A stretch of DNA of 64,000 nucleotides. It comes from Synechococcus sp. CC9311. Lineage in GTDB: Bacteria > Cyanobacteriota > Cyanobacteriia > PCC-6307 > Cyanobiaceae. Position numbers and translations under genes: made by a program. The notes below the pieces were generated by a model, which saw only the letters and a list, made by a program, of their open reading frames with translations, did no database searches and was not told the DNA's origin. Position 1 is the first letter of the stretch, and each line of letters starts with the position of its first letter. This document shows, one piece after another, positions 1 to 64,000 of this stretch. The stretch lies in assembly GCF_000014585.1 (NCBI RefSeq), contig NC_008319.1:930001-994000 (forward strand). The letters are read 5' to 3'.

Positions 1-1128
1 TTCAGTCTCCAGAGACGTATTGATGGAGCGACTGTCAGCCTCGGTGCTCACGAGAGCTTCAAGCAGATCGGTTTCGGTGACCTCGAAGGGGAGATGGTGT
101 AGGTCGGATCCTGGCCGGCAGGCGAAGCTGCAAATGGCGCGCAAATCATGCAATCCTGTCTCTCCAAGCCCAAGATCTTGGAGAGAAACGGGTAGACCAA
201 GTTCCTTGAGTAAGGGCAGAAGTTGGCGACGGGATTGGGCGGCCAGTTGATTGCCACCAAGGCGTTCTTCAAGCCGAAGCTGAACCAGAATGCCAAATCC
301 CACTTTTTCCCCGTGCAACTTGCCGTGACAAGAAGGCAATTGCGTTAGGCCGTTATGGACTGCATGGGCCGCAACCGTCCTGCACTGCGCTCCTCCAAGG
401 CCACCAATCACTCCGGCGGTAAGACCACAGGCTTCAGCAACCCGGACCCAGGCCTCACTCTCAGGACGAGCGATGGCGTCAAGGGCATCAATCAAAAGTT
501 GATCGCGAAGCACTCGGGCCATTTGAACGGCCTGTTGGATCATTCCGTCCGTACTAGATCCGCTACTCACGGAAGCTTCGTACCACTTGGCTAGGGCGTC
601 GGCGATACCACTGGAAAGGGTTTGATTCGGTGCTTGGCGAACCAGCCCATGATCAAAAATCAGGAGATCTGGGCAAGCATCGAGTGCCACGTCGGCAACA
701 AACGCTCCATCTGGGGAATAAATGTTGGCGAGAGCTGTCCAACCTGCGCAGGTTGCTGCACTGAGCGGCACTGTGATGCAAGGAACTTTGAGGCGATAGG
801 CCAGGAGCTTTCCTGCGTCTAAAACCTTGCCTCCTCCTGCTGCAATCAAGGAGTCACACGCAGTTGCCTTGAGCGAGGCCTCAAGGCGAATGAGGTCATC
901 CTCACAGCAGTCGAAGTTGAGTTGAACTTCTTCAACTGTCAGTTCGTTTGAAATGAGATCAGCCTTCAAACCATCACGTATGGCTTGAGTTGCTGGGCTA
1001 CGCCCTAGCAGTGCTGGTCTTTGACAGAGGTCTGCAATGGCAGGAAGGCCACGTTGCCATGCTTGCTCTCCCCGAATGACCCGGGAAGGAGCAATGGCAT
1101 GTGTGTGGCAAACCAACGACGTGGTCAT
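1..1128 (-). CDS. Iron-containing alcohol dehydrogenase family protein (glycerol dehydrogenase-like), C-terminus cut by window edge
   Basis: The minus-strand frame opens at ATG 1128 and stays open for 376 codons to the left edge, so the gene is nearly complete but has no visible stop. The nucleotide-binding core is visible as AAGGGKVLDAGKLLAYRL followed by a P-x-x-A-T-C-A-G-W stretch. Further on, HGKLHGEKVGFGILVQL matches the metal-ligand histidine region of iron-type, NAD-dependent glycerol-dehydrogenase-like enzymes. Substrate cannot be told from sequence. The start lies just 9 bases from the stop of clpC, so it is probably transcribed as the downstream member of a clpC unit. Symbol left empty because gldA identity is not established. 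Confidence 0.85.
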   Translation of the reverse strand, partial: MTTSLVCHTHAIAPSRVIRGEQAWQRGLPAIADLCQRPALLGRSPATQAIRDGLKADLISNELTVEEVQLNFDCCEDDLIRLEASLKATACDSLIAAGGGKVLDAGKLLAYRLKVPCITVPLSAATCAGWTALANIYSPDGAFVADVALDACPDLLIFDHGLVRQAPNQTLSSGIADALAKWYEASVSSGSSTDGMIQQAVQMARVLRDQLLIDALDAIARPESEAWVRVAEACGLTAGVIGGLGGAQCRTVAAHAVHNGLTQLPSCHGKLHGEKVGFGILVQLRLEERLGGNQLAAQSRRQLLPLLKELGLPVSLQDLGLGETGLHDLRAICSFACRPGSDLHHLPFEVTETDLLEALVSTEADSRSINTSLETE

Positions 1129-1136
1129 GGTTTGAC

Positions 1137-3719
1137 TCAGACCCCAGCGTTGGCCAATTGCGGTGTCACTGGAGTGGCGGTTTTGAGGTGGCGAACAACC
1201 ACTTTTTTATCGTCGTCGATGTCCACTTCAGCGGAATCTCCCTCTTTGATGCGGCCGGTGAGGACTTCCTCAGCCAGGCTGTCCTCGAGCAGGCGCATCA
1301 CCGCACGACGCAGGGGCCTTGCTCCGTAAGCAGGGTTGTATCCCTCCTCAACAAGACGTTCTTTGAAAGCGTTGGAGACCGTCAAAGTAATCCCTTTGTC
1401 ACCAATTCGAGCAAACACTTCCTTAAGCATGATTTCCGCGATGTCTTTCACCTCTTCACGATTGAGTTGACGGAAGACAATAATCTCATCTAGACGATTA
1501 AGGAATTCAGGACGGAAGTACTGCTTCAGTTCCTCATTGACCAGTGATTTAATTCTGTTGTACTGATTCTCTTCGGCATTTTCACCAGAGAATTCGAAGC
1601 CCAAACCACCGCCGCCTTTTTCAATCACTTTCGAACCGATGTTCGACGTCATGATGATCAAAGTATTTTTGAAATCAACGGTTCTTCCTTTGGAATCTGT
1701 CAGACGACCATCTTCTAAAAGTTGCAATAGCAAATTGAAGACATCTGGATGAGCCTTCTCAATCTCGTCAAAGAGCACAACCGTATATGGACGACGGCGA
1801 ACGGCTTCTGTGAGCTGCCCTCCTTCATTAAATCCCACGTATCCCGGAGGTGAACCGATCAATTTGCTGACCGTATGCCTCTCCATGAATTCCGACATGT
1901 CAAGACGGATCATCGCTTCTTCGCTACCGAAGAAGTAGGCGGCGAGTGCCTTAGTGAGTTCTGTTTTGCCGACACCTGTAGGACCTGAGAAAATGAAGCT
2001 TGCAATCGGCCGATTAGGGTTTTTCAAGCCAACCCGAGCACGACGAATCGCTTTGGAGACTGCCTTGACGGCTTCGTCTTGTCCGATCAAGCGCTTGTGG
2101 AGAGTTTCCTCCATGTTTAACAATTTGACGGATTCACTTTCTGTGAGCTTTTGAACAGGGACCCCAGTCCACGAGGCCACAATGTGTGCGATGTCTTCCT
2201 CGTCAACGACGGGAGTGGTGAGGAGTTGTGGTTGTGCTGTGGATCCTTCTGGTGCAGCAGAGGCCGCGGCTTCTCCTGCAGCAGCGTCGGTGGTTTGGTC
2301 AGCATCACCACTGTTGGCTGGAGCTTCTTCTCGGCTGCTTTGCAGCAAAGTACGAATCTTTTCGCGCAACTCAACTTCTTTGTCGCGTAGTTCCCCTGCG
2401 CGACTGAAATCTTGATCACGAACAGCATCTTCTTTGTCCTTCTGGACAGCGCGTAGCTCTTTATCCACTTCCTTCGCTGCAGGAGGCAGCTTGGAATTCA
2501 GCAGACGAACTCGACTTCCAGCCTCATCAATCAGATCAATTGCCTTGTCGGGAAGGAAGCGATCGGAGATGTAGCGATCGCCCAATGTTGCGGCTGCGTC
2601 GAGGGCCGCGTCGGTGATTTTGAGGCGATGGTGCTGCTCATAACGCTCACGTAGTCCCCTCAGAATTTCAATGGTGTCTGCGATGGAGGGTTCGCCCACC
2701 GTGACGGGTTGGAAACGACGCTCCAAAGCCGCATCGCGTTCGATGTGTTTGCGGTATTCATCGAGCGTTGTTGCTCCGATGCATTGAAGTTCTCCACGCG
2801 CTAACGCTGGCTTAAGAATATTTGCTGCATCAATCGCACCTTCAGCTGCACCAGCCCCAATCAACGTGTGAACTTCGTCGATCACCAAGATCACATTGCC
2901 GGCTGACTTGATCTCTTCCATGATCTTTTTGAGCCGTTCTTCAAACTCACCGCGGTATTTCGTGCCTGCAACCAGCAAGCCGATGTCAAGGGTGAGAACT
3001 CTCTTCTCTTCCAGGATGTCTGGAATATCTCCCTGCTGAATCCGTTGAGCCAAGCCCTCGGCAATAGCAGTTTTGCCAACACCAGGCTCACCAATGAGAA
3101 CAGGATTATTTTTCGTGCGTCGACCGAGGATTTGAATAACCCGATCAATCTCCTTGTGACGTCCAACCACCGGGTCCAGTTTCGCTTCAGTTGCTAGTTG
3201 GGTGAGGTTGGTGCCAAATTCGTCCAGTGTTGGGGTCTTGGTAGATCCTTTAGAACCACCACCACCGCCAGCACCCACTTCAGCTGTTTCGCCAAGCATG
3301 CGAATCACCTGAGTCCGCACCTTGGCTAGGTCCACACCAAGATTTTCGAGCACTCGTGCTGCAACCCCTTCGCCTTCGCGAATGAGACCCAGGAGGAGGT
3401 GCTCAGTACCGATGTAGTTGTGCCCAAGCTGCCTGGCTTCTTCTAAAGAAAGTTCAAGGACACGCTTGGCGCGGGGAGTGAAGGGAATTTCAACGGCAAC
3501 GAAGCCTGATCCCCTGCCAATGATCTTTTCAACTTCGACCCGAGCATCTTTGAGATTGACCCCCATCGACTTGAGCACCTTGGCAGCAACGCCGGTGCCT
3601 TCACCGATCAGACCCAGCAAAATCTGCTCTGTACCAACAAAGTTGTGGCCAAGGCGACGTGCCTCTTCTTGGGCCAGCATGATCACCTTGATGGCCTTCT
3701 CGGTAAACCGCTCGAACAT
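1137..3719 (-). CDS. clpC: ATP-dependent Clp protease ATP-binding subunit ClpC
   Basis: This 860-residue Hsp100 chaperone unfolds substrates for ClpP in the cytosol. Two Clp N-terminal repeats cover about residues 1-145. A glycine-rich linker follows. The first AAA module has Walker A GEPGVGKT at 210-217 and a Walker B ending [11 protein letters not shown] middle UVR-like coiled region lies at about 420-460. An Ala/Ser/Thr-rich insert of about 40 residues precedes the second AAA module, which has [10 protein letters not shown] and [12 protein letters not shown]. Length and order are those of cyanobacterial and plastid ClpC. ATG 3719 starts the canonical [20 protein letters not shown]. The unusually low-complexity insert between UVR and D2 is the only oddity. 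Confidence 0.97.
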
Positions 3720-3875
3720 CTTGAGGGCCTTTAATGGTGAAACTAAGCTATCAGGGATAAAGAGTTGTTGTGATCACTCTCGATACCAACTCAGATCCCA
3801 GTAGTGATTTGGGCTAAGCCTCTCAAAAAGTGTTAATCAATGCAGAAATGTAGTGCGGGTTTCTGTTTGATCAGT

Positions 3876-3893
3876 GCGGGTATCCCTACCCGC
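3876..3893. other. Intergenic hairpin between rimI-like gene and clpC
   Basis: GCGGGTA and TACCCGC form a perfect 7-bp stem around a 4-base loop. No T-run follows on either strand, so it is not a classic terminator. It sits in the 208-base gap downstream of the acetyltransferase and upstream of clpC, and could be a weak terminator or part of the clpC leader. A second GTGCGGG word lies 23 bases upstream. Confidence 0.4.
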
Positions 3894-3927
3894 CGCATAC
3901 TGAATTGATTCAATTGAGTTTAATTTC

Positions 3928-4458
3928 TCATTGCATCTCTAGCGACTGAATCAAGGCGTCTTTGCCATTGCGGTAATAGCCGGCCCTGCGGCCAATGGTT
4001 TTGAAGCCCAATGCGCTGTATAGAGCCTTTGCTCCCAAGTTGTCTTCGGCCACATCAAGGAACGCTTGTTTAGCTCCAGCGTTGTTGGCATCCGCCAGTA
4101 GCTGGTTCAAAACAGTGCGCCCCAATCCGCGGCGCCGTTGCTCTGGAGCAACTGCAATCAGAGTGATTTGCAGCTCATCCATGACAACCCAGCCACAGGC
4201 CATTGCCAATAAGTCGTCTGCATTTGCAGCGATTCCGATACAGAGTCTCTGAGGATCAGAGAGTTCTCGCTCCCAGTGGTCTGAATTCCAAAGACCATTG
4301 AGAGTTCGCGCATCGAGTCTCAGGCATGCCAAGACATGCGATTGATTAAGTCGGATCGTTGTTTGCGTCAGGGGTGAGAAGCGTCGCTTCTTAGATTGCC
4401 CCCATTGCCCGCCTCTGACGACTCCATGGCCACCCCTTATGAATCCGGCTGTGATCAC
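3928..4458 (-). CDS. rimI: GNAT N-acetyltransferase, RimI-like
   Basis: The protein carries a GNAT acetyl-CoA site, seen as LIAVAPEQRRRGLGRTVLNQLL, followed by LDVAEDNLGAKALYSALGFKTIGRRAGYY, the arrangement of ribosomal-protein alanine acetyltransferase RimI. It would acetylate N-terminal alanine of ribosomal protein S18, or act as a general N-acetyltransferase. The start is uncertain: the longest frame begins at GTG 4458 and overlaps the divergent lysA start region. Homologous sequence seems to begin near TIRLNQSHVLACL (codon 34), so a CTG at 4371 or another weak start may be the real one. The gene is divergent from lysA. The family call is strong; the specific RimI call is moderate. Confidence 0.8.
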   Translation of the reverse strand: MITAGFIRGGHGVVRGGQWGQSKKRRFSPLTQTTIRLNQSHVLACLRLDARTLNGLWNSDHWERELSDPQRLCIGIAANADDLLAMACGWVVMDELQITLIAVAPEQRRRGLGRTVLNQLLADANNAGAKQAFLDVAEDNLGAKALYSALGFKTIGRRAGYYRNGKDALIQSLEMQ

Positions 4459-5787
4459 GTCAGCCCCAATCGGAATCTGGCTCCAGTGTCAGCTGAGCTC
4501 GATGATCTGGGCCGTCTGATGGTGGGGGGCTGTCGTTTGAGCGAACTTGCAGAGCGATATGGAACCCCTCTTTACGTTCTAGATGAGGTGACTATTCGCG
4601 CCTCGGCTCAGGAGTATCGGGAAGCCTTGAAACGTCATTACCCCGGCGATTCTCTTGCTGTTTACGCATCCAAAGCCCATAGCTCCTTGGCTCTTACAGG
4701 CCTCGTGGCTTCAGAAGGACTTGGTCTGGATGCCGTTTCAGCTGGAGAGCTGCTCACAGCTCTGGATGGAGGGATGCCACCAGAACGCATGGTGTTGCAT
4801 GGAAATAACAAGTCTGTGGAGGAGCTCGCCCTCGCTTACAGCCATGGGGTGATGGTGGTGGCCGATAACCAGCACGATTTGGATTGTCTAGCTGAGCTTG
4901 TTCCTCAAGGTGGAGGACCGGTTCGCTTGATGCTGCGTTTCACGCCTGGCATTGAGTGCCACACCCACGAGTACATCCGAACGGGACACCTCGACAGCAA
5001 ATTTGGGTTTGATCCTGATCAGTTGCAGCCCGTGCTGACAGCATTGGCTGGGTGTGCTTGGGCCCGTGTTGAAGGTCTACACGCGCACATCGGGTCGCAG
5101 ATTTTTGAACTGGATCCGCATCGGGATTTGGCAGCTGTAATGGCTGATGCTCTCAAGTTGGCCCGGGAGCTTGGTCATCCAGTCCGTGATCTCAATGTCG
5201 GCGGGGGACTTGGAATTCGCTATGTCGAATCCGACGATCCACCGTCGATTGATGCCTGGGTCAAGGTGGTGGCAGAAGCCGTGACCCTGGCGTGCCGTGA
5301 GCGCGGTCTTGAGCTGCCTCGTTTGATGTGCGAGCCCGGTCGTTCTCTTGTGGCATCCAGTGGCGTGACGGTTTACACCGTGGGCGCGCGCAAAGTGGTT
5401 CCAGGCATTCGCACCTACGTCTCGGTTGACGGAGGGATGAGCGACAACCCGCGTCCGATTACCTACCAGTCTCTCTACACGGCATGTCTTGCTGACCGTC
5501 CTTTGGCGCAGGCAGACGAAACAATCACTTTGGCCGGGAAGCACTGTGAATCAGGCGACGTATTGCTCAAGGATCTGTCGTTTCCGTCCTGCCGAAGCGG
5601 TGAGGTGCTGGTGGTTCTGGCGACGGGTGCCTACAACCTCTCGATGAGCTCGAACTACAACAGGATTCCGAGACCTGCTGCTGTGTTGGTTAATCAAGGA
5701 GAGGCTGAATTGATTCAGAGGCGTGAGCAGCCTGAGGATTTACTTCGTTATGACCTGATGCCAGATCGCCTGCGCTCGGTAAAGTGA
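4426..5787 (+). CDS. lysA: Diaminopimelate decarboxylase
   Basis: LysA removes CO2 from meso-diaminopimelate to give L-lysine, the last step of lysine synthesis, using pyridoxal phosphate. The fold III PLP enzyme is clear: the PLP lysine lies in VYASKAHSSLALTGL, the glycine-rich phosphate site is NVGGGLGIRY, HIGSQIFELDPH lines the barrel, and CEPGRSLVASSG and GAYNLSMSSNYN complete the active site. ATG 4426 gives 453 residues. A TTG at 4396 would add ten residues but lies further into the divergent acetyltransferase. It is the first gene of a plus-strand run with cdaA and uppS. Confidence 0.96.
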   Translation: MATPYESGCDHVSPNRNLAPVSAELDDLGRLMVGGCRLSELAERYGTPLYVLDEVTIRASAQEYREALKRHYPGDSLAVYASKAHSSLALTGLVASEGLGLDAVSAGELLTALDGGMPPERMVLHGNNKSVEELALAYSHGVMVVADNQHDLDCLAELVPQGGGPVRLMLRFTPGIECHTHEYIRTGHLDSKFGFDPDQLQPVLTALAGCAWARVEGLHAHIGSQIFELDPHRDLAAVMADALKLARELGHPVRDLNVGGGLGIRYVESDDPPSIDAWVKVVAEAVTLACRERGLELPRLMCEPGRSLVASSGVTVYTVGARKVVPGIRTYVSVDGGMSDNPRPITYQSLYTACLADRPLAQADETITLAGKHCESGDVLLKDLSFPSCRSGEVLVVLATGAYNLSMSSNYNRIPRPAAVLVNQGEAELIQRREQPEDLLRYDLMPDRLRSVK

Positions 5788-5817
5788 GTTTGAAAGCATA
5801 AGGGGTGCATAAACGCA

Positions 5818-6651
5818 ATGGCGGTGTTGCAACTTCGCCTGCTGATCGACGTTTTGTGCGCCTCTGCTCTCGGTTTTCTTCTCTTCACGAGAGTCAACGA
5901 GCAGCGAACCCTTTGGCTGTTAAGGGGGTACCTGTTTCTTGTTGCTCTCGCCTGGTTCGTTAAGCGGTTTTTCAATCTCCCACTCACATCGACTTTGGTC
6001 GATGCACTCGTTCTTGCCTGCTCACTGTCTTTGGCCATTCTTTGGCAGGGAGAATTGCGCCGGTTGATGGAATTGCTAGGCACGGGACGGCTCGCCGTTC
6101 TGTTGGGCAATCCTCAAAGCAAGCTCAGAGCGACCGCCAGTACCGTTGCTCAACTAACTGATGCTGCAGGTCGCCTTTCTAAATCGCGTCGTGGTGCCTT
6201 GATTGTGGTGGATTTAGGCAGTGATTTACGCCCTGAAGATTTCCTGAATCCAGGTGTGACTGTCGATGCGCAGCTGAGCAGTGAACTGGTGCTCAATTTG
6301 TTTGCCTCAGACACACCTCTCCACGATGGTGCCGTCGTGCTGAAGGGAAATCGGATTGTCTCCGCTGGAGCCATCTTGCCGCTGTCGCGTCAAGGCATTA
6401 GCCGCTACGGCACAAGACACCTTGCTGCTCTGGGCATTACCGAACGCTTCGACCGCTGCATCTGTGTCGTTGTGTCTGAAGAAACAGGCACGTTGTCCCT
6501 CGCGAATCAGGGAAAGCTCGAGCGTCCGATCACCAGTTCGCGTCTTCAAGATTTATTGACCGAATTGATGGCGGCTCCGGTGTCCTCTACTTCAGCGAAA
6601 ACGGGGTCTTCACGTAGCGTAAAAAATATTTCCCAGGACTCATCGCTTTGA
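5818..6651 (+). CDS. cdaA: Diadenylate cyclase CdaA (c-di-AMP synthase)
   Basis: CdaA condenses two ATP into cyclic di-AMP at the membrane, a messenger controlling potassium and osmotic balance. Three hydrophobic segments fill residues 1-80, followed by a short linker and the DisA_N domain. The DGA catalytic motif is at 170-172 and the ATP-binding motif reads TRHLAALG at 199-206. The family consensus there is RHR, so the third position is Leu instead of Arg. Length of 277 fits CdaA. The TGA stop overlaps the TTG start of uppS, so the two are translationally coupled, as in other cyanobacteria. Confidence 0.93.
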
Positions 6652-7421
6652 GTCAACGCTTGGCCACCAGTTCAGATGACGCTCGGATTGAGGTTTTTCC
6701 TGCCGAGCTCATTCCTCAGCGTTTGCCGGCTCATGTGGCAGTGATCATGGATGGCAATGGACGCTGGGCACAATCAAGGGGCTTGCCGCGTGTCATGGGG
6801 CATCGGGCAGGCGTAGAGGCCCTGAAAGCCACCTTGCGTCGATGCAGCGATTGGGGTGTGAAGGCTCTCACCGCTTACGCCTTCTCAACGGAGAACTGGT
6901 CTCGCCCTGGCGATGAAGTGAATTTTTTGATGACTCTGTTTGAGCGGGTGCTGGAACGGGAGCTACAGGCCTTAGAGGCGGAGAGGGTGCGGATCCGTTT
7001 TCTTGGCGATCTTGAGCCTCTGCCTTCCCGTCTTCAGTCCTTGATCGAAGAATCGACGAAGCGTACGGCGTCCAATGATGGAATTCATTTCAACGTCTGC
7101 ACCAACTACGGGGGACGGCACGAGCTGGTTGTCGCGGCCAGACGGCTGGCTGAACGCGCTGCAAGTGGGGAGCTTGACCCCTCCGAAATTGATGAGCGTA
7201 CCCTTGCTGGAGAACTGTTCACAGCCGATGAAAGCGATCCCGATCTCTTGATTCGCACCAGTGGTGAACATCGAATCAGCAATTTTTTGCTGTGGCAGCT
7301 CGCCTATGCCGAAATACACGTTACCGATGTCCTTTGGCCCGATTTCGATCGTGAGGCCTTAGTGGGTGCGTTCTTGGATTATCAAAGCCGAACCCGTCGC
7401 TTTGGGGGGTTAGTGGTCTAA
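6648..7421 (+). CDS. uppS: Undecaprenyl (isoprenyl) diphosphate synthase
   Basis: This cis-prenyltransferase chains isopentenyl diphosphate onto farnesyl diphosphate to make the lipid carrier for peptidoglycan and polysaccharide. The catalytic aspartate lies in [19 protein letters not shown], followed by GHRAG. The substrate-binding end [23 protein letters not shown] is intact. It starts at TTG 6648 inside the stop of cdaA (TTGA overlap). Length of 257 is normal for the family. Confidence 0.96.
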
Positions 7422-7470
7422 TCGCCGATGCTCTGGGATCCTGAGGGTTCGAGGTTCTCTCTCAGGGTTG

Positions 7471-8457
7471 ATGACGGAAGCGGTTGAAGTGCGCCATGAC
7501 TGGACACGAAGCGAGATCGAAGCGCTTCTGGATCTTCCCCTGATGGATTTGCTTTGGCGTGCTCAGGGGGTTCATCGTGCATCGAACCCTGGATATCACG
7601 TTCAGTTGGCCTCGCTATTGAGTGTCAAAACCGGTGGGTGCGAAGAAGACTGTGCCTACTGTCCTCAATCGATGCATCACAGCAGTGATGTCACAGGCCA
7701 GCCCGAATTGCAGGTTGCGCCTGTCTTAGAGCGTGCCAAAGCTGCTAAGCAGGCTGGTGCGGATAGGTTTTGCATGGGCTGGGCTTGGCGTGAAATCCGC
7801 GATGGTGCCCCATTCGAGGCGATGTTGCAGATGGTGAGTGGCGTGCGTGCCTTGGGGATGGAAGCCTGCGTCACGGCCGGAATGCTCACCGATGGCCAGG
7901 CCCAACGTCTTGCGAAGGCGGGGCTAACGGCGTACAACCACAACCTCGATACCAGTCCTGAGCACTACGACAAAATCATCACTACTCGGACTTTCCAAGA
8001 ACGTCTTGAGACGCTTGAGCGGGTGCGTCAAGCGGGAGTGACCCTTTGCTGCGGCGGCATCATTGGCATGGGGGAAACCATTGGGGACCGGGCCTCCATG
8101 TTGCAGGTGCTGGCATCGATCAACCCCCACCCAGAGAGCGTCCCGATCAACGCTTTGGTGGCGGTCGAGGGCACTCCTCTCGAGGAACTCCCTCCCATCG
8201 ATCCGATCGAGTTGGTTCGCATGATTGCCGTCACGAGGATCCTGATGCCTGGCAGTCGGGTTCGCCTGAGTGCAGGTCGGGAACAGCTCAGCAAAGAGGC
8301 TCAGATTTTGTGTCTGCAGGCTGGGGCGGATTCGATTTTTTATGGCGAAACGCTTCTCACGACAGGAAACCCTGCTGTGGAGGCTGATCGTGAGCTGCTT
8401 CGCACCGCCGGCGTGCAGGCCAACTGGCTTTCTGCTTCAGAGAAGCTTGCCGCGTAG
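7471..8457 (+). CDS. bioB: Biotin synthase
   Basis: BioB inserts sulfur into dethiobiotin using radical SAM chemistry and a sacrificial [2Fe-2S] cluster. The SAM cluster motif is [13 protein letters not shown] (CxxxCxxC). The later conserved arginine region [16 protein letters not shown] and [12 protein letters not shown] are characteristic of BioB. ATG 7471 is preferred over the adjacent TTG 7468. The length of 328 matches the family. It lies 50 bases after uppS in the same orientation. Confidence 0.96.
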
Positions 8458-8560
8458 TTCAGTCTCTAGTTGTGGTGGCTTTGACTGCGTGAATGGATCT
8501 TCTGAGATCTCTTGCTTTGGCTCGAACGAAACGACATAACGACTTTTTCTTTTCAGATCA

Positions 8561-8776
8561 GTGGCTCAATATCTTTTACGAGATGGGACACAAGGAACCG
8601 TCTCATCCGACCCCTCAAGCTTTGACGTGCTCACCTATCAGAAACTGTCGGGGGAATCCGTTCATGCAGCTCTGACCATTCAGGCTGAGAGCGACATTTT
8701 GAGGTCAGTTGATCTTGGTCGGCTTGTTGAATTGAGCGATGATCACCCTGTCTTCAGCAGTGCTGTTGTTGCCTGA
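8561..8776 (+). CDS. Conserved small protein of unknown function upstream of trhO
   Basis: This 71-residue frame begins at GTG 8561 with AQYLLRDGTQGTVSSD and has no signal peptide or membrane segment. It is slightly acidic, and I recognise no domain. Its TGA overlaps the ATG of the rhodanese gene by one base (TGATG), strong evidence for translation and coupling. Probably a lineage-restricted cyanobacterial protein. Confidence 0.65.
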   Translation: MAQYLLRDGTQGTVSSDPSSFDVLTYQKLSGESVHAALTIQAESDILRSVDLGRLVELSDDHPVFSSAVVA

Positions 8777-9729
8777 TGGAACCTGAGATGGGAGCTGATT
8801 GGAACAAGGATGATCTTCTGGTCGCAGCTTTTTATGCCTTTACTCCGTTGGCTGAGGCGGATCAACAGAAACTGCTAACCGCCCTTCCTCCCCTGGCTCA
8901 GGCTGAAACCGTTCTCGGTTCGGTATTGATCGCTGCTGAAGGCGTGAACGGCACGGTTTGTGGTCCTTCGTTTGGAGTGGAGCGCTTGCTTGCCCTTCTA
9001 CGCAGCCAACTTGCACTGGGTGATGCCCATTACGAATCCCTGGAGGTCAAGCACAGCTGGAATCCCGAACAAGTGTTTCGACGATTTAAGGCCAGGAGCA
9101 AGCGCGAAATTGTCACGCTTGGGCAGCCTCAAGTGGACCCTCGAGACAGTGTGGGCACTTATGTAGATCCACAAGATTGGAATGGCTTGATTGATGATCC
9201 CAATACGTTGGTGATCGATGCGCGCAACACCTATGAGGTGGCGATCGGCAGTTTTGCGGGGGCCTTGAATCCGCAAACCGAGAGTTTTAGGGACTTCCCC
9301 GACTGGGTGGATCAGGAGCTTCGTCCTCGCATCGAGCGTGATGGACCTCAGCGGATTGCCATGTTTTGCACGGGAGGAATCCGTTGCGAAAAGGCCAGCA
9401 GTTTTCTGCAGCAGCAGGGATTCGGCGAAGTCCATCATTTGCGTGGAGGCATTCTTCGCTATCTCGAAGAGGTTCCAGAGCAAAACAGCCGTTGGCGAGG
9501 GGAGTGTTTCGTGTTCGATCAGCGCGTTGCGCTGAACCATCAGTTGGAACGAGGTGACTACTGCTTATGCCACGCTTGCGGCTTACCGGTTTCGTCTGAG
9601 CAGCAGAGTCTGCCGAGCTACATCAAGGGCGTGCAGTGTTTGCATTGCATCGATCAATTCACAGATGCAGATCGCCGCAGATTTGCGATGCGCCAACAAC
9701 AGATTGACCAGCTTGCTGCACGCGGCTAG
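8776..9729 (+). CDS. trhO: tRNA uridine-34 hydroxylase TrhO (rhodanese domain protein)
   Basis: TrhO hydroxylates uridine 34 of certain tRNAs using O2, giving 5-hydroxyuridine. The N-terminal acylphosphatase-like domain covers about residues 1-115. A rhodanese domain follows, with the persulfide loop FCTGGIRCEKASSFLQQQG and the active cysteine at about 198. The C-terminus has the cysteine pairs CLCHACGLP and CLHC typical of the family. At 317 residues it has the family length. It starts inside the stop of the preceding small gene. Confidence 0.93.
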   Translation: MEPEMGADWNKDDLLVAAFYAFTPLAEADQQKLLTALPPLAQAETVLGSVLIAAEGVNGTVCGPSFGVERLLALLRSQLALGDAHYESLEVKHSWNPEQVFRRFKARSKREIVTLGQPQVDPRDSVGTYVDPQDWNGLIDDPNTLVIDARNTYEVAIGSFAGALNPQTESFRDFPDWVDQELRPRIERDGPQRIAMFCTGGIRCEKASSFLQQQGFGEVHHLRGGILRYLEEVPEQNSRWRGECFVFDQRVALNHQLERGDYCLCHACGLPVSSEQQSLPSYIKGVQCLHCIDQFTDADRRRFAMRQQQIDQLAARG

Positions 9730-9764
9730 TGCTTCAGTGGCCATGACTTGCTTTCAGGCTTCGC

Positions 9765-10742
9765 TTGCTGCCCATCCTTTACAGCTTTCGCCGTTGTCCC
9801 TATGCGATGCGAGCTCGTTGGGCTCTGCTTCAGGCAGGTTTGATGGTGCAGTGGCGTGAGATTGCACTCAAAGCCAAGCCTGCCGCGATGCTGGAGGTCT
9901 CTGCTAAGGGCACGGTTCCGGTGCTGGTCCTTCCGGATGGCAGCGTTATTGATGAGAGTTTGGCGATCATGCGCTGGGCTTTGCTGCAGGCTGACACCCG
10001 AGGCGTGTTGGGAAAAGCGGACTCGGACCTTTTGATCGAAGAAAATGACGGGCCTTTTAAGCATCATCTCGATCGTTTCAAGTACACCGATCGCTATCCC
10101 GGTGCCGTAAAAGAGGACCATCGCCAGGCTGGTCTTGTCATCCTGCGCAGCTGGAGCGAACGCATCAGTCAAAACGGCTGGTTGCTGGCTGATCGGATGG
10201 CTTTGGCGGATGGGGCCCTATGGCCGTTTGTACGGCAGTGGCGTCTTGCGGATGCGGTTGGATTTGATGCTGATCCAGATTTGTCACCGTTGCGGGACTG
10301 GCTCACGCGGTTTGTCGATGACCCGATGATGGAACGGTTGATGCAACGTGCTGATCCTTGGTTGCCAGGTGGAATGCAACCAATTTTCCCGGCCGATTCC
10401 ATTGCGATTCCCATGGATCAACCGTTGTTTCATCTCGCCTTGGAATCCGATTGGCAGGCTGCCATCCAGCGAGGCGACTATCGCGTTTCAACGCGTGGCT
10501 GTTCTCTCGAGCAGGTGGGATTCATTCATCTCTCTTGGCAAGAGCAGCTCCAAGACACGTTTGATCGGTTTTATGCCGACGCTGGTGCCGTCCTAACGCT
10601 CAGAATTAATCCAAAGCTGCTGTCTGCCCCTCTGAGAGCAGATGCCATCTACACAGGTGTTCTTTTCCCGCACCTGTATGGCCCGCTTCCAATTGCCTCG
10701 GTGGTCGAGGTGAGTCCTTTCTCTTCTCTGCCCGCTTCCTGA
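9765..10742 (+). CDS. Glutathione S-transferase fused to a DUF952 domain
   Basis: Residues 1-80 form a thioredoxin-like GST N-domain with the CPYAMRARWALLQAG active motif and TVPVLVLPDGSVIDESLAI for glutathione binding. Residues 85-205 are a helical GST C-domain. From about 217 a second module begins with PLFHLALESDWQAAIQRGDY, continues GFIHLSW and ends FPHLYGPLPIASVVEV, which I recognise as DUF952. The frame starts at TTG 9765 because an in-frame TGA lies 21 bases upstream. The GST half resembles small glutaredoxin-2-like transferases. The substrate is unknown. The TGA abuts the ATG of the next gene (TGATG), so they are coupled. Confidence 0.88.
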   Translation: MLPILYSFRRCPYAMRARWALLQAGLMVQWREIALKAKPAAMLEVSAKGTVPVLVLPDGSVIDESLAIMRWALLQADTRGVLGKADSDLLIEENDGPFKHHLDRFKYTDRYPGAVKEDHRQAGLVILRSWSERISQNGWLLADRMALADGALWPFVRQWRLADAVGFDADPDLSPLRDWLTRFVDDPMMERLMQRADPWLPGGMQPIFPADSIAIPMDQPLFHLALESDWQAAIQRGDYRVSTRGCSLEQVGFIHLSWQEQLQDTFDRFYADAGAVLTLRINPKLLSAPLRADAIYTGVLFPHLYGPLPIASVVEVSPFSSLPAS

Positions 10743-11245
10743 TGCTCAATGACCTAGAAGCTCAGGCACGAGAACGTGGCTTGCTGCTGCGCCTCAAAGT
10801 TGGACGCCCCCTGGGACTGTGGAGTTTGCGCTTGGTTGTGGCTGAACAGCTGCCCGCTGATCGCTTGCAACTCCAGGGCGAGATGAAAGCCTGGGCCTAT
10901 GGCGCCACCACTGGACTGCAGCTCGACACAATGCGAGTTCGTCCCAAAGCTCCTGCTGGGACGGGAGATCTGATTTGGGCCGCAACCATGGCTTGGGCGC
11001 TTGAGTCCACTCCTTGCCAGAGGGCCAGGTTGTTGGCGATACGGGATGCAGAGGGTCAGCATCGGCGTTTGGTGCGCTACTTCAAGCAACGAGGTTTCAG
11101 CACGGTGCATGAGGTGGAGGCAGCTGTTTGGGACTTGCCTCTGCGGATGGTTTGGGGTGGTGCTGGTGCGCTGATGACGGCTGATTGTGCCGAGGTGCAG
11201 CAGCGAGCTGTTCAGCGCTGGACGGCTCAGTCTCCTGCTGCGTGA
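10742..11245 (+). CDS. Conserved cyanobacterial protein, possible GNAT-like fold
   Basis: The product has 167 residues and no signal peptide. The segment [20 protein letters not shown] followed by [11 protein letters not shown] resembles the acetyl-CoA arm and C-terminal strand of GNAT acetyltransferases, but the usual Q/R-x-x-G-x-G/A loop is not visible, so activity is uncertain. The start overlaps the stop of the GST-DUF952 gene and the 3' end overlaps the convergent lipA by 19 bases. Confidence 0.75.
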
Positions 11246-12141
11246 TAACTGCTGCGCACTAATGGCCCACTGCGCACTTGAGTAAATCCAAGGTCGGTGG
11301 CGATGGCGCCAAGTTCTGCAAATTCCGTGGGGTGCCAGTAACGAGCTACAGGGATATGGGCTAAGGATGGCCTTAGGTACTGGCCGAGGGTGATGCGCTG
11401 ACAATCGACACTGCGTAGGTCTTTCAAGGTGTTGATGACTTCATCTTTGCTCTCGCCCAAACCAAGCATCAGGCCGCTTTTGGTGGGTATCGATGGGGCA
11501 AGTTCTCTGGCCGCGGCAAGTAGCCCAAGCGAGCGGGTGTAAGTCGCCCCACGGCGGACTTCACCTTGTAGTCGCTTCACCGTTTCAAGATTGTGGTTGA
11601 AACAAACTGGCTGTGCTTTCAGAACAGTGGCTAAACGTTTCTGTTGAGCTTGAAGCGCTTTGGTTTGATCGGCGATACCGCCCCAGAAGTCTGGGGTGAG
11701 TACTTCGATGGCGATCAAAGCATTGCGGGCACGAATCGCCGCCATCGCGTTCGTGAACAAACTGGCCCCATGGTCTTCAAGGTCATCGCGGGCTACGGCC
11801 GTGAGGACCACGTAGCGCAGTCCCATGCGAAGCACGGCTTCTGCAACCCGTTCACCTTCTTCAGGGTTCACTGCTTCAGGTGAACGTCCTTTATCCACTT
11901 GGCAGAACGCACAACTACGGGTGCAGATGGAGCCACCGAGTAAGAAAGTTGCGGTACCAGCTGCGTAACACTCCCCTCGATTGGGGCAGCGGCCCTCCTC
12001 GCAAATCGTGTTGAGCCCATTCTGTTTGACCAGAGTTTGCACCTGTTCAATCGCTGAGGCATTACCGATGGGTCGTCTCAACCATTCCGGCAAGCGCTCA
12101 CTGGGGCGTATTCCGCTGTAACGGCTCATGTTCGCTTTCAT
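11227..12141 (-). CDS. lipA: Lipoyl synthase
   Basis: LipA is a radical SAM enzyme that inserts two sulfurs into octanoyl-protein. The auxiliary cluster cysteines are in [20 protein letters not shown], and the SAM cluster motif is [13 protein letters not shown]. The C-terminal region ends with the family signature [10 protein letters not shown]. An upstream TTG-type frame extends to 12186, overlapping recR, but ATG 12141 ([20 protein letters not shown]) is the better start. The gene lies 20 bases after recR on the same strand. Confidence 0.95.
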
Positions 12142-12160
12142 GACCGCATGTCTGGGAGTT

Positions 12161-12760
12161 TCATTCAACTGCTCGACGACCTTCAAGAGCCCGACTCAAG
12201 GTGACGTCGTCCGCGTATTCGAGTTCGCTTCCAACTGGAAGGCCGTAGGCGATTCGACTGACTTCCGTAAATGGTTTGAGCAGGCGAGCCAGGTAGAGGC
12301 TGGTGGTATCACCTTCCACGCTGGGGGTGAGCGCAAGGATGACTTCGTTGATCTCGTCTGCTGCAACCCTTTTCACGAGGTTGCTGATCTGCAGCATTTC
12401 CGGACCGATGCCGTCCATCGGAGAGATCAGGCCTCCCAAAACGTGGTATCTACCGGCATATTCCCTGGTGCGTTCGAGGGCCAGTAGATCCCTTGAATCG
12501 GCTACAACGCAAAGCATCCCGATCGAGCGCTCTGGATTCCTGCAAATCTCACATGTGGGTTCGGCACTGAGATGGAAACAGGTTTGGCATTGCCCTACCT
12601 GACTCCTTGCCGCCAAGAGAGCGTCAGCAAAACTGTGGATCTGCTCTTCTGGTTGGCGTAGCAAATGGAGGGCCAGTCGTTGTGCAGTCCTTGGACCAAT
12701 GCCAGGGAGACGTTCGAACTGGTCGATCAACCGTGCTAGCGGTCGGGTGAAGCCGCTCAG
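12161..12760 (-). CDS. recR: Recombination mediator RecR
   Basis: RecR works with RecF/RecO to load RecA on gapped DNA. The helix-hairpin-helix [20 protein letters not shown], a four-cysteine zinc finger ([16 protein letters not shown]) and the Toprim domain from [12 protein letters not shown] onward are all present. The first standard start is TTG 12730, but the frame upstream encodes [16 protein letters not shown], which resembles the conserved N-terminus of RecR. I therefore extended to a CTG at 12760; the true start is unproven. It precedes lipA on the same strand. Confidence 0.9.
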
Positions 12761-12822
12761 AACTCTTTTGCAAGTCTCTGAAATCTAGGCAGGGAGATCT
12801 CCGGGCAGAATGGGATGGATTT

Positions 12823-13389
12823 ATGAACGATTCGATGCGCTTCCCGTTACAAGTTCCGCTCCGATCGCTCCTCAGCGTTGTCTGTGTTTTATTGCTCACC
12901 GCCTGCAGCGGTGCTGGAGCTGGTCTTAATTCGTTCCAGAGCCCTGACGGTAGATACGCCTTCCTCTACCCCACCGGTTGGACGCGGGTGGCGATGACGG
13001 GAGGCCCCACCGTTGTCTTTCACGACCTGATTAATAGTGATGAAACGGTAAGCCTTGTGGTATCGGATGTAGATGCCGACAACGATTTACAGAACCTGGG
13101 CAGTGCTGTTGCCGTAGGAGAACGCTTGCGCCGTGATGTGATCGCCCCAGAGGGCAGCGGACGCAATGCCGAGCTGATCGAGGCACGAGAACGAGAGGCC
13201 TCAGGTCATACGTTCTATGACCTGGAGTACGCCGTGCATCTTCAAGATCGTGATCGCCATGAGTTGGCCACTGTCGTTGTGGATCGGGGCCGCTTGTACA
13301 CCCTTGCGACCAGCACGAATGAAAGCCGCTGGCCTCGCGTTAAAGACTTGTTCGAATCTGTGATTACATCGTTTACGTTGTTGATCTGA
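12823..13389 (+). CDS. psbP: PsbP-like photosystem II lipoprotein (CyanoP)
   Basis: A hydrophobic leader ending VCVLLLTACSGAGAG carries a lipobox, so the mature protein would be lipid-anchored on the lumenal side of the thylakoid. The mature part begins FQSPDGRYAFLYPTGWTRV and contains VVFHDLI and DLEYAVHLQDRDRHELATVVV, the PsbP fold. CyanoP is associated with photosystem II assembly. ATG 12823 or ATG 12835 are both possible. The gene is divergent from recR. Confidence 0.92.
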   Translation: MNDSMRFPLQVPLRSLLSVVCVLLLTACSGAGAGLNSFQSPDGRYAFLYPTGWTRVAMTGGPTVVFHDLINSDETVSLVVSDVDADNDLQNLGSAVAVGERLRRDVIAPEGSGRNAELIEAREREASGHTFYDLEYAVHLQDRDRHELATVVVDRGRLYTLATSTNESRWPRVKDLFESVITSFTLLI

Positions 13390-13505
13390 TAAGGGTTCAA
13401 CCATTGAGATGGCCGAGCTTCGAACATTGATGACAGACGATTGATGTTGAAAGACTTGTCCTCATCCATGGTTTTCACGATGTACCTGCAACAGCGACAT
13501 TCCCT

Positions 13506-14813
13506 GTGTCTTTAATATCCTTCAGTAAGTTAAAAACGCGCTGGGATGGTCTTGATGACCATCGGCAGGTTGGGGCTTGTTTGGCAGGAATGGGGGGATT
13601 GTTCACAGCTTGGCTTTTATTCTGGCCAGTTCCTACTCAAGTTGAAGGTAAAGGTGTTCTGATCTACCCCGATAATGCTGGCGTTTTGAATGCCAGGTCT
13701 GCTGGTCAAGTTCTCAACGTTGATGTGCGTGTGGGTGATCGCGTTGAGAAACAGCAGGTACTCATGACGCTATATTTGCCTGAGCTTGAACGTGAACTAG
13801 AGCAAGAAAAAGGGAATTTAAACCAGCTTCAAAAACAAAATATCGAGTTAAATCAGCGCGATGTATTGCGTATCGAGACTGCACGACAGGCTCTTGATAC
13901 CACTCTCGCCAAGCTCAAAGATGACGAGCGAAGGCTGGGTGAATTGCAAAGCACTTTTTCGGGGAAGCTTCGAAATCTTGAATGGTTATCGCGACGTGCT
14001 GTGGTGGCTCCTCTATCCAGTGAAGTGGTGTCCGCAGAACAAGGACTGACCAGCACCAGCGTTGCCTTGGATGATCTGAAGATTCAGGGCAAACAGGCTC
14101 TCACAATATTTCAGCAAATCAAACTTGATGTTGAGTCTGAGCAGCTCGATCGGACCTTTGTGATTGATGATCTGAAGCGTAAGATTCGCGTCAGCGAGGC
14201 GAAATTGGCCTTTGATGGCACGATTACAGCTCAGCGTGATGGCAGTGTGCTGGATCTTCAAGTGATTCCGGGTCAGACCATCAAAATGGGTGATCGTCTT
14301 GGCACGATTGGAAGGGGGGAGGTGGCTCGAGGTAACGGTCCTGATCTGATCGCTGTCGCCTACTTTCCACCTGCTGATGCGCGACGACTACCGCTTGGGT
14401 TGCCTGTTGAGGTGGTCCCGCGCTGGAACCAAAGGGGCCGGTTTGGTGGAATTGAAGGGAAGGTGAAAAATGTGCTGACGTTGCCTGCAACCCAGGAAGA
14501 TATCGCCACCACAACGGGCAATGCACAGCTTGCTGAAGACTTGGCCGGAGATGGCCCAGTGATGCGGGCTGAGATCAGTTTGCAGCGTCGATCAAGGTCT
14601 GATGATGGTTTTCTCTGGACGCTTTCTAATGGCAGTGGCGTCTTCCCGATCCGCGATGGTTTGACCGTAGACACCTTTGCTTATGTGGAATGGCGCTCAC
14701 CGATCACCTATGTCTTGCCCGGGCTTCGTTCGATCACAGGCGGTTACCGCACATTGAGGATTGATCGTGTCTTTGATCTGCCTTTTCTTCGTCAACCTGA
14801 CACCCTTCCCTGA
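13506..14813 (+). CDS. HlyD-family membrane fusion protein (periplasmic adaptor)
   Basis: The 435-residue protein has one N-terminal membrane segment (about residues 27-47), then a biotinyl-lipoyl-like half-motif VLNARSAGQVLNVDVRVGDRV, a long coiled-coil hairpin (about 85-225) with many Glu/Gln/Leu, and a second half-motif ITAQRDGSVLDLQVIPGQ. This is the architecture of adaptors that bridge an inner-membrane pump and TolC. It starts at GTG 13506. It is followed 10 bases later by a small membrane protein and faces a convergent TolC plus FUSC operon, its likely partners. Confidence 0.88.
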   Translation: MSLISFSKLKTRWDGLDDHRQVGACLAGMGGLFTAWLLFWPVPTQVEGKGVLIYPDNAGVLNARSAGQVLNVDVRVGDRVEKQQVLMTLYLPELERELEQEKGNLNQLQKQNIELNQRDVLRIETARQALDTTLAKLKDDERRLGELQSTFSGKLRNLEWLSRRAVVAPLSSEVVSAEQGLTSTSVALDDLKIQGKQALTIFQQIKLDVESEQLDRTFVIDDLKRKIRVSEAKLAFDGTITAQRDGSVLDLQVIPGQTIKMGDRLGTIGRGEVARGNGPDLIAVAYFPPADARRLPLGLPVEVVPRWNQRGRFGGIEGKVKNVLTLPATQEDIATTTGNAQLAEDLAGDGPVMRAEISLQRRSRSDDGFLWTLSNGSGVFPIRDGLTVDTFAYVEWRSPITYVLPGLRSITGGYRTLRIDRVFDLPFLRQPDTLP

Positions 14814-14823
14814 TCTTTCCACG

Positions 14824-14994
14824 ATGTCAATGCGTCCATTACTTAAGCAAGAGATTCCTTGGCTAATATCAGAATTGGTGTTGTTAATTATTCTATTAAA
14901 TGCTAATCCGCCTGAATTGTGGTTTTGGTTTGTTGTTTTTTTGGTGGTTTTTGGATATCGAATCGAGCGCTGGTGGTCTTCAAGGGCTGACTAG
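14824..14994 (+). CDS. Small membrane protein downstream of HlyD, possibly AaeX-like
   Basis: ATG 14824 gives 56 residues, with hydrophobic segments ISELVLLIILLNA and LWFWFVVFLVVFGYRI and a basic end. It follows the HlyD gene by 10 bases. Its TAG overlaps the convergent tolC stop (CTAG). AaeXAB-type efflux loci carry a small membrane protein beside the adaptor and FUSC pump, which suggests a similar accessory role. No sequence identity to AaeX can be claimed. Confidence 0.65.
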   Translation: MSMRPLLKQEIPWLISELVLLIILLNANPPELWFWFVVFLVVFGYRIERWWSSRAD

Positions 14995-16862
14995 TTGAGA
15001 TTATTTGAAGGAAAACTAAGAGTTAATTGGGTGAAGACTGGATCGTTTGGATTTTTAGGCATGGGCAAGAGTTCACGCAGCATGCGTGCATAGGTGACAT
15101 TTACATTCAAAGTGGCGAATAATCGTCTTACTAAGGCGTTAACGAGCTGTTCCTGGGTAATGGAAAGGTTGATTTCATCGCTTAATCCGGTTTGATAACG
15201 CAGTTGTGTGTCTCGGAAGGCCTCTTTGCTGGCACCAACAGCACGTCTGGCCGACACTAATTTCGCCAAACTGGCTTCATGGTTTAAAAAAGCTCGCTCC
15301 AGTCGTAAGCGAATCGCGTTGCGGGTGTTTGCATATTGCTCTGCGGTTGCTTGCTCTTGAAGTTTCAAGGCCTTCACTCTGTTTGACGTGCCACCGGCAT
15401 CAAAGATCATCCAATTGAAGGCCAGTCCTACCGACCATTCGTATCCGCTGACCTGCTCGAGGGGAAGAAAAGTGCCTCCGCAGCATCCACCTCCGATCAG
15501 CGCAAGATTTGACGTGCGTTCCACGGATCCCAAGCCACCGGCTGCTGCAAAGAGACTGAGCCTTGGTAGCAGCTGAGCAGCCGCTTCGTCTTGGCGGCGC
15601 ATGAGTGCTTGCTGTGTTGCGAGAATCGCAGTGAGCTCTGGATTGTCGTCGTAAGCCGCCAATACCGTTCTTTCTAAATTCAGGGGCCATCGTGGTTGGA
15701 GGCTGATGGGGTCGCTTGCACTGGGGATGATCTCACTGGAAAGATTGAGAATGGTCCAAAGTTCACGGCGGGCTACCGCACGATCAGTCATCGCTTGGAT
15801 CAAGCTTTCTTCGTCTGCAGCGAGAAGGCTGCTTCGTCTGAGCAGATCCACTCTCGGAACAAGACCAGCTTGTTTTAGGTCAAGAGTGTCTTCTAATACG
15901 ACCAGATCAGTGCGAACGATCGCATCGCGTATCCGCACAAGTTGCTCAGCACGTTGAAGGTTGTAGTAGGCCTCGCTCACTTCAAGCTGAATGGCTCTTA
16001 ACCGGTCGGAATAGAGATTTTCTTGTTGGGTGAGCCGGGCTTGGGCTGCTTGAACCCTGGGAGTTCGAGCAAAATCAATAATGTTGTAATCGAGCTGAAG
16101 CCCAGCATCTGCCGAAACTCCATTCGCTACCGCCCCTAGCCCACCTCCTGGTGGGATGTAGAAGGGGCCAGCGCTGGAGCCACTGACTTTGTCTCCATCA
16201 TTGGTGAGAGCAAAATTGGGAGTTTGCCCTTTTGAATTAAAGAGTTCTCCAAACCCAAAGGTGTTGTTTCCATAGGGGTTGTAAGTGGTTGTTCCGCTTT
16301 GAAATCCATCGACGTTGGCGAAAACGCTGATCGTTGGCCAGTAGCGACTTGATTCGGATGCAATGGTGGCGGCTTGAGCCTTGATTAAATCTCGTTGAGC
16401 GCCCAGGGATGGGTTGTTGCGGAAGGCGATCGTGACAGCATCTTCAAGAGAGAGAGAAAGAGTTCGCGATGCAGTGTCAGCTGAAGATGGAAGGCGAAGA
16501 AGAGGGTCTGGCTGGGTCTCTTGTTCTGTTAGCTCTCCGGATGCGGGTGTATTGACATCAATCAGTAGTTTGGGAACTTCAATCGATCTGAGATCGTCAC
16601 TGCTCTCAATCGCTGGAGCTGGACCAGTCAACGTATCGATAGCGTGGACCTGGGTATTGAGGCGCTCCCAACTTTTCTCAAGTTGCTCTGTCGTGCCGCC
16701 TTCATCCAGTGGAGCAACGTTGGTCTGAGCTGCTACGGGAGCGAAGGTGTTGCAAATCAATCCGAGCGCGCATACGTAACGGGAGAGGACCAGATCACAG
16801 CGGGATGGTTTCAACACGTTTGTCGGATGACGACTTCTAAAACGACTTTTGGGTATGTTCAC
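14991..16862 (-). CDS. tolC: TolC-family outer membrane efflux protein
   Basis: The 623-residue protein has a basic N-terminus with a hydrophobic core ending APVAAQ, a likely signal peptide of about 45 residues. An N-terminal linker of about 90 residues follows, and then two outer-membrane-efflux repeats: SLEDAVTIAFRNNPSLGAQR starts the first and RTVLAAYDDNPELTAILATQ the second. Long helical stretches rich in Gln, Arg and Leu fit the TolC barrel-tunnel. Its 5' end is 221 bases from the FUSC gene on the same strand. It is probably the outer-membrane duct for the adjacent HlyD/FUSC pump. Confidence 0.9.
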   Translation of the reverse strand: MNIPKSRFRSRHPTNVLKPSRCDLVLSRYVCALGLICNTFAPVAAQTNVAPLDEGGTTEQLEKSWERLNTQVHAIDTLTGPAPAIESSDDLRSIEVPKLLIDVNTPASGELTEQETQPDPLLRLPSSADTASRTLSLSLEDAVTIAFRNNPSLGAQRDLIKAQAATIASESSRYWPTISVFANVDGFQSGTTTYNPYGNNTFGFGELFNSKGQTPNFALTNDGDKVSGSSAGPFYIPPGGGLGAVANGVSADAGLQLDYNIIDFARTPRVQAAQARLTQQENLYSDRLRAIQLEVSEAYYNLQRAEQLVRIRDAIVRTDLVVLEDTLDLKQAGLVPRVDLLRRSSLLAADEESLIQAMTDRAVARRELWTILNLSSEIIPSASDPISLQPRWPLNLERTVLAAYDDNPELTAILATQQALMRRQDEAAAQLLPRLSLFAAAGGLGSVERTSNLALIGGGCCGGTFLPLEQVSGYEWSVGLAFNWMIFDAGGTSNRVKALKLQEQATAEQYANTRNAIRLRLERAFLNHEASLAKLVSARRAVGASKEAFRDTQLRYQTGLSDEINLSITQEQLVNALVRRLFATLNVNVTYARMLRELLPMPKNPNDPVFTQLTLSFPSNNLN

Positions 16863-17083
16863 GCACTCTGGTCAATGATGAAAGGTGTCCAATGCAAAAC
16901 TATGATGAGTTTGATCGCTAGCTATCAAACTGGATGGCAACCATGAGACTGTTCGTAAGCTGAACGATGCTGTAACAATTGACCGCAAACAGCTTCAATA
17001 GTTTTTGATTTTAATGAACTTGATTGGCTGGAGTCTCTGCAATCCTTGAAGAAGTTTAATGCATGCTGGGTGATTTCAAATGC

Positions 17084-18220
17084 TCAATCCCTCATTGGTA
17101 GATCGTTTATGATGGTTGACTTGGAGCGGGTGGATGTTGCTTCGATGATTGCTGATCGGATGTAGTCAATTAGGGTCATTCTTAAGATTATTTGTCTCAG
17201 CTGCTGGTTATTTATCTGTTTGTTGTCAGTGGAAAGTGTGCCTTCCGTTGTCAGTTCAAGCCATTGGCTGAAGTCTCGAGAAAGATCCTTCATTGCGATC
17301 AAAGTCCCAGGATTGAATTGTTGATTATTAATTGTTTTTGGGCTTTTTAGCTCAGTACTGATGGTTAGCAATTGAGCGCTCAGAATATCAAATAAGTCTG
17401 CTTCCTCGTTGTGAAGTCGTTTGACTTTCTCTGATCTAATGAAGGGTGCTGGTAAGCTTCTAATAGATTCAAGAGAGGTCATAATCTGTGAGGCCAAAAG
17501 ATCAATTCTGCTCCAAATGTCGTGTAGTGGATGTTGTTCGGGATTAACTCCCAGCTCTAATTGTGCAAGAACCTGTTGTTGCCTTGCTGCGTTGAGTTGT
17601 CTGATGAGTGAAATGCGTTTTGCCTGTTGTTTACTCGGTGGACTTGAGGAAGGATTGTTTTGTCTGAGGGTATCGCCTTCATGTTTTAGCTCCACTCCGA
17701 GGGCATCTAGCAATGATGCAAATTGTTGGTGTAATTGAGGAATAGTTTGACTGGGCCAAATCCATTGACACGCCAGTAGTGAAATGACAATGCCAAGTCC
17801 AGTCCAGAATAGGCGAATGGGGCCCCAGATGGTTTCGACCTGTTCATGAACAAGCCATCCCATAACGATGATCGTGCCTGCAACTTTGTACCCCACTTGT
17901 AGACCGAGAATTCCTCCTAAAAGTCTTGTTGAAGCTAAAGCTAATCCGAGTCCTAAAGGGAGAGGGAGATCTAGGCATTTTGTAAATATGATCAAAATAA
18001 TCACGCCCATCAGCGACCCCATCAGCCGCTGAATGCCCAGCTTCATGGAATTGCCGTAGGTACTCGATAAAACGGCTGCTGTTGTTAATGGCAAATAAAA
18101 GCCATATGGAATCGAACTCAGGAGACCGAATCCAGCACTCAATCCCGTAATAAGGACAAGGCGTAATTCTTGTCTAGTAAACCAAGGCTTGCTGTGGGGT
18201 TGACTACTTTTTTTTATCAT
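17084..18220 (-). CDS. FUSC-family aromatic acid exporter half (C-terminal half equivalent)
   Basis: 378 residues: five or six membrane segments fill about 20-165 (for example LVLITGLSAGFGLLSSIPYG and LFWTGLGIVISLLACQWIWP), and the rest is a soluble helical domain. This is one TM-plus-cytosolic unit of the FUSC type seen twice in AaeB-like exporters. ATG 18220 overlaps the stop of the upstream FUSC half by four bases (ATGA), so the two halves are coupled and probably form a heterodimer. Confidence 0.8.
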   Translation of the reverse strand: MIKKSSQPHSKPWFTRQELRLVLITGLSAGFGLLSSIPYGFYLPLTTAAVLSSTYGNSMKLGIQRLMGSLMGVIILIIFTKCLDLPLPLGLGLALASTRLLGGILGLQVGYKVAGTIIVMGWLVHEQVETIWGPIRLFWTGLGIVISLLACQWIWPSQTIPQLHQQFASLLDALGVELKHEGDTLRQNNPSSSPPSKQQAKRISLIRQLNAARQQQVLAQLELGVNPEQHPLHDIWSRIDLLASQIMTSLESIRSLPAPFIRSEKVKRLHNEEADLFDILSAQLLTISTELKSPKTINNQQFNPGTLIAMKDLSRDFSQWLELTTEGTLSTDNKQINNQQLRQIILRMTLIDYIRSAIIEATSTRSKSTIINDLPMRD

Positions 18221-19182
18221 TCAAATGAGTTTTGCTTCACGGCAAAATCAAGTTTTTTCTGACTTCTAACGATTCGAAGGAATCGAGTACCTTCTTCCTC
18301 TAAAAGAATACGCTGGGAGAGGCTAAGTGGACTATGTGAATCTATATGTAATCGTTTCCATCCAAAGTCATTGCTAATATCTAACTGATCAGCAAGTTCA
18401 GGTAATTGCAAGGGCTGATATTTTACGGCCAGAGCGTCAAGAAGCCTTTCTATCAAAATCCATTGCGCATGTAGGCTGCGCCAAAGGCTCATCCGTTGTC
18501 GCCAGCGTAGCTGCACCAATTGTTTAATGTGTTTCGAGCCAAGCTGTTCTTCAATATTAATAAGGCGTTGAATTTCCAAGAGATCTTTCGTGATCAAGCC
18601 TGGCTGTAAAGGTGGTGGTGAAGACGTAAATCCTTGGAGCGACTGGCTATGTTGTTGTATGCGAGTGTTTAGTGAATTAAGCAATCTTTGATGAAGCTCT
18701 TCCATTCGCGTCAGTCGATTTTTGGGCCAAAGTAAGCGCCCGATTGCAATGGCTACTACGATTCCAACTAAAGTATCTATGCTTCTGTTTAAAATATAAT
18801 ACCAGTTTAACTTTGTATAACCGTGAACGCCTAAAAAGATCACGGTAATCACAACGGCTGTCGACAAGCCGCTGCCCCAGCCAAGGAGGCGCAGTAAGGG
18901 GACAGTAATTAAGAGGCTGACGAAAATGCCGATCCAGCCTGAAAGCATTGTGTGGACTAAAAAAACAACAAAGCCGCCAGTTACTGTTCCTAAAATCCTT
19001 CCTTTGGCAGCATCAAGTGTGTTTTCGTCTTGATCGTCGACGACTAAAATGACGGCTAAGAGCGGATAAAAAACAAAGCTAATTCGATCAAAGTGTTGGG
19101 CAATCGCGCATGTGATAAAGATGCTGATGCCAAGCCTAAGACTTTGTTTTATAAGATTACTGTCTATTGTTGCAATGTTCAT
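18217..19182 (-). CDS. FUSC-family exporter half (N-terminal half equivalent)
   Basis: 321 residues. Six hydrophobic segments lie in about residues 13-160, including LGISIFITCAIAQHF, GFVVFLVHTMLSGWIGIFV and VVITVIFLGVHGY; a helical soluble domain follows. The fold is FUSC/ArAE-like but half the length of the usual 650-700 residue exporters. It starts 12 bases after the LCP gene and overlaps the second FUSC gene by four bases. Expected to export aromatic or amphipathic acids; substrate unknown. Confidence 0.8.
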   Translation of the reverse strand: MNIATIDSNLIKQSLRLGISIFITCAIAQHFDRISFVFYPLLAVILVVDDQDENTLDAAKGRILGTVTGGFVVFLVHTMLSGWIGIFVSLLITVPLLRLLGWGSGLSTAVVITVIFLGVHGYTKLNWYYILNRSIDTLVGIVVAIAIGRLLWPKNRLTRMEELHQRLLNSLNTRIQQHSQSLQGFTSSPPPLQPGLITKDLLEIQRLINIEEQLGSKHIKQLVQLRWRQRMSLWRSLHAQWILIERLLDALAVKYQPLQLPELADQLDISNDFGWKRLHIDSHSPLSLSQRILLEEEGTRFLRIVRSQKKLDFAVKQNSFE

Positions 19183-19194
19183 TTTTAGAGGTAA

Positions 19195-20103
19195 TCAGAA
19201 GTTCGATCTGAGTCTCTTGCTGCTGGATCTTCCTGCCTCCGCGTCCAGCGATGAATTAGTGGCAGGCCATTGTGTATCAAGATAGCTCACGCCATTTTTA
19301 TAAAAAGGACGAGCATTGAGTTGATTGGTTTTGAGTTCTGTTGTTCCCATGGCAGCGATCAATTTGCCTATCTCTAAAGGTCCAAGATCTGTTTCAAGAT
19401 TACGTCCAGCTGCCGTGATCAAGGCTGGCAGGCGGATGAGATGCTGAGGTTGTATGAGTTTGTTGAACAGGCTTTTTAACACAAGTTGTTGTCTGTCAAG
19501 TCGTCCAAAATCTCCCTGTCCATCATGGCGCCAGCGCAGAAAACCTTCAAGGTCACGTCCTTTGAGAACCTGGCGTCCTGGCTGGAGGTTGATCAGTAAT
19601 CCTTGGCTTCTGTCTTGGTAGTAGAGCCGTTTTGGTACATCCACTTCGAGACCACCAAGTAAATCACTAATGGTGCGAATTCCTTCAAGATTCACCAAAA
19701 TATGGTGATCGATCGGTCGTCCCATGAGGCGTGTTAGTTCTGATTTAACAGCATCTGGGCCGCCTGTGGCATGGAGTGCGTTGGCCTTCATTGGCCCAAA
19801 GTTACGTGAATCAATATAACTATCTCTTGGAATTTGTATAATCGAAGTCTCGCCATTCTCAACGCTGAGGACGAACATTGTGTCTGTATTGCCTCCTCCA
19901 GCATCCATGCCGAGAATCACTATATTCTCGCTTTCAAAACTGGTCCAGTTTTCAAGTGGGTTGTTGATTGAGGCTAGTTTGGGGAGGTCTGTTGAGGGAA
20001 TGAGAGATCGACTGAGAGGTATCGATAGCAGCAATCCACCCAAAAGTCCTATGACTGCTGCTGTGAGCAGGGATCTTTTGTTCGGACTTCTTTGGCCGTT
20101 CAT
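19195..20103 (-). CDS. LytR-CpsA-Psr (LCP) family protein
   Basis: One N-terminal membrane segment (LLTAAVIGLLGGLLLSIPL) anchors an extracytoplasmic LCP domain. Signature stretches are VILGMDAGGGNTDTMFVLS, IQIPRDSYID, NALHATGGPDAV and FLRWRHDGQGDFGRLDRQQ with the conserved Arg/Asp residues. LCP enzymes transfer glycopolymers from lipid carriers to the wall. ATG 20103 is preferred to TTG 20109. It heads the minus-strand run LCP, FUSC, FUSC, TolC, although its role in export is only inferred from position. Confidence 0.9.
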   Translation of the reverse strand: MNGQRSPNKRSLLTAAVIGLLGGLLLSIPLSRSLIPSTDLPKLASINNPLENWTSFESENIVILGMDAGGGNTDTMFVLSVENGETSIIQIPRDSYIDSRNFGPMKANALHATGGPDAVKSELTRLMGRPIDHHILVNLEGIRTISDLLGGLEVDVPKRLYYQDRSQGLLINLQPGRQVLKGRDLEGFLRWRHDGQGDFGRLDRQQLVLKSLFNKLIQPQHLIRLPALITAAGRNLETDLGPLEIGKLIAAMGTTELKTNQLNARPFYKNGVSYLDTQWPATNSSLDAEAGRSSSKRLRSNF

Positions 20104-20170
20104 TCGCAAATCTTAGGTCTGTTGCTGCAACCGTTGGATTGTGTTGATGTTTGTGTAGGTACAACCATGA

Positions 20171-22261
20171 TTAATGGAGTGGATCGCTGATCATTAGGGC
20201 TGGGCAACTCAACTGGTGGACCAAATTGCTTGTGCGATCACTGGCCGGAATGGGGAGTCCAGCAACTCGGCGTCGTTGTGAACGCAGAATCACGAGATCT
20301 TGGTTTTTGCTGAACCAGTGAATTTTGGAATCGATTCCAGGTCCCTGAATCAGTTTGATTTGAATTTGATGGCTGTCGATGTTGCGTGGACACCAACTCA
20401 TCAGTTGGTGTTCCATCCAGGATCGTTCGTGTCGGTTGAAGCGTGGGTCGTGGATGTGCAGAAGACTGATGGTGGTGGATGTTGGGTCTGGTGCGGTTGA
20501 GAGTAGCCGTAGGGCGAGTTCAAATTGTTCGCGTGCACTGGCTGATAGATCTTTGATTGGAACCAGAATTTGGTTCAGATCCTTCAGTTCTCGTTGTCCA
20601 AGATTGGCTACCACAACTGGGCAATGGGCGGTTCTGCAGACCCCGTCCACGAGGTCGCCCAGGAGCCATTTGCGTAGCGGGTCAGGGCGTCCTGCTCCAA
20701 TCAACAGAAGATCAGCTCCTTCTTCCAAAGCGCTTCTGCTCATGCCCGCAGCGATGTCATCATCCACGCGCAGTAGACAACGCGTGGTTGCAGTGAGGCT
20801 CTCTCCGTTTGTTCCTGCCTGACGCAGCCTGGCTCTCGCTGCAGATAAGGCTCGATTTAAGCCACCGCGAGCCTCTTCGAGGCTTGGACTCACCAGTGCA
20901 AGTGGTAAGAGCTGTCCGTTGTGCTCGCCTTCTCCCTGGGAGAGTCGAGCGGCCAGCTTCAGCAGGCTCAACTCTGTGTCTGGGTTGGCAACTGGAACTA
21001 ATACTTTTAGGGGGCGGCGGACCACTTCTCCAGGGACCTCCTGATTTCCATCGAGATTTGTGGTGCCGTAGGTGGAGCGCTCATTCGGTTCCATCAGCGC
21101 TACGACCGAGCGTGTGGTGAGGGTTGGACCGAGTGTCGCTGTGACGACCATCACGGCTAGAACGCTGTTGAGAACTGTGTTGTTGAGAAGGCCGGCTTGG
21201 AAACCAATGAACGCGGTGGCAAGCGTGGCAGCCACCTTGGGCATGGCGAGTGACCACATCAGCAGCATTTGATTGGGGCTGTAGCGGAACCAGCGTCCGG
21301 CAATCACTGCTGCAAGTGCTTTACATCCCAAGGCTCCAGTGAGCATGAGGGCTGTGAATTCAATGTTGCCGATGCTGTCGGCGAGGCTGCCTAGATCGAG
21401 CAGCAGTCCTAAATGAATGAAGAAAATGGGGATGAATAAGGCTCCGCCCACAAAGATCACTTGCTCTTTGACCTTGCCTTCTGGAAGGACGGAATTCACT
21501 GCCAGCCCAGCCAGAAAGGCGCCGACGATTTTTTCAACTCCTGCTAATTCAGCACCAAGTGAAGCCACAAATAAGGTGAGTAGGACCGCCAGAAAAACCC
21601 GGTTTTCATCGATCACATTTCGCATCCATAGATGCTGTCCAACCATCCGAATGCCCCAGACGACGACACAAGCAAACACGCCGATGCTGATCAGCAGTGA
21701 AGTGAAGCTGATCGGTGTGAGGTTTCCTTTGCCCAGCCCTAGGGCAACAGCGAGCAACAACAAGGCTGCAATGTCGGTGAAAATCGTGCTTCCTACGCTT
21801 ACGATCACGGATTCGTCACGCTGGGCTCCGTAACTCCTCACGATCGGATATCCGAGCGGAGTGTGGGTTGCCATCAGGGCTCCCAAGAGGAGGCTGGGCA
21901 CTAAGGGGAAGCCAAAGATCTGGCCGATGCCGAATCCCGTTCCAACTCCGAGTACAAAGATCAGGGCTCCAAATGTTACGGAGCGACGTTTGACCCTGTT
22001 GAACTCTTCGAGGTCGATTTCCAGCCCAACGGTGAACAGTAAATAGATGGCTCCGATATCGGAGAGAAGGGTGATTGTTTCACTTTTGGCGTCGATCCAA
22101 TGCAATACATGGGGCCCGACCAGTACACCAGCGGCTAATAGTCCGACGAGATCAGGAAGCCTTAACCGTCTGGTTAAAGGCGGAATTAAGACGCTGATCG
22201 CAACAAGCTGAGCAAAAATGCCCAGTGGGTGATGCATCAAGTGGGATAGCGAAGCAGCCAT
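20171..22261 (-). CDS. Monovalent cation/proton antiporter (CPA2, Kef-type) with C-terminal universal stress domains
   Basis: 696 residues. The first 390 hold about 12 membrane helices of the Na+/H+ exchanger family, with YLLFTVGLEIDLEEFNRVKR and the LGAELAGVEKIVGAFLAGL region typical of CPA2. The C-terminal third (about 420-696) is soluble, with PLKVLVPVANPDTELSLLKL and adenine-binding-type LLIGAGRPDPLRKWLLGD, indicating two universal-stress-protein folds. Such proteins balance potassium or sodium against protons. It starts at ATG 22261, 30 bases after the ABC exporter gene on the same strand. Confidence 0.9.
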   Translation of the reverse strand: MAASLSHLMHHPLGIFAQLVAISVLIPPLTRRLRLPDLVGLLAAGVLVGPHVLHWIDAKSETITLLSDIGAIYLLFTVGLEIDLEEFNRVKRRSVTFGALIFVLGVGTGFGIGQIFGFPLVPSLLLGALMATHTPLGYPIVRSYGAQRDESVIVSVGSTIFTDIAALLLLAVALGLGKGNLTPISFTSLLISIGVFACVVVWGIRMVGQHLWMRNVIDENRVFLAVLLTLFVASLGAELAGVEKIVGAFLAGLAVNSVLPEGKVKEQVIFVGGALFIPIFFIHLGLLLDLGSLADSIGNIEFTALMLTGALGCKALAAVIAGRWFRYSPNQMLLMWSLAMPKVAATLATAFIGFQAGLLNNTVLNSVLAVMVVTATLGPTLTTRSVVALMEPNERSTYGTTNLDGNQEVPGEVVRRPLKVLVPVANPDTELSLLKLAARLSQGEGEHNGQLLPLALVSPSLEEARGGLNRALSAARARLRQAGTNGESLTATTRCLLRVDDDIAAGMSRSALEEGADLLLIGAGRPDPLRKWLLGDLVDGVCRTAHCPVVVANLGQRELKDLNQILVPIKDLSASAREQFELALRLLSTAPDPTSTTISLLHIHDPRFNRHERSWMEHQLMSWCPRNIDSHQIQIKLIQGPGIDSKIHWFSKNQDLVILRSQRRRVAGLPIPASDRTSNLVHQLSCPALMISDPLH

Positions 22262-22291
22262 CGGCGAAGTCTTGGATGAAAAGTTTTGGGG

Positions 22292-24100
22292 CTAAAGGCT
22301 CAACGTTTCGTCACTTCGCAAGCCAGCTTGAACCCTCCAGAGGTCTGCGTAAGCGCCTGATTGGTGCAAAAGTTGTTCATGAGTGCCCTGTTCCACAATG
22401 CGACCGGCATCCATCACAATGATCTGATCGGCATGTCGCACGGTGCTTAGTCGATGCGCAATCACCAGTGTGGTCCGATTTGCCGTGATGCGCATTAGGG
22501 AACGTTGAATCGCCGCCTCTGTTTCATTGTCAACAGCGGCTGTTGCTTCATCGAGGATCAAGACGGGTACATTTTTCAAAATGGCTCTAGCTAAGGCGAT
22601 TCTCTGGCGTTGACCACCCGACAAACGCTGACCACGTTCGCCTACAACCGTGTCAAAACCTTGAGGTAGACCTTGAATAAAGGGCAGGGCTTCAGCTTGT
22701 TCTGCTGCCCAAACAAGAGACGATCTGGTTGCTTTTGGTGAGCCATAGGCAATATTTTCGGCGATGCTTCCGTGGAAGAGGTAGACATCTTGACTTACGA
22801 GTGCAATGCAACGACGAAGATCTTGTAAGTGGAGTGATGCAATTGGGTGATTGTCAAGAACAATCTTTCCGCTACTGAGCGGATAGAGCCTCAGGAGTAA
22901 TTTGACCAGTGAGCTTTTACCTGAACCCGTAGCACCCACAATCCCAATCGTTTGGCCTGCGCTAATTCTTAGGTTGAAATTGTTTAGAAGTGGTTCGCGA
23001 TTTCTATAGGAGAAGCATACTTGTTCATAGCGTATCTCTCCTTTAATAGTACTTGGGTGGAGGCGAGTGTTTCCGCTTGCGATCTGAATCGGTGTGTCGA
23101 TGAGATCGAGAACACGCTGAGTTGATGCCATCGAACGTTGGTAATCGTCCAAAGTTCGTCCCAATGTTGTGAGTGGCCAAAGCAGTCGCTGGGTGATAAA
23201 AACCAAGAAGCTGTAGGTCCCTACGGCGATGAGTCCTTGCCAGGCTTGGATGCCTCCGACTAGAAGAATCGCTAAAAAGGCAAATAAGATCGCAAAGCGA
23301 ATGAGTGGGATGAAGGCGGCAGAGATGCGAATTGCCTGACGATTGCACTGTCGGTATGCATCACTCGCAGTACGAAGTTGCTCGAGTTCCCATGCTTCAG
23401 TTGCGAAGCTTTTGATAGTGAGCATCCCACCGAGATTGTTAGACAGTCGGGAAGCTAAATCTCCAGCCCTTTGACGGACGTCGCGATATCGCGGAGCGAG
23501 GCGACGTTGAAAATGTAGCGATCCCACAAGGATGATTGGGATCGGTAGAAAGGCGAAGAGTGCCACTCCAGGTGCCATGAGTGTCATGGCGCCACCTACC
23601 AGCAGAACGGTGGTCACTAATTGCAGGATTTCGTTGGCACCACGTTCAAGAAAGCGTTCAAGCTGATGGATGTCATCACCAAGAACGGTGAGTAAGCGCC
23701 CAGTGCTGTCTCGCTCGAAGAAATCCATCTCAAGTTTTTGGAGATGGTCGTAGGCCTCTAATCTCAAACTGTGTTGAGTGGTTTGTGCAAGATTGCGCCA
23801 TAAAACGCCGTAGAGATATTCAAAGAGGGATTCCGCTGTCCAGACCACGAAGGACAACACTGCAAGCACGATGAGTTGGCTAGGCACCGTTGTGGCACCC
23901 AAGGCAGCCAGCCACGACGAATCCTGCTGAACAACAACATCAACGGCTAAGCCAATCAGAACCGGAGGCAGTAGATCAAAGACTTTATTGATAATCGAGC
24001 AACTCACTGCCATCCATACCCGTGTTCTGTACGGTTTGAGATGGCTCAAAAGCCTTGGGAGGGCAGGCTTAATCTGTCTAGGGAGGATTTGTTCGGCCAT
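22292..24100 (-). CDS. ABC exporter, fused membrane and ATPase domains
   Basis: 602 residues: six-helix exporter membrane domain (about 20-310) and an ATPase with Walker A GIVGATGSGKSSL, signature LSGGQRQRIALARAI, Walker B VLILDEATAAVD and H-loop VIAHRLSTVRHADQ. This is the MsbA/multidrug exporter arrangement, working as a homodimer or with an unseen partner. ATG 24100 is preferred to the upstream TTG at 24112. Substrate cannot be predicted. Confidence 0.93.
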   Translation of the reverse strand: MAEQILPRQIKPALPRLLSHLKPYRTRVWMAVSCSIINKVFDLLPPVLIGLAVDVVVQQDSSWLAALGATTVPSQLIVLAVLSFVVWTAESLFEYLYGVLWRNLAQTTQHSLRLEAYDHLQKLEMDFFERDSTGRLLTVLGDDIHQLERFLERGANEILQLVTTVLLVGGAMTLMAPGVALFAFLPIPIILVGSLHFQRRLAPRYRDVRQRAGDLASRLSNNLGGMLTIKSFATEAWELEQLRTASDAYRQCNRQAIRISAAFIPLIRFAILFAFLAILLVGGIQAWQGLIAVGTYSFLVFITQRLLWPLTTLGRTLDDYQRSMASTQRVLDLIDTPIQIASGNTRLHPSTIKGEIRYEQVCFSYRNREPLLNNFNLRISAGQTIGIVGATGSGKSSLVKLLLRLYPLSSGKIVLDNHPIASLHLQDLRRCIALVSQDVYLFHGSIAENIAYGSPKATRSSLVWAAEQAEALPFIQGLPQGFDTVVGERGQRLSGGQRQRIALARAILKNVPVLILDEATAAVDNETEAAIQRSLMRITANRTTLVIAHRLSTVRHADQIIVMDAGRIVEQGTHEQLLHQSGAYADLWRVQAGLRSDETLSL

Positions 24101-24196
24101 TATGAATGGCAAGACTTTTATTCAAGCGTTGTGTTGCCCAGCTGCTTCAAAACTTCTGAAACGGTGTAGACCGGAAACAGAGATCGAGGAGGCTGA

Positions 24197-24382
24197 ATGA
24201 ATCGCTCAAGAGCTTTCAATCGTTTTCATCGCTTCTTGGCGCGGAAGCATCGTGATGAAATACGGAATACAACGCCCGTTGTTCCTTTTGAGGACGGAAG
24301 ATCCGGGGACCGCATTCATCAATTGATTGATCGCCGTTTCGCCTTGGATGAAAGGCTTGAAATTGAGGAGACGGCTCGATGA
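24197..24382 (+). CDS. Small basic conserved hypothetical protein
   Basis: 61 residues beginning MNRSRAFNRFHRFLARKHRD, rich in Arg and His, with an acidic tail. A strong Shine-Dalgarno GAGGAGG lies 6 bases before ATG 24197, which favours translation. It sits alone between the divergent ABC exporter and the convergent RNA-binding protein gene. No domain recognised. Confidence 0.55.
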   Translation: MNRSRAFNRFHRFLARKHRDEIRNTTPVVPFEDGRSGDRIHQLIDRRFALDERLEIEETAR

Positions 24383-24401
24383 GCTGTCTCCTCTGCTGGG
24401 A

Positions 24402-24782
24402 TCACCAGCGGTTGCCGCCGCCGTAACCGCCACCGCCGCCGTTGCCGCCGCCGCCGCCGCCGTAACCGCCGCCGCCGCCGTTGCCGCCGCCGCCGCCGTA
24501 ACCACCGCGGCCACCGCCACCGCCACCGCCGCCAGTGCGCTCACGTGGGGTTGCTTTGTTGACACGGATCATGCGGCCCATCCACTCCACGTTCTGGAGA
24601 TCGTCGATGGCCTTTTGCTCATCTTCGTCTGTGGCCATTTCTACGAAGCCAAAGCCGCGCTTGCGACCTGTTTCGCGATCGAGAGGAAGACTTGCGCTCT
24701 TCACCTCTCCGTATTGACCGAATAGATCGAGAAGATCTTCTTGTTCTGCCTGGAAAGACAGATTGCCGATGTAGATGGTCAT
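24402..24782 (-). CDS. rbp: Glycine-rich RNA-binding protein (single RRM)
   Basis: Residues 1-80 form one RNA-recognition motif, with RNP2 IYIGNL and RNP1 KRGFGFVEM. The tail (about 85-126) is almost pure glycine with single Tyr, Asn and Arg, encoded by a GC-rich triplet-repeat tract at 24412-24536. Cyanobacterial Rbp proteins bind RNA and are often cold-induced. Recently related ones help to localise photosynthetic mRNAs to thylakoids. The glycine tail varies between strains in this family, and the repeats make slippage likely. Confidence 0.93.
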   Translation of the reverse strand: MTIYIGNLSFQAEQEDLLDLFGQYGEVKSASLPLDRETGRKRGFGFVEMATDEDEQKAIDDLQNVEWMGRMIRVNKATPRERTGGGGGGGGRGGYGGGGGNGGGGGYGGGGGGNGGGGGYGGGNRW

Positions 24783-25093
24783 TTCCTGAGGGGACCGTTG
24801 GACATTTGATCAGAGAAGTTTTGGTCCGAAAAGGAAAGTCCTTGATGCTGAAGCTGGAGAGCTGAAGCTTGGGGGAGCGAGCCGATCAGAGCCGAACATG
24901 AAGCTGATGCCTCACTACGCTACAGGCTTGCCCGGAGACGCATCTCAACTTTTTAAGAGAAAATCTAAAAGTTTCATTTTTTTCGATGTTCTGTTGCATG
25001 GTCAGGAGATCCTCACCATCTTTTTCCCTATTCAAGAGCTTGTTAGTCCAAGCAGTGACAACGGTCGTTTACGGAGTGTTTTGAGGGGAGGTT
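24783..25093 (-). other. Leader and spacer upstream of the RRM gene
   Basis: 311 bases with no convincing gene. It would contain the rbp promoter and its untranslated leader; related genes often have long regulated leaders. A plus-strand frame at 24898-25149 exists, but it runs 56 bases into the secreted-protein gene and has no support. Confidence 0.4.
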
Positions 25094-25387
25094 TTACTGA
25101 GTTTTTAGGAAAGGTCCGTACTTTTCAACAGCTAATTCTTTACAGATAGTTTGAGCCTGCAGAATATAAGTAATGCCCTTCAGCTCTTTCGCAAAGCATG
25201 AACAGGTGAAATCACCCATGCCTTCTGGGGGGATTTGTCTGGCTTGAGACATGGCAGCATTGAAGCCAGCCATGCAAAGCTTTTTGATCTCTTCTGAATC
25301 ATCTGCGGCTTGCGCTTGTGATCCAGTGGTTGTGATCAGCATGGGTGATATGCAGAGGCTGATCGAAATGCGGAAAAGCAGATTCAA
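25094..25387 (-). CDS. Small secreted cysteine-containing protein
   Basis: 97 residues with an N-terminal signal peptide (ISISLCISPMLITTTGSQAQA) and a mature helical part with four cysteines (KLCMAGFN, FTCSCFAKELKG, QTICKELA), which could make two disulfides. It begins at TTG 25387, three bases after the stop of the DEAD-box gene, so it is probably cotranscribed with it. Function unknown; small secreted Cys-motif proteins of this kind are frequent in marine Synechococcus. Confidence 0.65.
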   Translation of the reverse strand: MNLLFRISISLCISPMLITTTGSQAQAADDSEEIKKLCMAGFNAAMSQARQIPPEGMGDFTCSCFAKELKGITYILQAQTICKELAVEKYGPFLKTQ

Positions 25388-25390
25388 GAG

Positions 25391-27196
25391 TTAGGAGTCC
25401 TGGCGGATTTGAAGCTCTCGATTCATCACTTTGAGACGACGAAGAGAATTAAAAACGTTCTCTGGCATTCCTTTGGGAAGGTCTACAAGGCTGTGCGTTT
25501 CAAAGATCTGAATGCGACCAATCATGCGTCCTTCCAATCCTGATTCGTTGGCAATCGCTCCAACGAGGTTGCCGGGTTTGACGCGATCGCGATGACCGAC
25601 TTCAACCCTGAACCGTTCCATGTCATCTTCTGGAGGGCGTGATGCACGCTCTGGTCGTCTGCCGCGATCATTACCTCGATCTCCGCGTCGATCATCTCTG
25701 CGGTCGTTGCGCAAAGGAGCTTTCAGCCAGCTTTCATCGCCTTGTACCAGGAGAGGGCCTTCACCTACGGCCAACCTCATTGCGGCCAAAGTGAGTTGAC
25801 CTGGCTCTACCTCAAGCTCTTGGGCCACTCTTTGGATGAGCTCTTGAAGCAGTGCAGTCTCTTCCTCTGGTTTGTCTTCGCTGGTGGCTTCAGTGCTGAG
25901 GCGGGTGCGAAGACGATCAAGTCGACTTTGGTTGATTTCGGCATTGCTAGGGATGTCCATCGGCTCAATGGCCTGTCCCACGGCGCGTTCGAGATTACCG
26001 ACGAACCTGCGTTCCCTGGGTGTGATGAACAGGATGGCGTCGCCACTGCGTCCAGCCCTGCCTGTACGACCGATGCGATGGACGTAAGCCTCACTATCAA
26101 ACGGCATGTCGTAGTTGATGACGAGACCGATGCGGTCAACATCGAGACCACGAGCTGCTACATCGGTGGCCACCAGAATGTTGACGGTTCCTTTCCGAAG
26201 CCTTTCTACGGTGCGCTCCCGTTGGTTTTGGGGCACATCTCCGTTGAGAACAGCCACGTCGTGACCTGCGGCTTCTAGGGATTCCGCAACCGTGAGTGTG
26301 ATTGCCTTGGTTCGGGCAAAAATAATCACCCCTTCGCCCGTCACAGCTTCAAGCACTCGGTTGAGTGCCTCGAGCTTGTGAGAGTTCTGCATGGTGATGC
26401 AGCGATGGCGGATCCGACGCGCTTCCTTGTCCTTCGTTTTGATCGTGATCTCTGCAGGTTCACGCAGGTAGCGCTTGGAGAGCCTGCGTATTTCGTTCGG
26501 CATCGTCGCTGAAAACAGCACGACCTGACGTTCTTGAGGTAGTTGCTCGAGGATCCATTCGACATCGTCGATGAAGCCCATGCGAAGCATCTCATCGGCC
26601 TCGTCAAGGACGAGGCTGCGCAATCCGCTTGTATTGAGGGTTCCTTGGCGCATGTGATCCATGACGCGACCAGGAGTCCCCACGACAACGTCAACACCAC
26701 GTCTCAAAGCATTGATTTGGGAGCGGAAATCAGACCCTCCATAGATCGCCAGCACATTGAGGTGGGGATGACCCGCGGAATAGGCCTTGAACGCTTCCGC
26801 CACTTGCATCGCGAGTTCACGGGTCGGCGCCAACACCAGCACGCTTGGGAGTGGGCTGTCGCCTTGCAATCTCTCCAGCAAAGGCAGGGCGAAGGCGGCT
26901 GTTTTTCCGGTTCCTGTTTGAGCTTGGCCTACCAGATCGCGTCCGAGCATCAGCTCCGGGATGGCCGCCTTTTGGATGGGTGACGGTTCTTTGTATCCCT
27001 TATCAGCAAGTGTTTTGAGGAGTGCCTCACTGAATCCGAACTCCGAAAATCCAGAGGGGACTTTCGGCTCTTCAACGGTTTCAATCACTGTTGTAAACAT
27101 CTCATCAGTGGTCTCCGATGCGGTGGTCTCGGAAATCTCAGACATGCTGAGATCCACTGAACAGGACCCTGAGTCCTGAGCTGGTGTATTGGTCAT
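25391..27196 (-). CDS. deaD: DEAD-box RNA helicase, DeaD/CsdA type
   Basis: 601 residues. The order is a Q motif (FSEALLKTLADKGYKEPSPIQ), Walker A AQTGTGKTAAF, motif II VLDEADEMLRMGF, SAT (FSATMPNE), helicase C with VATDVAARGLDVDRIG and HRIGRTGRAGRSG, then an Arg/Asp-rich linker. A C-terminal DbpA-like RNA-binding domain follows (VGHRDRVKPGNLVGAIANE). CsdA-type helicases unwind rRNA and mRNA in the cold. A 60-residue Thr/Glu-rich extension precedes the Q motif. Confidence 0.94.
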   Translation of the reverse strand: MTNTPAQDSGSCSVDLSMSEISETTASETTDEMFTTVIETVEEPKVPSGFSEFGFSEALLKTLADKGYKEPSPIQKAAIPELMLGRDLVGQAQTGTGKTAAFALPLLERLQGDSPLPSVLVLAPTRELAMQVAEAFKAYSAGHPHLNVLAIYGGSDFRSQINALRRGVDVVVGTPGRVMDHMRQGTLNTSGLRSLVLDEADEMLRMGFIDDVEWILEQLPQERQVVLFSATMPNEIRRLSKRYLREPAEITIKTKDKEARRIRHRCITMQNSHKLEALNRVLEAVTGEGVIIFARTKAITLTVAESLEAAGHDVAVLNGDVPQNQRERTVERLRKGTVNILVATDVAARGLDVDRIGLVINYDMPFDSEAYVHRIGRTGRAGRSGDAILFITPRERRFVGNLERAVGQAIEPMDIPSNAEINQSRLDRLRTRLSTEATSEDKPEEETALLQELIQRVAQELEVEPGQLTLAAMRLAVGEGPLLVQGDESWLKAPLRNDRRDDRRGDRGNDRGRRPERASRPPEDDMERFRVEVGHRDRVKPGNLVGAIANESGLEGRMIGRIQIFETHSLVDLPKGMPENVFNSLRRLKVMNRELQIRQDS

Positions 27197-27299
27197 TCTT
27201 GAAAGGCAACTGCCTGATTAATCCTTTAAATCAGGCTTGCAACGTCCAATCGGCCTGAGCCGCGCTGTATTGCTTGCCTTTCGATTAAAGGTTGAAAAT

Positions 27300-27653
27300 T
27301 TATCTTAACACTCTGCCGAAGTCATCCTCTAAGCGTTCGATATCGCTTTCCTCAAGGATCGACCCGTGCTGGACCTCAATGATCAGCAGGTCTCCAGCTC
27401 CACCGGAGGCACGGTGGATGGCTCCTTTGGGGATGTGCAGTGTGTCTCCGGCTAAAACATTCGACCATTGACCATGGCAAAACAGCTCCCCACTTCCCTC
27501 TGCCACCGTCCAGTTTTCGCTGCGATGTTGATGGCGTTGAAGGCTCAAGCGTTGCCCTTGCCGAATCAGCAATCTTTTGAGCTTGTAACCCTGGCCACTG
27601 CCTAAATCTTCGTACCAGCCCCAAGGGCGAATCACTCTTTTAATTTCGCTCAC
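27300..27653 (-). CDS. Cupin-fold mannose-6-phosphate isomerase-like protein
   Basis: 117 residues in a single type-II isomerase cupin: RPWGWYEDLGSGQGYKLKRL, then LSLQRHQHRSENWTVAEG supplying the metal-binding His and Glu, and GDTLHIPKGAIHRASG. The full-length guanylyltransferase domain is absent. It may isomerise a sugar phosphate or bind one. The ATG lies directly after the recD stop, so it is the tail of the recCBD run. Confidence 0.88.
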   Translation of the reverse strand: MSEIKRVIRPWGWYEDLGSGQGYKLKRLLIRQGQRLSLQRHQHRSENWTVAEGSGELFCHGQWSNVLAGDTLHIPKGAIHRASGGAGDLLIIEVQHGSILEESDIERLEDDFGRVLR

Positions 27654-29333
27654 CTACGCGTCCCCGTTGTTGCTTTGATCCTCAGGATGCCAAGATCGGG
27701 CTGAGCGGCCTAGATCCAACGCTTTTGGATCTGCAAATAAAAGCAGTTGCTGTTTAGCTCGGGTGATCGCTGTGTACAGAAGCGAGCTGATTTGGCGATC
27801 GTCGAAATTAGGCCAGAGCAGGAGCACTTTGTCCATCTCGCAGCCCTGAGCCTTATGAATTGTGAGTGCGAGAGCGGGCTCGAGGTGCCGAAGACGGGCG
27901 GGGTGGTAAAGCGCATGTCGACTCTCGCCAGAGGGGTCGCTGCAGAGAAACAGGGCCCGTTGTTGAACCCCCTCACCGACCATGACCCCAAGATCTCCAT
28001 TTGCGAGTCCGAGTTCCGGCTGATTTTCACTGCAAAGCACTGGCAGGCCCGATGGCCAGCGCTGAGGTTCAGAGCCATCGAGCAAGTTTTGGTGGACGGC
28101 ATCAACGCCCCATGGCCCCCGTCGACGCGGGCAGAGCACCATCAAGGTGTCAAGGATGTTGAGGAGATCTTGGGCTTGTTGTTGATCAGGTTGCCCATGC
28201 GCATTGATCCCTAAAGCGCTTGCTTTTTCCTTGAGATGGTCGAGATGCCGCGTGAGTGCAGCATGCACAGCCTCAGGGATCTGCCTTGTTTGGGAATAAC
28301 TAACGGTGATATTTGAGGTTTTGGGCAACGAGCTGAGTTGTGACCAGAACGGTATCAAGCCTTGATCACGGAGCAGTGCACTCATCTGAGCGAGGGCACC
28401 TCGATTGCGATACACCTCTGTGAGGGTGATGGCCCCATCCTTGAAACGCCTGTTTTGATTTGGTTCCTGGAGATGTTGCCAAATGGCTCCTGTACCAATC
28501 GGTGGTAGCTGAGCGCTATCTCCCACCAAGATCAGTTGGCAATGGGTTGGCAGTGCACTCAACAGTGCACGGCCTAGCTCTAAATCCACCATCGACATTT
28601 CATCGACGATGAGTAGGTCCAGCTCCAGCGGATTGCGTCGGTGACGGCCAAAGCCTCCAGGGCGTGCTTCAAGCAAACGATGAAGAGTGGTGCAGGGCAA
28701 TGTTGCGGTGATTGGGTTGCTGCGAATCGCGTCTTGGAGGCGACGTGCGGCCTTGCCTGTGGGAGCGGCCAGCCGGGCTCGAAGCTTGGGTTGCTTCTCA
28801 AAAGCGCGGAGCAGCATGTGCAGAACCGTGCTGGTTTTGCCGGTTCCTGGACCTCCGCTGAGCAGAACCACGCCGTAGCGATCGATGGCACGGACAGCCG
28901 CTTGCTGTTCAGGACTGAGATCGTTGTTGTTGGACAGGCGGCTGGTAGTAGCGCCGTGGTTTGTGGCATGGATTGGAGCCTGGAAACAGCGGCGCTGAAG
29001 TTCGAGTTCGAGCTCTTGCATGGCTCCGTGCCAGCGACGCCACGACAGGCTGTTGTGGTTCAGGACTAAAACCGCTTGGTCACCATCCAGCCATCCACTA
29101 GCCACTAAGGCTTCTCGGTGAACCCTTGGCCAGCCATCCGTTTCGATCCCATCTGGAACCTTGGCGCCGTCGTGAAGCTGCAGTGAGATTTCGCCTCTGC
29201 TCAGGGCAGTTGTGAGTGCTCGCAGGAGCTCGACGAGTGGTTCACTGTTTTGCTCTGGCGGCATGCGCCGTTGAAGTGTGGCTAGCACCCCACGGTGAAG
29301 GGCAATGACAGCATCCGACGCTGAAGATTGCAT
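27654..29333 (-). CDS. recD: Exodeoxyribonuclease V alpha subunit RecD
   Basis: The 5'-3' helicase of RecBCD. Walker A VVLLSGGPGTGKTSTVL, Walker B LLIVDEMSMVDLELG, GDSAQLPPIGTGAIW and the C-terminal LTIHKAQGCEMDKVLL and LYTAITRAKQQLLLF helicase motifs are intact. 559 residues is close to the E. coli length. The ATG shares a base with the recB stop (29333), so the pair is coupled. Confidence 0.95.
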   Translation of the reverse strand: MQSSASDAVIALHRGVLATLQRRMPPEQNSEPLVELLRALTTALSRGEISLQLHDGAKVPDGIETDGWPRVHREALVASGWLDGDQAVLVLNHNSLSWRRWHGAMQELELELQRRCFQAPIHATNHGATTSRLSNNNDLSPEQQAAVRAIDRYGVVLLSGGPGTGKTSTVLHMLLRAFEKQPKLRARLAAPTGKAARRLQDAIRSNPITATLPCTTLHRLLEARPGGFGRHRRNPLELDLLIVDEMSMVDLELGRALLSALPTHCQLILVGDSAQLPPIGTGAIWQHLQEPNQNRRFKDGAITLTEVYRNRGALAQMSALLRDQGLIPFWSQLSSLPKTSNITVSYSQTRQIPEAVHAALTRHLDHLKEKASALGINAHGQPDQQQAQDLLNILDTLMVLCPRRRGPWGVDAVHQNLLDGSEPQRWPSGLPVLCSENQPELGLANGDLGVMVGEGVQQRALFLCSDPSGESRHALYHPARLRHLEPALALTIHKAQGCEMDKVLLLWPNFDDRQISSLLYTAITRAKQQLLLFADPKALDLGRSARSWHPEDQSNNGDA

Positions 29334-32300
29334 TACGACAACCCCTCAAGCCATTGGTCCAGCCGGCGGATTCGCTTTAAAGGTGCCGGCTCGATCACTA
29401 CGCCTGAGCCTCCTTCGGGGTTGATGCCCCTCAAAAACACATAGGCGTAGCCGCCGAGATGCCGTTCGGGGTCGTATCCATCGAGCCTCCAGCGCAGATA
29501 GCGATCCAGGGCCAAAAGATAGAGATGGGCCTGGAGCGGATAGTGATGGGAGAGCATTTGCTCCTCCATCGCGGCTTGGCTGTAGTGCCGCGGTCCGCAG
29601 GCGACGCCCCGGCCAGAGTCGTCCCGTTCACCAATCCAATTGCTTTTCCAATCAGCCACCCACCACCGCGCTGTGGCGGGATTCTCTCCATCGGTGAACA
29701 CCAGATCGATCGATCCGGTTAAAAACCCCCGACTGCGAATGTCGAGCTGGCGCAAACTTTGTGCGTAGTGCTGACCAAAGCGATGGTCGCTGTCTGCTTC
29801 AAAGGCATGGGCTAAACCTGCTGAGTTCACTGGTTTGCCTCGCTGGGCAACGGGTAGGTCAAAGCTGAGCTCATGAAGACGCCGCCCAGCGCTCAAATCG
29901 GACAGTTTCAGGTCTTTGAGAGGGCCGCCTAGGGGTGCCTTCAGCACAGTATTGAGCGCTGTGATCACGGCATCGCAGTATTCGAGGTCGATTCCGGCTC
30001 GGCCAATCTCTTCAGCCACTACAGCCTGATTAGGAGCTTGGTCTGCAGGACCTTGAAAGCTCACCTGTTCAAGGATTCTGTGCAGGCAATCGCCCGCACC
30101 CGGACCTTTTGGAAAATCTGCAAGAGGGCCATTTTGATCGGCTGTATTCGCTGGGCTTTCGGGAGCTTCCGTATCGGCTACAGCATCAATATCGCGCCCT
30201 TCTTCGAGGTTGCGTGGATCAGCTGGGGCTGGCTTGTGATGTCCGTTCTGAGTGGAGATCCAAGCGGAGTAGCTGCTTCGACCCCAGCTGCGGTCGAGAG
30301 TGCGTTGAGGAACGTCCGACAACTGCAAGGTCTCAATCCTCGGAGCTGGACGCCAGAAGGGCAGGGTTGTGGTCTCTGGTGGTAAGTGGCGACTTGCGAG
30401 GGGTTTGTCGCGCATGGAAAGCTCCTTGACCCAGTTCGCTAGAGGATTGGCATCCTGTCCCGCAGCGGCGACCCAAAAGACCACGAGATGGCGCTCCGCG
30501 CGGGTTAAGGCCACATAGGCCAGTCGCTCTGCTTCTGCAGCACTGTCGTCTTGGTTTCGTTCCGCGGCTTTATGTCCATGGCCCCAATGGGGGTTGAGCG
30601 CAACTTGCCAGGTTCCCTCTGGGTCGTTGGGCGGGTTACGCCAAAGAGGGCCTTTGCCATCAGCTGGTGCTTGCCACAAATAGGGGCAGATCACCACTGG
30701 GTACTGCAGGCCTTTGCTTCGGTGCACGGTGACAACGGCCACCGCGCTTTCCGCTAAATCGCTGTGGGGCTGCCTGTTGTCAGGGGTGGGTTCGATTGGT
30801 TGTAAGCGCTGTCGTCTCAACCAATCTGCGGCGCTGCCCAGGTCGAGGCCTTGTCGATGCATGGCGTCTTGCACCAGTCGTGCACATTGCTGGATGTCAC
30901 CTAACAAGCGCCCGCGGCTCGAGAGATCAGCGAGCATTCGGCCCTCGAGGAGTTGGGACAAGCAGCCGAGCAAACCCAGGAAAGGGAGGTCGTCCTGCAG
31001 GTTGCGGAGTTGCCCTGCGAGTCGGTCGAGATCACCGTTGGTTTCTGCGTCCTGCAATTGATGGCTTGTCCATTGCATCAGGGCAGAACAGGCGAGTCGT
31101 CGCAATCGTCCGCCATCGGCGGGTGTGGTGAGGGCATCAAGAAGATGTTGCAACTCAGCCGCGCCGGTGGTGCTGAGAACATCTCCAGGACTCACGAGGC
31201 GGCTGGGTAGGCCTCTTTGAGCGAGCTGTTCTCGTACCGCTTCGGCTTGTCGATGACGGCTGACAAGAACGCACAGATCCGATGGGGTCAGAGATGGATC
31301 GCTGTCGAGCAGGTGGAGGGCTTGGCACGCGACCAGGGGCGGAATGGTCGATTCGAGTGCTGTTCGTGTGGGGGGTGAGTCGGAGTCATCGGCTTGTAAA
31401 TCGATGAGTTGGAGAGGCTGCTCACCATCCGGGAGCTCCAAGGGAAGGGCGGTGGCACAGGGTGTAACACGCGGCACCTCGAGCTTTGACCGCTTGAGGC
31501 CTGGTGCCATCCATTGGTTCATCGCCTCCATCAGAGACGGAGTTGTACGCCTGTTGTCGAGCAGATTGTCGATTTGATCAGCTTGTTGCCGGGCTTGCTT
31601 GTAGGTGTTGAGATCTCCTCCTCGAAAGCGGTAGATCGCTTGCTTGGGATCACCCACCATCAGCAAGAGATGGTTTGGCGTCGCAAAGCAGGCCTGGAGC
31701 AGGCGCCACTGCAGTGGATCCGTGTCTTGAAATTCGTCGATCAGAGCGACGCGATAGCGCCGTTGAATTGGGACCAGCCAGCGTTTCGGTTCAGCATCTG
31801 TCGCTTGGGGATCTAGGGCATCGAGCAAGCCAGAAAAGCTGATGACCCCCTGTTGAGCACGGCGGGCGGCCAGGGTCTGGAGTCCGTGGGTGAGCGCATG
31901 GCGCCAAACCTTTTCAGCTGGTCCATCCCACAGAGCGGCAATGGCTTTTTGCAGGGTTGGTTGTGGAAGGTTTGGATGGATTTCGTTGCAGCGGCGAGCT
32001 GTTTTGCTGAAACATCCGGGATGGAAGTAGTCACCAAGTAGGCTCTGATTTCGCACGTCTCCGTAACTAATGCGAAACGGCTGCGTGCTATTTTGTTGGG
32101 ATATCCAGGCGCTAAGTTCGTTCGCGCGATCTTTTTTCGGTTTCGGTGAGTAGGGCTTGGTGTCGGTTTGGCCTTGGCTTCGCCAATCCGTTGCGCAGTC
32201 GCGAAAGGCCGTTTCCAGCGTTCGTCCGTTTGTGTTCCATTCCGCTTCGAACGCAGTCCAGCTCGATTGCAGCCACTGGTCAAAGCACTCGATCAAGGGA

Positions 32301-32971
32301 CCCTCTAGGTGGTCTGATCCTTCAGTGCCGGCGATCCGAACTGCGCAATCGCTGTCTAAGCGACTGAGGGCATGGCTTAACTGATCAGCTGAGAGGCCGG
32401 CATGCAACAGCCCTGAGACGTCGCTCGCAGGAAGGGCCAATACTTGGTGTTCCCAGTAGTCGTAAGCCACCTCTTGGGACAAATGCTGGCTGTCATTTTC
32501 AAGACAGACCTCCATTGCCGTGCCGTTCTGGAGAGCTTGTCGGCGAAGGCTGCGCCGGCAGAAGCCATGGATGGTGGTGATGTCGGCACGTTCCAGCCCT
32601 TCAAGTGCTTCTAAAAGGTTGCTGGCGATCGTGCGACGGGTATTGGGATCTTGCCCGTGGAGTATTAGCCACTCCTCCATCACTGCATCTGTGGGTGAGG
32701 AGTCGGTTTGGGAGTTGGAGTTGTTGGTTTGGTTTTGGAGAAGCGCTTGTAGTGCGTCGTTGAGACGACGACCAATTCGATCACGCAATTCCGCCGCGGC
32801 GGATTCTGTGAAGGTGACAACTAAAAGCTCTTTGAGATTTAGCTTCCGCTCTGTGACTAGCCGTAAGACCAGGTGGGCTAAAGCAAAGGTTTTGCCCGTT
32901 CCAGCACTGGCTTCGAGGAGACGAATTCCGGCATCAAGGGGGTAGTGATTGGGTTGAAACCGGCTGCTCAT
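29333..32971 (-). CDS. recB: Exodeoxyribonuclease V beta subunit RecB
   Basis: 1212 residues: a UvrD-like 3'-5' helicase with Walker A LEASAGTGKTFALAHLVLRL, VALIDEFQDTDPLQWRLL and AVVTVHRSKGLQYPVVICPY, and YVALTRAERHLVVFW. A C-terminal nuclease follows, with metal-binding residues in LTGSIDLVFTDG, VADWKSNWIG and YPLQAHLYLLALDRYL. All catalytic motifs appear intact. It repairs double-strand breaks in complex with RecC and RecD. The ATG overlaps the recC stop by four bases. Confidence 0.96.
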   Translation of the reverse strand: MSSRFQPNHYPLDAGIRLLEASAGTGKTFALAHLVLRLVTERKLNLKELLVVTFTESAAAELRDRIGRRLNDALQALLQNQTNNSNSQTDSSPTDAVMEEWLILHGQDPNTRRTIASNLLEALEGLERADITTIHGFCRRSLRRQALQNGTAMEVCLENDSQHLSQEVAYDYWEHQVLALPASDVSGLLHAGLSADQLSHALSRLDSDCAVRIAGTEGSDHLEGPLIECFDQWLQSSWTAFEAEWNTNGRTLETAFRDCATDWRSQGQTDTKPYSPKPKKDRANELSAWISQQNSTQPFRISYGDVRNQSLLGDYFHPGCFSKTARRCNEIHPNLPQPTLQKAIAALWDGPAEKVWRHALTHGLQTLAARRAQQGVISFSGLLDALDPQATDAEPKRWLVPIQRRYRVALIDEFQDTDPLQWRLLQACFATPNHLLLMVGDPKQAIYRFRGGDLNTYKQARQQADQIDNLLDNRRTTPSLMEAMNQWMAPGLKRSKLEVPRVTPCATALPLELPDGEQPLQLIDLQADDSDSPPTRTALESTIPPLVACQALHLLDSDPSLTPSDLCVLVSRHRQAEAVREQLAQRGLPSRLVSPGDVLSTTGAAELQHLLDALTTPADGGRLRRLACSALMQWTSHQLQDAETNGDLDRLAGQLRNLQDDLPFLGLLGCLSQLLEGRMLADLSSRGRLLGDIQQCARLVQDAMHRQGLDLGSAADWLRRQRLQPIEPTPDNRQPHSDLAESAVAVVTVHRSKGLQYPVVICPYLWQAPADGKGPLWRNPPNDPEGTWQVALNPHWGHGHKAAERNQDDSAAEAERLAYVALTRAERHLVVFWVAAAGQDANPLANWVKELSMRDKPLASRHLPPETTTLPFWRPAPRIETLQLSDVPQRTLDRSWGRSSYSAWISTQNGHHKPAPADPRNLEEGRDIDAVADTEAPESPANTADQNGPLADFPKGPGAGDCLHRILEQVSFQGPADQAPNQAVVAEEIGRAGIDLEYCDAVITALNTVLKAPLGGPLKDLKLSDLSAGRRLHELSFDLPVAQRGKPVNSAGLAHAFEADSDHRFGQHYAQSLRQLDIRSRGFLTGSIDLVFTDGENPATARWWVADWKSNWIGERDDSGRGVACGPRHYSQAAMEEQMLSHHYPLQAHLYLLALDRYLRWRLDGYDPERHLGGYAYVFLRGINPEGGSGVVIEPAPLKRIRRLDQWLEGLS

Positions 32972-35900
32972 GCTCGTTGCGCCTCCAGCATCGGCGCATA
33001 CAACGCTTGAAAAGCCTCCTCAAAGCAGGCCTCTGTTAAAAAATTGTTCGCTTCGAAGTGGTTGCCAAAACAAAGCTGCATCTCTGCACGCTCCCGCTCC
33101 CCCATGCCTGCGAATCCACCATCCCAACGGCTTTCAAACGCTCGGTTCGCTTTGTCAAGACCTTTGTGCAACATGAGTGCTCTGGCCAACCCGCTGGCAG
33201 GTGGCACCGGCCAGCACGATTCAGCTCCAGCGGCCGCTAGAGCGTGGAGGGAAAAGAGAAGCTCCTGAGCTTTGTCTGAATCCAACGGTTGCCAGTGAAG
33301 GGCAAGTTGAAAGTGATCAGCTTTGGCGCTGCTGTCACATCGACAGATCACAGCCGTTGGGGTGGGCACTCCCGACGCTTGCTGGATGAGGTGGGTCAAC
33401 CATCCGCCAAGTGCAGTGCGCGACTGAAGCCGGCCTGCGCTGACCCAAACCGTGGTTGCTCCAGCCCTGAGCAAGGTGCGTGACTCGGTCTCTGAGCGGA
33501 TCAAATCACAGTGCAGAGGCCCGAGTTGCAAGAGGGTTTGTTGCAGATTTTGCCAGCGCTGCTCGAGGCGATTGGCCGCCAGTTGGCCTGCTGCGCCAGG
33601 CGGAAGCATTCCTTGGCCTCGAAGCTGTTGGCTCCATTCCCCCGGAAGAGCGTGTTTCCAGATCAAGCTCGAATCGCTAGCGAGCCAGTCGAGTTGATTG
33701 AGGAAGGACTGGTTCAGAAAGGATTGACGCTCCCTTTCCTCCAGTTCCAGCGCTGAGAGATCTTCCACGGGGGTGGACCACTCCCGTGTTTCCAATCCCC
33801 GCGCTTTGAGCCAATAGCGCTGGGGAGCTTCAAGCCAACGGCTTACGGCGTCTGAATCCAAACAGCCAGAGGCTGTAACTGGAGTCCAGCTCAGAGGATG
33901 GGCTAGGCCAAGGGAGTTTTTGCTCCAGCGATCGTGATCGCGGCGATCCAGATTGAGTCTGGCGTCCAGGTGGTGGCGGTCAGAACTGAAGACTGAGCCG
34001 GAGCTATTGGCGAGAAAATTGCGAGGATCCAAGGGATTGGCTGGTTGCTCCAACACCACGCGCTCGAATTGTTCGGGTGTGAGTTGCTCCTTCAGCAAGG
34101 TGAGCCATTGTTGAACTGGAGGCGCGGGGGGAAGCTCTTCGCCCTTGCGTTCATCGCGTGCATTCCAGCTAATAAGAAGATGTTGTCGGGCGGACATCAA
34201 GGCCTCCAACAGCACGTAACGGTCTTGATCTGTGCTGGATGGATCGCCTAGACGTCGCTGCTGTTCCAGGAGGTGAAAGCCAGGGCGTTCCTGCTGACGT
34301 GGAAAGCCTTGCGAATCAAGTCCCATCAGCACGATGAGTCGATGGGGAATGGCTCGCATCGGCTCTAGGGCGCTGATCGTAAGAGCGCCACTGCGGTGGC
34401 CAAAGCGACCGCTATCTGCGGAGAGGGCCTCATCAAGAATGGAGACCACGACGGTGAGATCAAGGTCAAGAGTGCACTCAGATGCCTGTTGCTGCATCGT
34501 GTCGAGTGCTTCGACGATCGCTTGTTGCTCCCAGGCCCAGTCACCTCCATCGCCATAGAGATGTTTGAGAAGCTGATTTAACTGTGTGGTCCAAGCACTG
34601 GGACTGTGGGGTTGACGTAAACGAATGATCCATTGCGCTAGTCCATCCAGTAGTGGCCACCATTCTTCAAGCTGCTGAATGGTGAGACCTCCCTGGAAGG
34701 GGGCACAGCCTCCAGGAGCAAGACCTGGCTCGGCTGGCAGGATTAGGCCAAGCAGCCAGCGATCAAGACACCAGCGGAGGCTATGGGTGTCATCGCCTCC
34801 TCGCTCCTTGCCATCCACCCCCCAACGGAAGCCGGTCTGCTGGAGGCATTCGGTGATTCGCACGGCATCCGTGGCCGTGATGCCTTGAAGGACTTGCAGG
34901 GCGGGGTTGGCCAGAAGTCCTTCGAGACCGGATGCCGTTAAGCGTTCACTGGCCAGCCTTAAAAGGGCCATAAACCCTTGGCTCAGACCTGGAGTGCTCT
35001 GCTGACTTCGATCGGTGAGCCGCCAGGGAATATTGACTCCAGTGGCGTCGTGATCACCGAAGACGGAGGTGAGGAGCGGTGCATAGCGCTCCACATCGGG
35101 AGTCATCACCAAGACATCTCGTGGCTCAAGGCTTGGATCAGAGGCCAGCCATTGCAGGATCTGATCGCGAACCAGCTGCACCTCTCGCCACGGTCCTGCG
35201 CAGGCCAAAAAGCGCAATGAGCTGTCGTGATCAACAGGGGTGAGCGTCGGTGCGCTTCCGTCTACTAGCTGTTGTTGCACCTGCTCCAGGAGCGTGGCTG
35301 GTCGCTGTTCGGATGCCGCGATCTGAATCGGCGCGGCGAAGAGATCTCCCTGATCCCATTGGCCGAGAAAGCAATCGCCGTTGCCTTCCAAGAGCAACTG
35401 AAACTCAGCCCCCATGCGCCCCAAAATCGCCTCAAGTCTTGGCGATTCCAAAAGCCAGGGGCCATCTGGCGGAGTGTTCCATGCTGGTCCGAGCGTTTGT
35501 CGCCTTTGTTCTGAGCGTTGCCACAGCTCTGGACAAGGTGTGAGCAGATAAAGCTCGATTGCCATCAGGCCCGAGAGGCCCTGAAGGAGTTCCACCTGTA
35601 CTGGAGCGAGATTACTGATGCCAAAGAGGCGCAACCGAGGTGGTAATGCGGTTGCTGAAACATCACCGTTCCTCAGCTGTTGAACGGCTTTCTGTACCTG
35701 AAGACCAAAGGGCTCACAGGGCAGGAGTGCTGCAAGGGCCCGAACGAGCTCAGGTTGCCAGAGCAAATGAGCCGGTAGGTCAGCGTCTCCATGGCCCTTC
35801 ATCCATTGGCTCAGTTCCTGTGGTCGGTAAAGGGCATAGTCATCCACAGCATCGGCGAGGCAGCGGGCAAGCTGCCAATGATCACGATTGAGCCGTCCAG

Positions 35901-36264
35901 AAACGCTGACGTGTTGCTCCCACCAGAGTTTCAGGCTTTCAGCGGAGGGATGGTCGAGAAGCCCGGGGAGCACCTTGAGTACAGACCAAACCAGTCGCTC
36001 TGCGCGCCAAGGATCTTCGCTCGTTGGATCGAGATCCAAAATGCAGCGCACCAATTGACGTAAGCGCGATCCAGGAAAGGGAAAACGCACAAGAGCGCTG
36101 ATGCCGTTGGCTTTGGCAAGCTGCTCGCCGAGCCATCGGCTTGTGGGCCAAGTGTTGACCACAATCTCCAACTCCTCAAACGGACCTGGGGGGTCAAGCG
36201 TCAGCGTCTGTGCCAGAAGCGATGCCAGAAACTCTGTGCGATTGCTGCGGTAGACCGTTAGCAA
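32968..36264 (-). CDS. recC: Exodeoxyribonuclease V gamma subunit RecC
   Basis: RecC scans for Chi and splits the strands in RecBCD. The domains are a helicase-like fold with N-terminal LTVYRSNRTEFLASLLAQTL and VNTWPTSRWLGEQLAKANGI, the GLMAIELYLLTPCPELW region, VLVMTPDVERYAPLL and LIVLMGLDSQGFPRQ. The nuclease-like C-terminus lacks catalytic motifs, as expected. The frame extends upstream to 36360, but TTG 36264 starts the conserved N-terminus and overlaps the phosphatase stop by only 7 bases; I chose it. Confidence 0.93.
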   Translation of the reverse strand: MLTVYRSNRTEFLASLLAQTLTLDPPGPFEELEIVVNTWPTSRWLGEQLAKANGISALVRFPFPGSRLRQLVRCILDLDPTSEDPWRAERLVWSVLKVLPGLLDHPSAESLKLWWEQHVSVSGRLNRDHWQLARCLADAVDDYALYRPQELSQWMKGHGDADLPAHLLWQPELVRALAALLPCEPFGLQVQKAVQQLRNGDVSATALPPRLRLFGISNLAPVQVELLQGLSGLMAIELYLLTPCPELWQRSEQRRQTLGPAWNTPPDGPWLLESPRLEAILGRMGAEFQLLLEGNGDCFLGQWDQGDLFAAPIQIAASEQRPATLLEQVQQQLVDGSAPTLTPVDHDSSLRFLACAGPWREVQLVRDQILQWLASDPSLEPRDVLVMTPDVERYAPLLTSVFGDHDATGVNIPWRLTDRSQQSTPGLSQGFMALLRLASERLTASGLEGLLANPALQVLQGITATDAVRITECLQQTGFRWGVDGKERGGDDTHSLRWCLDRWLLGLILPAEPGLAPGGCAPFQGGLTIQQLEEWWPLLDGLAQWIIRLRQPHSPSAWTTQLNQLLKHLYGDGGDWAWEQQAIVEALDTMQQQASECTLDLDLTVVVSILDEALSADSGRFGHRSGALTISALEPMRAIPHRLIVLMGLDSQGFPRQQERPGFHLLEQQRRLGDPSSTDQDRYVLLEALMSARQHLLISWNARDERKGEELPPAPPVQQWLTLLKEQLTPEQFERVVLEQPANPLDPRNFLANSSGSVFSSDRHHLDARLNLDRRDHDRWSKNSLGLAHPLSWTPVTASGCLDSDAVSRWLEAPQRYWLKARGLETREWSTPVEDLSALELEERERQSFLNQSFLNQLDWLASDSSLIWKHALPGEWSQQLRGQGMLPPGAAGQLAANRLEQRWQNLQQTLLQLGPLHCDLIRSETESRTLLRAGATTVWVSAGRLQSRTALGGWLTHLIQQASGVPTPTAVICRCDSSAKADHFQLALHWQPLDSDKAQELLFSLHALAAAGAESCWPVPPASGLARALMLHKGLDKANRAFESRWDGGFAGMGERERAEMQLCFGNHFEANNFLTEACFEEAFQALYAPMLEAQRA

Positions 36265-36863
36265 GGCACTGCCTGTAGCAATGGGGCCATCCTGTTTCGC
36301 GTAGCAGCCGTTGTCTTTTGAATTCCCTCGACTTGGACAACAGCCTCTGTTTCTGGGCAATACGCCGAAAGTTGTCCTCCATACACCGCACCCGTATCCA
36401 CCATCACGATCCGTCCGTGACGTTCCACATTCGGTCGAGGGGTATGACCAATCACCACAAGTCCATGGCTTCCGTCGTAATGCTCCCAGAAAGGTTCACG
36501 AATGGTCAGGTCGGGATGACCTTTGGAATCAAATCCTGCGTGAGTTGCCAACCAGCCGTGTCCCCAAAAAACAGTAGGGAGCTCCCGTAGACGCGGCAGC
36601 CATGGGTTGGCACTGTTGCAGTCAGGATCTCTGATTCTTTGCAGAAGATTTTGCTCATGATTTCCTCGCAGCCAGGTCGCCCTGCCATCCGTGACCAATG
36701 ACCAAACCAACTCCATCGTGGAGGCTGTATCTGGTCCACGATTGATGACATCTCCGCAAAACACGACGTGATCGTTCTTTGGCAAAACGCCGAGTAACCG
36801 CTGCAACGGCTGATAACAGCCATGTACGTCACCAATCACCCAGTGGTTGCAGCGCGGTGGCAT
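36258..36863 (-). CDS. PPP-family metallophosphatase (ApaH/PrpA-like)
   Basis: 201 residues with GDVHGCYQPLQRLL, FCGDVINRGPDTASTMEL, WLRGNHEQNLL and the C-terminal HTPRP, the metal-binding set of the PPP family. It is the serine/threonine phosphatase or diadenosine tetraphosphatase type; the residues alone do not decide. It lies immediately upstream of recC and overlaps it, so the four genes probably form one transcript. Confidence 0.9.
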   Translation of the reverse strand: MPPRCNHWVIGDVHGCYQPLQRLLGVLPKNDHVVFCGDVINRGPDTASTMELVWSLVTDGRATWLRGNHEQNLLQRIRDPDCNSANPWLPRLRELPTVFWGHGWLATHAGFDSKGHPDLTIREPFWEHYDGSHGLVVIGHTPRPNVERHGRIVMVDTGAVYGGQLSAYCPETEAVVQVEGIQKTTAATRNRMAPLLQAVPC

Positions 36864-36958
36864 GCCAAACAGCAGATAGCTTGTTCACATTAATTCCCTT
36901 GACTTGTGCGAATGAGCTGCGTTGAAATGCTTACCCTGATGGCCGTTGTGATCACTCT

Positions 36959-37204
36959 GTGGACCCACGATCATTGCCAGTGGCTCGTCGCGTGAGCCTG
37001 CTAGTGAATGCCCTTGATGGTGCCCAACGCACCAATGAGGCCCTTGCCGCCTGTGCCAATGGCGAAGAAATGCTTGATGTACTCCTGGGAGCATCGATGA
37101 AATTAAGGCTTGGTCTAACGCGTGAGCAGCTCCGCGATACACCACCGATTCGAGATTGGGTTTGGTGGAAAAATAAAGAAGCGATTGTTACTATTGGAGA
37201 TTAG
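36959..37204 (+). CDS. Conserved small protein of unknown function
   Basis: 81 residues from GTG 36959, with VARRVSLLVNALDGAQRTNE, ACANGEEMLDVLLGASMKLR and a conserved-looking end PPIRDWVWWKNKEA. No signal peptide. It diverges from the phosphatase. The composition and helices recall Nif11-like leader proteins, but this is only a resemblance. An alternative TTG start at 36974 is possible. I believe it is real. Confidence 0.65.
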   Translation: MDPRSLPVARRVSLLVNALDGAQRTNEALAACANGEEMLDVLLGASMKLRLGLTREQLRDTPPIRDWVWWKNKEAIVTIGD

Positions 37205-37258
37205 AGAATTATTTACTAATGTTTGTTTTTTGCCTTAATGAATGCGCATGATTGCTGA

Positions 37259-37648
37259 TTAAACTCTGCTGTATCCAAGCTTGGATGGATAAATTTTGAG
37301 GGGAAGGCCAAAGGACTCCATCAACTTTCTGCAAACATCACCGACTGTTCCATAAACCTCGATACTGAAACCATCACCAAGTTCTGCATGCTGTTGTAAA
37401 TACTCTTGAACGGGAGGATTGGAGACGTGTGCCGCAAATGATTCGTCATTGGCGTAGACCTCTGACCACACAAACGCTTGTGGGTCGTCAGGATCTTGAT
37501 CAAAAGTGTGATGAAGCATGCCAGGCTCGGACGACTGAACGGCCATGTCAGTCATGCGGGCGAGTTCCAGATATCGATCTATACAGCCCGGCTTGACATG
37601 GATACGCGCGAGAAGCATGAACGGAGTGGATTGATCGAAAGTCGCCAT
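37259..37648 (-). CDS. Antibiotic biosynthesis monooxygenase (ABM) domain protein
   Basis: 129 residues. The beta-strand pattern FMLLARIHVKPGCIDRYLEL, GMLHHTFDQDPDDPQAFVWS and VYANDESFAAHVSNPPVQEY is that of dimeric ABM enzymes such as quinol monooxygenase YgiN. It is probably cytosolic. The role and substrate are unknown. It marks the edge of the gene-poor accessory stretch. Confidence 0.85.
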   Translation of the reverse strand: MATFDQSTPFMLLARIHVKPGCIDRYLELARMTDMAVQSSEPGMLHHTFDQDPDDPQAFVWSEVYANDESFAAHVSNPPVQEYLQQHAELGDGFSIEVYGTVGDVCRKLMESFGLPLKIYPSKLGYSRV

Positions 37649-37932
37649 GTATTAGTAATCAAATTGGATCATTTCCCCAAACAGTACTTTGATTCTCTGA
37701 TCATTTCAAGTCTTTCGTTGTGAGGCTGATGCTGCTGACCAGAGTGGTGATTGTTTTATTCCTGAATAGAAATGTGTTCAAGATAATGGATAAAGCACTT
37801 GCTTTTGGCAGTGTTTTAATGCTGCCTTGAGTTGTTGTTTCTTCTTTAATGGTATGGGCATATCTGCTGCGAATTTCTAGGCCTTGCTCATTTTGTTCAA
37901 TAAGTGATTGAAAAAGATTCGTCTCATGCTTC

Positions 37933-38904
37933 GTGAGCTCTATTGATTTAATTCTTCGAGCTTTATCAGTATATGATTCCTCTTGGTACTATCCAAATGA
38001 ACGAGTCTGTCTATGTATTATCGTTAGGTATTATGTCGCTTCTAGAATTTTGATCGAACTTCTTTTAACTGGGAGTCTCGCTTTCATCATGTTCTCTTTG
38101 GGGCTTTCCCTGAAACCACAAGACTTTGAAGTTGCCTTTCATCAGCCAAAAGCCTTGATCGCTGGGGCAATTGCTCAGTTTTTAATGCTTCCACTCATTG
38201 CTTTTGTATTGCTAAGGATCTTTGGCCTGCAAGGTGATTTTGCTCTTGGAGTCATGATTTTGAGCTGCTGTCCTGGAGGTATTACATCAAGTCTTGTCAC
38301 TAAGCTATCTCGAGGAGATGTAGCGCTTTCAATCTCTTATACCGCACTGGCCAGTCTTGTTACAGCTGCGACTCTCCCACTCATTTTGAGCCTTACAGCT
38401 CCAATTCTTATCCCCCAGCAAGACGTCGGGTTGTCAATTTTCTCATTGAGTTTAAAAGTCTTTTCTTTGGCGACATTGCCGGTTCTGTTAGGTGTCTGGA
38501 TTCGCCAGTGGAACCCAAAACTTGCCGTTCGTTGGCAGTTGCCAAGTAGTCAATTGGCAAATGGTTTGTTTGTTGCAGTCTTGATCGGAGTATTGATTGG
38601 TCAGTGGGATGTTTTTATTGCTTACCTTCCGGTCCTCGGACCAGTGTTGCTTCTGCTCAATCTCTTAATGCTAATCATAGGTTTAGCGGTTGGTCATTTG
38701 CTGAAGTTAAATAAATCTCAGATTACCTCCCTATCTGTAGAGGCTGGTTTTCAAAATGGAACGATTGGCATTGTTGTTGGCTCACTGATCAGTGAACAAC
38801 TCGTTCAAGGAGGATTGAGTCGTTTTAGCCTTCCTTCTGCTGTGTATAGTGTTTTAATGTTGGTGACGATTATTCCCTTCGTTCTTTGGAGGAGAAGTTT
38901 GTGA
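37933..38904 (+). CDS. SBF-family (bile acid:sodium symporter-like) transporter
   Basis: About 273-323 residues depending on start. The conserved core is LLTGSLAFIMFSLGLSLKPQ, then LSCCPGGITSSLVTKLSRGD and EAGFQNGTIGIVVGSL, characteristic of bile acid:sodium symporters. Ten helices can be counted. The frame is open from 37933, but the first 37 residues do not look like the family; a start near codon 37-40 is likely. Cotransport of a carboxylate with sodium is the family role. Confidence 0.85.
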   Translation: MSSIDLILRALSVYDSSWYYPNERVCLCIIVRYYVASRILIELLLTGSLAFIMFSLGLSLKPQDFEVAFHQPKALIAGAIAQFLMLPLIAFVLLRIFGLQGDFALGVMILSCCPGGITSSLVTKLSRGDVALSISYTALASLVTAATLPLILSLTAPILIPQQDVGLSIFSLSLKVFSLATLPVLLGVWIRQWNPKLAVRWQLPSSQLANGLFVAVLIGVLIGQWDVFIAYLPVLGPVLLLLNLLMLIIGLAVGHLLKLNKSQITSLSVEAGFQNGTIGIVVGSLISEQLVQGGLSRFSLPSAVYSVLMLVTIIPFVLWRRSL

Positions 38905-38975
38905 TTAGTTTCCTTTTATAAGCTCATCTTTTCTAACTTTTTTTATGCTTGGTTGAACGAAATCCTAATCTGATG

Positions 38976-39006
38976 CCTAAGTGTTTAGGCTGTTTGTTTT
39001 TGTTGT
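38976..39006 (+). terminator. Terminator after the SBF transporter
   Basis: CCTAA and TTAGG form a short stem around GTGT, followed by a T-rich tract. It lies 72 bases after the transporter stop. The stem is short. Confidence 0.5.
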
Positions 39007-39113
39007 TTAACTTTTCGGTCACGAATTAAGCTTGCTTGTAGTCACTTAATCGGTATTGTGTAAAAGCTAAAGCTCGTTTGCTAGTGCATAGTGCGATTAT
39101 GCATGAAGCCACA

Positions 39114-39497
39114 CTAACTTTTTTCAGTTTCGACTTCGTGAATAACTACAGATCCATCTGCTAATGCTTCAACCAGCTCTGTAACAAAATGATCTGAATA
39201 GAACTTGAGGTTGTCCAACTTCTCGGAGGGATCGTGATCATTGGTGATCTCATCAATAGCTTCATCTGCTATCGCCTTTCTCATCTCAGCCTTTGAGAGT
39301 AACTGTCTAGCTTCCTCGACACTCATCAATGGATTTTGATTGGTCACGCTGAATGCATGAAAGGCCGTAAAGGTGAACCCAATGGTGTGTGTGAACTCAG
39401 CCATGACCTGCATTTGGAACACTGAAGCCCTAGTCTTGTTGGCAGGATGCCCGATTGCTTTTGTCGTGCTGATATACAAATATGAGTGATCAAGCAT
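39114..39497 (-). CDS. Hypothetical protein
   Basis: 127 residues from ATG 39497, but the C-terminal 70 look most protein-like: MSVEEARQLLSKAEMRKAIA, then DPSEKLDNLKFYSDHFVTEL and VEALADGSVVIHEVE. Starts at internal methionines near 39401 or 39326 are also possible. Predicted soluble and helical. No family recognised. Confidence 0.55.
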   Translation of the reverse strand: MLDHSYLYISTTKAIGHPANKTRASVFQMQVMAEFTHTIGFTFTAFHAFSVTNQNPLMSVEEARQLLSKAEMRKAIADEAIDEITNDHDPSEKLDNLKFYSDHFVTELVEALADGSVVIHEVETEKS

Positions 39498-39561
39498 CTG
39501 CCCTTATAGCAGAGATCTCAGTCTTCCTTCACCTCTCTAAAGGCTGTCTCAACGAGAGTTG

Positions 39562-39762
39562 TTAACTCACGAAGTCTGCTTCTGATGCTGCTTCTACCAC
39601 TTCTAGGTTGTCAAACGATGCAGGCTTCAAATGGTCAATGAAGTGAATGCGAGCTGCATCCGACTTGATCCATAGATTGAGTTGTTCCCTGCTCTGAAGC
39701 TCGGGCACATTCAATTTCACCGTGATGGTGGCAAGGAGAGTTATTTTTTGAGAGTAATCCAT
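39562..39762 (-). CDS. Small hypothetical protein
   Basis: 66 residues from ATG 39762. The sequence alternates Ile/Leu/Val with polar residues, MDYSQKITLLATITVKLNVP then NLWIKSDAARIHFIDHLKPA, and resembles small ferredoxin-fold stress-response proteins such as DUF3764, without a proven match. Confidence 0.5.
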   Translation of the reverse strand: MDYSQKITLLATITVKLNVPELQSREQLNLWIKSDAARIHFIDHLKPASFDNLEVVEAASEADFVS

Positions 39763-40221
39763 TTGTGATTTGGAGAATGTAATGCTTATGCTTGAGCTAT
39801 TGATTAGTGAGCATTTAGAGCTAGGCTGTGATTACAGTGACTATAGAGATGCATGCTGGATTTGTTAGTGATTGCAAGTTTTTTCTACACTTTCTGAGTC
39901 ATCCGGTTCGCTTTTTCAGTGCTCTCAGCATTGCATGTATTTTTCCTTGTTAGCGTTGGTATTTAGTTTTTGACTCTTTCCCTTTAATGCTTTTTAATTA
40001 GTGGTTTGTGTGGGCTAGAGCTTGCCCAGGAAATGTGAATTAGTGTTGTTGGTTTCTCTGTAATGGATTAAGATCACTCACGATTTATAGCTCTGTGCAC
40101 TATTTAGAGATACCCTTTCAATTGACTGTCCCTATGTCTAAGAGAGGTTTCGAGTGTTTAAACTCTTTACTCGTACGCCTACAAGATACGCTTTCGTGCG
40201 ATCTGGAGGTGTCACAAACAT
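39763..40221. other. Intergenic region without a supported gene
   Basis: 459 bases, AT-rich. A possible 28-codon plus-strand frame starts near 39781, but has no other support. I see no terminator, repeat or RNA gene. Confidence 0.3.
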
Positions 40222-40545
40222 ATGATCCGTACCTTGTTCAAATCCTTCATCCAACACCGGACTCGGCTTAGATGCGTAGTGTCGAATGGCCTGCCAGCTG
40301 CATTACTTTTTGCAGGTCCACCTATTCCCCCGATGCCTCCTCTTGAGGTTGGTAAACCAGTTCCAGAACAATCACCTGGTTACGAATTAGAGAATTTTCG
40401 ATTTGAGATTGATCAAAAGAATTTTGATTGCTCGGCAGGCAGACTGAACTCAGGCAATAAGGCTCCATATGCCTATAACCCATCAACGAATGCTTTCGCA
40501 GGAGAGCTACAAATCCATGCAGCTCAATGTAAAACACGTTTTTGA
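40222..40545 (+). CDS. Small proline-rich protein, possibly secreted
   Basis: 107 residues beginning MIRTLFKSFIQHRTRLRCVV. A moderately hydrophobic stretch, then a Pro/Gly cluster PIPPMPPLEVGKPVPE, and a soluble tail. The start codon context is like that of the small secreted proteins at 49.9 and 50.3 kb. It may be an exported protein. Nothing recognisable otherwise. Confidence 0.4.
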   Translation: MIRTLFKSFIQHRTRLRCVVSNGLPAALLFAGPPIPPMPPLEVGKPVPEQSPGYELENFRFEIDQKNFDCSAGRLNSGNKAPYAYNPSTNAFAGELQIHAAQCKTRF

Positions 40546-40735
40546 ATTTTTTCAGTATCATGCAAATCATTGACTTGTATAATACTTACTGCTCTTGCAT
40601 GAGCTAGCGTATTTTTCTGAGTTGGCGAGTTAATAGATCCTTCACTTGCTCAGTCTGATAGCATTTACGCTCGCTACACTCTCACTTGGTTGCAAGATTT
40701 CAGAGAAAGTATCGTGGTTGTATGTATCTTGACCC

Positions 40736-40882
40736 ATGATTCAACTCTGGAGATCAATCGATGTGGATGTAGTAGGTCACAAGTTCGGCAGCTCAGCGGA
40801 TCAATCAAGGCTGGGCCTTAATGGCTATGCCCTAAGAAAAACCTCCCACGATGAGAAATGGGTCTTCGTTGTGATCAATTGA
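40736..40882 (+). CDS. Possible 48-residue small protein
   Basis: ATG 40736 to TGA 40880-40882. The tail SADQSRLGLNGYALRKTSHD is soluble and protein-like. It lies upstream of a strong hairpin at 40955. No SD is obvious and no homology is recognised, so this is only a candidate. Confidence 0.3.
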   Translation: MIQLWRSIDVDVVGHKFGSSADQSRLGLNGYALRKTSHDEKWVFVVIN

Positions 40883-40954
40883 GATCACTTTGCATAGGGA
40901 ATGCCTCGATAGATGAGGATCGTTTGTGGTATCTCAGAAATCCAGGATCCCGTT

Positions 40955-40990
40955 CCGTCACATGAGGCGTGTCTACTCCTCATGTGACGG
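40955..40990 (+). terminator. Perfect 13-bp hairpin with T-rich tail
   Basis: Arms 40955-40967 (CCGTCACATGAGG) and 40978-40990 pair perfectly around a 10-base loop. T-rich ATTTTTT follows at about 41001. It could terminate plus-strand transcription before the convergent gene at 41035, or be a structured RNA element. Confidence 0.5.
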
Positions 40991-41034
40991 ATGTATACGT
41001 TATTTTTTGCTGTCGACATTTTATTTTTTAGTAA

Positions 41035-41307
41035 TCAGGCATTCATTCTTGTTGTTTGGTGCGTTAGATATCTGTACGCAATTTTGAATTCCTTCGCACA
41101 TACATCTACAAACGTCCCTCCGCCTGTGGTGGAGCTTATGCACTCTTGATTTACTTCATGATTGCAGCTCTTCTGGAACCTCTCTACCACTTTGATGGAG
41201 CTATTAAACTGTTTTGCTTCGCTTTTGGTAAATAGCTGAGACCATTGATTCCAATGTTGGTTCATCAGGATCCTCCCCGATTTTTCTTCATTTATCGAAT
41301 AACTCAT
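41035..41307 (-). CDS. Hypothetical protein
   Basis: 90 residues from ATG 41307. It has no membrane segment, is slightly basic, and contains three cysteines (QKSCNHEVNQECISST, VDVCAKEFKI). The start overlaps the stop of a 35-residue upstream frame by four bases (ATGA), which favours translation. No family known. Confidence 0.5.
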   Translation of the reverse strand: MSYSINEEKSGRILMNQHWNQWSQLFTKSEAKQFNSSIKVVERFQKSCNHEVNQECISSTTGGGTFVDVCAKEFKIAYRYLTHQTTRMNA

Positions 41308-41411
41308 ACGTTTTGAGCAGTCAGCAAAGCAGCGCGCATCTCATCAGTCGTAGACAGTGAAGAAAAGTCTTTGATGGTTCCCCAGGGTTTGGAGGTCCTG
41401 CTTCTGGTCAA
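41304..41411 (-). CDS. Possible tiny upstream protein coupled to the 90-residue gene
   Basis: Thirty-five residues from TTG 41411, ending KDFSSLSTTDEMRAALLTAQ plus NV. The stop overlaps the ATG of the next gene (ATGA), the main evidence. The composition is protein-like but homology is unknown. Confidence 0.35.
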   Translation of the reverse strand: MTRSRTSKPWGTIKDFSSLSTTDEMRAALLTAQNV

Positions 41412-41496
41412 ATTCTCTGCATCTGATTGCTATCTGGGTTTGCGGGGTTGCATCTCATGCAGAGAGCGGTTTGATGTCTAGACCTGTCCTTGTCTT

Positions 41497-41640
41497 GTGT
41501 CCTTGCTTCTTAAGCGTCAGATTGAGCGGTTAGAACGTGCCATTGAGCTTTCTACAGACTGGCTTGAGATTCAATATTTGATGGTCGAATTGGATCAACT
41601 CAAGGACTTGTATGAGGAGCAGGATGCAGAGGCAGCCTGA
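41497..41640 (+). CDS. Small charged coiled protein
   Basis: GTG 41497 to TGA 41638-41640, 47 residues: LLLKRQIERLERAIELSTDW then VELDQLKDLYEEQDAEAA. Heptad-like Leu/Ile spacing and balanced charge suggest a short helix. It is shorter than usual gene-finder limits. I consider it more likely real than a chance frame. Confidence 0.45.
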   Translation: MSLLLKRQIERLERAIELSTDWLEIQYLMVELDQLKDLYEEQDAEAA

Positions 41641-42226
41641 CCACTTGTTTCGTGCCCATTGTGCTTGACATCCGTTGGCTGTAGATAAATGAATCGTTTG
41701 GCCTGAGGGCTTCACTCGTCCAGTACCCCTGTATCCAATCAACGTAGAAGAATTGATCATTGCTTATCCAGTGGCTTGCATCATCGAATCTTTGTGTTGA
41801 TTCCCCTAGCTTTGGGAAGATCTGATCAGTACTTATTTTCTATTTTGGGACTTGGCCATGGCGACTCCTGTGGCAGATGCCCTACAGCCCACGACTCAAT
41901 TACTACACCTTTGTTTGTCCTGCTACAACCGAGTTAGGAGGTGCGCGGAAGAAAGTGGTGTTGTTCTTGATAGCAAGAAATAGAGATTTGAACAGGAAAA
42001 CCCATCGTTTTTATCATCTGTCAATTAAGAATAAAACTTTTAATGTTTTGGAACATTGCCTCTGGCTAAGCTTTTGAGATGATGCATCTATAAACTTAAA
42101 ATATCTTACTCAATATTGACCTTTTGGAGTTTGTACAACGACTGCAGCCTCAAGCGATAATTTAAAATAGTTTTTGTCAACAAAATACCTCACTTGTTTT
42201 AAGCGATTAGGAACATTTGATAAAGG
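41641..42226. other. Intergenic region without a supported gene
   Basis: 586 AT-rich bases. Frames on both strands are compositionally unconvincing. I see no strong hairpin. Confidence 0.3.
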
Positions 42227-42322
42227 TCACTGCTGAGGTTCTTGGTTCAGTTTGTAGATGTTCAGAGCGAAGCAAGCTGTACCGAAGCTGACAAGCAGTA
42301 CAAGCAGGTCTTGTGTGTTCAT
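42227..42322 (-). CDS. Tiny single-span membrane protein (31 residues)
   Basis: ATG 42322 to TGA. The sequence is MNTQDLLVLLVSFGTACFAL followed by NIYKLNQEPQQ: one hydrophobic helix with polar ends, the style of small photosystem subunits. It follows another tiny membrane protein on the same strand. I cannot assign it to a known Psb, Psa or Pet subunit. Confidence 0.5.
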   Translation of the reverse strand: MNTQDLLVLLVSFGTACFALNIYKLNQEPQQ

Positions 42323-42356
42323 GGTTTCATCCAGTAGAGGTTTTTCCGCCTATAAC

Positions 42357-42488
42357 TCATTCTTGAGCAGCTTTTGCTTTCTTCACGACAGGAAGGTCGG
42401 AAGGCTGGGCAAGGATGTACACGACAGCAGCGGAGACGACTGCAGTGAAGGTGATCAAGCCAAAAATGGCTGTTGAGTAGTCAGTCAT
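42357..42488 (-). CDS. Tiny single-span membrane protein (43 residues)
   Basis: ATG 42488 to TGA 42357-42359. It begins MTDYSTAIFGLITFTAVVSA and has a hydrophobic helix at about residues 8-27, then a Pro-containing basic tail (QPSDLPVVKKAKAAQE). The frame is clean and membrane-like. It lies 34 bases upstream of the 31-residue membrane gene, suggesting a small operon. Not recognised. Confidence 0.6.
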   Translation of the reverse strand: MTDYSTAIFGLITFTAVVSAAVVYILAQPSDLPVVKKAKAAQE

Positions 42489-42624
42489 CGGAAGGCGCTT
42501 TCGACGTATGTTACGAATCTTAGTGGATTTGTAACGAAACGTAAACCCCCCGGCTCGTCTGTTCCGTTTGTTTTGCAGCTGAGGTGGACTTTTGCCTTTC
42601 TCGAGGGGCGTAAGGAGTCAAAGC

Positions 42625-42709
42625 TTGTGAGGACAGTTTCTGTACGGAGTGGCAACAAGGCAACACTCCCAGCGACTAGCCGAGAAACCCTGCCTATGGC
42701 GCGTTTTTT
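42625..42709 (+). ncRNA. Yfr2-like small RNA, copy A
   Basis: The motif GGAGTGGCAACAAGGCAACA at 42646-42665 lies in a loop closed by GGAGTG and CACTCC. It is followed by CCGAGAAACCCTGCC and a T6 tract at 42704-42709. The same arrangement occurs at 49.5 kb. The cyanobacterial Yfr2 family has a repeated GGAAACA-type loop before its terminator, and this matches in form. In this copy GGCAACA replaces GGAAACA in both repeats and the terminator stem is weaker. 5' end not mapped. Confidence 0.6.
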
Positions 42710-43206
42710 ATGTACGTAACAAATGAGTGGTTTGTGTCGTTGCTCCCGAATTCTCTATCTATTCAGCTCGAGGGCGCTGCCGCAAAAATGATGTATCAAT
42801 GCAAATATCTTGCGATGGTACATGCTCATTTGGAGCCTTTGTCTGGGCCATAGGCGAGCAAAACCAAAACCATCACAACGTGCACGCCCAAGATCCGCAC
42901 TACCCCGTTTTCATCACTCAGTCAATCCATCCAGTGATCTGAGGATCAGGGGCATTGAGGGTTCGAGGTTTTGTACCCAACTGATGTTCCATGGTCATCA
43001 AACCATTAACAGAGCCATCTTGAAAGGTAGCCAACGCTGGGGAGCAGTGGTTCAATCTCACACGCCAAGGAGTAGAGGATTGGTGGACTTCTTCTTCTTG
43101 GTGATTAAGTGGTTAAATAGAAATGCTTTTAAGTGAGTTTGTCTATTGACCTTACCTATGTAAACTGTGGTATAAATTGATAGAGAGTTGGTTATTCCAG
43201 CGCACC
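42710..43206. other. Intergenic region with only weak frames
   Basis: About 500 bases. A plus-strand 71-codon frame at 42727-42942 and an overlapping frame at 42810-43136 are low in support; their products are Cys/His/Pro rich with no domain. A T-rich terminator follows at 43207. Confidence 0.3.
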
Positions 43207-43241
43207 AAAGACAGAGGCCTAGAGAACCTTTGTCTTTTTTT
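43207..43241 (+). terminator. Rho-independent terminator
   Basis: AAAGACAGAGG pairs with CCTTTGTCTTT (11 bp, one G-T pair) around a 9-base loop, with a run of T at the 3' side. It would end a plus-strand transcript from upstream, for which no convincing gene is seen. Because the stem is A/T at its base, it could also end a minus-strand transcript. Confidence 0.65.
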
Positions 43242-43528
43242 GTGCAATGCCTAGCTGTATTTGGAATGAGATTTTCTTCGGCTAATCATAACTTCTCTGC
43301 TAAAAGCGACGTGATTGGCTAGCACTACATCACTACTTTGCAAGGTGTTTGTCTTGTGATTTTTTTATAATCGGAGATATTCACCCACTCGGTCTACCAC
43401 CTGTTATCAATGTTTTCTGTTGTGGATGTCTGCGTTAGGTTTTTTTAAACGAGTAGCAAGGCGCCAATAGTTACCGTAGCTCTGCCTGCCTTGAACTCGA
43501 TAATGATTGAATTACAATTAACTAAATC
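43242..43528. other. Intergenic spacer
   Basis: About 290 bases between the terminator and the next frame. AT-rich; nothing recognised. Confidence 0.3.
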
Positions 43529-43759
43529 TCACATTAATTCCTGATTACGACCAGGGTCAACTCTTTCTTGAACCCTCCAATACCTACTCAACCGTGAATT
43601 GATTCCTTGGGTAAGCTGAATTCGTAGGGTAAGTGGTGCACAACGCTCTTGGCTGTAATAAACCCATAAGCTAAACGATGCAATTGTTAAACCAGCCACC
43701 TCATCGAGATCTTCGATTGCCAGTTCTGTTATAGATCTATAAATGTCTTGTTTATTCAA
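43529..43759 (-). CDS. Small hypothetical protein
   Basis: 76 residues from TTG 43759. The acidic start MNKQDIYRSITELAIEDLDE is followed by VAGLTIASFSLWVYYSQE, a weakly hydrophobic segment, and a basic end SRYWRVQERVDPGRNQELM. No family recognised; start uncertain. Confidence 0.4.
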   Translation of the reverse strand: MNKQDIYRSITELAIEDLDEVAGLTIASFSLWVYYSQERCAPLTLRIQLTQGINSRLSRYWRVQERVDPGRNQELM

Positions 43760-43918
43760 AGGACTGGGCTCTCACCTTCTTATTTGCCTGCATACACTCC
43801 ATCTCTGCAGCTATGCCAGTACAGGTGTACAGAGTTCCAGGTTTTGGTTAAGGACTGCCACTGATGCAGTAATGAACACCTGACTTTGCGTCAAACTGGC
43901 TGGATTGAATGGAAAGCG

Positions 43919-44275
43919 ATGGCTAAGCAATCGAGCGTTTTCTCTGTCTCTATCCGAAAGATGGTGCTTAACTCCACGACTTTCGTTGGAATTGTCGGAG
44001 CGACATCATTGGCCATAGCTCCGGCGGTTGAAGCTAACCATCACCATCACAGCAATCACTACAACAGACATAATCGCCGTGTTGAGAACAGGGAAATACG
44101 CCGAGCCATCCGTCATGACAGGCGGGATTGGCATCGGTATCGCCGTAACTCCCACAGTATTGGAAGATATGGCGGTTATCGACCACTACGCCCTAGATAC
44201 GCCTATGGATATGGCTACAGGAATGGATACAGGTATTACAACCCTTCTGGCATTCAGGTACGAATTGGATTTTAA
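43919..44275 (+). CDS. Secreted His/Arg/Tyr-rich protein
   Basis: The longest frame begins at 43886, but ATG 43919 gives MAKQSSVFSVSIRKMVLNST followed by a signal-peptide core and the cleavage-like APAVEA before a histidine run NHHHHSNHYNRHNRR. The mature part is rich in Arg, His and Tyr with GYGYRNGYRYYNPSG at the end. Possibly a metal- or polyanion-binding extracellular protein. This is an inference from composition. Confidence 0.6.
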   Translation: MAKQSSVFSVSIRKMVLNSTTFVGIVGATSLAIAPAVEANHHHHSNHYNRHNRRVENREIRRAIRHDRRDWHRYRRNSHSIGRYGGYRPLRPRYAYGYGYRNGYRYYNPSGIQVRIGF

Positions 44276-44279
44276 TCTG

Positions 44280-44308
44280 GATAAGTTCCATCATTCCTTG
44301 GACTTATC
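44280..44308 (+). terminator. Hairpin after the His/Arg-rich gene
   Basis: GATAAGTTCC pairs with GGACTTATC (one bulge), five bases after the stop at 44275. No T-run follows, so it may be a structural 3' end rather than an intrinsic terminator. Confidence 0.35.
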
Positions 44309-44671
44309 TCATCTCGTATGCCTTACCGTTAGTGCTTTGCCCAGTGGTTGCCTAGAGCTTGCAGGCCTGGGTTTGGCGTTCGCCCTCCTGCAAAACATTG
44401 TTGCTGCCTGATATTTCAAGCCACCAAGGTGTGACAGTTCTGATCCACTCCATGCCTAAACTGGTCTCACGCAACACAAACACTGGAATAACGTCAGTTT
44501 TTTAGCGATAAGTCGTCCGCATAATCCCATTCCTCCCATGCATCTTTTTGCAAGTTTGGGTGTATTAGAGATGAGAGGAGCGCATGCTCAACCATCAAAG
44601 CTGAAACTGCCTACTGCAGCGGGCATCAGCAGGCCAAGCGAGGCATCGTTGCCCCATTAGATAAATTTGTC
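44309..44671. other. Intergenic region
   Basis: About 360 bases before the beta-barrel gene. It should hold the promoter of that gene. No other gene, repeat or RNA is evident. Confidence 0.3.
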
Positions 44672-45328
44672 ATGTTGCGTGGTCTCTCCCTAGGCCTCTT
44701 GTCTTCTGCCATCTCTGTTGCTGCTTTATCTGCCAGTGCTCAAGAGGTCAGTGCCGATTTTCCCAAGTTGTATATAACTGGGGCAGCCGGAGCGAATAAT
44801 CCAACAACCCGTACCAATACTGGAGAGGCTGGAACTTTTGAGGAATATACCAATCCAGGTGCATCTGCAGAGTTAGGATTAGGACTTGATTTTGACGGTT
44901 TTAGAGTTGAAGTAACTTACGCGATTGATGCCAGTCAATTGCGAGGCTACACTAATGTTAGTGGTGTTGATTTTGACTATATTTCCGGCGGAGAAACCCG
45001 AAAGCAATCAGCCTTCCTAAGTGGATATTGGGATGTTTTGCGTCAAAAAAGTTGGACGCCTTACTTTGGTGCTGGAATAGGATATTCAAATTTAGATGTA
45101 CGAAACTTTTCTGATGCAGGTCTGTCTTATGATGCATTCAATCGCTCTCTTTGGGGATATCAATTTAAAGCTGGCATGTCTATAGATGTCTCATCTAGAT
45201 CCAAATTGTTTGCCGAAGGTATTTATAGAGCAACTTCCCGTTTTAATACTAATGATGGATTCAATGACTGGAATAACGCTTCTTGGAGTAGCTGGGGTGG
45301 TCAGCTAGGGATACGAGTAGAACTCTAA
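44672..45328 (+). CDS. Outer membrane beta-barrel protein, opacity/OmpA-barrel type
   Basis: 218 residues with a signal peptide ending ALSASAQE, then alternating polar and aromatic strands: LYITGAAGANNPTTRTNTGE, SAELGLGLDFDGFRVEVTYA, SWTPYFGAGIGYSNLDVRNF and a terminal LGIRVEL. This is the eight-strand barrel type; the final strand pattern fits Bam recognition. Function unknown; surface or porin-like. The nearest neighbours are secreted proteins. Confidence 0.8.
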   Translation: MLRGLSLGLLSSAISVAALSASAQEVSADFPKLYITGAAGANNPTTRTNTGEAGTFEEYTNPGASAELGLGLDFDGFRVEVTYAIDASQLRGYTNVSGVDFDYISGGETRKQSAFLSGYWDVLRQKSWTPYFGAGIGYSNLDVRNFSDAGLSYDAFNRSLWGYQFKAGMSIDVSSRSKLFAEGIYRATSRFNTNDGFNDWNNASWSSWGGQLGIRVEL

Positions 45329-45503
45329 TTTGTGCTATCGAGCAGAATTAAATGCAACTACCAATTAATCATGTGATGTCAAGTTTAATAATTGCCGCCA
45401 GGCATAGCACGTATTTGATTGGACAGTTATAAAATCGTCAGGAAATCTGCCGCATTTGCTCATTATTGTGCTCCTTGCAAGTATTAATCAGTTTTCTATT
45501 CCA

Positions 45504-45971
45504 TTATTTCTTTTTCTTGTAATGGTTTCTAATCGCTACTGGCTGCTTGCCAGACTGGACAAGAATAATATCTATTGACCCGTCTGGCAGCAGTCTGCCC
45601 CGATAAGTGCCAGGCTCATCATATTCTGCTAAGCCAATTTCACAATCAAATGGGTCTATCACGCCTATTATCTTCTCAACTTGAGACTTGGTCAGTCTTC
45701 CATCATCTGTATGCCCAGAATGCGTTTGTGACTCCCATGATCGTGTGCCATTGATGACACCATCAACGTCGACATTAATTGAAAGAGTGGATGTTCCAAT
45801 ATGTTTTCCGATACTATTAATCCCGATATTTTTAGCTGAATACAACCCTGATAGCTCTGACAAGTTTGTTGGGGGGTTGCAGGAAATGCCTCCTAGTTTT
45901 TGATCATTCTGTATCCCACAGGCAGAAACAGACGCTGCAAGCAGAAGGCAACATAATATTCGCGTTGACAT
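45504..45971 (-). CDS. Putative lipoprotein
   Basis: 155 residues with an N-terminal leader and lipobox ASVSACGIQ, so the mature protein should be lipid-anchored. The body is beta-rich (TSTLSINVDVDGVINGTRSW, GTYRGRLLPDGSIDIILVQS). It shares a 'DGxxNGTR' turn with the secreted protein at 59 kb, a possible distant relation. Function unknown. Confidence 0.7.
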   Translation of the reverse strand: MSTRILCCLLLAASVSACGIQNDQKLGGISCNPPTNLSELSGLYSAKNIGINSIGKHIGTSTLSINVDVDGVINGTRSWESQTHSGHTDDGRLTKSQVEKIIGVIDPFDCEIGLAEYDEPGTYRGRLLPDGSIDIILVQSGKQPVAIRNHYKKKK

Positions 45972-46219
45972 TATTATTGGATTGAACTCTAAGCAGCATA
46001 TTAGCAGCTCTGGGCTTTGTTCTGTTCAATACACTTGGATTTTGATTCGTAGGAATATTCATTGCCCAACACCCTAATGACTTGCTTAGATGTATAAGAC
46101 AATATCTATTAATCCATAATGAGCGAATGGGTTTGTTCTAAAAAATCTCTCAGCAATGATTCGTTTTGTATTGTAGTTGGACTACCTGAATGGGCTGTCT
46201 TGTCTCCTGCCAGGCGTAG

Positions 46220-46912
46220 CTAGCTCTCATTTTGTTTTAGTGATGCAAGAACAAGTTTTGCTACTGCTTCTGAGGAACTTGGATTTTGGCCGGTGATCAG
46301 ATTGCCGTCCTGACAGGCGTAGGACTCCCAGTCGCCTCCTTTCGAATATTTGGCACTACGCAAAATCATCATTTCCTCCACCAATATTGGAACAATATCT
46401 GTGAGGCCGACAGCCTCTTCTTCAGAGTTTGTGAATCCCGTCACTTCTCGCCCTTTCACAATGTGAACACCGCTCTTGTCTTTGGCGTTGACTAATGCAA
46501 TTGGAGCATGACAGACAGCGGATACTGGCTTATTGCTCTGCCAGAAGTCTTCGATCAGCCGAATCGATGCATCATTGTCGACTAGATCCCACAAAGGACC
46601 ATGTCCCCCTGGGTAGAAGACTGCATCAAACTCTTCGGCAGAAATTGAGTCAAGCTTCGTTGTCGTCGCAAGTTCTCCAATCGCAGCACTATCTACTCTG
46701 AAACGTCGAGTGGCCTCAGTTTGTGCTGACGGGTCTTCGCTTTTGGGGTCAACTGGCGGCTGCCCACCTTTTGGAGATGCGAGTGTAATCTCAGCTCCTG
46801 CATCTTTGAATACGTAGTAAGGAGTAGCAAACTCCTCGAGCCAAAACCCCGTGGCTAGTCCTGTGTCTCCTAGTTGATTGTGTGATGTGAGTACGAAGAG
46901 GATTCTTGTCAT
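46220..46912 (-). CDS. DJ-1/PfpI family protein, Hsp31-like glyoxalase/chaperone
   Basis: 230 residues with the nucleophile in VSAVCHAPIALVN, FYPGGHGPLWDLVDND and the N-terminal TGFWLEEFATPYYVFKDAGA, which has the glutamate of the Hsp31 active site. Such enzymes detoxify methylglyoxal and protect proteins. ATG 46912. No operon partner; transcription alone. Confidence 0.9.
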   Translation of the reverse strand: MTRILFVLTSHNQLGDTGLATGFWLEEFATPYYVFKDAGAEITLASPKGGQPPVDPKSEDPSAQTEATRRFRVDSAAIGELATTTKLDSISAEEFDAVFYPGGHGPLWDLVDNDASIRLIEDFWQSNKPVSAVCHAPIALVNAKDKSGVHIVKGREVTGFTNSEEEAVGLTDIVPILVEEMMILRSAKYSKGGDWESYACQDGNLITGQNPSSSEAVAKLVLASLKQNES

Positions 46913-47548
46913 GGTTTTAATGGCATTTCAGTACATGTGTGTGTTGATGCTGGTCTATTGAGCCTTCTAAGAACAGAGCCACAGTCCACAGATTTAATCT
47001 TTTTGAGGGGCAAGGTTTCTGGTTTGTTCCTAATACAGATAAGCATCCGATTTTCATCACCTAGCCTTCCGGCTGATGACGTCCTTTGAATTCATGGAAA
47101 GAATGCCAGCAGTGTGAGTTTTGACATGTTGTTCGAATTTATTTAAGCACGATAGAATTTATCTTGATCTCTTGAGCCCCCTTTGCAGTACCCCTATCTC
47201 CATATTGCCCATCCGAGTAGTTATTTTTGTTGCTTTGTCGCTTAAAGTAAAGACTAAATGCTTCTTCCTGGCTTCCAAGTCTTTAGCCTATCTTTCTTGC
47301 CTATCATTAATATAGGTACCAGCGATCCACAGTCGATCTCTGCGGTTACATCTTTTCCAAACTCTTCAAACTAAGAGCGAGTCAAGATTTGCGGTTATCA
47401 TAAATGTTTGTTCTCAGTGTCATCTGTTTGTTATTGGCTTTTTGTTATAATAACTAGCTTAAATCATTTTCCGCTTCACTCAAATCGCCGCTCGTAGCAG
47501 TGGTAATCAATTTCATGCACATATAGGCTTTTTGATACTGACTAATTG
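46913..47548. other. Intergenic region without a supported gene
   Basis: 636 bases between the DJ-1 gene and the His-rich gene. A 64-codon plus-strand frame at 47121 has no supporting feature. No strong hairpin seen. Confidence 0.3.
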
Positions 47549-48103
47549 CTAATTGCTCGCAGCATGGCAAACAGCGTTTAATGTATGTACATCCGCTGCG
47601 CTGGCAGGTTGATTGCCATTGATTAGACCTTGCTGACAATTTGCTTGAGCATTCACCCTAATTCCATTAACATAATAGGTGAAATCAACACTTGTAGGCT
47701 GCGGTGATGATTGCTGAAAGTCGTAATCCAGATTGCGGTTGGTTTCTGGAACTATAATTGTAGGGGAATTTTGTGCTCGTGAGTTGGCAATCGCAGAGGT
47801 GATGATTGCTCCTGTTGCTAAGCCAGCTATACCCCATTCAGCTCTTCTATTTGGATACCAGCCCCAATTATTATGATGCCATCCATTGCCGTGATGCCAT
47901 CCGCCACCGTGATGGCCTCCACCGTGATGGCCTCCACCGTGATGTCCGCCTCCACCGTGATGTCCGCCTCCACCGTGATGTCCGCCTCCACCGTGATGTC
48001 CGCCTCCACCGTGATGGCCGCCTCCACCGTGATGGTGCCCAGCTTGCATTGGCATGACTCCTGTCAACGTTAATGCTGATGCCAACAAGAAAGTACGCAG
48101 CAT
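47549..48103 (-). CDS. Secreted histidine-glycine repeat protein
   Basis: 184 residues. A signal peptide (MLRTFLLASALTLTGVMPMQ, cleaved after QAG) leads straight into HHHGGGGHHGGGG repeats, about eight units of HHGGG or HHGGGG from residue 22 to 70, then HNNWGWYPNRR. A hydrophobic, glycine-rich helix (about 95-108, AGLATGAIITSAIANS) follows, then an ordered C-terminus with a Cys pair (NCQQGL, AVCHAAS). The repeats should bind Ni, Cu, Zn or Co at the cell surface. The repeat tract is prone to length change. Confidence 0.75.
   Translation of the reverse strand: MLRTFLLASALTLTGVMPMQAGHHHGGGGHHGGGGHHGGGGHHGGGGHHGGGGHHGGGHHGGGHHGGGWHHGNGWHHNNWGWYPNRRAEWGIAGLATGAIITSAIANSRAQNSPTIIVPETNRNLDYDFQQSSPQPTSVDFTYYVNGIRVNAQANCQQGLINGNQPASAADVHTLNAVCHAASN
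47906..48040 (-). repeat. Tandem repeat encoding HHGGG units
   Basis: Units of 15-18 bases with the core CCACCGTGATG on the plus strand recur about eight times, so length variation between strains is likely. Confidence 0.85.
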
Positions 48104-48584
48104 ACTTTTAGTATTGTTTTCTACTGATTAGCCACGTGCAATCGATTTGTCAACTTTGTTGCGAATTTAGAATGCTACTCATTAATTGCAATGCCTCTTA
48201 ACCCTGATGGATGTTGCTTGGTTTGTATGATGACCATTAATTATTTTTGGTTGGCATTGTTAATGTGTTGCCGCTATCGGCTCATTAGCGTTGTGACCAA
48301 TGATTTGATTTTTTCTGTTGCTCAAAGTTAGCTTTTGTTTGATTCATTAAGCTGTATGCAGCGTCAAATATTTGGAATCAGAAACTGCGATTCGTATTCA
48401 GCGCTAAATTAAATATCATGTTGGGATTTGCTGAATGAATAATCTTCAATGTATGGAGGCGTGGAAATGATATTGCCTGATCCAACTCTGAGTTGCCTAC
48501 TTCGCCTACAGGCGTGGTGATTGTCATTCGCTTGGAGATGAGGTTATGAGTGCTTCTATCACTGCTAGTGACATAAGGTGAACA
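48104..48584. other. Intergenic region without a supported gene
   Basis: About 480 bases, AT-rich. No gene, terminator or RNA identified; a frame at 48378-48614 on the minus strand is unconvincing. Confidence 0.3.
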
Positions 48585-48830
48585 AGATTTAGGAGGTAGT
48601 TCATGTCTAAGCATTTGGAGTGTGAGAGACCTCTTTAAGCGTGGTTGTTTATTTTGCAGAATCGAATAGCTGGATCAGTGGGTGAGGCCATGACTTGTGT
48701 GTTGTACAAAAAAAAGTACTGTCAGTATGAATTTCATTCCCCTACCTGTGTCGCCACGACCGCTTGAAGGTGTATGAGGGGATCATTTGTAGATCTGCAT
48801 TTCAGGGGCACGTCTCCTGGCGACGAACTG
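48585..48830 (+). repeat. Diverged repeat, copy 1 (pair with 50925-51205)
   Basis: Shared blocks in order are TTCATGTCTA, GTGTGAGAG, ACCTCTT, AAGCGTGGTTG, GGCCATGACTTGT and ATCATTTG, then CTCCTGGCG, over about 240 bases. Copy 2 keeps a hairpin arm that copy 1 has lost. Coding capacity is not conserved between copies. Confidence 0.6.
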
Positions 48831-49105
48831 AGTTAAGCCTCTTTTGTATCCCATATTTGATGAAACTGGTCTTTTCGCACTCTGTTGGCCTTGAGCACCA
48901 GAAGTTGGCAGTCGCAGCACGGGCAGCATCTGACCAAGAGTTGAAACCTCTATCACCTACCTGGGAAAGCACCGCCTGCTGGGCTCCTGAAAAGGTTGAA
49001 TCAGGCAAGCCCCAACAGGTCGTCCCGCAGGGGCAGTACTGGTCCTGGACGGGTTCTAGAAAACCTAACGCTTAGGTTTCCAGTTCTTCGTATCTAAAAA
49101 GGCAA
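48831..49105. other. Intergenic region with an unproven frame
   Basis: A plus-strand frame at 48764-49075 (103 codons) ends VVPQGQYWSWTGSRKPNA and looks slightly non-random, but it runs through the repeat and lacks a signal or domain. I do not call it a gene. Confidence 0.25.
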
Positions 49106-49161
49106 AGTCCCTCAACCTTTCGCGGGCTTCTAAATCGCGAAAGATTGATGGTTGTGGGACT
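49106..49161. other. Composite inverted repeat (structured element)
   Basis: AGTCCC, CAACC and TTTCGCG on the left pair with CGCGAAA, GGTTG and GGGACT on the right, with an 11-base loop and one internal bulge (GATTGAT). This is about 18 base pairs in three blocks. No T-run follows. It could be a structured RNA. Confidence 0.5.
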
Positions 49162-49350
49162 GTTGACCCCGTCCAAAGAGTCACAAATCCAGTTTGCGTG
49201 TGCCTCAGCCTTGGTTAGTGCGAAAAGTTCTCAATAGCTGTAACCATTGAGCGCCGCGCATGAATAAAGCCAAGCTTTCTGGCCATCATTCTTCTGATCT
49301 CTTGCACTGAGCTGCGTTAGAGCAAAGGAAGAATCTTTTGTTAAGGCATA

Positions 49351-49376
49351 AAAAAGAAGGTGTCTAAGCCTTCTAC
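49351..49376 (-). terminator. Minus-strand terminator
   Basis: On the minus strand GAAGG and CCTTC pair around CTTAGACA and are followed by TTTTTT. No gene for it to end is evident. Confidence 0.45.
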
Positions 49377-49499
49377 GGGGAGGGGATGAGGAGCCAAACC
49401 CTCTTAGGGGTTGGTCAACCACATGGTGAGGACATTCAGCAGATCAGTCAATCACCTGATATGAAGGGACTTGCTTAGATGGTGTTCTGAGGCAAAATT

Positions 49500-49591
49500 C
49501 ATCCGTGAGGAGGGCTTCTTCACGGAGTGGAAACAAGGAAACACGTCCAACGAGAAGCCGAGAGACCCTGCCTTAGGCGGGGTTTTCTTTT
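49500..49591 (+). ncRNA. Yfr2-like small RNA, copy B
   Basis: GGAGTGGAAACAAGGAAACA lies at 49524-49543, a loop motif with two GGAAACA words. It is enclosed by a GGCTTCT (49513) and AGAAGCC (49553) stem, and ends with CCGAGAGACCC and a terminator CCCTGCC/GGCGGGG plus TTTT-C-TTTT. This is the better conserved of two copies. From general knowledge of the Yfr2 family the loop motif is diagnostic. The 5' end is approximate. Confidence 0.7.
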
Positions 49592-49858
49592 GTCTGTGCA
49601 TAAAACGATTTGTTTTTCACTCTGGCCTTCTGTCATGTGTTTTGCCTGAGCAGCAGATCACTGCTATTTCAAGAATGATGTATCCCTTGGATCGATCATG
49701 TGTGTCGCGACACAGGCAAAGGCTGGAAGAAGCTCGACGGTAGGGCAGGCGATCATTCTTTAAGGGAGAAGGAATCACCTATTAGTGGGACGTGCAATGC
49801 GTCTCCTCGATCAGTCACATTGCACGAACGAACCAGTTTCGACAATTAGTGAACATCA
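49592..49858. other. Spacer before the secreted cupin gene
   Basis: About 270 bases; presumably contains the promoter of the cupin gene. No gene recognised. Confidence 0.3.
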
Positions 49859-50305
49859 ATGACCCGCATCACACTCACTGCTGCAGCACTGCTCTTGCTC
49901 AGCTGCGGGACTCAGATCGTTTTTGCTGAACAAGCAGAGCAAAAGCCTGAGCCCATCTCTTCTGAAGTGCTCCTGCAAGCATCATCTTCCTGGAAGGGAG
50001 ACCAGTACAAATATCCCCAAGGCCTCCCACTGATCACTGTAAAAACAATCCTCTTCCAGCCTGGAGCTAAATCAAAACCACACTCCCATGAGATACCAGG
50101 AGCTGCATTTATTCAAGAAGGAGAACTCCTTTGCGAGGTTCCTGTTACAGGACTTGCCAAGCGCTTTGTGAAAGGAGTCGTTCTCCCAACCACATTTAAA
50201 AATGATTTGCATACTTGTGAGAACACTGGAACAGAAGTCGCAAAGGTATTGGTTTTTTATGCAGGAGCAGTTGGTGTTCCTACCTCCTATTACATTCAGA
50301 AATAA
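49859..50305 (+). CDS. Exported cupin-domain protein
   Basis: 148 residues. The leader MTRITLTAAALLLLSCGTQI could be a signal peptide or lipoprotein leader. The cupin has PGAKSKPHSHEIPGAAFIQE, supplying metal-binding His and Glu, and ends LVFYAGAVGVPTSYY. The first 24 coding bases match the next gene's start, so the signal region looks duplicated. Periplasmic role unknown. Confidence 0.8.
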   Translation: MTRITLTAAALLLLSCGTQIVFAEQAEQKPEPISSEVLLQASSSWKGDQYKYPQGLPLITVKTILFQPGAKSKPHSHEIPGAAFIQEGELLCEVPVTGLAKRFVKGVVLPTTFKNDLHTCENTGTEVAKVLVFYAGAVGVPTSYYIQK

Positions 50306-50341
50306 GTAACCTTAAGGCACAAGTAAACGTAGTCAGAACAA

Positions 50342-50668
50342 ATGATCCGCACAACACTCACCGCAGTAGCTCTCGCAATCGGCTCTTTGCCTGCACCAGC
50401 CTTGGCAGACAGCACAAAGGCCTATTGCACCCTGGCTTGGCATGATGACTCGATGCGAACAATCGCAGGACCCTGTGGTTTTAGCCAGTATCAAGGCAAC
50501 GTTTATGTAGATGATTTTCGGTATTACAAGTTTGCCTTTCCAGCTGCAGAAGATGGCAAGACCTACACAAGGAGCAGTACCGCTGAGATGCTCAGCTTCA
50601 GACGAGAGGGGCATTACACCCTGAATGTGTTCTGGGAAAAGCCCGCCCGTGACCCTGGTGGCTATTGA
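50342..50668 (+). CDS. Small secreted protein with signal peptide like its neighbour
   Basis: 108 residues: signal peptide MIRTTLTAVALAIGSLPAPA, cleaved after ALA. The mature part has two Cys (YCTLAW and GPCGFS), aromatic residues, VYVDDFRYYKFAFP and ends FWEKPARDPGGY. Ends 178 bases before a terminator. Beta-rich, no family recognised. Confidence 0.7.
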   Translation: MIRTTLTAVALAIGSLPAPALADSTKAYCTLAWHDDSMRTIAGPCGFSQYQGNVYVDDFRYYKFAFPAAEDGKTYTRSSTAEMLSFRREGHYTLNVFWEKPARDPGGY

Positions 50669-50848
50669 TTGCAACTTCTTTATTCATAAACAGTTGGCTG
50701 AATATCTTTTTAAAATTTTGCGAATGGCAAAATCTATCCTTGGTGTCAATGTTTACTGATTAAGAAGACACGCTATTCGTTGAAGGGTTCCCAATCGCTC
50801 GTATTGCATTCACATGCTAATTGAATTCTATTATTGACTAAGAGGTTT

Positions 50849-50870
50849 GCCCGCCATGAGCGGGGCTTTT
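50849..50870 (+). terminator. Rho-independent terminator
   Basis: GCCCGC and GCGGGGC pair around CATGA, followed by TTTTCTT. Ends the plus-strand transcript of the secreted protein gene. Confidence 0.7.
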
Positions 50871-50924
50871 CTTATCCCATCAGTTCACTGTTAGGACTGG
50901 ATTAATTAAGTGGGGCAGGCAAAG

Positions 50925-51205
50925 GATTAGAAGGCACTTCATGTCTATGCTTTTGGTGTGAGAGGGAGACCTCTTCAAGCGTGGTTGCTTGTTTTGGTGG
51001 GTGGGGTCACGCCTACTGCCTCTCTCACACCCCTATTGCAGTGTGGAATATCAGGATCATTGGGTGCGGCCATGACTTGTATGTAGTGCAAGAACAAATG
51101 TGGGAGTAAGAATTTCTCCCTCCAACTCGGTCGCAACTATCGATTGAAGCTTTATGAGAGCATCATTTGGAGGTCTGCGTTCTAGGGGTATGACTCCTGG
51201 CGTCT
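50925..51205 (+). repeat. Diverged repeat, copy 2 (pair with 48585-48830)
   Basis: This copy contains a GGTGTGAGAG arm at about 50955 and a CTCTCACACC arm at about 51023, which would pair over 10 bases. See copy 1 for shared blocks. Not clearly coding. Confidence 0.6.
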
Positions 51206-51830
51206 ATCCGACCAACAGAGCAGGGCAAGCAACAGACGGCCTGCAATGGATGTATTGCTGATATATGCCGCAGCAATTCAACGACTATGTACTGAAGCCT
51301 CCCTGGTCACCACTGAAATTGAAGCCGCAGCCCTTGGTCGTCACTGCAGCCGTATGGCCAATTTCACCAAATGCCAACGCTATGGCAGCAGCAGCCTGCT
51401 TACGGCCAATAAAACGAGAAGTCCAGCTGGCTGGTTGGCAGGCAAGGATGGGATGCTCATCCAGATCAAGCCGACATACCAACACAACAGGCATGGGTCG
51501 TTTTGGTGAGCTTCGATCGGTTCTCAGCATGCCTGCTGGAATCTGTACGTCAGCAGCGCATGCTTAGGCGTCTAGGCATCGAGTGTGGATCAACGAGCAG
51601 ACGATCCGTTGTGCGGCTTTGTGCTGATCAGAAGCAGATCAAAAGCAAGTGCTTATTGGAAAAGATTATCAACAGCAATTGTTCGGATTATTTGATACAC
51701 GCATCGAAAGAAAGGTCTAGTTGAATGTGATTCTCAACAGCATATAATTGCTCGATAATGTTCGGTTAATACCCCTTACAAATTGGCAAAAGTGCAATAG
51801 AACAGAGAAGTCCTCCTTTTGGACATAATC
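51206..51830. other. Intergenic region with a broken mini-gene relic
   Basis: About 620 bases. It contains the WQQQP-type relic at 51371-51412 and otherwise unconvincing overlapping frames. Ferritin's promoter should lie near its 3' end. Confidence 0.35.
51371..51412 (+). pseudogene. Truncated WQQQP mini-gene relic
   Basis: ATG 51371 reads MPTLWQQQPAYGQ and then TAA at 51410. Read past that stop, the sequence continues NEKSSWLVGR, parallel to the intact version at 58420-58521 (WQQQPNYGQYKEKSSGEAWL). Reading through would need one changed base, hence pseudogene. Confidence 0.5.
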
Positions 51831-52418
51831 ATGACTCAAACACCAGCAACAGCTCAAGGCAGGCTCGCCATTGCAACAGGCCCCTCTGGTCGTGCAATGG
51901 CAGAGACGATGACACAAGAGATGGTGGAGCAGCTTCAAGCCCATCTCAATCTGGAAAGGCAGTCTTCAGCGGCCTACTTCGCAGCGGCGATCTGGTTTGC
52001 AGAGCGCGAACTCACTGGCTTTGCTGAATACTTGCGCAATGAGGGTAAGCAAGAGCAAGAACATGCAGCAAAATTCGCTGACTACCTGATCTCCCGTGGT
52101 CAGACAGTTGAATTAGACACGATTGAAGCACCTCGGCAGACATGGCCTGACCCAGAAGAGGTGATTGCCAATGTCTTCCGCATGGAAGCAGACGTCACAA
52201 CCTCTGTTCTTCTGCTGTATTCAATAGCTGAACGTGCCTCCGATCAGAGAACAACCGTCTTTCTTGATCCAGTTGTGGATGATCAGAGAATCTCTGAACA
52301 TGAGGCGGCCTATCTATTAGGAAGGGTCAAGTACGCCAATAATGAGCGTGCTGCAATGATGATCATTGACGCAGAGCTCAGGGAAGAAGAAGCAAAACCA
52401 GCAAAGCTTCAATCATAA
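51831..52418 (+). CDS. ftn: Ferritin (cyanobacterial SynFtn-like)
   Basis: 195 residues from ATG 51831 (an in-frame TTG lies 12 bases upstream). The four-helix ferritin is marked by NLERQSSAAYFAAAIWFAER, LRNEGKQEQEHAAKFADYLI (E and H ligands of the diiron site), FRMEADVTTSVLLLYSIAER and a C-terminal AYLLGRVKYANNERAAMMII. It resembles the structurally studied ferritin of a coastal marine Synechococcus. It stores and oxidises Fe(II). No operon partner; a terminator follows. Confidence 0.93.
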   Translation: MTQTPATAQGRLAIATGPSGRAMAETMTQEMVEQLQAHLNLERQSSAAYFAAAIWFAERELTGFAEYLRNEGKQEQEHAAKFADYLISRGQTVELDTIEAPRQTWPDPEEVIANVFRMEADVTTSVLLLYSIAERASDQRTTVFLDPVVDDQRISEHEAAYLLGRVKYANNERAAMMIIDAELREEEAKPAKLQS

Positions 52419-52497
52419 GTTCTGAAATAAGGGCTATACAAACTAAAAGCATGCCACTTCAAGTTGTAGCTTCTTGATAAACAGATCAACACTGCCT

Positions 52498-52522
52498 AAC
52501 CCCGCCAAGTGCGGGGTTTTTC
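52498..52522 (+). terminator. Terminator after ferritin
   Basis: CCCCGC and GCGGGG pair around CAAGT, followed by TTTTT. The same terminator and its downstream module recur after the Hli gene at 60.99 kb. Confidence 0.85.
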
Positions 52523-52578
52523 ATTGCAGCGCTGAATGCCTCAAGCAATTGTCCCCAACCAATGAACCCTCCACTCAG

Positions 52579-52713
52579 ATGACGCTTGATCTACTTCAGG
52601 AGCTACTGATGGCACTATGAGCAAATGACGCTGATGGGTACAGGGGTTGGCTGGCACTCGATATCGAGGATGTTAGAGGTCATGAAGGAGTGGAAGTCCA
52701 TCCATTGATCTGA
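52579..52713 (+). pseudogene. Interrupted mini-gene, TGA at codon 14
   Basis: ATG 52579 reads MTLDLLQELLMAL, then TGA at 52618, then continues in frame ANDADGYRGWLALDIEDVRG followed by HEGVEVHPLI and a TGA at 52711. The part after the stop looks like coding sequence, so the TGA probably broke a 44-codon gene. A related 14-codon start lies at 61074. Confidence 0.45.
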
Positions 52714-52879
52714 CCACATATCACCTCCTCCCTGTTGAGCCCAAAAAAATAATGGTCGCATTCTCATGCCCGCTCTTCTTCTTAAAAAGCCGAATCTCCC
52801 CAGTTATAGCGTCAATACAAAGACGACTATTGGATCGCGGAATGTGCGTAGAGATAGATACTCATTTTTCTATGAGCAT

Positions 52880-52912
52880 AAAAAAAGAACAGTCGTCCTC
52901 TGCTGACTGTCC
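52880..52912 (-). terminator. Minus-strand terminator A
   Basis: On the minus strand GGACAGTC and GACTGTTC pair around a 10-base loop, then a T7 tract. It directly follows the stop of a 16-codon frame at 52916-52966. Confidence 0.65.
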
Positions 52913-52915
52913 TCT

Positions 52916-52966
52916 TCAGCGAGCACGGGGGTGCTTCGCCTTGCTATCAATTTGGCCACGAAGCAT
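52916..52966 (-). CDS. Possible 16-residue peptide gene
   Basis: ATG 52966 to TGA 52916: MLRGQIDSKAKHPRAR, basic. Support is only position: its stop is 4 bases from terminator A. Very short; could be chance. Confidence 0.25.
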   Translation of the reverse strand: MLRGQIDSKAKHPRAR

Positions 52967-53006
52967 GCAAGTGTCAGTAGTATCAAATACTTATTTTCTA
53001 TGAAGC

Positions 53007-53033
53007 AAAAAAAAGCCGCCCTGTCCAGGGGCG
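53007..53033 (-). terminator. Minus-strand terminator B
   Basis: On the minus strand CGCCCCTG and CAGGGCG pair around GA, then a run of eight T. Its 5' side is 3 bases from the stop of a 14-32 codon frame. Confidence 0.7.
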
Positions 53034-53035
53034 AC

Positions 53036-53134
53036 TCACTGCATGCGCCACCAAGTCATCCAAACCGGGTGCCTAACCATCAAAATCCAGTGAAGGTTGA
53101 TAGTCAGAGCCAACCGCACATTTTGATTGATCAC
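53036..53134 (-). CDS. Possible tiny Trp-rich peptide gene
   Basis: The frame from GTG 53134 (32 residues) or ATG 53080 (14 residues) ends MVRHPVWMTWWRMQ, four Trp in 14 residues. Its stop sits just before terminator B, echoing the arrangement at 52916. Evidence is positional only. Confidence 0.3.
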   Translation of the reverse strand: MINQNVRLALTINLHWILMVRHPVWMTWWRMQ

Positions 53135-53599
53135 TTGTTGTTAGATGGCGTAGCTAATGAAGTGCATACGGCTGTGAATAGATGCATGTAACAAGGGCCT
53201 CATTCGATCCGCTCTGAATTAGACCGATTCACGCAGCACAAGGATTGATCGGATTGGATGGCGGGTTTATTGGTCGTAGCAGAGAACGATAGGGTGATGT
53301 CATGGCAGCTGAGAGAGAGCCTCTAGCTCTTTTGAGGGAAAGCTCAGCTGAGAACCCAACCCTTCTAGGGTATGAGGAGATGGGGTATTGCGCAATTATA
53401 AAGATGCCCATCTTTGGCTAAATATCTAGCTCAAATTCATTTCCAGAAATGGGACAGTATGAGGTAGCTATATATCCCCTTTTGGGAATATCAGGGGGAA
53501 CATGTGTCGCTATTGATCTCTCCTTAAAATTGATTCTCCCCGTCACTGGCGGAGATTTTAGATTCTTGCTATGAGTAGATGTAGTCAGTTTGTCCAGTT
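53135..53599. other. Intergenic region
   Basis: About 465 bases between the tiny frames and the next gene. Contains a GC-hairpin CTCCCCGTCACTGGCGGAG near 53535. No gene seen. Confidence 0.3.
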
Positions 53600-53998
53600 T
53601 TGTCTAATCAACGTTTAGCACTCGCAATGCTTGGTGGTTTCATTCTCGCAGGGCAAGTATATGCGAAACCGATCAATAAAAACTTGAATCTTATGTCTGT
53701 TAACAACAAGGCAGAGATGCGAAGGGCCGTTTGTATGAATTCTGGTGCAAGCTCTAAGCTGCTGATCGCTAAGATGGCTGTAGTGAGGGATGTGAGTAGC
53801 GTCAACTGTAATTCAGGTGAAGCAATGATTAGATATAGAGAAGATCCCTCCGATCCTGGTCATGTGTTGGTCAATATTGACCCACCTAGTGGCAATAGTA
53901 AGGGTTTAGACTGTGATGGTAAAGCAGACATTGGGCTTCATTATATTGGTTTAAACTGTTTAGAATCAAGTCTAGAATCTGTTTCCCATTCTAAGTAA
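53600..53998 (+). CDS. Small secreted protein
   Basis: 132 residues from TTG 53600. The signal peptide MSNQRLALAMLGGFILAGQV is cleaved near YAK. The mature protein holds four Cys (AVCMNSG, SVNCNSGE, GLDCDG, GLNCLESS). A beta-strand, HVLVNIDPPSGNSKGLDCDG, has a Cys/Asp cluster. Function unknown. Confidence 0.6.
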   Translation: MSNQRLALAMLGGFILAGQVYAKPINKNLNLMSVNNKAEMRRAVCMNSGASSKLLIAKMAVVRDVSSVNCNSGEAMIRYREDPSDPGHVLVNIDPPSGNSKGLDCDGKADIGLHYIGLNCLESSLESVSHSK

Positions 53999-54759
53999 CT
54001 GATTGCAATACACTGTTTCTTGTGTAAAAAGCTTTAACACTAATCATTACTATTCTTGCTGTCGTATGTTCAGGATTACTGTTTGCATGAAACCATCTGC
54101 AGTTTAATTAAGCATCCTTCTCCACAGAAAGGAATTTAGGATTATCTTCTTTTATCCAATTCACGACGTTACAGCATAAATTTGCAGCGTTCTCCCTGTC
54201 AGAAAAACTCTTTGCAGTCAGTTACTCCTGAATCACAGCCAGTGTGATTAGAAAGAGACGACTGCTTAAACCATTCTCAGCATCTGCAAAGACCATTGCT
54301 CATGGTGGAGCAGATGATTGTAAGAATAAGGCCCTAGTCTAGTTTTCAACGCTATTTGAGCACTTGGTTGATTCTCTTTTGTCGTTCGATATAACTAACC
54401 TACGACTTATCCTTGTGTAGAGTTGTTTTGCTATTCATCATGGGCTTAACTGTTGAATCCTGTGATTTTTATGCTTGATTTATTCTTAAAAGTCGCTTGT
54501 ATCTTCTGCTTAATTGTTTGTCTAGGCCAGTAATGCATTTTTCTTTAGAGATGCTGTTGAGGATGTATCCACTTTTTTATTGTTTTAAAGGATTTCAGGC
54601 GATCATCAATAACATTGCTGACGCAAGGTCATTGATCCCACACCATCGCTATAATAGAGAAAGTAACAACACTCCTACTCCATGATGGTTTTGCAATGAT
54701 GCTTAATTGTCTTAGCATTCATGGATTAAAGTTAACCTCTCTCAATTCAGCTTAAGACG
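53999..54759. other. Intergenic region without a supported gene
   Basis: 761 bases upstream of the hydrolase-kinase operon. A 20-codon hydrophobic frame near 54472 (MLDLFLKVACIFCLIVCLGQ) is too short to call. It should contain the promoter of the operon. Confidence 0.3.
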
Positions 54760-55380
54760 ATGTCTCCAGTGTCTCCGCGTAACACCGCTTTACTACTTAT
54801 AGGCTTTCAGAGGGATTATTTTGACCCTGATGGAATTCTTTACTCTGTTGTTGAAGAATCTCATCGCATTTCTGGAACCCTCGAGCATACAATCCAAGTC
54901 ATCGATAGCATCTTGGACACATCGATTACTATTGTTAATACACCAATCGTATTCAGTGAAAGTTATCATGAGATAGAGAATCCGATGGGTATTTTAAAAG
55001 CAATCAAAGATGCAGAGGCATTCAAAGTTGGTACAACTGGTGCTGAAACCCTGCCGCAGATTGAAAAGTATGGTGATCGAATTGTAATCATTCCAGGGAA
55101 GCGAGGTTTCAATGCATTTTCTAATACCGAATTGAAGGACTTGCTTGTTAAAAAAGGAATAGAACGACTTGTGATTGCAGGCTGCGTGACTTCTCTTTGT
55201 GTTAACGCCACTGCACTTGCTGCTAAGGAAAACGGCTTTGAAGTAACGATTTTATCCGACTGCACGTCCAGTCGAACGCCAGTTGAACAAGATATGTTCT
55301 GTAAGGAAATTTTTCCATTATTCACTGATGTAGTTGATCATAACGAATTTGCTAAAGCAATTGTTCGTGATTCTGACTGA
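54760..55380 (+). CDS. Isochorismatase-like cysteine hydrolase with Gly at the usual Asp
   Basis: 206 residues, isochorismatase fold. The Lys of the triad is in IIPGKRGFNAFSN (K114) and the nucleophile is in AGCVTSLCVNATALAA (Cys147, with Cys142 nearby). The first triad residue, normally the Asp of LVIDMQNDF, is replaced: the protein reads LLLIGFQRDYFDPDG, with Gly15. I recall related cysteine hydrolases with the same LIG-x-Q-x-D form. It shares one base with the next gene, so it is coupled to a sensor kinase. The hydrolysed amide or ester is unknown. Confidence 0.88.
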   Translation: MSPVSPRNTALLLIGFQRDYFDPDGILYSVVEESHRISGTLEHTIQVIDSILDTSITIVNTPIVFSESYHEIENPMGILKAIKDAEAFKVGTTGAETLPQIEKYGDRIVIIPGKRGFNAFSNTELKDLLVKKGIERLVIAGCVTSLCVNATALAAKENGFEVTILSDCTSSRTPVEQDMFCKEIFPLFTDVVDHNEFAKAIVRDSD

Positions 55381-56930
55381 TGACTATTGATCGTCATCAT
55401 GACCCAGACGCTACAGCAGTTGCTCAGTCAAGGCTAATTGAACGTCTTGCAGAGTCAGAACGAAGTATTAGGGATATTCTCGTTAACCTTCCGGTTATTG
55501 TCGCTCGTTTTGATAGGCATGGTAAAGGAGAAATTCAATTTGTTAATATGGCTTGGAATAGAATATTAGGCTTTGATATTAACTCAAGCATCGGAACTGC
55601 AATTGACTCATACGTGTTACCAGATGATCTAGAAAAGTGGAGAACACTCGTTAAGAATACTAAAAATACTGATCATGATGTCTCTGATAGTCAAGTTCGC
55701 TTTAAAGACTCAAAGGGTGAAATACACTGGCTAAAACTGAAGTTTGATCAGCGCGAAACTGGTGAGGCCATTGTCTTAATGGAAGACTTTACCGATAGAA
55801 GGCGTTTAGATGCCGAAGTGTTGCGTGCTCAGAGATTGGAGAGTATTGGCAGGCTTGCAGGTGGCTTAGCGCATGATTTCAATAATCTTCTGCAAGTTAT
55901 CATGGGGTATATTGATCTTAGTCAGAGATTAAATAACAACCAAGGGATTGATGCTAAGTATTTAAAGATTGCGAGTCAGGCTTGTCTCCGTGCAGCTGGG
56001 CTGACTAAGCAAATGTTGTCTTTTAGCAAAGGTGGAAATCCTGTTAGAATGATCTGGGCGTTGCAAGATGTTGTAAAAGAAGCGATGGAAATGAGCTTGC
56101 ATGGCTCTAACGTAAAAGCTTTTATCGAATGTGAGTCATCATTGCCTAATGTTGATATTGACTCTGGACAGATACATCAAGTCTTTAACAATATTATTCT
56201 GAATGCAGAACAATCAATGCCAGAAGGTGGTCAAATTAATCTCCATATTCGCAATGAATGGGATCGCAAAGATGGCAATTCAAGAGAGATGGTTGTTGTT
56301 GAGATAACTGATTGTGGAATTGGCATCAAACCAACGGATATGGAGAAGATTTTTGATCCGTTCTTTACGACTAAAGACCATGGCACAGGTCTTGGTTTGA
56401 CAAGTGCATATTGGATTGTCAAGCGGCATGATGGCGACTTGCAAATTAAAAGTGACATTGGCAAAGGAACGGTTGTTCGTGTTTCTTTGCCAGCTGTTCG
56501 GAATGCTGATACTCCTGTTAAGTCAGTAGTCGTCGATCAAAAGCCTATGAATTGTGCTCGAATATTAATTATGGACGATGAAGATATGGTGAGAACATCT
56601 CTTCGCCTAATGCTTGAAGAACATGGACATTCTGTTACTAGTACTGAGCATGGTCAGGAGTGTTTAGATGTCTATGTACGTGCCTTGGATGAGGGGGAGC
56701 CTTTTGATTTGGTGATACTGGATCTTACTATTTCTGGAGGCAAGGGCGGAATATGGACTATTGATCAGCTGAAAACAGTCAACTCATCAATCAAGGCAAT
56801 TGTAGCAAGTGGATACAGCCAAGATTCAATTTTGGCGGATTATCGAAAAAGTGGTTTTAGTGCTGTCCTGCAAAAACCATTCGATATGCAATCTCTTGCT
56901 AAATCATTGGCTAACGTTTTGAGACATTGA
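55380..56930 (+). CDS. Hybrid sensor histidine kinase: PAS, HisKA, ATPase, receiver
   Basis: 516 residues, no membrane segment, so a soluble sensor. Order: a helical start, PAS domain (about 25-130) with IVARFDRHGKGEIQFVNMAW, H-box LAGGLAHDFNNLLQVIMGYI (His165), N-box HQVFNNIILNAEQSM, G1 DCGIGI, F-box IFDPFFTTKDHGTGLGL, then a receiver (about 385-515) with RILIMDDEDMV and phosphoacceptor Asp448 in LVILDLTISGG. It is directly coupled to the hydrolase. Phosphotransfer to an external regulator or only to its own receiver cannot be told. Confidence 0.94.
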   Translation: MTIDRHHDPDATAVAQSRLIERLAESERSIRDILVNLPVIVARFDRHGKGEIQFVNMAWNRILGFDINSSIGTAIDSYVLPDDLEKWRTLVKNTKNTDHDVSDSQVRFKDSKGEIHWLKLKFDQRETGEAIVLMEDFTDRRRLDAEVLRAQRLESIGRLAGGLAHDFNNLLQVIMGYIDLSQRLNNNQGIDAKYLKIASQACLRAAGLTKQMLSFSKGGNPVRMIWALQDVVKEAMEMSLHGSNVKAFIECESSLPNVDIDSGQIHQVFNNIILNAEQSMPEGGQINLHIRNEWDRKDGNSREMVVVEITDCGIGIKPTDMEKIFDPFFTTKDHGTGLGLTSAYWIVKRHDGDLQIKSDIGKGTVVRVSLPAVRNADTPVKSVVVDQKPMNCARILIMDDEDMVRTSLRLMLEEHGHSVTSTEHGQECLDVYVRALDEGEPFDLVILDLTISGGKGGIWTIDQLKTVNSSIKAIVASGYSQDSILADYRKSGFSAVLQKPFDMQSLAKSLANVLRH

Positions 56931-57314
56931 ACAATGAGTTCACAATGTGTCTGCTCCGAGGTAAGGTCAGAATATTACTTCTAGATATGTGCTTTGTTAT
57001 TCTAGGAATAAATGATAAGGCTCTGTTTGATATTTGTTAGAATGAATGTAATCCTTGATGGTGATTCATCGCTATAGCAGTGGTAATTCAATTAATGATG
57101 TAAACGTGTGAGTATTGATAGTGGAAATTTGTCCGGAGTTCCAAGTTTTTAAATATCTATTGATGAAATGGATGATTACTCATATTGATAATTGCTTTGT
57201 GGTTTTGGAATGCGATAAATATATGGATTGATTTATGAGTGATTAAAAAAATGCCCCTTCTTTCTTTGAGGGTGCAGGTGTGTTGAGAAGCAACTTTAAC
57301 TGATGTGAGATTGC
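56931..57314. other. Intergenic region
   Basis: 384 AT-rich bases after the kinase gene. No gene; no strong terminator found. Confidence 0.3.
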
Positions 57315-57587
57315 TTAACCAATCCAGATACTTGTGTTTACGGAATCCATCACTGCTCCATTCGACTCCACATATTCTCTGTTATCACGAAGGAATTGTT
57401 CAGTAGCTCCTTCAGGAGCCTGAATGATTACGACTACCTGTTTGGGATCCTTAGGTGACACTCCACGGAAGAGAACTTGCATGGCGTAGCGGTCATGGAG
57501 TTCTGAGGTTTCTTTGCTGTCAAAGATTTGAACCCATTCATCCCAATTATTTGAGATGGACAGAGTCACGACTTCAGTCAGAAGCAT
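57315..57587 (-). CDS. DUF3764 family protein
   Basis: 90 residues: LSISNNWDEWVQIFDSKETS and VLFRGVSPKDPKQVVVIIQA, followed by ATEQFLRDNREYVESNGAVM. This is DUF3764, a ferredoxin-fold family typical of marine picocyanobacteria. Function unknown. A GAGAG ribosome binding site lies before ATG 57587. Confidence 0.85.
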   Translation of the reverse strand: MLLTEVVTLSISNNWDEWVQIFDSKETSELHDRYAMQVLFRGVSPKDPKQVVVIIQAPEGATEQFLRDNREYVESNGAVMDSVNTSIWIG

Positions 57588-57950
57588 TGGTTTCTCTCGT
57601 CTGAAATAAAGTTAAGCGGCCGTTTCAGGTCTCACAAGGGGGAAAGCCGACCGACTCACTGGTAAAACCCGGCTATCGGACACAAGAAAATCCCGCAAAC
57701 TACAAGCGTTTTGGAAGGTGCAGTGCTAGGGCCAGTTGGCATTGACGGGACCGTTCGTTAACTCTATGCAGATTTGGTGACTCTTGTCGTCACGATTACT
57801 TAAGAGGCTGAATAATTGTTCTTCCCTTTATGCCCCGGTAAACGTTTAACGCTGCCCCGTCAGATTATCCGAATTCACCGTAGAGCAAATCCAGAGTGGA
57901 AATAGTCTCAATAAAAACAATTATCATTCTTAGATTTTACTGGCAAGAAA
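57588..57950. other. Intergenic region between DUF3764 and metallothionein genes
   Basis: 363 bases. Contains the DUF3764 leader and part of the metallothionein control region. A stretch near 57620-57720 has several GC-rich complementary words but no clear terminator. Confidence 0.3.
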
Positions 57951-57965
57951 TGGGAATCATTTTCA
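57951..57965 (+). promoter_or_regulatory. Palindrome resembling a Zur/Fur box
   Basis: TGGGAATCATTTTCA fits TG-N2-AAT-N-ATT-N2-CA, a dyad of the Zur/Fur type (the consensus TGATAATNATTATCA is from memory). It lies 87 bases upstream of the metallothionein start. A second imperfect site with a TGATAAT half is near 57919-57933 on the minus strand. Promoter position not known. Confidence 0.45.
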
Positions 57966-58052
57966 CTATTGTGTTAATTGTGTGACACTCATCCAATTTT
58001 CAGCTTCTGTATTTCGGTCTGCTGTTAGAAGTATTGTAGATGGAATAAGCCA

Positions 58053-58229
58053 ATGACAGTAACAGTTGTAAAGTGTGCCTGTTCAAGCTGCACCTGTGAA
58101 GTAAGCAGTTCTTCTGCTATTTCTAGAAATGGCCATAGCTACTGCTCTGATGCCTGTGCAAGTGGTCACCGCAATAATGAGCCTTGCCATGACGCCGCAG
58201 GCGCTTGTGGTTGTAATTGTGGTTCTTGA
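58053..58229 (+). CDS. smtA: SmtA-type metallothionein
   Basis: 58 residues from ATG 58053: VVKCACSSCTCEVS, ISRNGHSYCSDACASGH, EPCHDAAGACGCNCGS. Ten cysteines (8, 10, 13, 15, 31, 35, 45, 52, 54, 56) and histidines 28, 39 and 46 match the arrangement of cyanobacterial metallothionein, which holds a Zn4 cluster with two or three His. It buffers zinc in the cytosol. The gene is under 60 codons and easily missed. A terminator follows. Confidence 0.93.
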   Translation: MTVTVVKCACSSCTCEVSSSSAISRNGHSYCSDACASGHRNNEPCHDAAGACGCNCGS

Positions 58230-58239
58230 CTATGCCGAA

Positions 58240-58267
58240 GGGAGTGAATTCACTCCCTTGTTTTTTT
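58240..58267 (+). terminator. Terminator after metallothionein
   Basis: GGGAGTGAATTCACTCCC (58240-58257) is a perfect palindrome, followed by TTGTTTTTTT. It lies 11 bases after the stop. Confidence 0.85.
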
Positions 58268-59080
58268 CGGTTTAGATCAACCCAATCCACCTCATCGACG
58301 CTGCCTACGTGGAGTTGCTGGGATCGTTCGCATTCCGATTTCATCTCCCCAGCTGGCTGGAAATAATCTTTCGAATGATTAGCTTTCACCCGTCTGGGTA
58401 ATCTCACCAAACTGCTCGCATGTGGCAGCAGCAGCCCAACTACGGCCAATACAAAGAGAAGTCCAGCGGTGAGGCCTGGCTGGTGAACAGGCTAGGAGCG
58501 ATGCTCAGCTCGGTTTGGTGAGCTTTTATTGGTTGGCAACGCTGCTCACCGCCTAACTAAGCCTGCACTTTGAGGGAGAGGGTATAAGGATGCATTTCAG
58601 GGTGGTGTATGAGACCCCTCAGGCCCTGATCAGTGTTCACGCAATTGGTTAAAGGAGATAAGCCATCAAGGAAGAGGGCCACCTAAGGGGTAAGGCAACC
58701 TCCCTTCCTCAGGGAAAGACGGTTGCTTCCTCTACGGACCGTCTCATTACGGGTGATGACTCCCGTCCCAATCCAACTTTGGTCCTTAAGGTTGTTTGTG
58801 TCTATGGTTATTCTTATGCCTATACCTATCGGAAAGAATGAAGACTTTTCTTCAATGGAAATACTAACTTAGCTTAAAAAGGATGTACTAATGTTTTGCT
58901 CTAATTCATCTAGGTAAGTGAATGGGGCAAGTCGAATGATCTCCAAATATCTAGTTATATAAAATTTACTGAATTCGTGGTTAGCGATCTCCCGGTCCGG
59001 AACCCAGCTATGTCCGGGGTTTCTGTTGCCAAATATGCTTCCTCAAGGTTTAAACTTTGCTGATTAAGCTTTTTATGAAA
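58268..59080. other. Intergenic region with an intact WQQQP mini-gene
   Basis: 813 bases. Contains the 33-residue frame at 58420. Around 58666-58770 the sequence has short complementary words (GGAAG/CTTCC, ACGGG/CCCGT), perhaps a folded RNA. A weak AACCC/GGGGTT hairpin lies near 59001-59022. The rest is unassigned. Confidence 0.35.
58420..58521 (+). CDS. Possible 33-residue Gln-rich mini-protein
   Basis: ATG 58420 to TGA: MWQQQPNYGQYKEKSSGEAW followed by LVNRLGAMLSSVW. The same reading in degenerate form at 51371 suggests a real ancestral protein. No domain known. Confidence 0.4.
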   Translation: MWQQQPNYGQYKEKSSGEAWLVNRLGAMLSSVW

Positions 59081-59881
59081 TCATTTCGATTCGATGTGTT
59101 CAAGGATAGCCACGGTAAGTGCATCTCCCTGTGTTTGTAAATAGGCATACCCTTTACTGTCTGAGCGAAGAATGGCTATGTAGTCGTATGACACGCCATA
59201 GGTATCCTGTTGCCGAATTCTTCCAATGCAATTATTAATTTGCGTGAAATTACCTTGATAAGTAGCAACTTCAAACTTTCCCGAGTAGGAGGAAATTGCA
59301 ACGCCTGACATCTTCCAGTTACTCCAGTTCTCTCTCTGAATCACTCTGTTGGATTGCCATCGACCATCCTTAAACTGATGGCCCTCCTGCAAGCTCAATA
59401 CTTCACCAGCAATCGTTTCTTTTGTACAAGACATTTTTGATTGCGGGAACCAACGCTCACTTGCAACAATGCCGGGTGTCACCATGATGCCAAAATGCAC
59501 ATCACCATTGGGTTTTAGTATTACATTGCTGTCCATGCCGCCGTCAGATCGGTCGACCTTGATTTTGCAATTGCCAATGTTCTTCCATTTGCCTGTGTAA
59601 GAATTTGTGCTGTATTTTGCTCCTTCTCTGAGGAAACGTGTTCCGTTTAAGGTTCCATCTGATTTCCAAGTTTCCAGCTGAAGTTGACCAATTGGGATTC
59701 TTTTCTTGCTTCCTTGGCTCACTATTAGGTATGTGCCAGTATTGGGCTCATTGCAAAATCCATCGACATTGGGGTTTGCCTTTGATGGTTCACTCAAAAG
59801 TGGCACAAGGAGTAGTCTAAGCAAAGGAATAGATAGCCATTCCTTGATGGGTAAATTGCAATTTAGATTTGATTTCAACAT
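59081..59881 (-). CDS. Secreted protein with an internal duplication
   Basis: 266 residues from ATG 59881 (the frame continues upstream to GTG 59929). A leader NLPIKEWLSIPLLRLLLVPL ends near PSKA. The mature part has two similar halves. Each has a 'Y-x-G-x-W/F ... I-x-N-C' core: TNSYTGKWKNIGNCKIKVDR and VATYQGNFTQINNCIGRIRQ. Function unknown; four Cys. It is distantly like the lipoprotein at 45.5 kb. Confidence 0.65.
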   Translation of the reverse strand: MLKSNLNCNLPIKEWLSIPLLRLLLVPLLSEPSKANPNVDGFCNEPNTGTYLIVSQGSKKRIPIGQLQLETWKSDGTLNGTRFLREGAKYSTNSYTGKWKNIGNCKIKVDRSDGGMDSNVILKPNGDVHFGIMVTPGIVASERWFPQSKMSCTKETIAGEVLSLQEGHQFKDGRWQSNRVIQRENWSNWKMSGVAISSYSGKFEVATYQGNFTQINNCIGRIRQQDTYGVSYDYIAILRSDSKGYAYLQTQGDALTVAILEHIESK

Positions 59882-60177
59882 TCCATCTGCCGTAAAGAAG
59901 ACTGAATTGAAATGATGCTCTACTTTCACCCGAAATAATTCAGGTGTGATCCTTTCATCAACTATTCTACGGTTTTGCTCCCATGCCTCATCCGATGCTT
60001 ACCAATATGTAGAACTACGACGACTGAGACAAATGACGATTGTTTTCGTCACTTAACAATCGTCATCAAAACTCATGATTTTGACCTCTCCCATCATCCC
60101 CATGAGTGGGTCTTTTGCTTGCCTACCGACCAGCGGTAAAGCCTAGGCATTGCACTCCATCTAATGAATGCCCCAAG
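59882..60177. other. Intergenic region
   Basis: About 300 bases; nothing supportable. Confidence 0.25.
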
Positions 60178-60306
60178 TTGCGTCGTCTTTCCCTGAGCGC
60201 TTCTGGCTTATGAATCTCTGTTGCTGTTTTGCCTGCCATTGGATCAGAAGACGTTGGTGCTGATGATCTTGGTGAGAAGAGCGTCAGCCTGAAGGACTTG
60301 GTCTAA
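60178..60306 (+). pseudogene. Interrupted secreted mini-gene, TGA at codon 12
   Basis: TTG 60178 reads LRRLSLSASGL then TGA at 60211, then continues ISVAVLPAIGSEDVGADDLG and EKSVSLKDLV to TAA. Read through, it would be a 42-codon exported peptide with a plausible signal sequence. One-base change would restore it. Confidence 0.4.
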
Positions 60307-60420
60307 GCAACAAAGGCATAGCGCCAGCTCTAACAACACCAAACCAAGCAGGCATTGGAGGGTTGTTGCTTTTCTCTGTTGCCTATATCAGCGTTTGGTG
60401 TCTTGATGCACTCGCCTGCG

Positions 60421-60513
60421 TCAACTTTGTTGATCATCACCATCATCACTCCATCCCGGCTTCAACGTCAGCGGCACATAGTGGAGTGCCTTGTTTCGGT
60501 CGGTGGCAGTCAT
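60421..60513 (-). CDS. Possible 30-residue peptide gene
   Basis: ATG 60513 reads MTATDRNKALHYVPLTLKPG then WSDDGDDQQS. The acidic tail and clean frame are suggestive, but no ribosome binding site is obvious. It lies in the upstream region of the Hli gene on the other strand. Confidence 0.25.
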   Translation of the reverse strand: MTATDRNKALHYVPLTLKPGWSDDGDDQQS

Positions 60514-60653
60514 AAGTGAAGTACTAACCGCCAATTTGCTCCCGTATAAACCGACTGAAAAGTTCCTTAAACCGTACCTCTCTTGACGGCTTGCCCATCT
60601 TCCTGACGGAACGAAGCAGGCATAGACCGTTTTGGTCCCTCTCGGAGACACCC

Positions 60654-60911
60654 ATGACCACCACCACACTCCGTTACAACGGCAGAGCTTTTATCTACGC
60701 ACCAACCAGCCTTGTCGCCAGAGATGGTGAAGAACACGGCAATGTGTACGCCAAAGAGCCGCGTCTGGAATTGGCCACACCAAATGCTGGTTGGGGCTTC
60801 CACGAGCGAGCAGAAAAGCTCATTGGTCGCCTAGCAATGATTGGATTCGTCGCTGCGACAGCGACAGAACTGATCAGCGGTGAGGGCTGGCTGCGCACCA
60901 TTGGGCTTTAA
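60654..60911 (+). CDS. hli: High-light-inducible protein (Hli, one-helix CAB family)
   Basis: 85 residues from ATG 60654. The CAB-type helix with chlorophyll ligands is in HERAEKLIGRLAMIGFVAAT, continuing ATELISGEG. The N-terminal half is a soluble extension. Hli proteins bind chlorophyll and carotenoid in thylakoids, dissipate energy and aid photosystem repair. A terminator follows at 60993. Confidence 0.93.
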   Translation: MTTTTLRYNGRAFIYAPTSLVARDGEEHGNVYAKEPRLELATPNAGWGFHERAEKLIGRLAMIGFVAATATELISGEGWLRTIGL

Positions 60912-60992
60912 CCCTGTACTCATCGATGTATTCAGCCCACTGATGATGCAATGGGACAAGAAGTTGATTGATCCAAAAGCAATCGCCATCAA

Positions 60993-61018
60993 CTGCCCCG
61001 CCACGAGCGGGGTTTTTA
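60993..61018 (+). terminator. Terminator after hli
   Basis: CCCCGC and GCGGGG pair around CACGA, followed by TTTTT. Nearly the same as the terminator after ferritin at 52.5 kb. Confidence 0.85.
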
Positions 61019-61073
61019 ATGCTGCAGGGAATGCTTTGAGGAGTAGCCACTTCCCAATGCTCTCGACACTCGC

Positions 61074-61118
61074 ATGACGCTGGCTCTGCTTCAGGAGCTA
61101 CTCATGGCATACACGTAA
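61074..61118 (+). pseudogene. Relic paralogous to the mini-gene at 52579
   Basis: ATG 61074 reads MTLALLQELLMAYT then TAA, matching MTLDLLQELLMAL at 52579. Both lie 56 bases after the same kind of terminator. Downstream the copies differ. Confidence 0.45.
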
Positions 61119-61183
61119 GGAATCAAGGCATCACTCCCTACCCATCCTTCTTCGTTGATGATGGTGTTACTCCATGTATTCGA

Positions 61184-61930
61184 GTGGTGAAGAATATTGA
61201 TCCACAGCAGCCGGTTGTGATTCTTGGAGGATTCCTGATTACAGCAGAGGCTTATGGACCTATGGCTGAATGGCTAAAGAACCAGGGAGTTTGTGATGCT
61301 CTGGTGGTTCCTATGACTCGATTGGATTGGCTTTTGACTATCTGGAAATTTGGATGGCGACGTGTGCTCGACCGTGTGGATGACATGGTCAAACAAGTTC
61401 AACAACAGTCGCCTAGTGGAAAAGTCACCTTGATTGGGCACAGTTCTGGTGGAGTGATGTTGCGCCTCTATCTCAGCGATGAACCTTTCGATGGAAGTAT
61501 TTATGCCGGTTCTAAAAAATGTGATCGCTTGGTTACGCTCGGAAGTCCTCATCAGGCAGTCCGCGCAACACCCTTGAGGGCGATGGTGGACCGCCGCTTT
61601 CCCGGATGTCATGAATCTGGAGTCGACTATGTCGCTATCGCGGGAATACTTGATTTGTCTAGTAATAATGCCTCAGCATTCAGCCGCAAGGGCGCTAATG
61701 CTAGTTACCTAAGAGCAATTGATGCTGATGACTGCCTCGGTGATGGACTGGTGCCAGTTGAGTCAGCTCTGCTTACAGGTGCCCGCTCTCTGATACAAGA
61801 CGACACTGCTCATGGTGGCTTATTTGGTGAGATCTGGTATGCGTCTACGCAACGTCTTGAAGAGTGGTGGGACTTTGCAGTGAATAGTGAATTCTCACAA
61901 GAGAATGCCAATTCTCAAATTGATGCATAA
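61184..61930 (+). CDS. Alpha/beta hydrolase (lipase/esterase-like)
   Basis: 248 residues. Core strand VVILGGFLITAEAYGPMAEW, nucleophile elbow LIGHSSGGVMLRLYLSD (Ser of GHSSG), Asp in DCLGDGLVPVESALL and His in TAHGGLFGEIWYA complete a triad. No signal peptide. ATG 61184 (GTG at 61181 overlapping possible). Substrate probably an acyl ester or lipid; unproven. Confidence 0.88.
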   Translation: MVKNIDPQQPVVILGGFLITAEAYGPMAEWLKNQGVCDALVVPMTRLDWLLTIWKFGWRRVLDRVDDMVKQVQQQSPSGKVTLIGHSSGGVMLRLYLSDEPFDGSIYAGSKKCDRLVTLGSPHQAVRATPLRAMVDRRFPGCHESGVDYVAIAGILDLSSNNASAFSRKGANASYLRAIDADDCLGDGLVPVESALLTGARSLIQDDTAHGGLFGEIWYASTQRLEEWWDFAVNSEFSQENANSQIDA

Positions 61931-61985
61931 ATGAATTGCATAGCAGTACTCTTCTTGTTGACTGCTGCACATGGGCCTTCCTTCT

Positions 61986-62180
61986 TCATTGCTCCCACCA
62001 AACAGGCTCAAACACCCAACCTTCAGTTGTCAATAACCAGCTCGACTGAAAGCGCACGGTTCCTCTCTGACTACCTGAGATGTACTTGCTAACGCATCCA
62101 TACCACCATCTGTGACGCCGTTGCTTTTCATCAACCCAATAGGCAATGTAGCTAAGTGGGTTAAGAGTAAGCACCCCCAT
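61986..62180 (-). CDS. Possible small hypothetical protein
   Basis: 64 residues starting MGVLTLNPLSYIAYWVDEKQ, Trp- and Tyr-rich (HRWWYG, FEPVWWEQ). No domain known. Doubtful. Confidence 0.3.
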   Translation of the reverse strand: MGVLTLNPLSYIAYWVDEKQRRHRWWYGCVSKYISGSQRGTVRFQSSWLLTTEGWVFEPVWWEQ

Positions 62181-62186
62181 CCTTGG

Positions 62187-62519
62187 TCATTGATTTGGCT
62201 TAAATTCGAAGCAGTTGCCACATGGTTTTACGTGAATTTCTTTTCCTGAAAATACAAAGCTTCCTCCGGCCAGGTTTTCGATATAGTCCATTGTAATGTT
62301 TTTTAAGTTATTTGCTTGTGCTTTTTCTGTAAATAACGTTAGGCCATTGCTTCTAGAGATAGGGGTTTCCAGATTTCCAGACGCGCTTACGGAAAACGAC
62401 CAAGAGGCGCATCCGCCTTTGGTGACACCTAAAAACATTTTACCGGCAATGCCATCTTGCGATACGAGTGAAAGGCGCATTAATTCAGAAGCAGCAGTCG
62501 GAGTGATATAGACGTTCAT
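62187..62519 (-). CDS. IscA/HesB-like iron-sulfur assembly protein with CxxC
   Basis: 110 residues in the A-type carrier fold: KMFLGVTKGGCASWSFSVSA gives the first Cys (37) and HVKPCGNCFEFK the C-terminal pair (Cys100, Cys103). In classical IscA the pair is CxC; here it is CxxC. It could still bind an Fe-S cluster or iron. It is a lone gene in the accessory region. Distant from SufA-type housekeeping copies. Confidence 0.75.
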   Translation of the reverse strand: MNVYITPTAASELMRLSLVSQDGIAGKMFLGVTKGGCASWSFSVSASGNLETPISRSNGLTLFTEKAQANNLKNITMDYIENLAGGSFVFSGKEIHVKPCGNCFEFKPNQ

Positions 62520-63044
62520 TTGTGAATTGAATATTTTTTACCTTAACTTGTTTTGGCGGCATCCTCTCCACATTAAGTACATGCTCCGGTGTAAATAATA
62601 CCTAGGAGTGTTTGTTTGCGATCGTCTCGAGGTTGTTAGTGCGATTCTCGTGGGTGCAACATGGGAATTTTGGTTAAGTCGTGAGAGGAGCTGCTTGGTA
62701 TGGTCAACTATATGTTTCCTTTGCAAGCAAAAAACGTGGTTTTTTTGGATCGCATTTCACAATTCCAATTGCAAATTGCAGCTTCAGGAACAGATATGAC
62801 TAATTAAATATTTTTGCCTTGCATAGGCTGTAAGGCCTCGATTCCACTTGGCATTCAAGAGCTCTGAATCGTTGCAGCTGCTTAGCTCTATCCGAGTGGA
62901 TGCTGCCTTTATTGATTGAGGTTCAGAAGGAAAAGCTTTGCACTAGAGGCTTAAAAGTGATATTTGTTTGTCTTTGATTTTTAACTTTGATCTGTTAAGT
63001 GATCGCCGTTTGATGGGTGAACTGACTATGGCACAGTGTTCTCT
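62520..63044. other. Intergenic region
   Basis: 525 bases. The frame at 62608-62799 is unsupported. No other feature seen. Confidence 0.3.
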
Positions 63045-63905
63045 TTATGCCATTTTGATGCCGCGTGCTTGATAGGCAGTGATGCTAATTGCTCCATTGT
63101 CTCGTTCACTTAGCTGGCCAAAACGACTCAGGCCGCTGTCGATTAGCTCAGCGAATGTTGGATCGAGGGCGGCGGCAAGAAGTGCTTCGCGCTCGGGTTC
63201 AATGAATTCGAGCAAGTAGCTACAGAGTTTCTGCAGTGTTGTGGTCTGGCTCGGGCACCAATGATGGATTCCCTGCATTTTGTTGCTTACTTCTCGGAAT
63301 CCTGCCTGCTCCAGCAATGGTCCGAGTGCAGCCCCGGCATGAGCATTGCCATAACGATTGAAATGATCGATGAAGGCGCTGAGCATTGTTTCGATCGCGT
63401 GGTCTGGCGGGGAGACACGAAGAGTTGCGTAGTCAGTTTCTGTGATGTGAATCGTGCCGCCTGGTCGTAAAACCCGCAGTGCCTCGCGCAGCACCGCTAT
63501 TGGATCTTGGAGATGCTCAACCACCCAGACCATCCTTATTCGATCGATTTGCCCTGTTGCCCATGGAAGGGAAGAGCCATCACCAACCTGCAGGTCCACT
63601 TGGTTCAGTCCGATTTCTTGGAGATACCGCCTGGCACCATTGATTTGTGCAGGGTTGATGTCGATTCCGCAAAGACTTGCCTCAGGGTGTTTCAGGCCAA
63701 TTTGAGCGAGCACTGCACCCACTCCGCAGCCGATCTCCAGAAGCGTTTCATTGGCATGCAGTTCCAGGTTGCTTTCAAGAAGAGAGGCATGCTGTTCGGC
63801 CTGCTGGATTAGGCGTTGTTGTTCGCGTTGACTGCTGCCATGAATGTAAGTGCGTTCGCTCATGGTTGGTTGAGAAGGAAGAATGGGCAGAACAGATGCG
63901 GACAT
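63045..63905 (-). CDS. SAM-dependent class I methyltransferase
   Basis: 286 residues. Motif I LLEIGCGVGAVLAQIG, the acidic ribose residue in LCGIDINPAQINGARRYL, VGDGSSLPW and MVWVVEHLQDPIAVLREALR with LRPGGTIHITETD. The type resembles sterol/ubiquinone-like methyltransferases; substrate unknown. ATG 63905 or internal ATG 63863 could start it. Confidence 0.88.
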   Translation of the reverse strand: MSASVLPILPSQPTMSERTYIHGSSQREQQRLIQQAEQHASLLESNLELHANETLLEIGCGVGAVLAQIGLKHPEASLCGIDINPAQINGARRYLQEIGLNQVDLQVGDGSSLPWATGQIDRIRMVWVVEHLQDPIAVLREALRVLRPGGTIHITETDYATLRVSPPDHAIETMLSAFIDHFNRYGNAHAGAALGPLLEQAGFREVSNKMQGIHHWCPSQTTTLQKLCSYLLEFIEPEREALLAAALDPTFAELIDSGLSRFGQLSERDNGAISITAYQARGIKMA

Positions 63906-64000
63906 CTTGTTTTCGCATCACTTTTTTCTGCTCGCCACTAATCAGTTTGGTTGTGTGGAAAAGAAAGCGGCAATAGTTTTCGTGCAGGCTAGAGAGAGAT

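Follow-up and report, generated by a model that had tools for sequence, protein, structure and literature searches.

Two ORFs on the forward strand make up the locus, one encoding a hydrolase-like protein of 206 residues and the other a kinase of 516 residues (Table 1). They lie within the 64-kb window, by which we mean the whole stretch of DNA that was analyzed, in a 2.6 Mb genome. The stop codon of the hydrolase gene (TGA, 55378–55380) and the start codon of the kinase gene (ATG, 55380–55382) have one base in common. An earlier note on this DNA had described a one-base overlap between an isochorismatase-like hydrolase and a PAS-HisKA-ATPase-receiver kinase, and the ORFs, the TGATG junction and the Pfam assignments all agree with that description. 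Judged from the junction itself, the overlap likely provides translational coupling. The closest named relative found at the locus, in a scan of species genomes, is Synechococcus sp. AG-679-C18, with a hydrolase identity of 90%.

The hydrolase matches the Pfam Isochorismatase family (PF00857) with 135.8 bits against a cut-off of 27, and this is the sole Pfam family detected in it at E ≤ 0.001. In the kinase, PAS_3, HisKA, HATPase_c and Response_reg all score above their own Pfam cut-offs, and the HDFNN phospho-histidine box (H165), the ATP-binding motifs and the receiver Asp are retained. With HisKA, HATPase_c and a receiver, the protein has the makeup of a hybrid histidine kinase. It shares the PAS-HisKA-HATPase(-receiver) arrangement with CckA/AtoS-like PAS hybrid kinases, and its top NCBIfam scores come from the CckA and AtoS models, but it falls short of the cut-offs of these models (e.g. 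235 of 1000 bits for CckA and 220 of 646 for AtoS). By hydropathy in 19-residue windows, a crude measure, the kinase peaks at 0.98 and therefore appears to have no membrane span, in line with its earlier description as soluble. The hydrolase peaks at 1.92 over residues 137–155, which correspond to the core strand of the fold and the Cys loop and were not taken as a span.

Table 1. Features of the hydrolase–kinase locus, in window coordinates.
Feature	Position	Strand	Basis
Isochorismatase-fold hydrolase-like protein, Gly15 clade, 206 aa; proposed stand-alone input subunit	54760..55380	+	ORF, Pfam PF00857, tree clade
Gly15 codon at the catalytic Asp position	54802..54804	+	Gly 50/51, Ser 1/51; Glu 5/5 outgroup rows
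Glu32 codon, clade-specific acid; candidate displaced acid	54853..54855	+	E 48/51, D 2/51, Q 1/51; Lys or Ala in the 5 Glu-type rows
Lys114 codon, catalytic Lys retained	55099..55101	+	50/51
Cys147 codon, nucleophile retained	55198..55200	+	50/51; exception L113, where the kinase is broken too
TGATG stop/start overlap	55378..55382	+	1-base or 4-base overlaps recurrent in relatives
Soluble hybrid histidine kinase, 516 aa	55380..56930	+	ORF, Pfam, hydropathy
Helix motif, kinase residues 10–24, DATAVAQSRLIERLA; proposed docking element	55407..55451	+	Motif matrix and profile searches
PAS domain, limits approximate	55467..55799	+	Pfam PAS_8 30–89 (below cut-off), PAS_3 54–119; models of relative L040
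HisKA, residues 157–219, phospho-acceptor His165 in HDFNN	55848..56036	+	Pfam, alignment
HATPase_c, residues 261–372	56160..56495	+	Pfam
Receiver, residues 395–510, Asp448	56562..56909	+	Pfam, alignment

The GC content of the gene pair is 0.39–0.40, against 0.39–0.59 across the window. It sits in a stretch of low GC (37000–60000, 0.39–0.49 per 2 kb) with few ORFs above 200 residues, which may be a genomic island; no tRNA gene was detected in the 64-kb window. The same stretch contains, by reading, a secreted-looking protein with long Gly-His repeats (GGGHH; 47549–48103, minus strand), a possible metal binder. When the hydrolase and the kinase were compared by BLAST with the 240 window ORFs of at least 70 residues, only self matches were returned at E ≤ 1. 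At that sensitivity, the earlier observation that the window has no separate output regulator holds.

Relatives of the hydrolase were collected as 51 family loci, 40 in a first set and 11 found later, from Cyanobacteria, Planctomycetota, Acidobacteriota, Verrucomicrobiota and one viral contig. These are loci and not independent events: L102/L104, L106/L107, L109/L110, L079/L080 and L099/L100 are near-copies, and L170 and L171 lie in the same genome. The species-genome scan contributed 13 loci, of which 12 are family members, and the viral-contig scan one. Outside the counts are a partial copy in G229 (L056/L061, at a contig end), L014 and, Glu-type rows excepted, matches to profile A1 below 240 bits.

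Position 15, where the wider superfamily has its catalytic Asp according to PMC7948467 and to the Asp rows of our alignment, is Gly in 50 of the 51 members and Ser in the remaining one (L174). The scans behind L002–L013 (12 loci, six peptide patterns, one bearing Gly15) and L042 (two patterns, one bearing Gly15) favored Gly among these loci. Nevertheless, the 37 loci from whole-genome searches independent of a Gly-bearing pattern have Gly in 36 cases and Ser in one, and the window locus is likewise independent of the Gly-bearing scans. Lys114 and Cys147 are each retained in 50 of 51 members, with Arg in L108 and Tyr in L113, respectively, while Gln17, Asp19 and Glu176 are invariant (51/51). 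The earlier note had read Gly15 at the catalytic Asp position alongside a conserved Lys and Cys and had raised the idea of a hydrolase subfamily with Gly at this site; the codons and the family alignment bear out both.

In a tree of 49 rows, in which several long branches were flagged and some groupings cross phyla, the 40 Gly rows form one clade with support of 100/100, and four Glu and five Asp rows fall outside it. The nearest outgroup seen is the Glu-type: 3kl2, L081, L115, L120, L121 and L175. On this evidence, Gly has taken the place of the catalytic Asp within one clade that retains Lys and Cys. Compared with five Glu-type rows, several positions are altered jointly: 15 (E to G, or S in one member), 20–21 (F-x to Y/W-F), 32 (K/A to E/D/Q), 118 (D to N, with C in a single outgroup row), 145 (N to S, except for A in one member) and 172 (T/L/V to R/K). 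In the alignment, these joint changes look like a rebuilt pocket rather than decay.

Otherwise, the protein belongs with the Isochorismatase superfamily by sequence and fold and by its Lys and Cys; it is the catalytic Asp of motif I that is absent. The clade shares its Pfam domain, fold, Lys, Cys and Gln17 with nicotinamidase, BiuH, TrtA, RutB, N-carbamoylsarcosine amidase and 3kl2, and differs from these isochorismatase-like hydrolases in having Gly (Ser in one member) for the catalytic Asp. The closest solved structure by both sequence and fold is 3kl2, whose Glu aligns with Gly15. A predicted structure of the relative L040 superposes on it with Z 30.8 and an rmsd of 1.6 over 199 aligned residues; many of the closest folds to this model are amidases, although the best one, 3kl2, is of unknown function. 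None of the named amidohydrolase equivalogs in NCBIfam was reached by the window hydrolase, for which BiuH scored best (54.3 of 370 bits), followed by YcaC (35.8 of 310), PncA (33.7 of 174) and RutB (30.3 of 377.95). A triad variant Asp-Lys-Gly, with Asp kept and Cys lost, is described for EntB and YecD (PMC8849098); it is the opposite change to that of the Gly15 clade.

What might the loss of the Asp mean? In TrtA, the Asp is described as stabilizing the Lys and binding substrate, with a proposed role in activating water for the second step, and the Lys is held to lower the pKa of the Cys (PMC7948467). By extension from this account of TrtA, a protein that has lost the Asp and kept the Lys and Cys could bind or even be acylated by a ligand, with release impaired. 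The earlier note had named, as an outcome that would speak against its reading, alignment to active enzymes with a displaced Asp nearby. No Asp is conserved beyond the family's usual Asp19, but an acid specific to the clade was found at position 32 (E in 48, D in two and Q in one of the 51; Lys or Ala in the five Glu-type relatives), and Glu32 is kept as a candidate. A redox relay through Cys147, Cys168 and Cys181 was also set aside, since Cys181 is variable (41/51).

Because a new acid, Glu32, arose in the clade, there is room for the altered chemistry that the earlier note had suggested. The protein would then still be an enzyme that makes or destroys a signal molecule, with a reactive Cys147–Lys114 pair and with Glu32, substrate or water in place of the Asp. 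Judging from the sequences, we regard this as possible but doubtful. The retention of Lys114 and Cys147, the three invariant residues, the new acid, the many amidases among the nearest folds (the best being 3kl2, of unknown function) and the influence of the Lys on the Cys reported for TrtA would all suit an enzyme. However, the several roles given to the TrtA Asp in that same text imply that Gly should cripple turnover, and Glu32 is itself replaced by Asp or Gln in three members. An enzyme would also have no need of the motif shared by its partner genes, which is described below.

A signalling gene follows the hydrolase on the same strand in 49 of the 51 loci, at distances from an overlap to 305 bases. 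The earlier note had set beforehand, as the outcome that would speak against the pairing, that the two genes are not neighbors in relatives; they are. The two exceptions are L006, at a contig end, and L042, on a viral contig without a partner. In L173, the partner ORF as read starts within the hydrolase and was counted as adjacent. Stop/start overlaps recur, including one before the Ser/Thr kinase of L099.

The partners comprise 44 histidine kinases (including a broken one in L113), two Ser/Thr kinases (L099 and L100), one Ser/Thr-histidine kinase (L101; Ser/Thr kinase, HisKA, HATPase and receiver, without PAS) and two PAS-GGDEF-EAL proteins (L170 and L174). Pfam typing covers 34 partners; the other 15 (L002, L005, L012, L013, L111, L113, L075, L077, L100, L104, L080, L107, L110, L165 and L168) were assigned from BLAST, H-box pattern or likeness. 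The partner of L005 runs off its contig, and that of L112 is split over two ORFs, the first of which was scanned. Histidine-kinase H-boxes are HDFNN-, HNFNN-, HEMRTP-, HELRTP-, HEIRTP- or HEINNP-like, and several of these kinases have no receiver. HisKA stays below the Pfam cut-off in L102, L106, L076, L173, L166, L169 and L164, among others, where HATPase_c passes. Going by these sequence assignments, the hydrolase adjoins a signalling gene almost invariably, and the outputs are of three unrelated kinds. Coupling to a hybrid histidine kinase, as first proposed, therefore describes the window pair well but is too narrow for the family, given the GGDEF-EAL partners and the kinases without a receiver.

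The same range of partners bears on the role of PAS. By Pfam, this domain is absent from the Ser/Thr kinase of L099 and the Ser/Thr-histidine kinase of L101, and L100 resembles L099. None was found at E ≤ 0.001 in the histidine kinases of L102 and L109 either, but these were not counted as PAS-less because the segment between motif and HisKA aligns with PAS in L102 and looks PAS-like by eye in L109. The earlier idea of a hydrolase that makes, destroys or binds a ligand for PAS is thus not supported as a general rule, and the notion that PAS reads a hydrolase product is rejected as one, since L099 and L101 have partners without PAS.

No relative of the window kinase was found alongside the Glu-type L081 or L115, and the next gene of L115 encodes an FMN oxidoreductase; the neighbors of L120 and L121 were judged from ORF lists only. 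Genome G1444 holds both types, the Gly-type L167 with a motif-bearing kinase and the Glu-type L175 in a locus without a motif gene (best 7.7 bits).

A short predicted helix, exemplified by ELHTQIQYRLIEQL and DIHIQATYRLTEAL, is common to 47 of the 49 partners, namely 33 training histidine kinases, L099–L101, of which L101 is a weak case, and the 11 later loci. In histidine kinases it is N-terminal, ahead of PAS (e.g. ELHTQIQYRLIEQL, DIHIQATYRLTEAL and DATAVAQSRLIERL), and in the two GGDEF-EAL partners it is N-terminal as well. The Ser/Thr kinases of L099 and L100 have it near the C-terminus (ELSTQIQYKLMEEL), and in L101 it lies between the two kinase parts (EISTQIQYRLQHA). One short element, predicted to be helical, is thus common to most outputs even where PAS is absent.

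A motif matrix was built from the 33 histidine-kinase partners, with L099 and L100 held out. It scored these two at 30.9 bits and L101 at 17.5, against a maximum of 17.9 among 749 other ORFs, which include chance ORFs. Of 1000 shuffles per sequence, none reached the score of L099 and one reached that of L101. The unchanged matrix gave 32.8–42.6 bits for the partners in all 11 later-found loci, which come from Cyanobacteria and thus have relatives in part of the training set. A profile of the motif was then used to search 48 genomes, half of which have the hydrolase. All 18 matches at E ≤ 1e-7 are in the gene adjoining the hydrolase; 15 of them were in training alignment A4, so that for these only their uniqueness is a test. 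Next in rank, at E 0.003, come the two held-out Ser/Thr kinases, and the best in a genome without the hydrolase has E 0.012. No strong profile match was obtained in six of the 24 hydrolase genomes. Those without one include G1202, G1298, G1240 and G1380, and the matrix still places the motif in the partners of L102 (G1298) and L106 (G1240; profile match E 0.44).

Since most partners have PAS as well, motif and PAS may have been inherited as one N-terminal block. Structure prediction lent docking no support: in AlphaFold models of L040 there was no sign of the hydrolase stabilizing the motif helix. When the hydrolase was joined to the kinase N-terminus, the mean pLDDT was 87.7 and that of the motif blocks ~58–73, compared with ~76 for the motif region when the kinase part was modeled by itself. 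Both predictions place the motif within one long helix (residues 219–244 when joined, 9–33 in the kinase part). L109 and L110 have histidine kinases both upstream and downstream of the hydrolase, and these carry no helix motif; they score at most 8.4 bits with the matrix and the pair is retained, so any docking through the motif would not be universal. This branch perhaps uses a different coupling.

Taken together, we suggest from these sequence patterns that the hydrolase-like protein is probably a stand-alone cytosolic input (sensor) subunit derived from an amidohydrolase and that the next gene encodes the matching output. A small molecule would bind to the rewired pocket of the input subunit, or modify the subunit there, and the subunit would dock on the shared helix of exchangeable outputs to set their kinase, phosphatase or c-di-GMP activity. 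In the window kinase, PAS and HisKA would relay the signal to the receiver of the same protein. A more specific, covalent version is speculative and in our view rather unlikely: Cys147, activated by Lys114, would be acylated by an amide-, carbamoyl- or ester-type metabolite, the thioester would persist because Gly replaces the Asp expected to activate water, and the acylated protein would drive any output that has the docking helix.

The same gene order and adjacency would be expected if the hydrolase-like protein were the target or effector of its signalling partner and not its input. We find this improbable, as a common target of three unrelated output chemistries is less simple than a common input and the motif sits at the N-terminus, on the input side, in histidine kinases and in both GGDEF-EAL proteins, though it is C-terminal in L099 and L100. 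That the genes merely travel together in an operon, with no functional link, is very improbable: patchy occurrence (5 of 31 genomes in the genus), low GC (0.39–0.40) and tree groupings across phyla would fit, but a neighboring partner in 49 of 51 loci, from several phyla and with different output classes, strong motif matches confined to partners and the joint decay in L113, where a Cys-to-Tyr hydrolase accompanies a truncated kinase, all argue against it.

The proposed input subunit has parallels in known systems. H-NOX and NosP are stand-alone sensors whose genes adjoin those of hybrid histidine kinases or GGDEF-EAL proteins. Like them, the Gly15 clade offers a small separate sensor gene in an operon with an exchangeable kinase or c-di-GMP output, an arrangement that 49 of the 51 loci fit; unlike them, it has the isochorismatase fold instead of their fold and cofactor, and also pairs with Ser/Thr kinases. 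No H-NOX or FIST domain was found in the window hydrolase by Pfam (E ≤ 0.001). The beta-lactam sensors BlaR1 and MecR1 derive from a hydrolase fold and keep the nucleophile. They, too, exemplify a hydrolase-fold sensor with a nucleophile, in which losing a second-step residue would favor a lasting acyl form, but their fold is a different one within a fused receptor, whereas the Gly15 protein is separate and its covalent adduct hypothetical.

Many cytosolic PAS kinases have no known signal. Here, a candidate ligand pocket and a potentially reactive cysteine reside in a separate protein genetically tied to the kinase, and therefore the signal could be fished out chemically. One input would serve three output chemistries across several phyla, and the short tag on most partners might serve as a portable docking element in sensor construction. 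Across the whole clade, the loss of one catalytic residue goes together with a tie to signalling genes. While the fold and the kinases are of known kinds, a Gly-for-Asp clade that keeps its Cys, with exchangeable outputs and a common helix, was not met in the titles and abstract beginnings surveyed. No paper on this pair was seen among them, with most subscription journals outside the coverage.

The module is uncommon, patchy and scattered over phyla. Within the genus, the hydrolase occurs in five of 31 genomes, the window genome included, and the kinase (E ≤ 1e-20) in the same five. A family-level search of 201 genomes gave matches at E ≤ 0.001 in 59, of which only G000, G006 and G098 were strong (E 1e-62 or better); the remainder, at E 1e-11 or weaker, are other isochorismatases. 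Wider profile searches (E ≤ 1e-30) returned matches in nine of 386 genomes of the window's own phylum (one Glu-type), three of 247 in the phylum of G228 (one Glu-type), one of 240 in the phylum of G224 (G224, the search center, itself), nine of 150 in the order of G228, 13 of 199 in the phylum of G223 and 13 of 388 in the order of G531. These rates are not unbiased because the centers were known carriers and the searches overlap. Only part of the first-look candidates was scored in large genomes (e.g. 8 of 17), so absences there are not proven.

In five loci there is an additional large gene. L075–L077 have one of ~1260 residues after the kinase, and a similar-sized ORF occupies the same place in L164 and L165. 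The gene of L076, the only one scanned, has carbamoyltransferase and methyltransferase domains and may thus point to carbamoyl compounds. In the other loci, where most flanks are unannotated, no common third gene was noticed.

Among plasmid records, 463 had a match to the hydrolase, all below 60% identity (best 33.9% among the 30 matches listed), and the two examined, H1 and H5, are Glu-type. Phage records gave two matches, both to nicotinamidase only. The viral contig L042, with helicase-like and single-strand-binding-like ORFs by reading, carries an orphan hydrolase of the Gly clade without a partner (5007–5597) and, at 7909–8700 on the minus strand, an ORF that by eye resembles a membrane protein with a PAS stretch. 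The contig might interfere with a host module.
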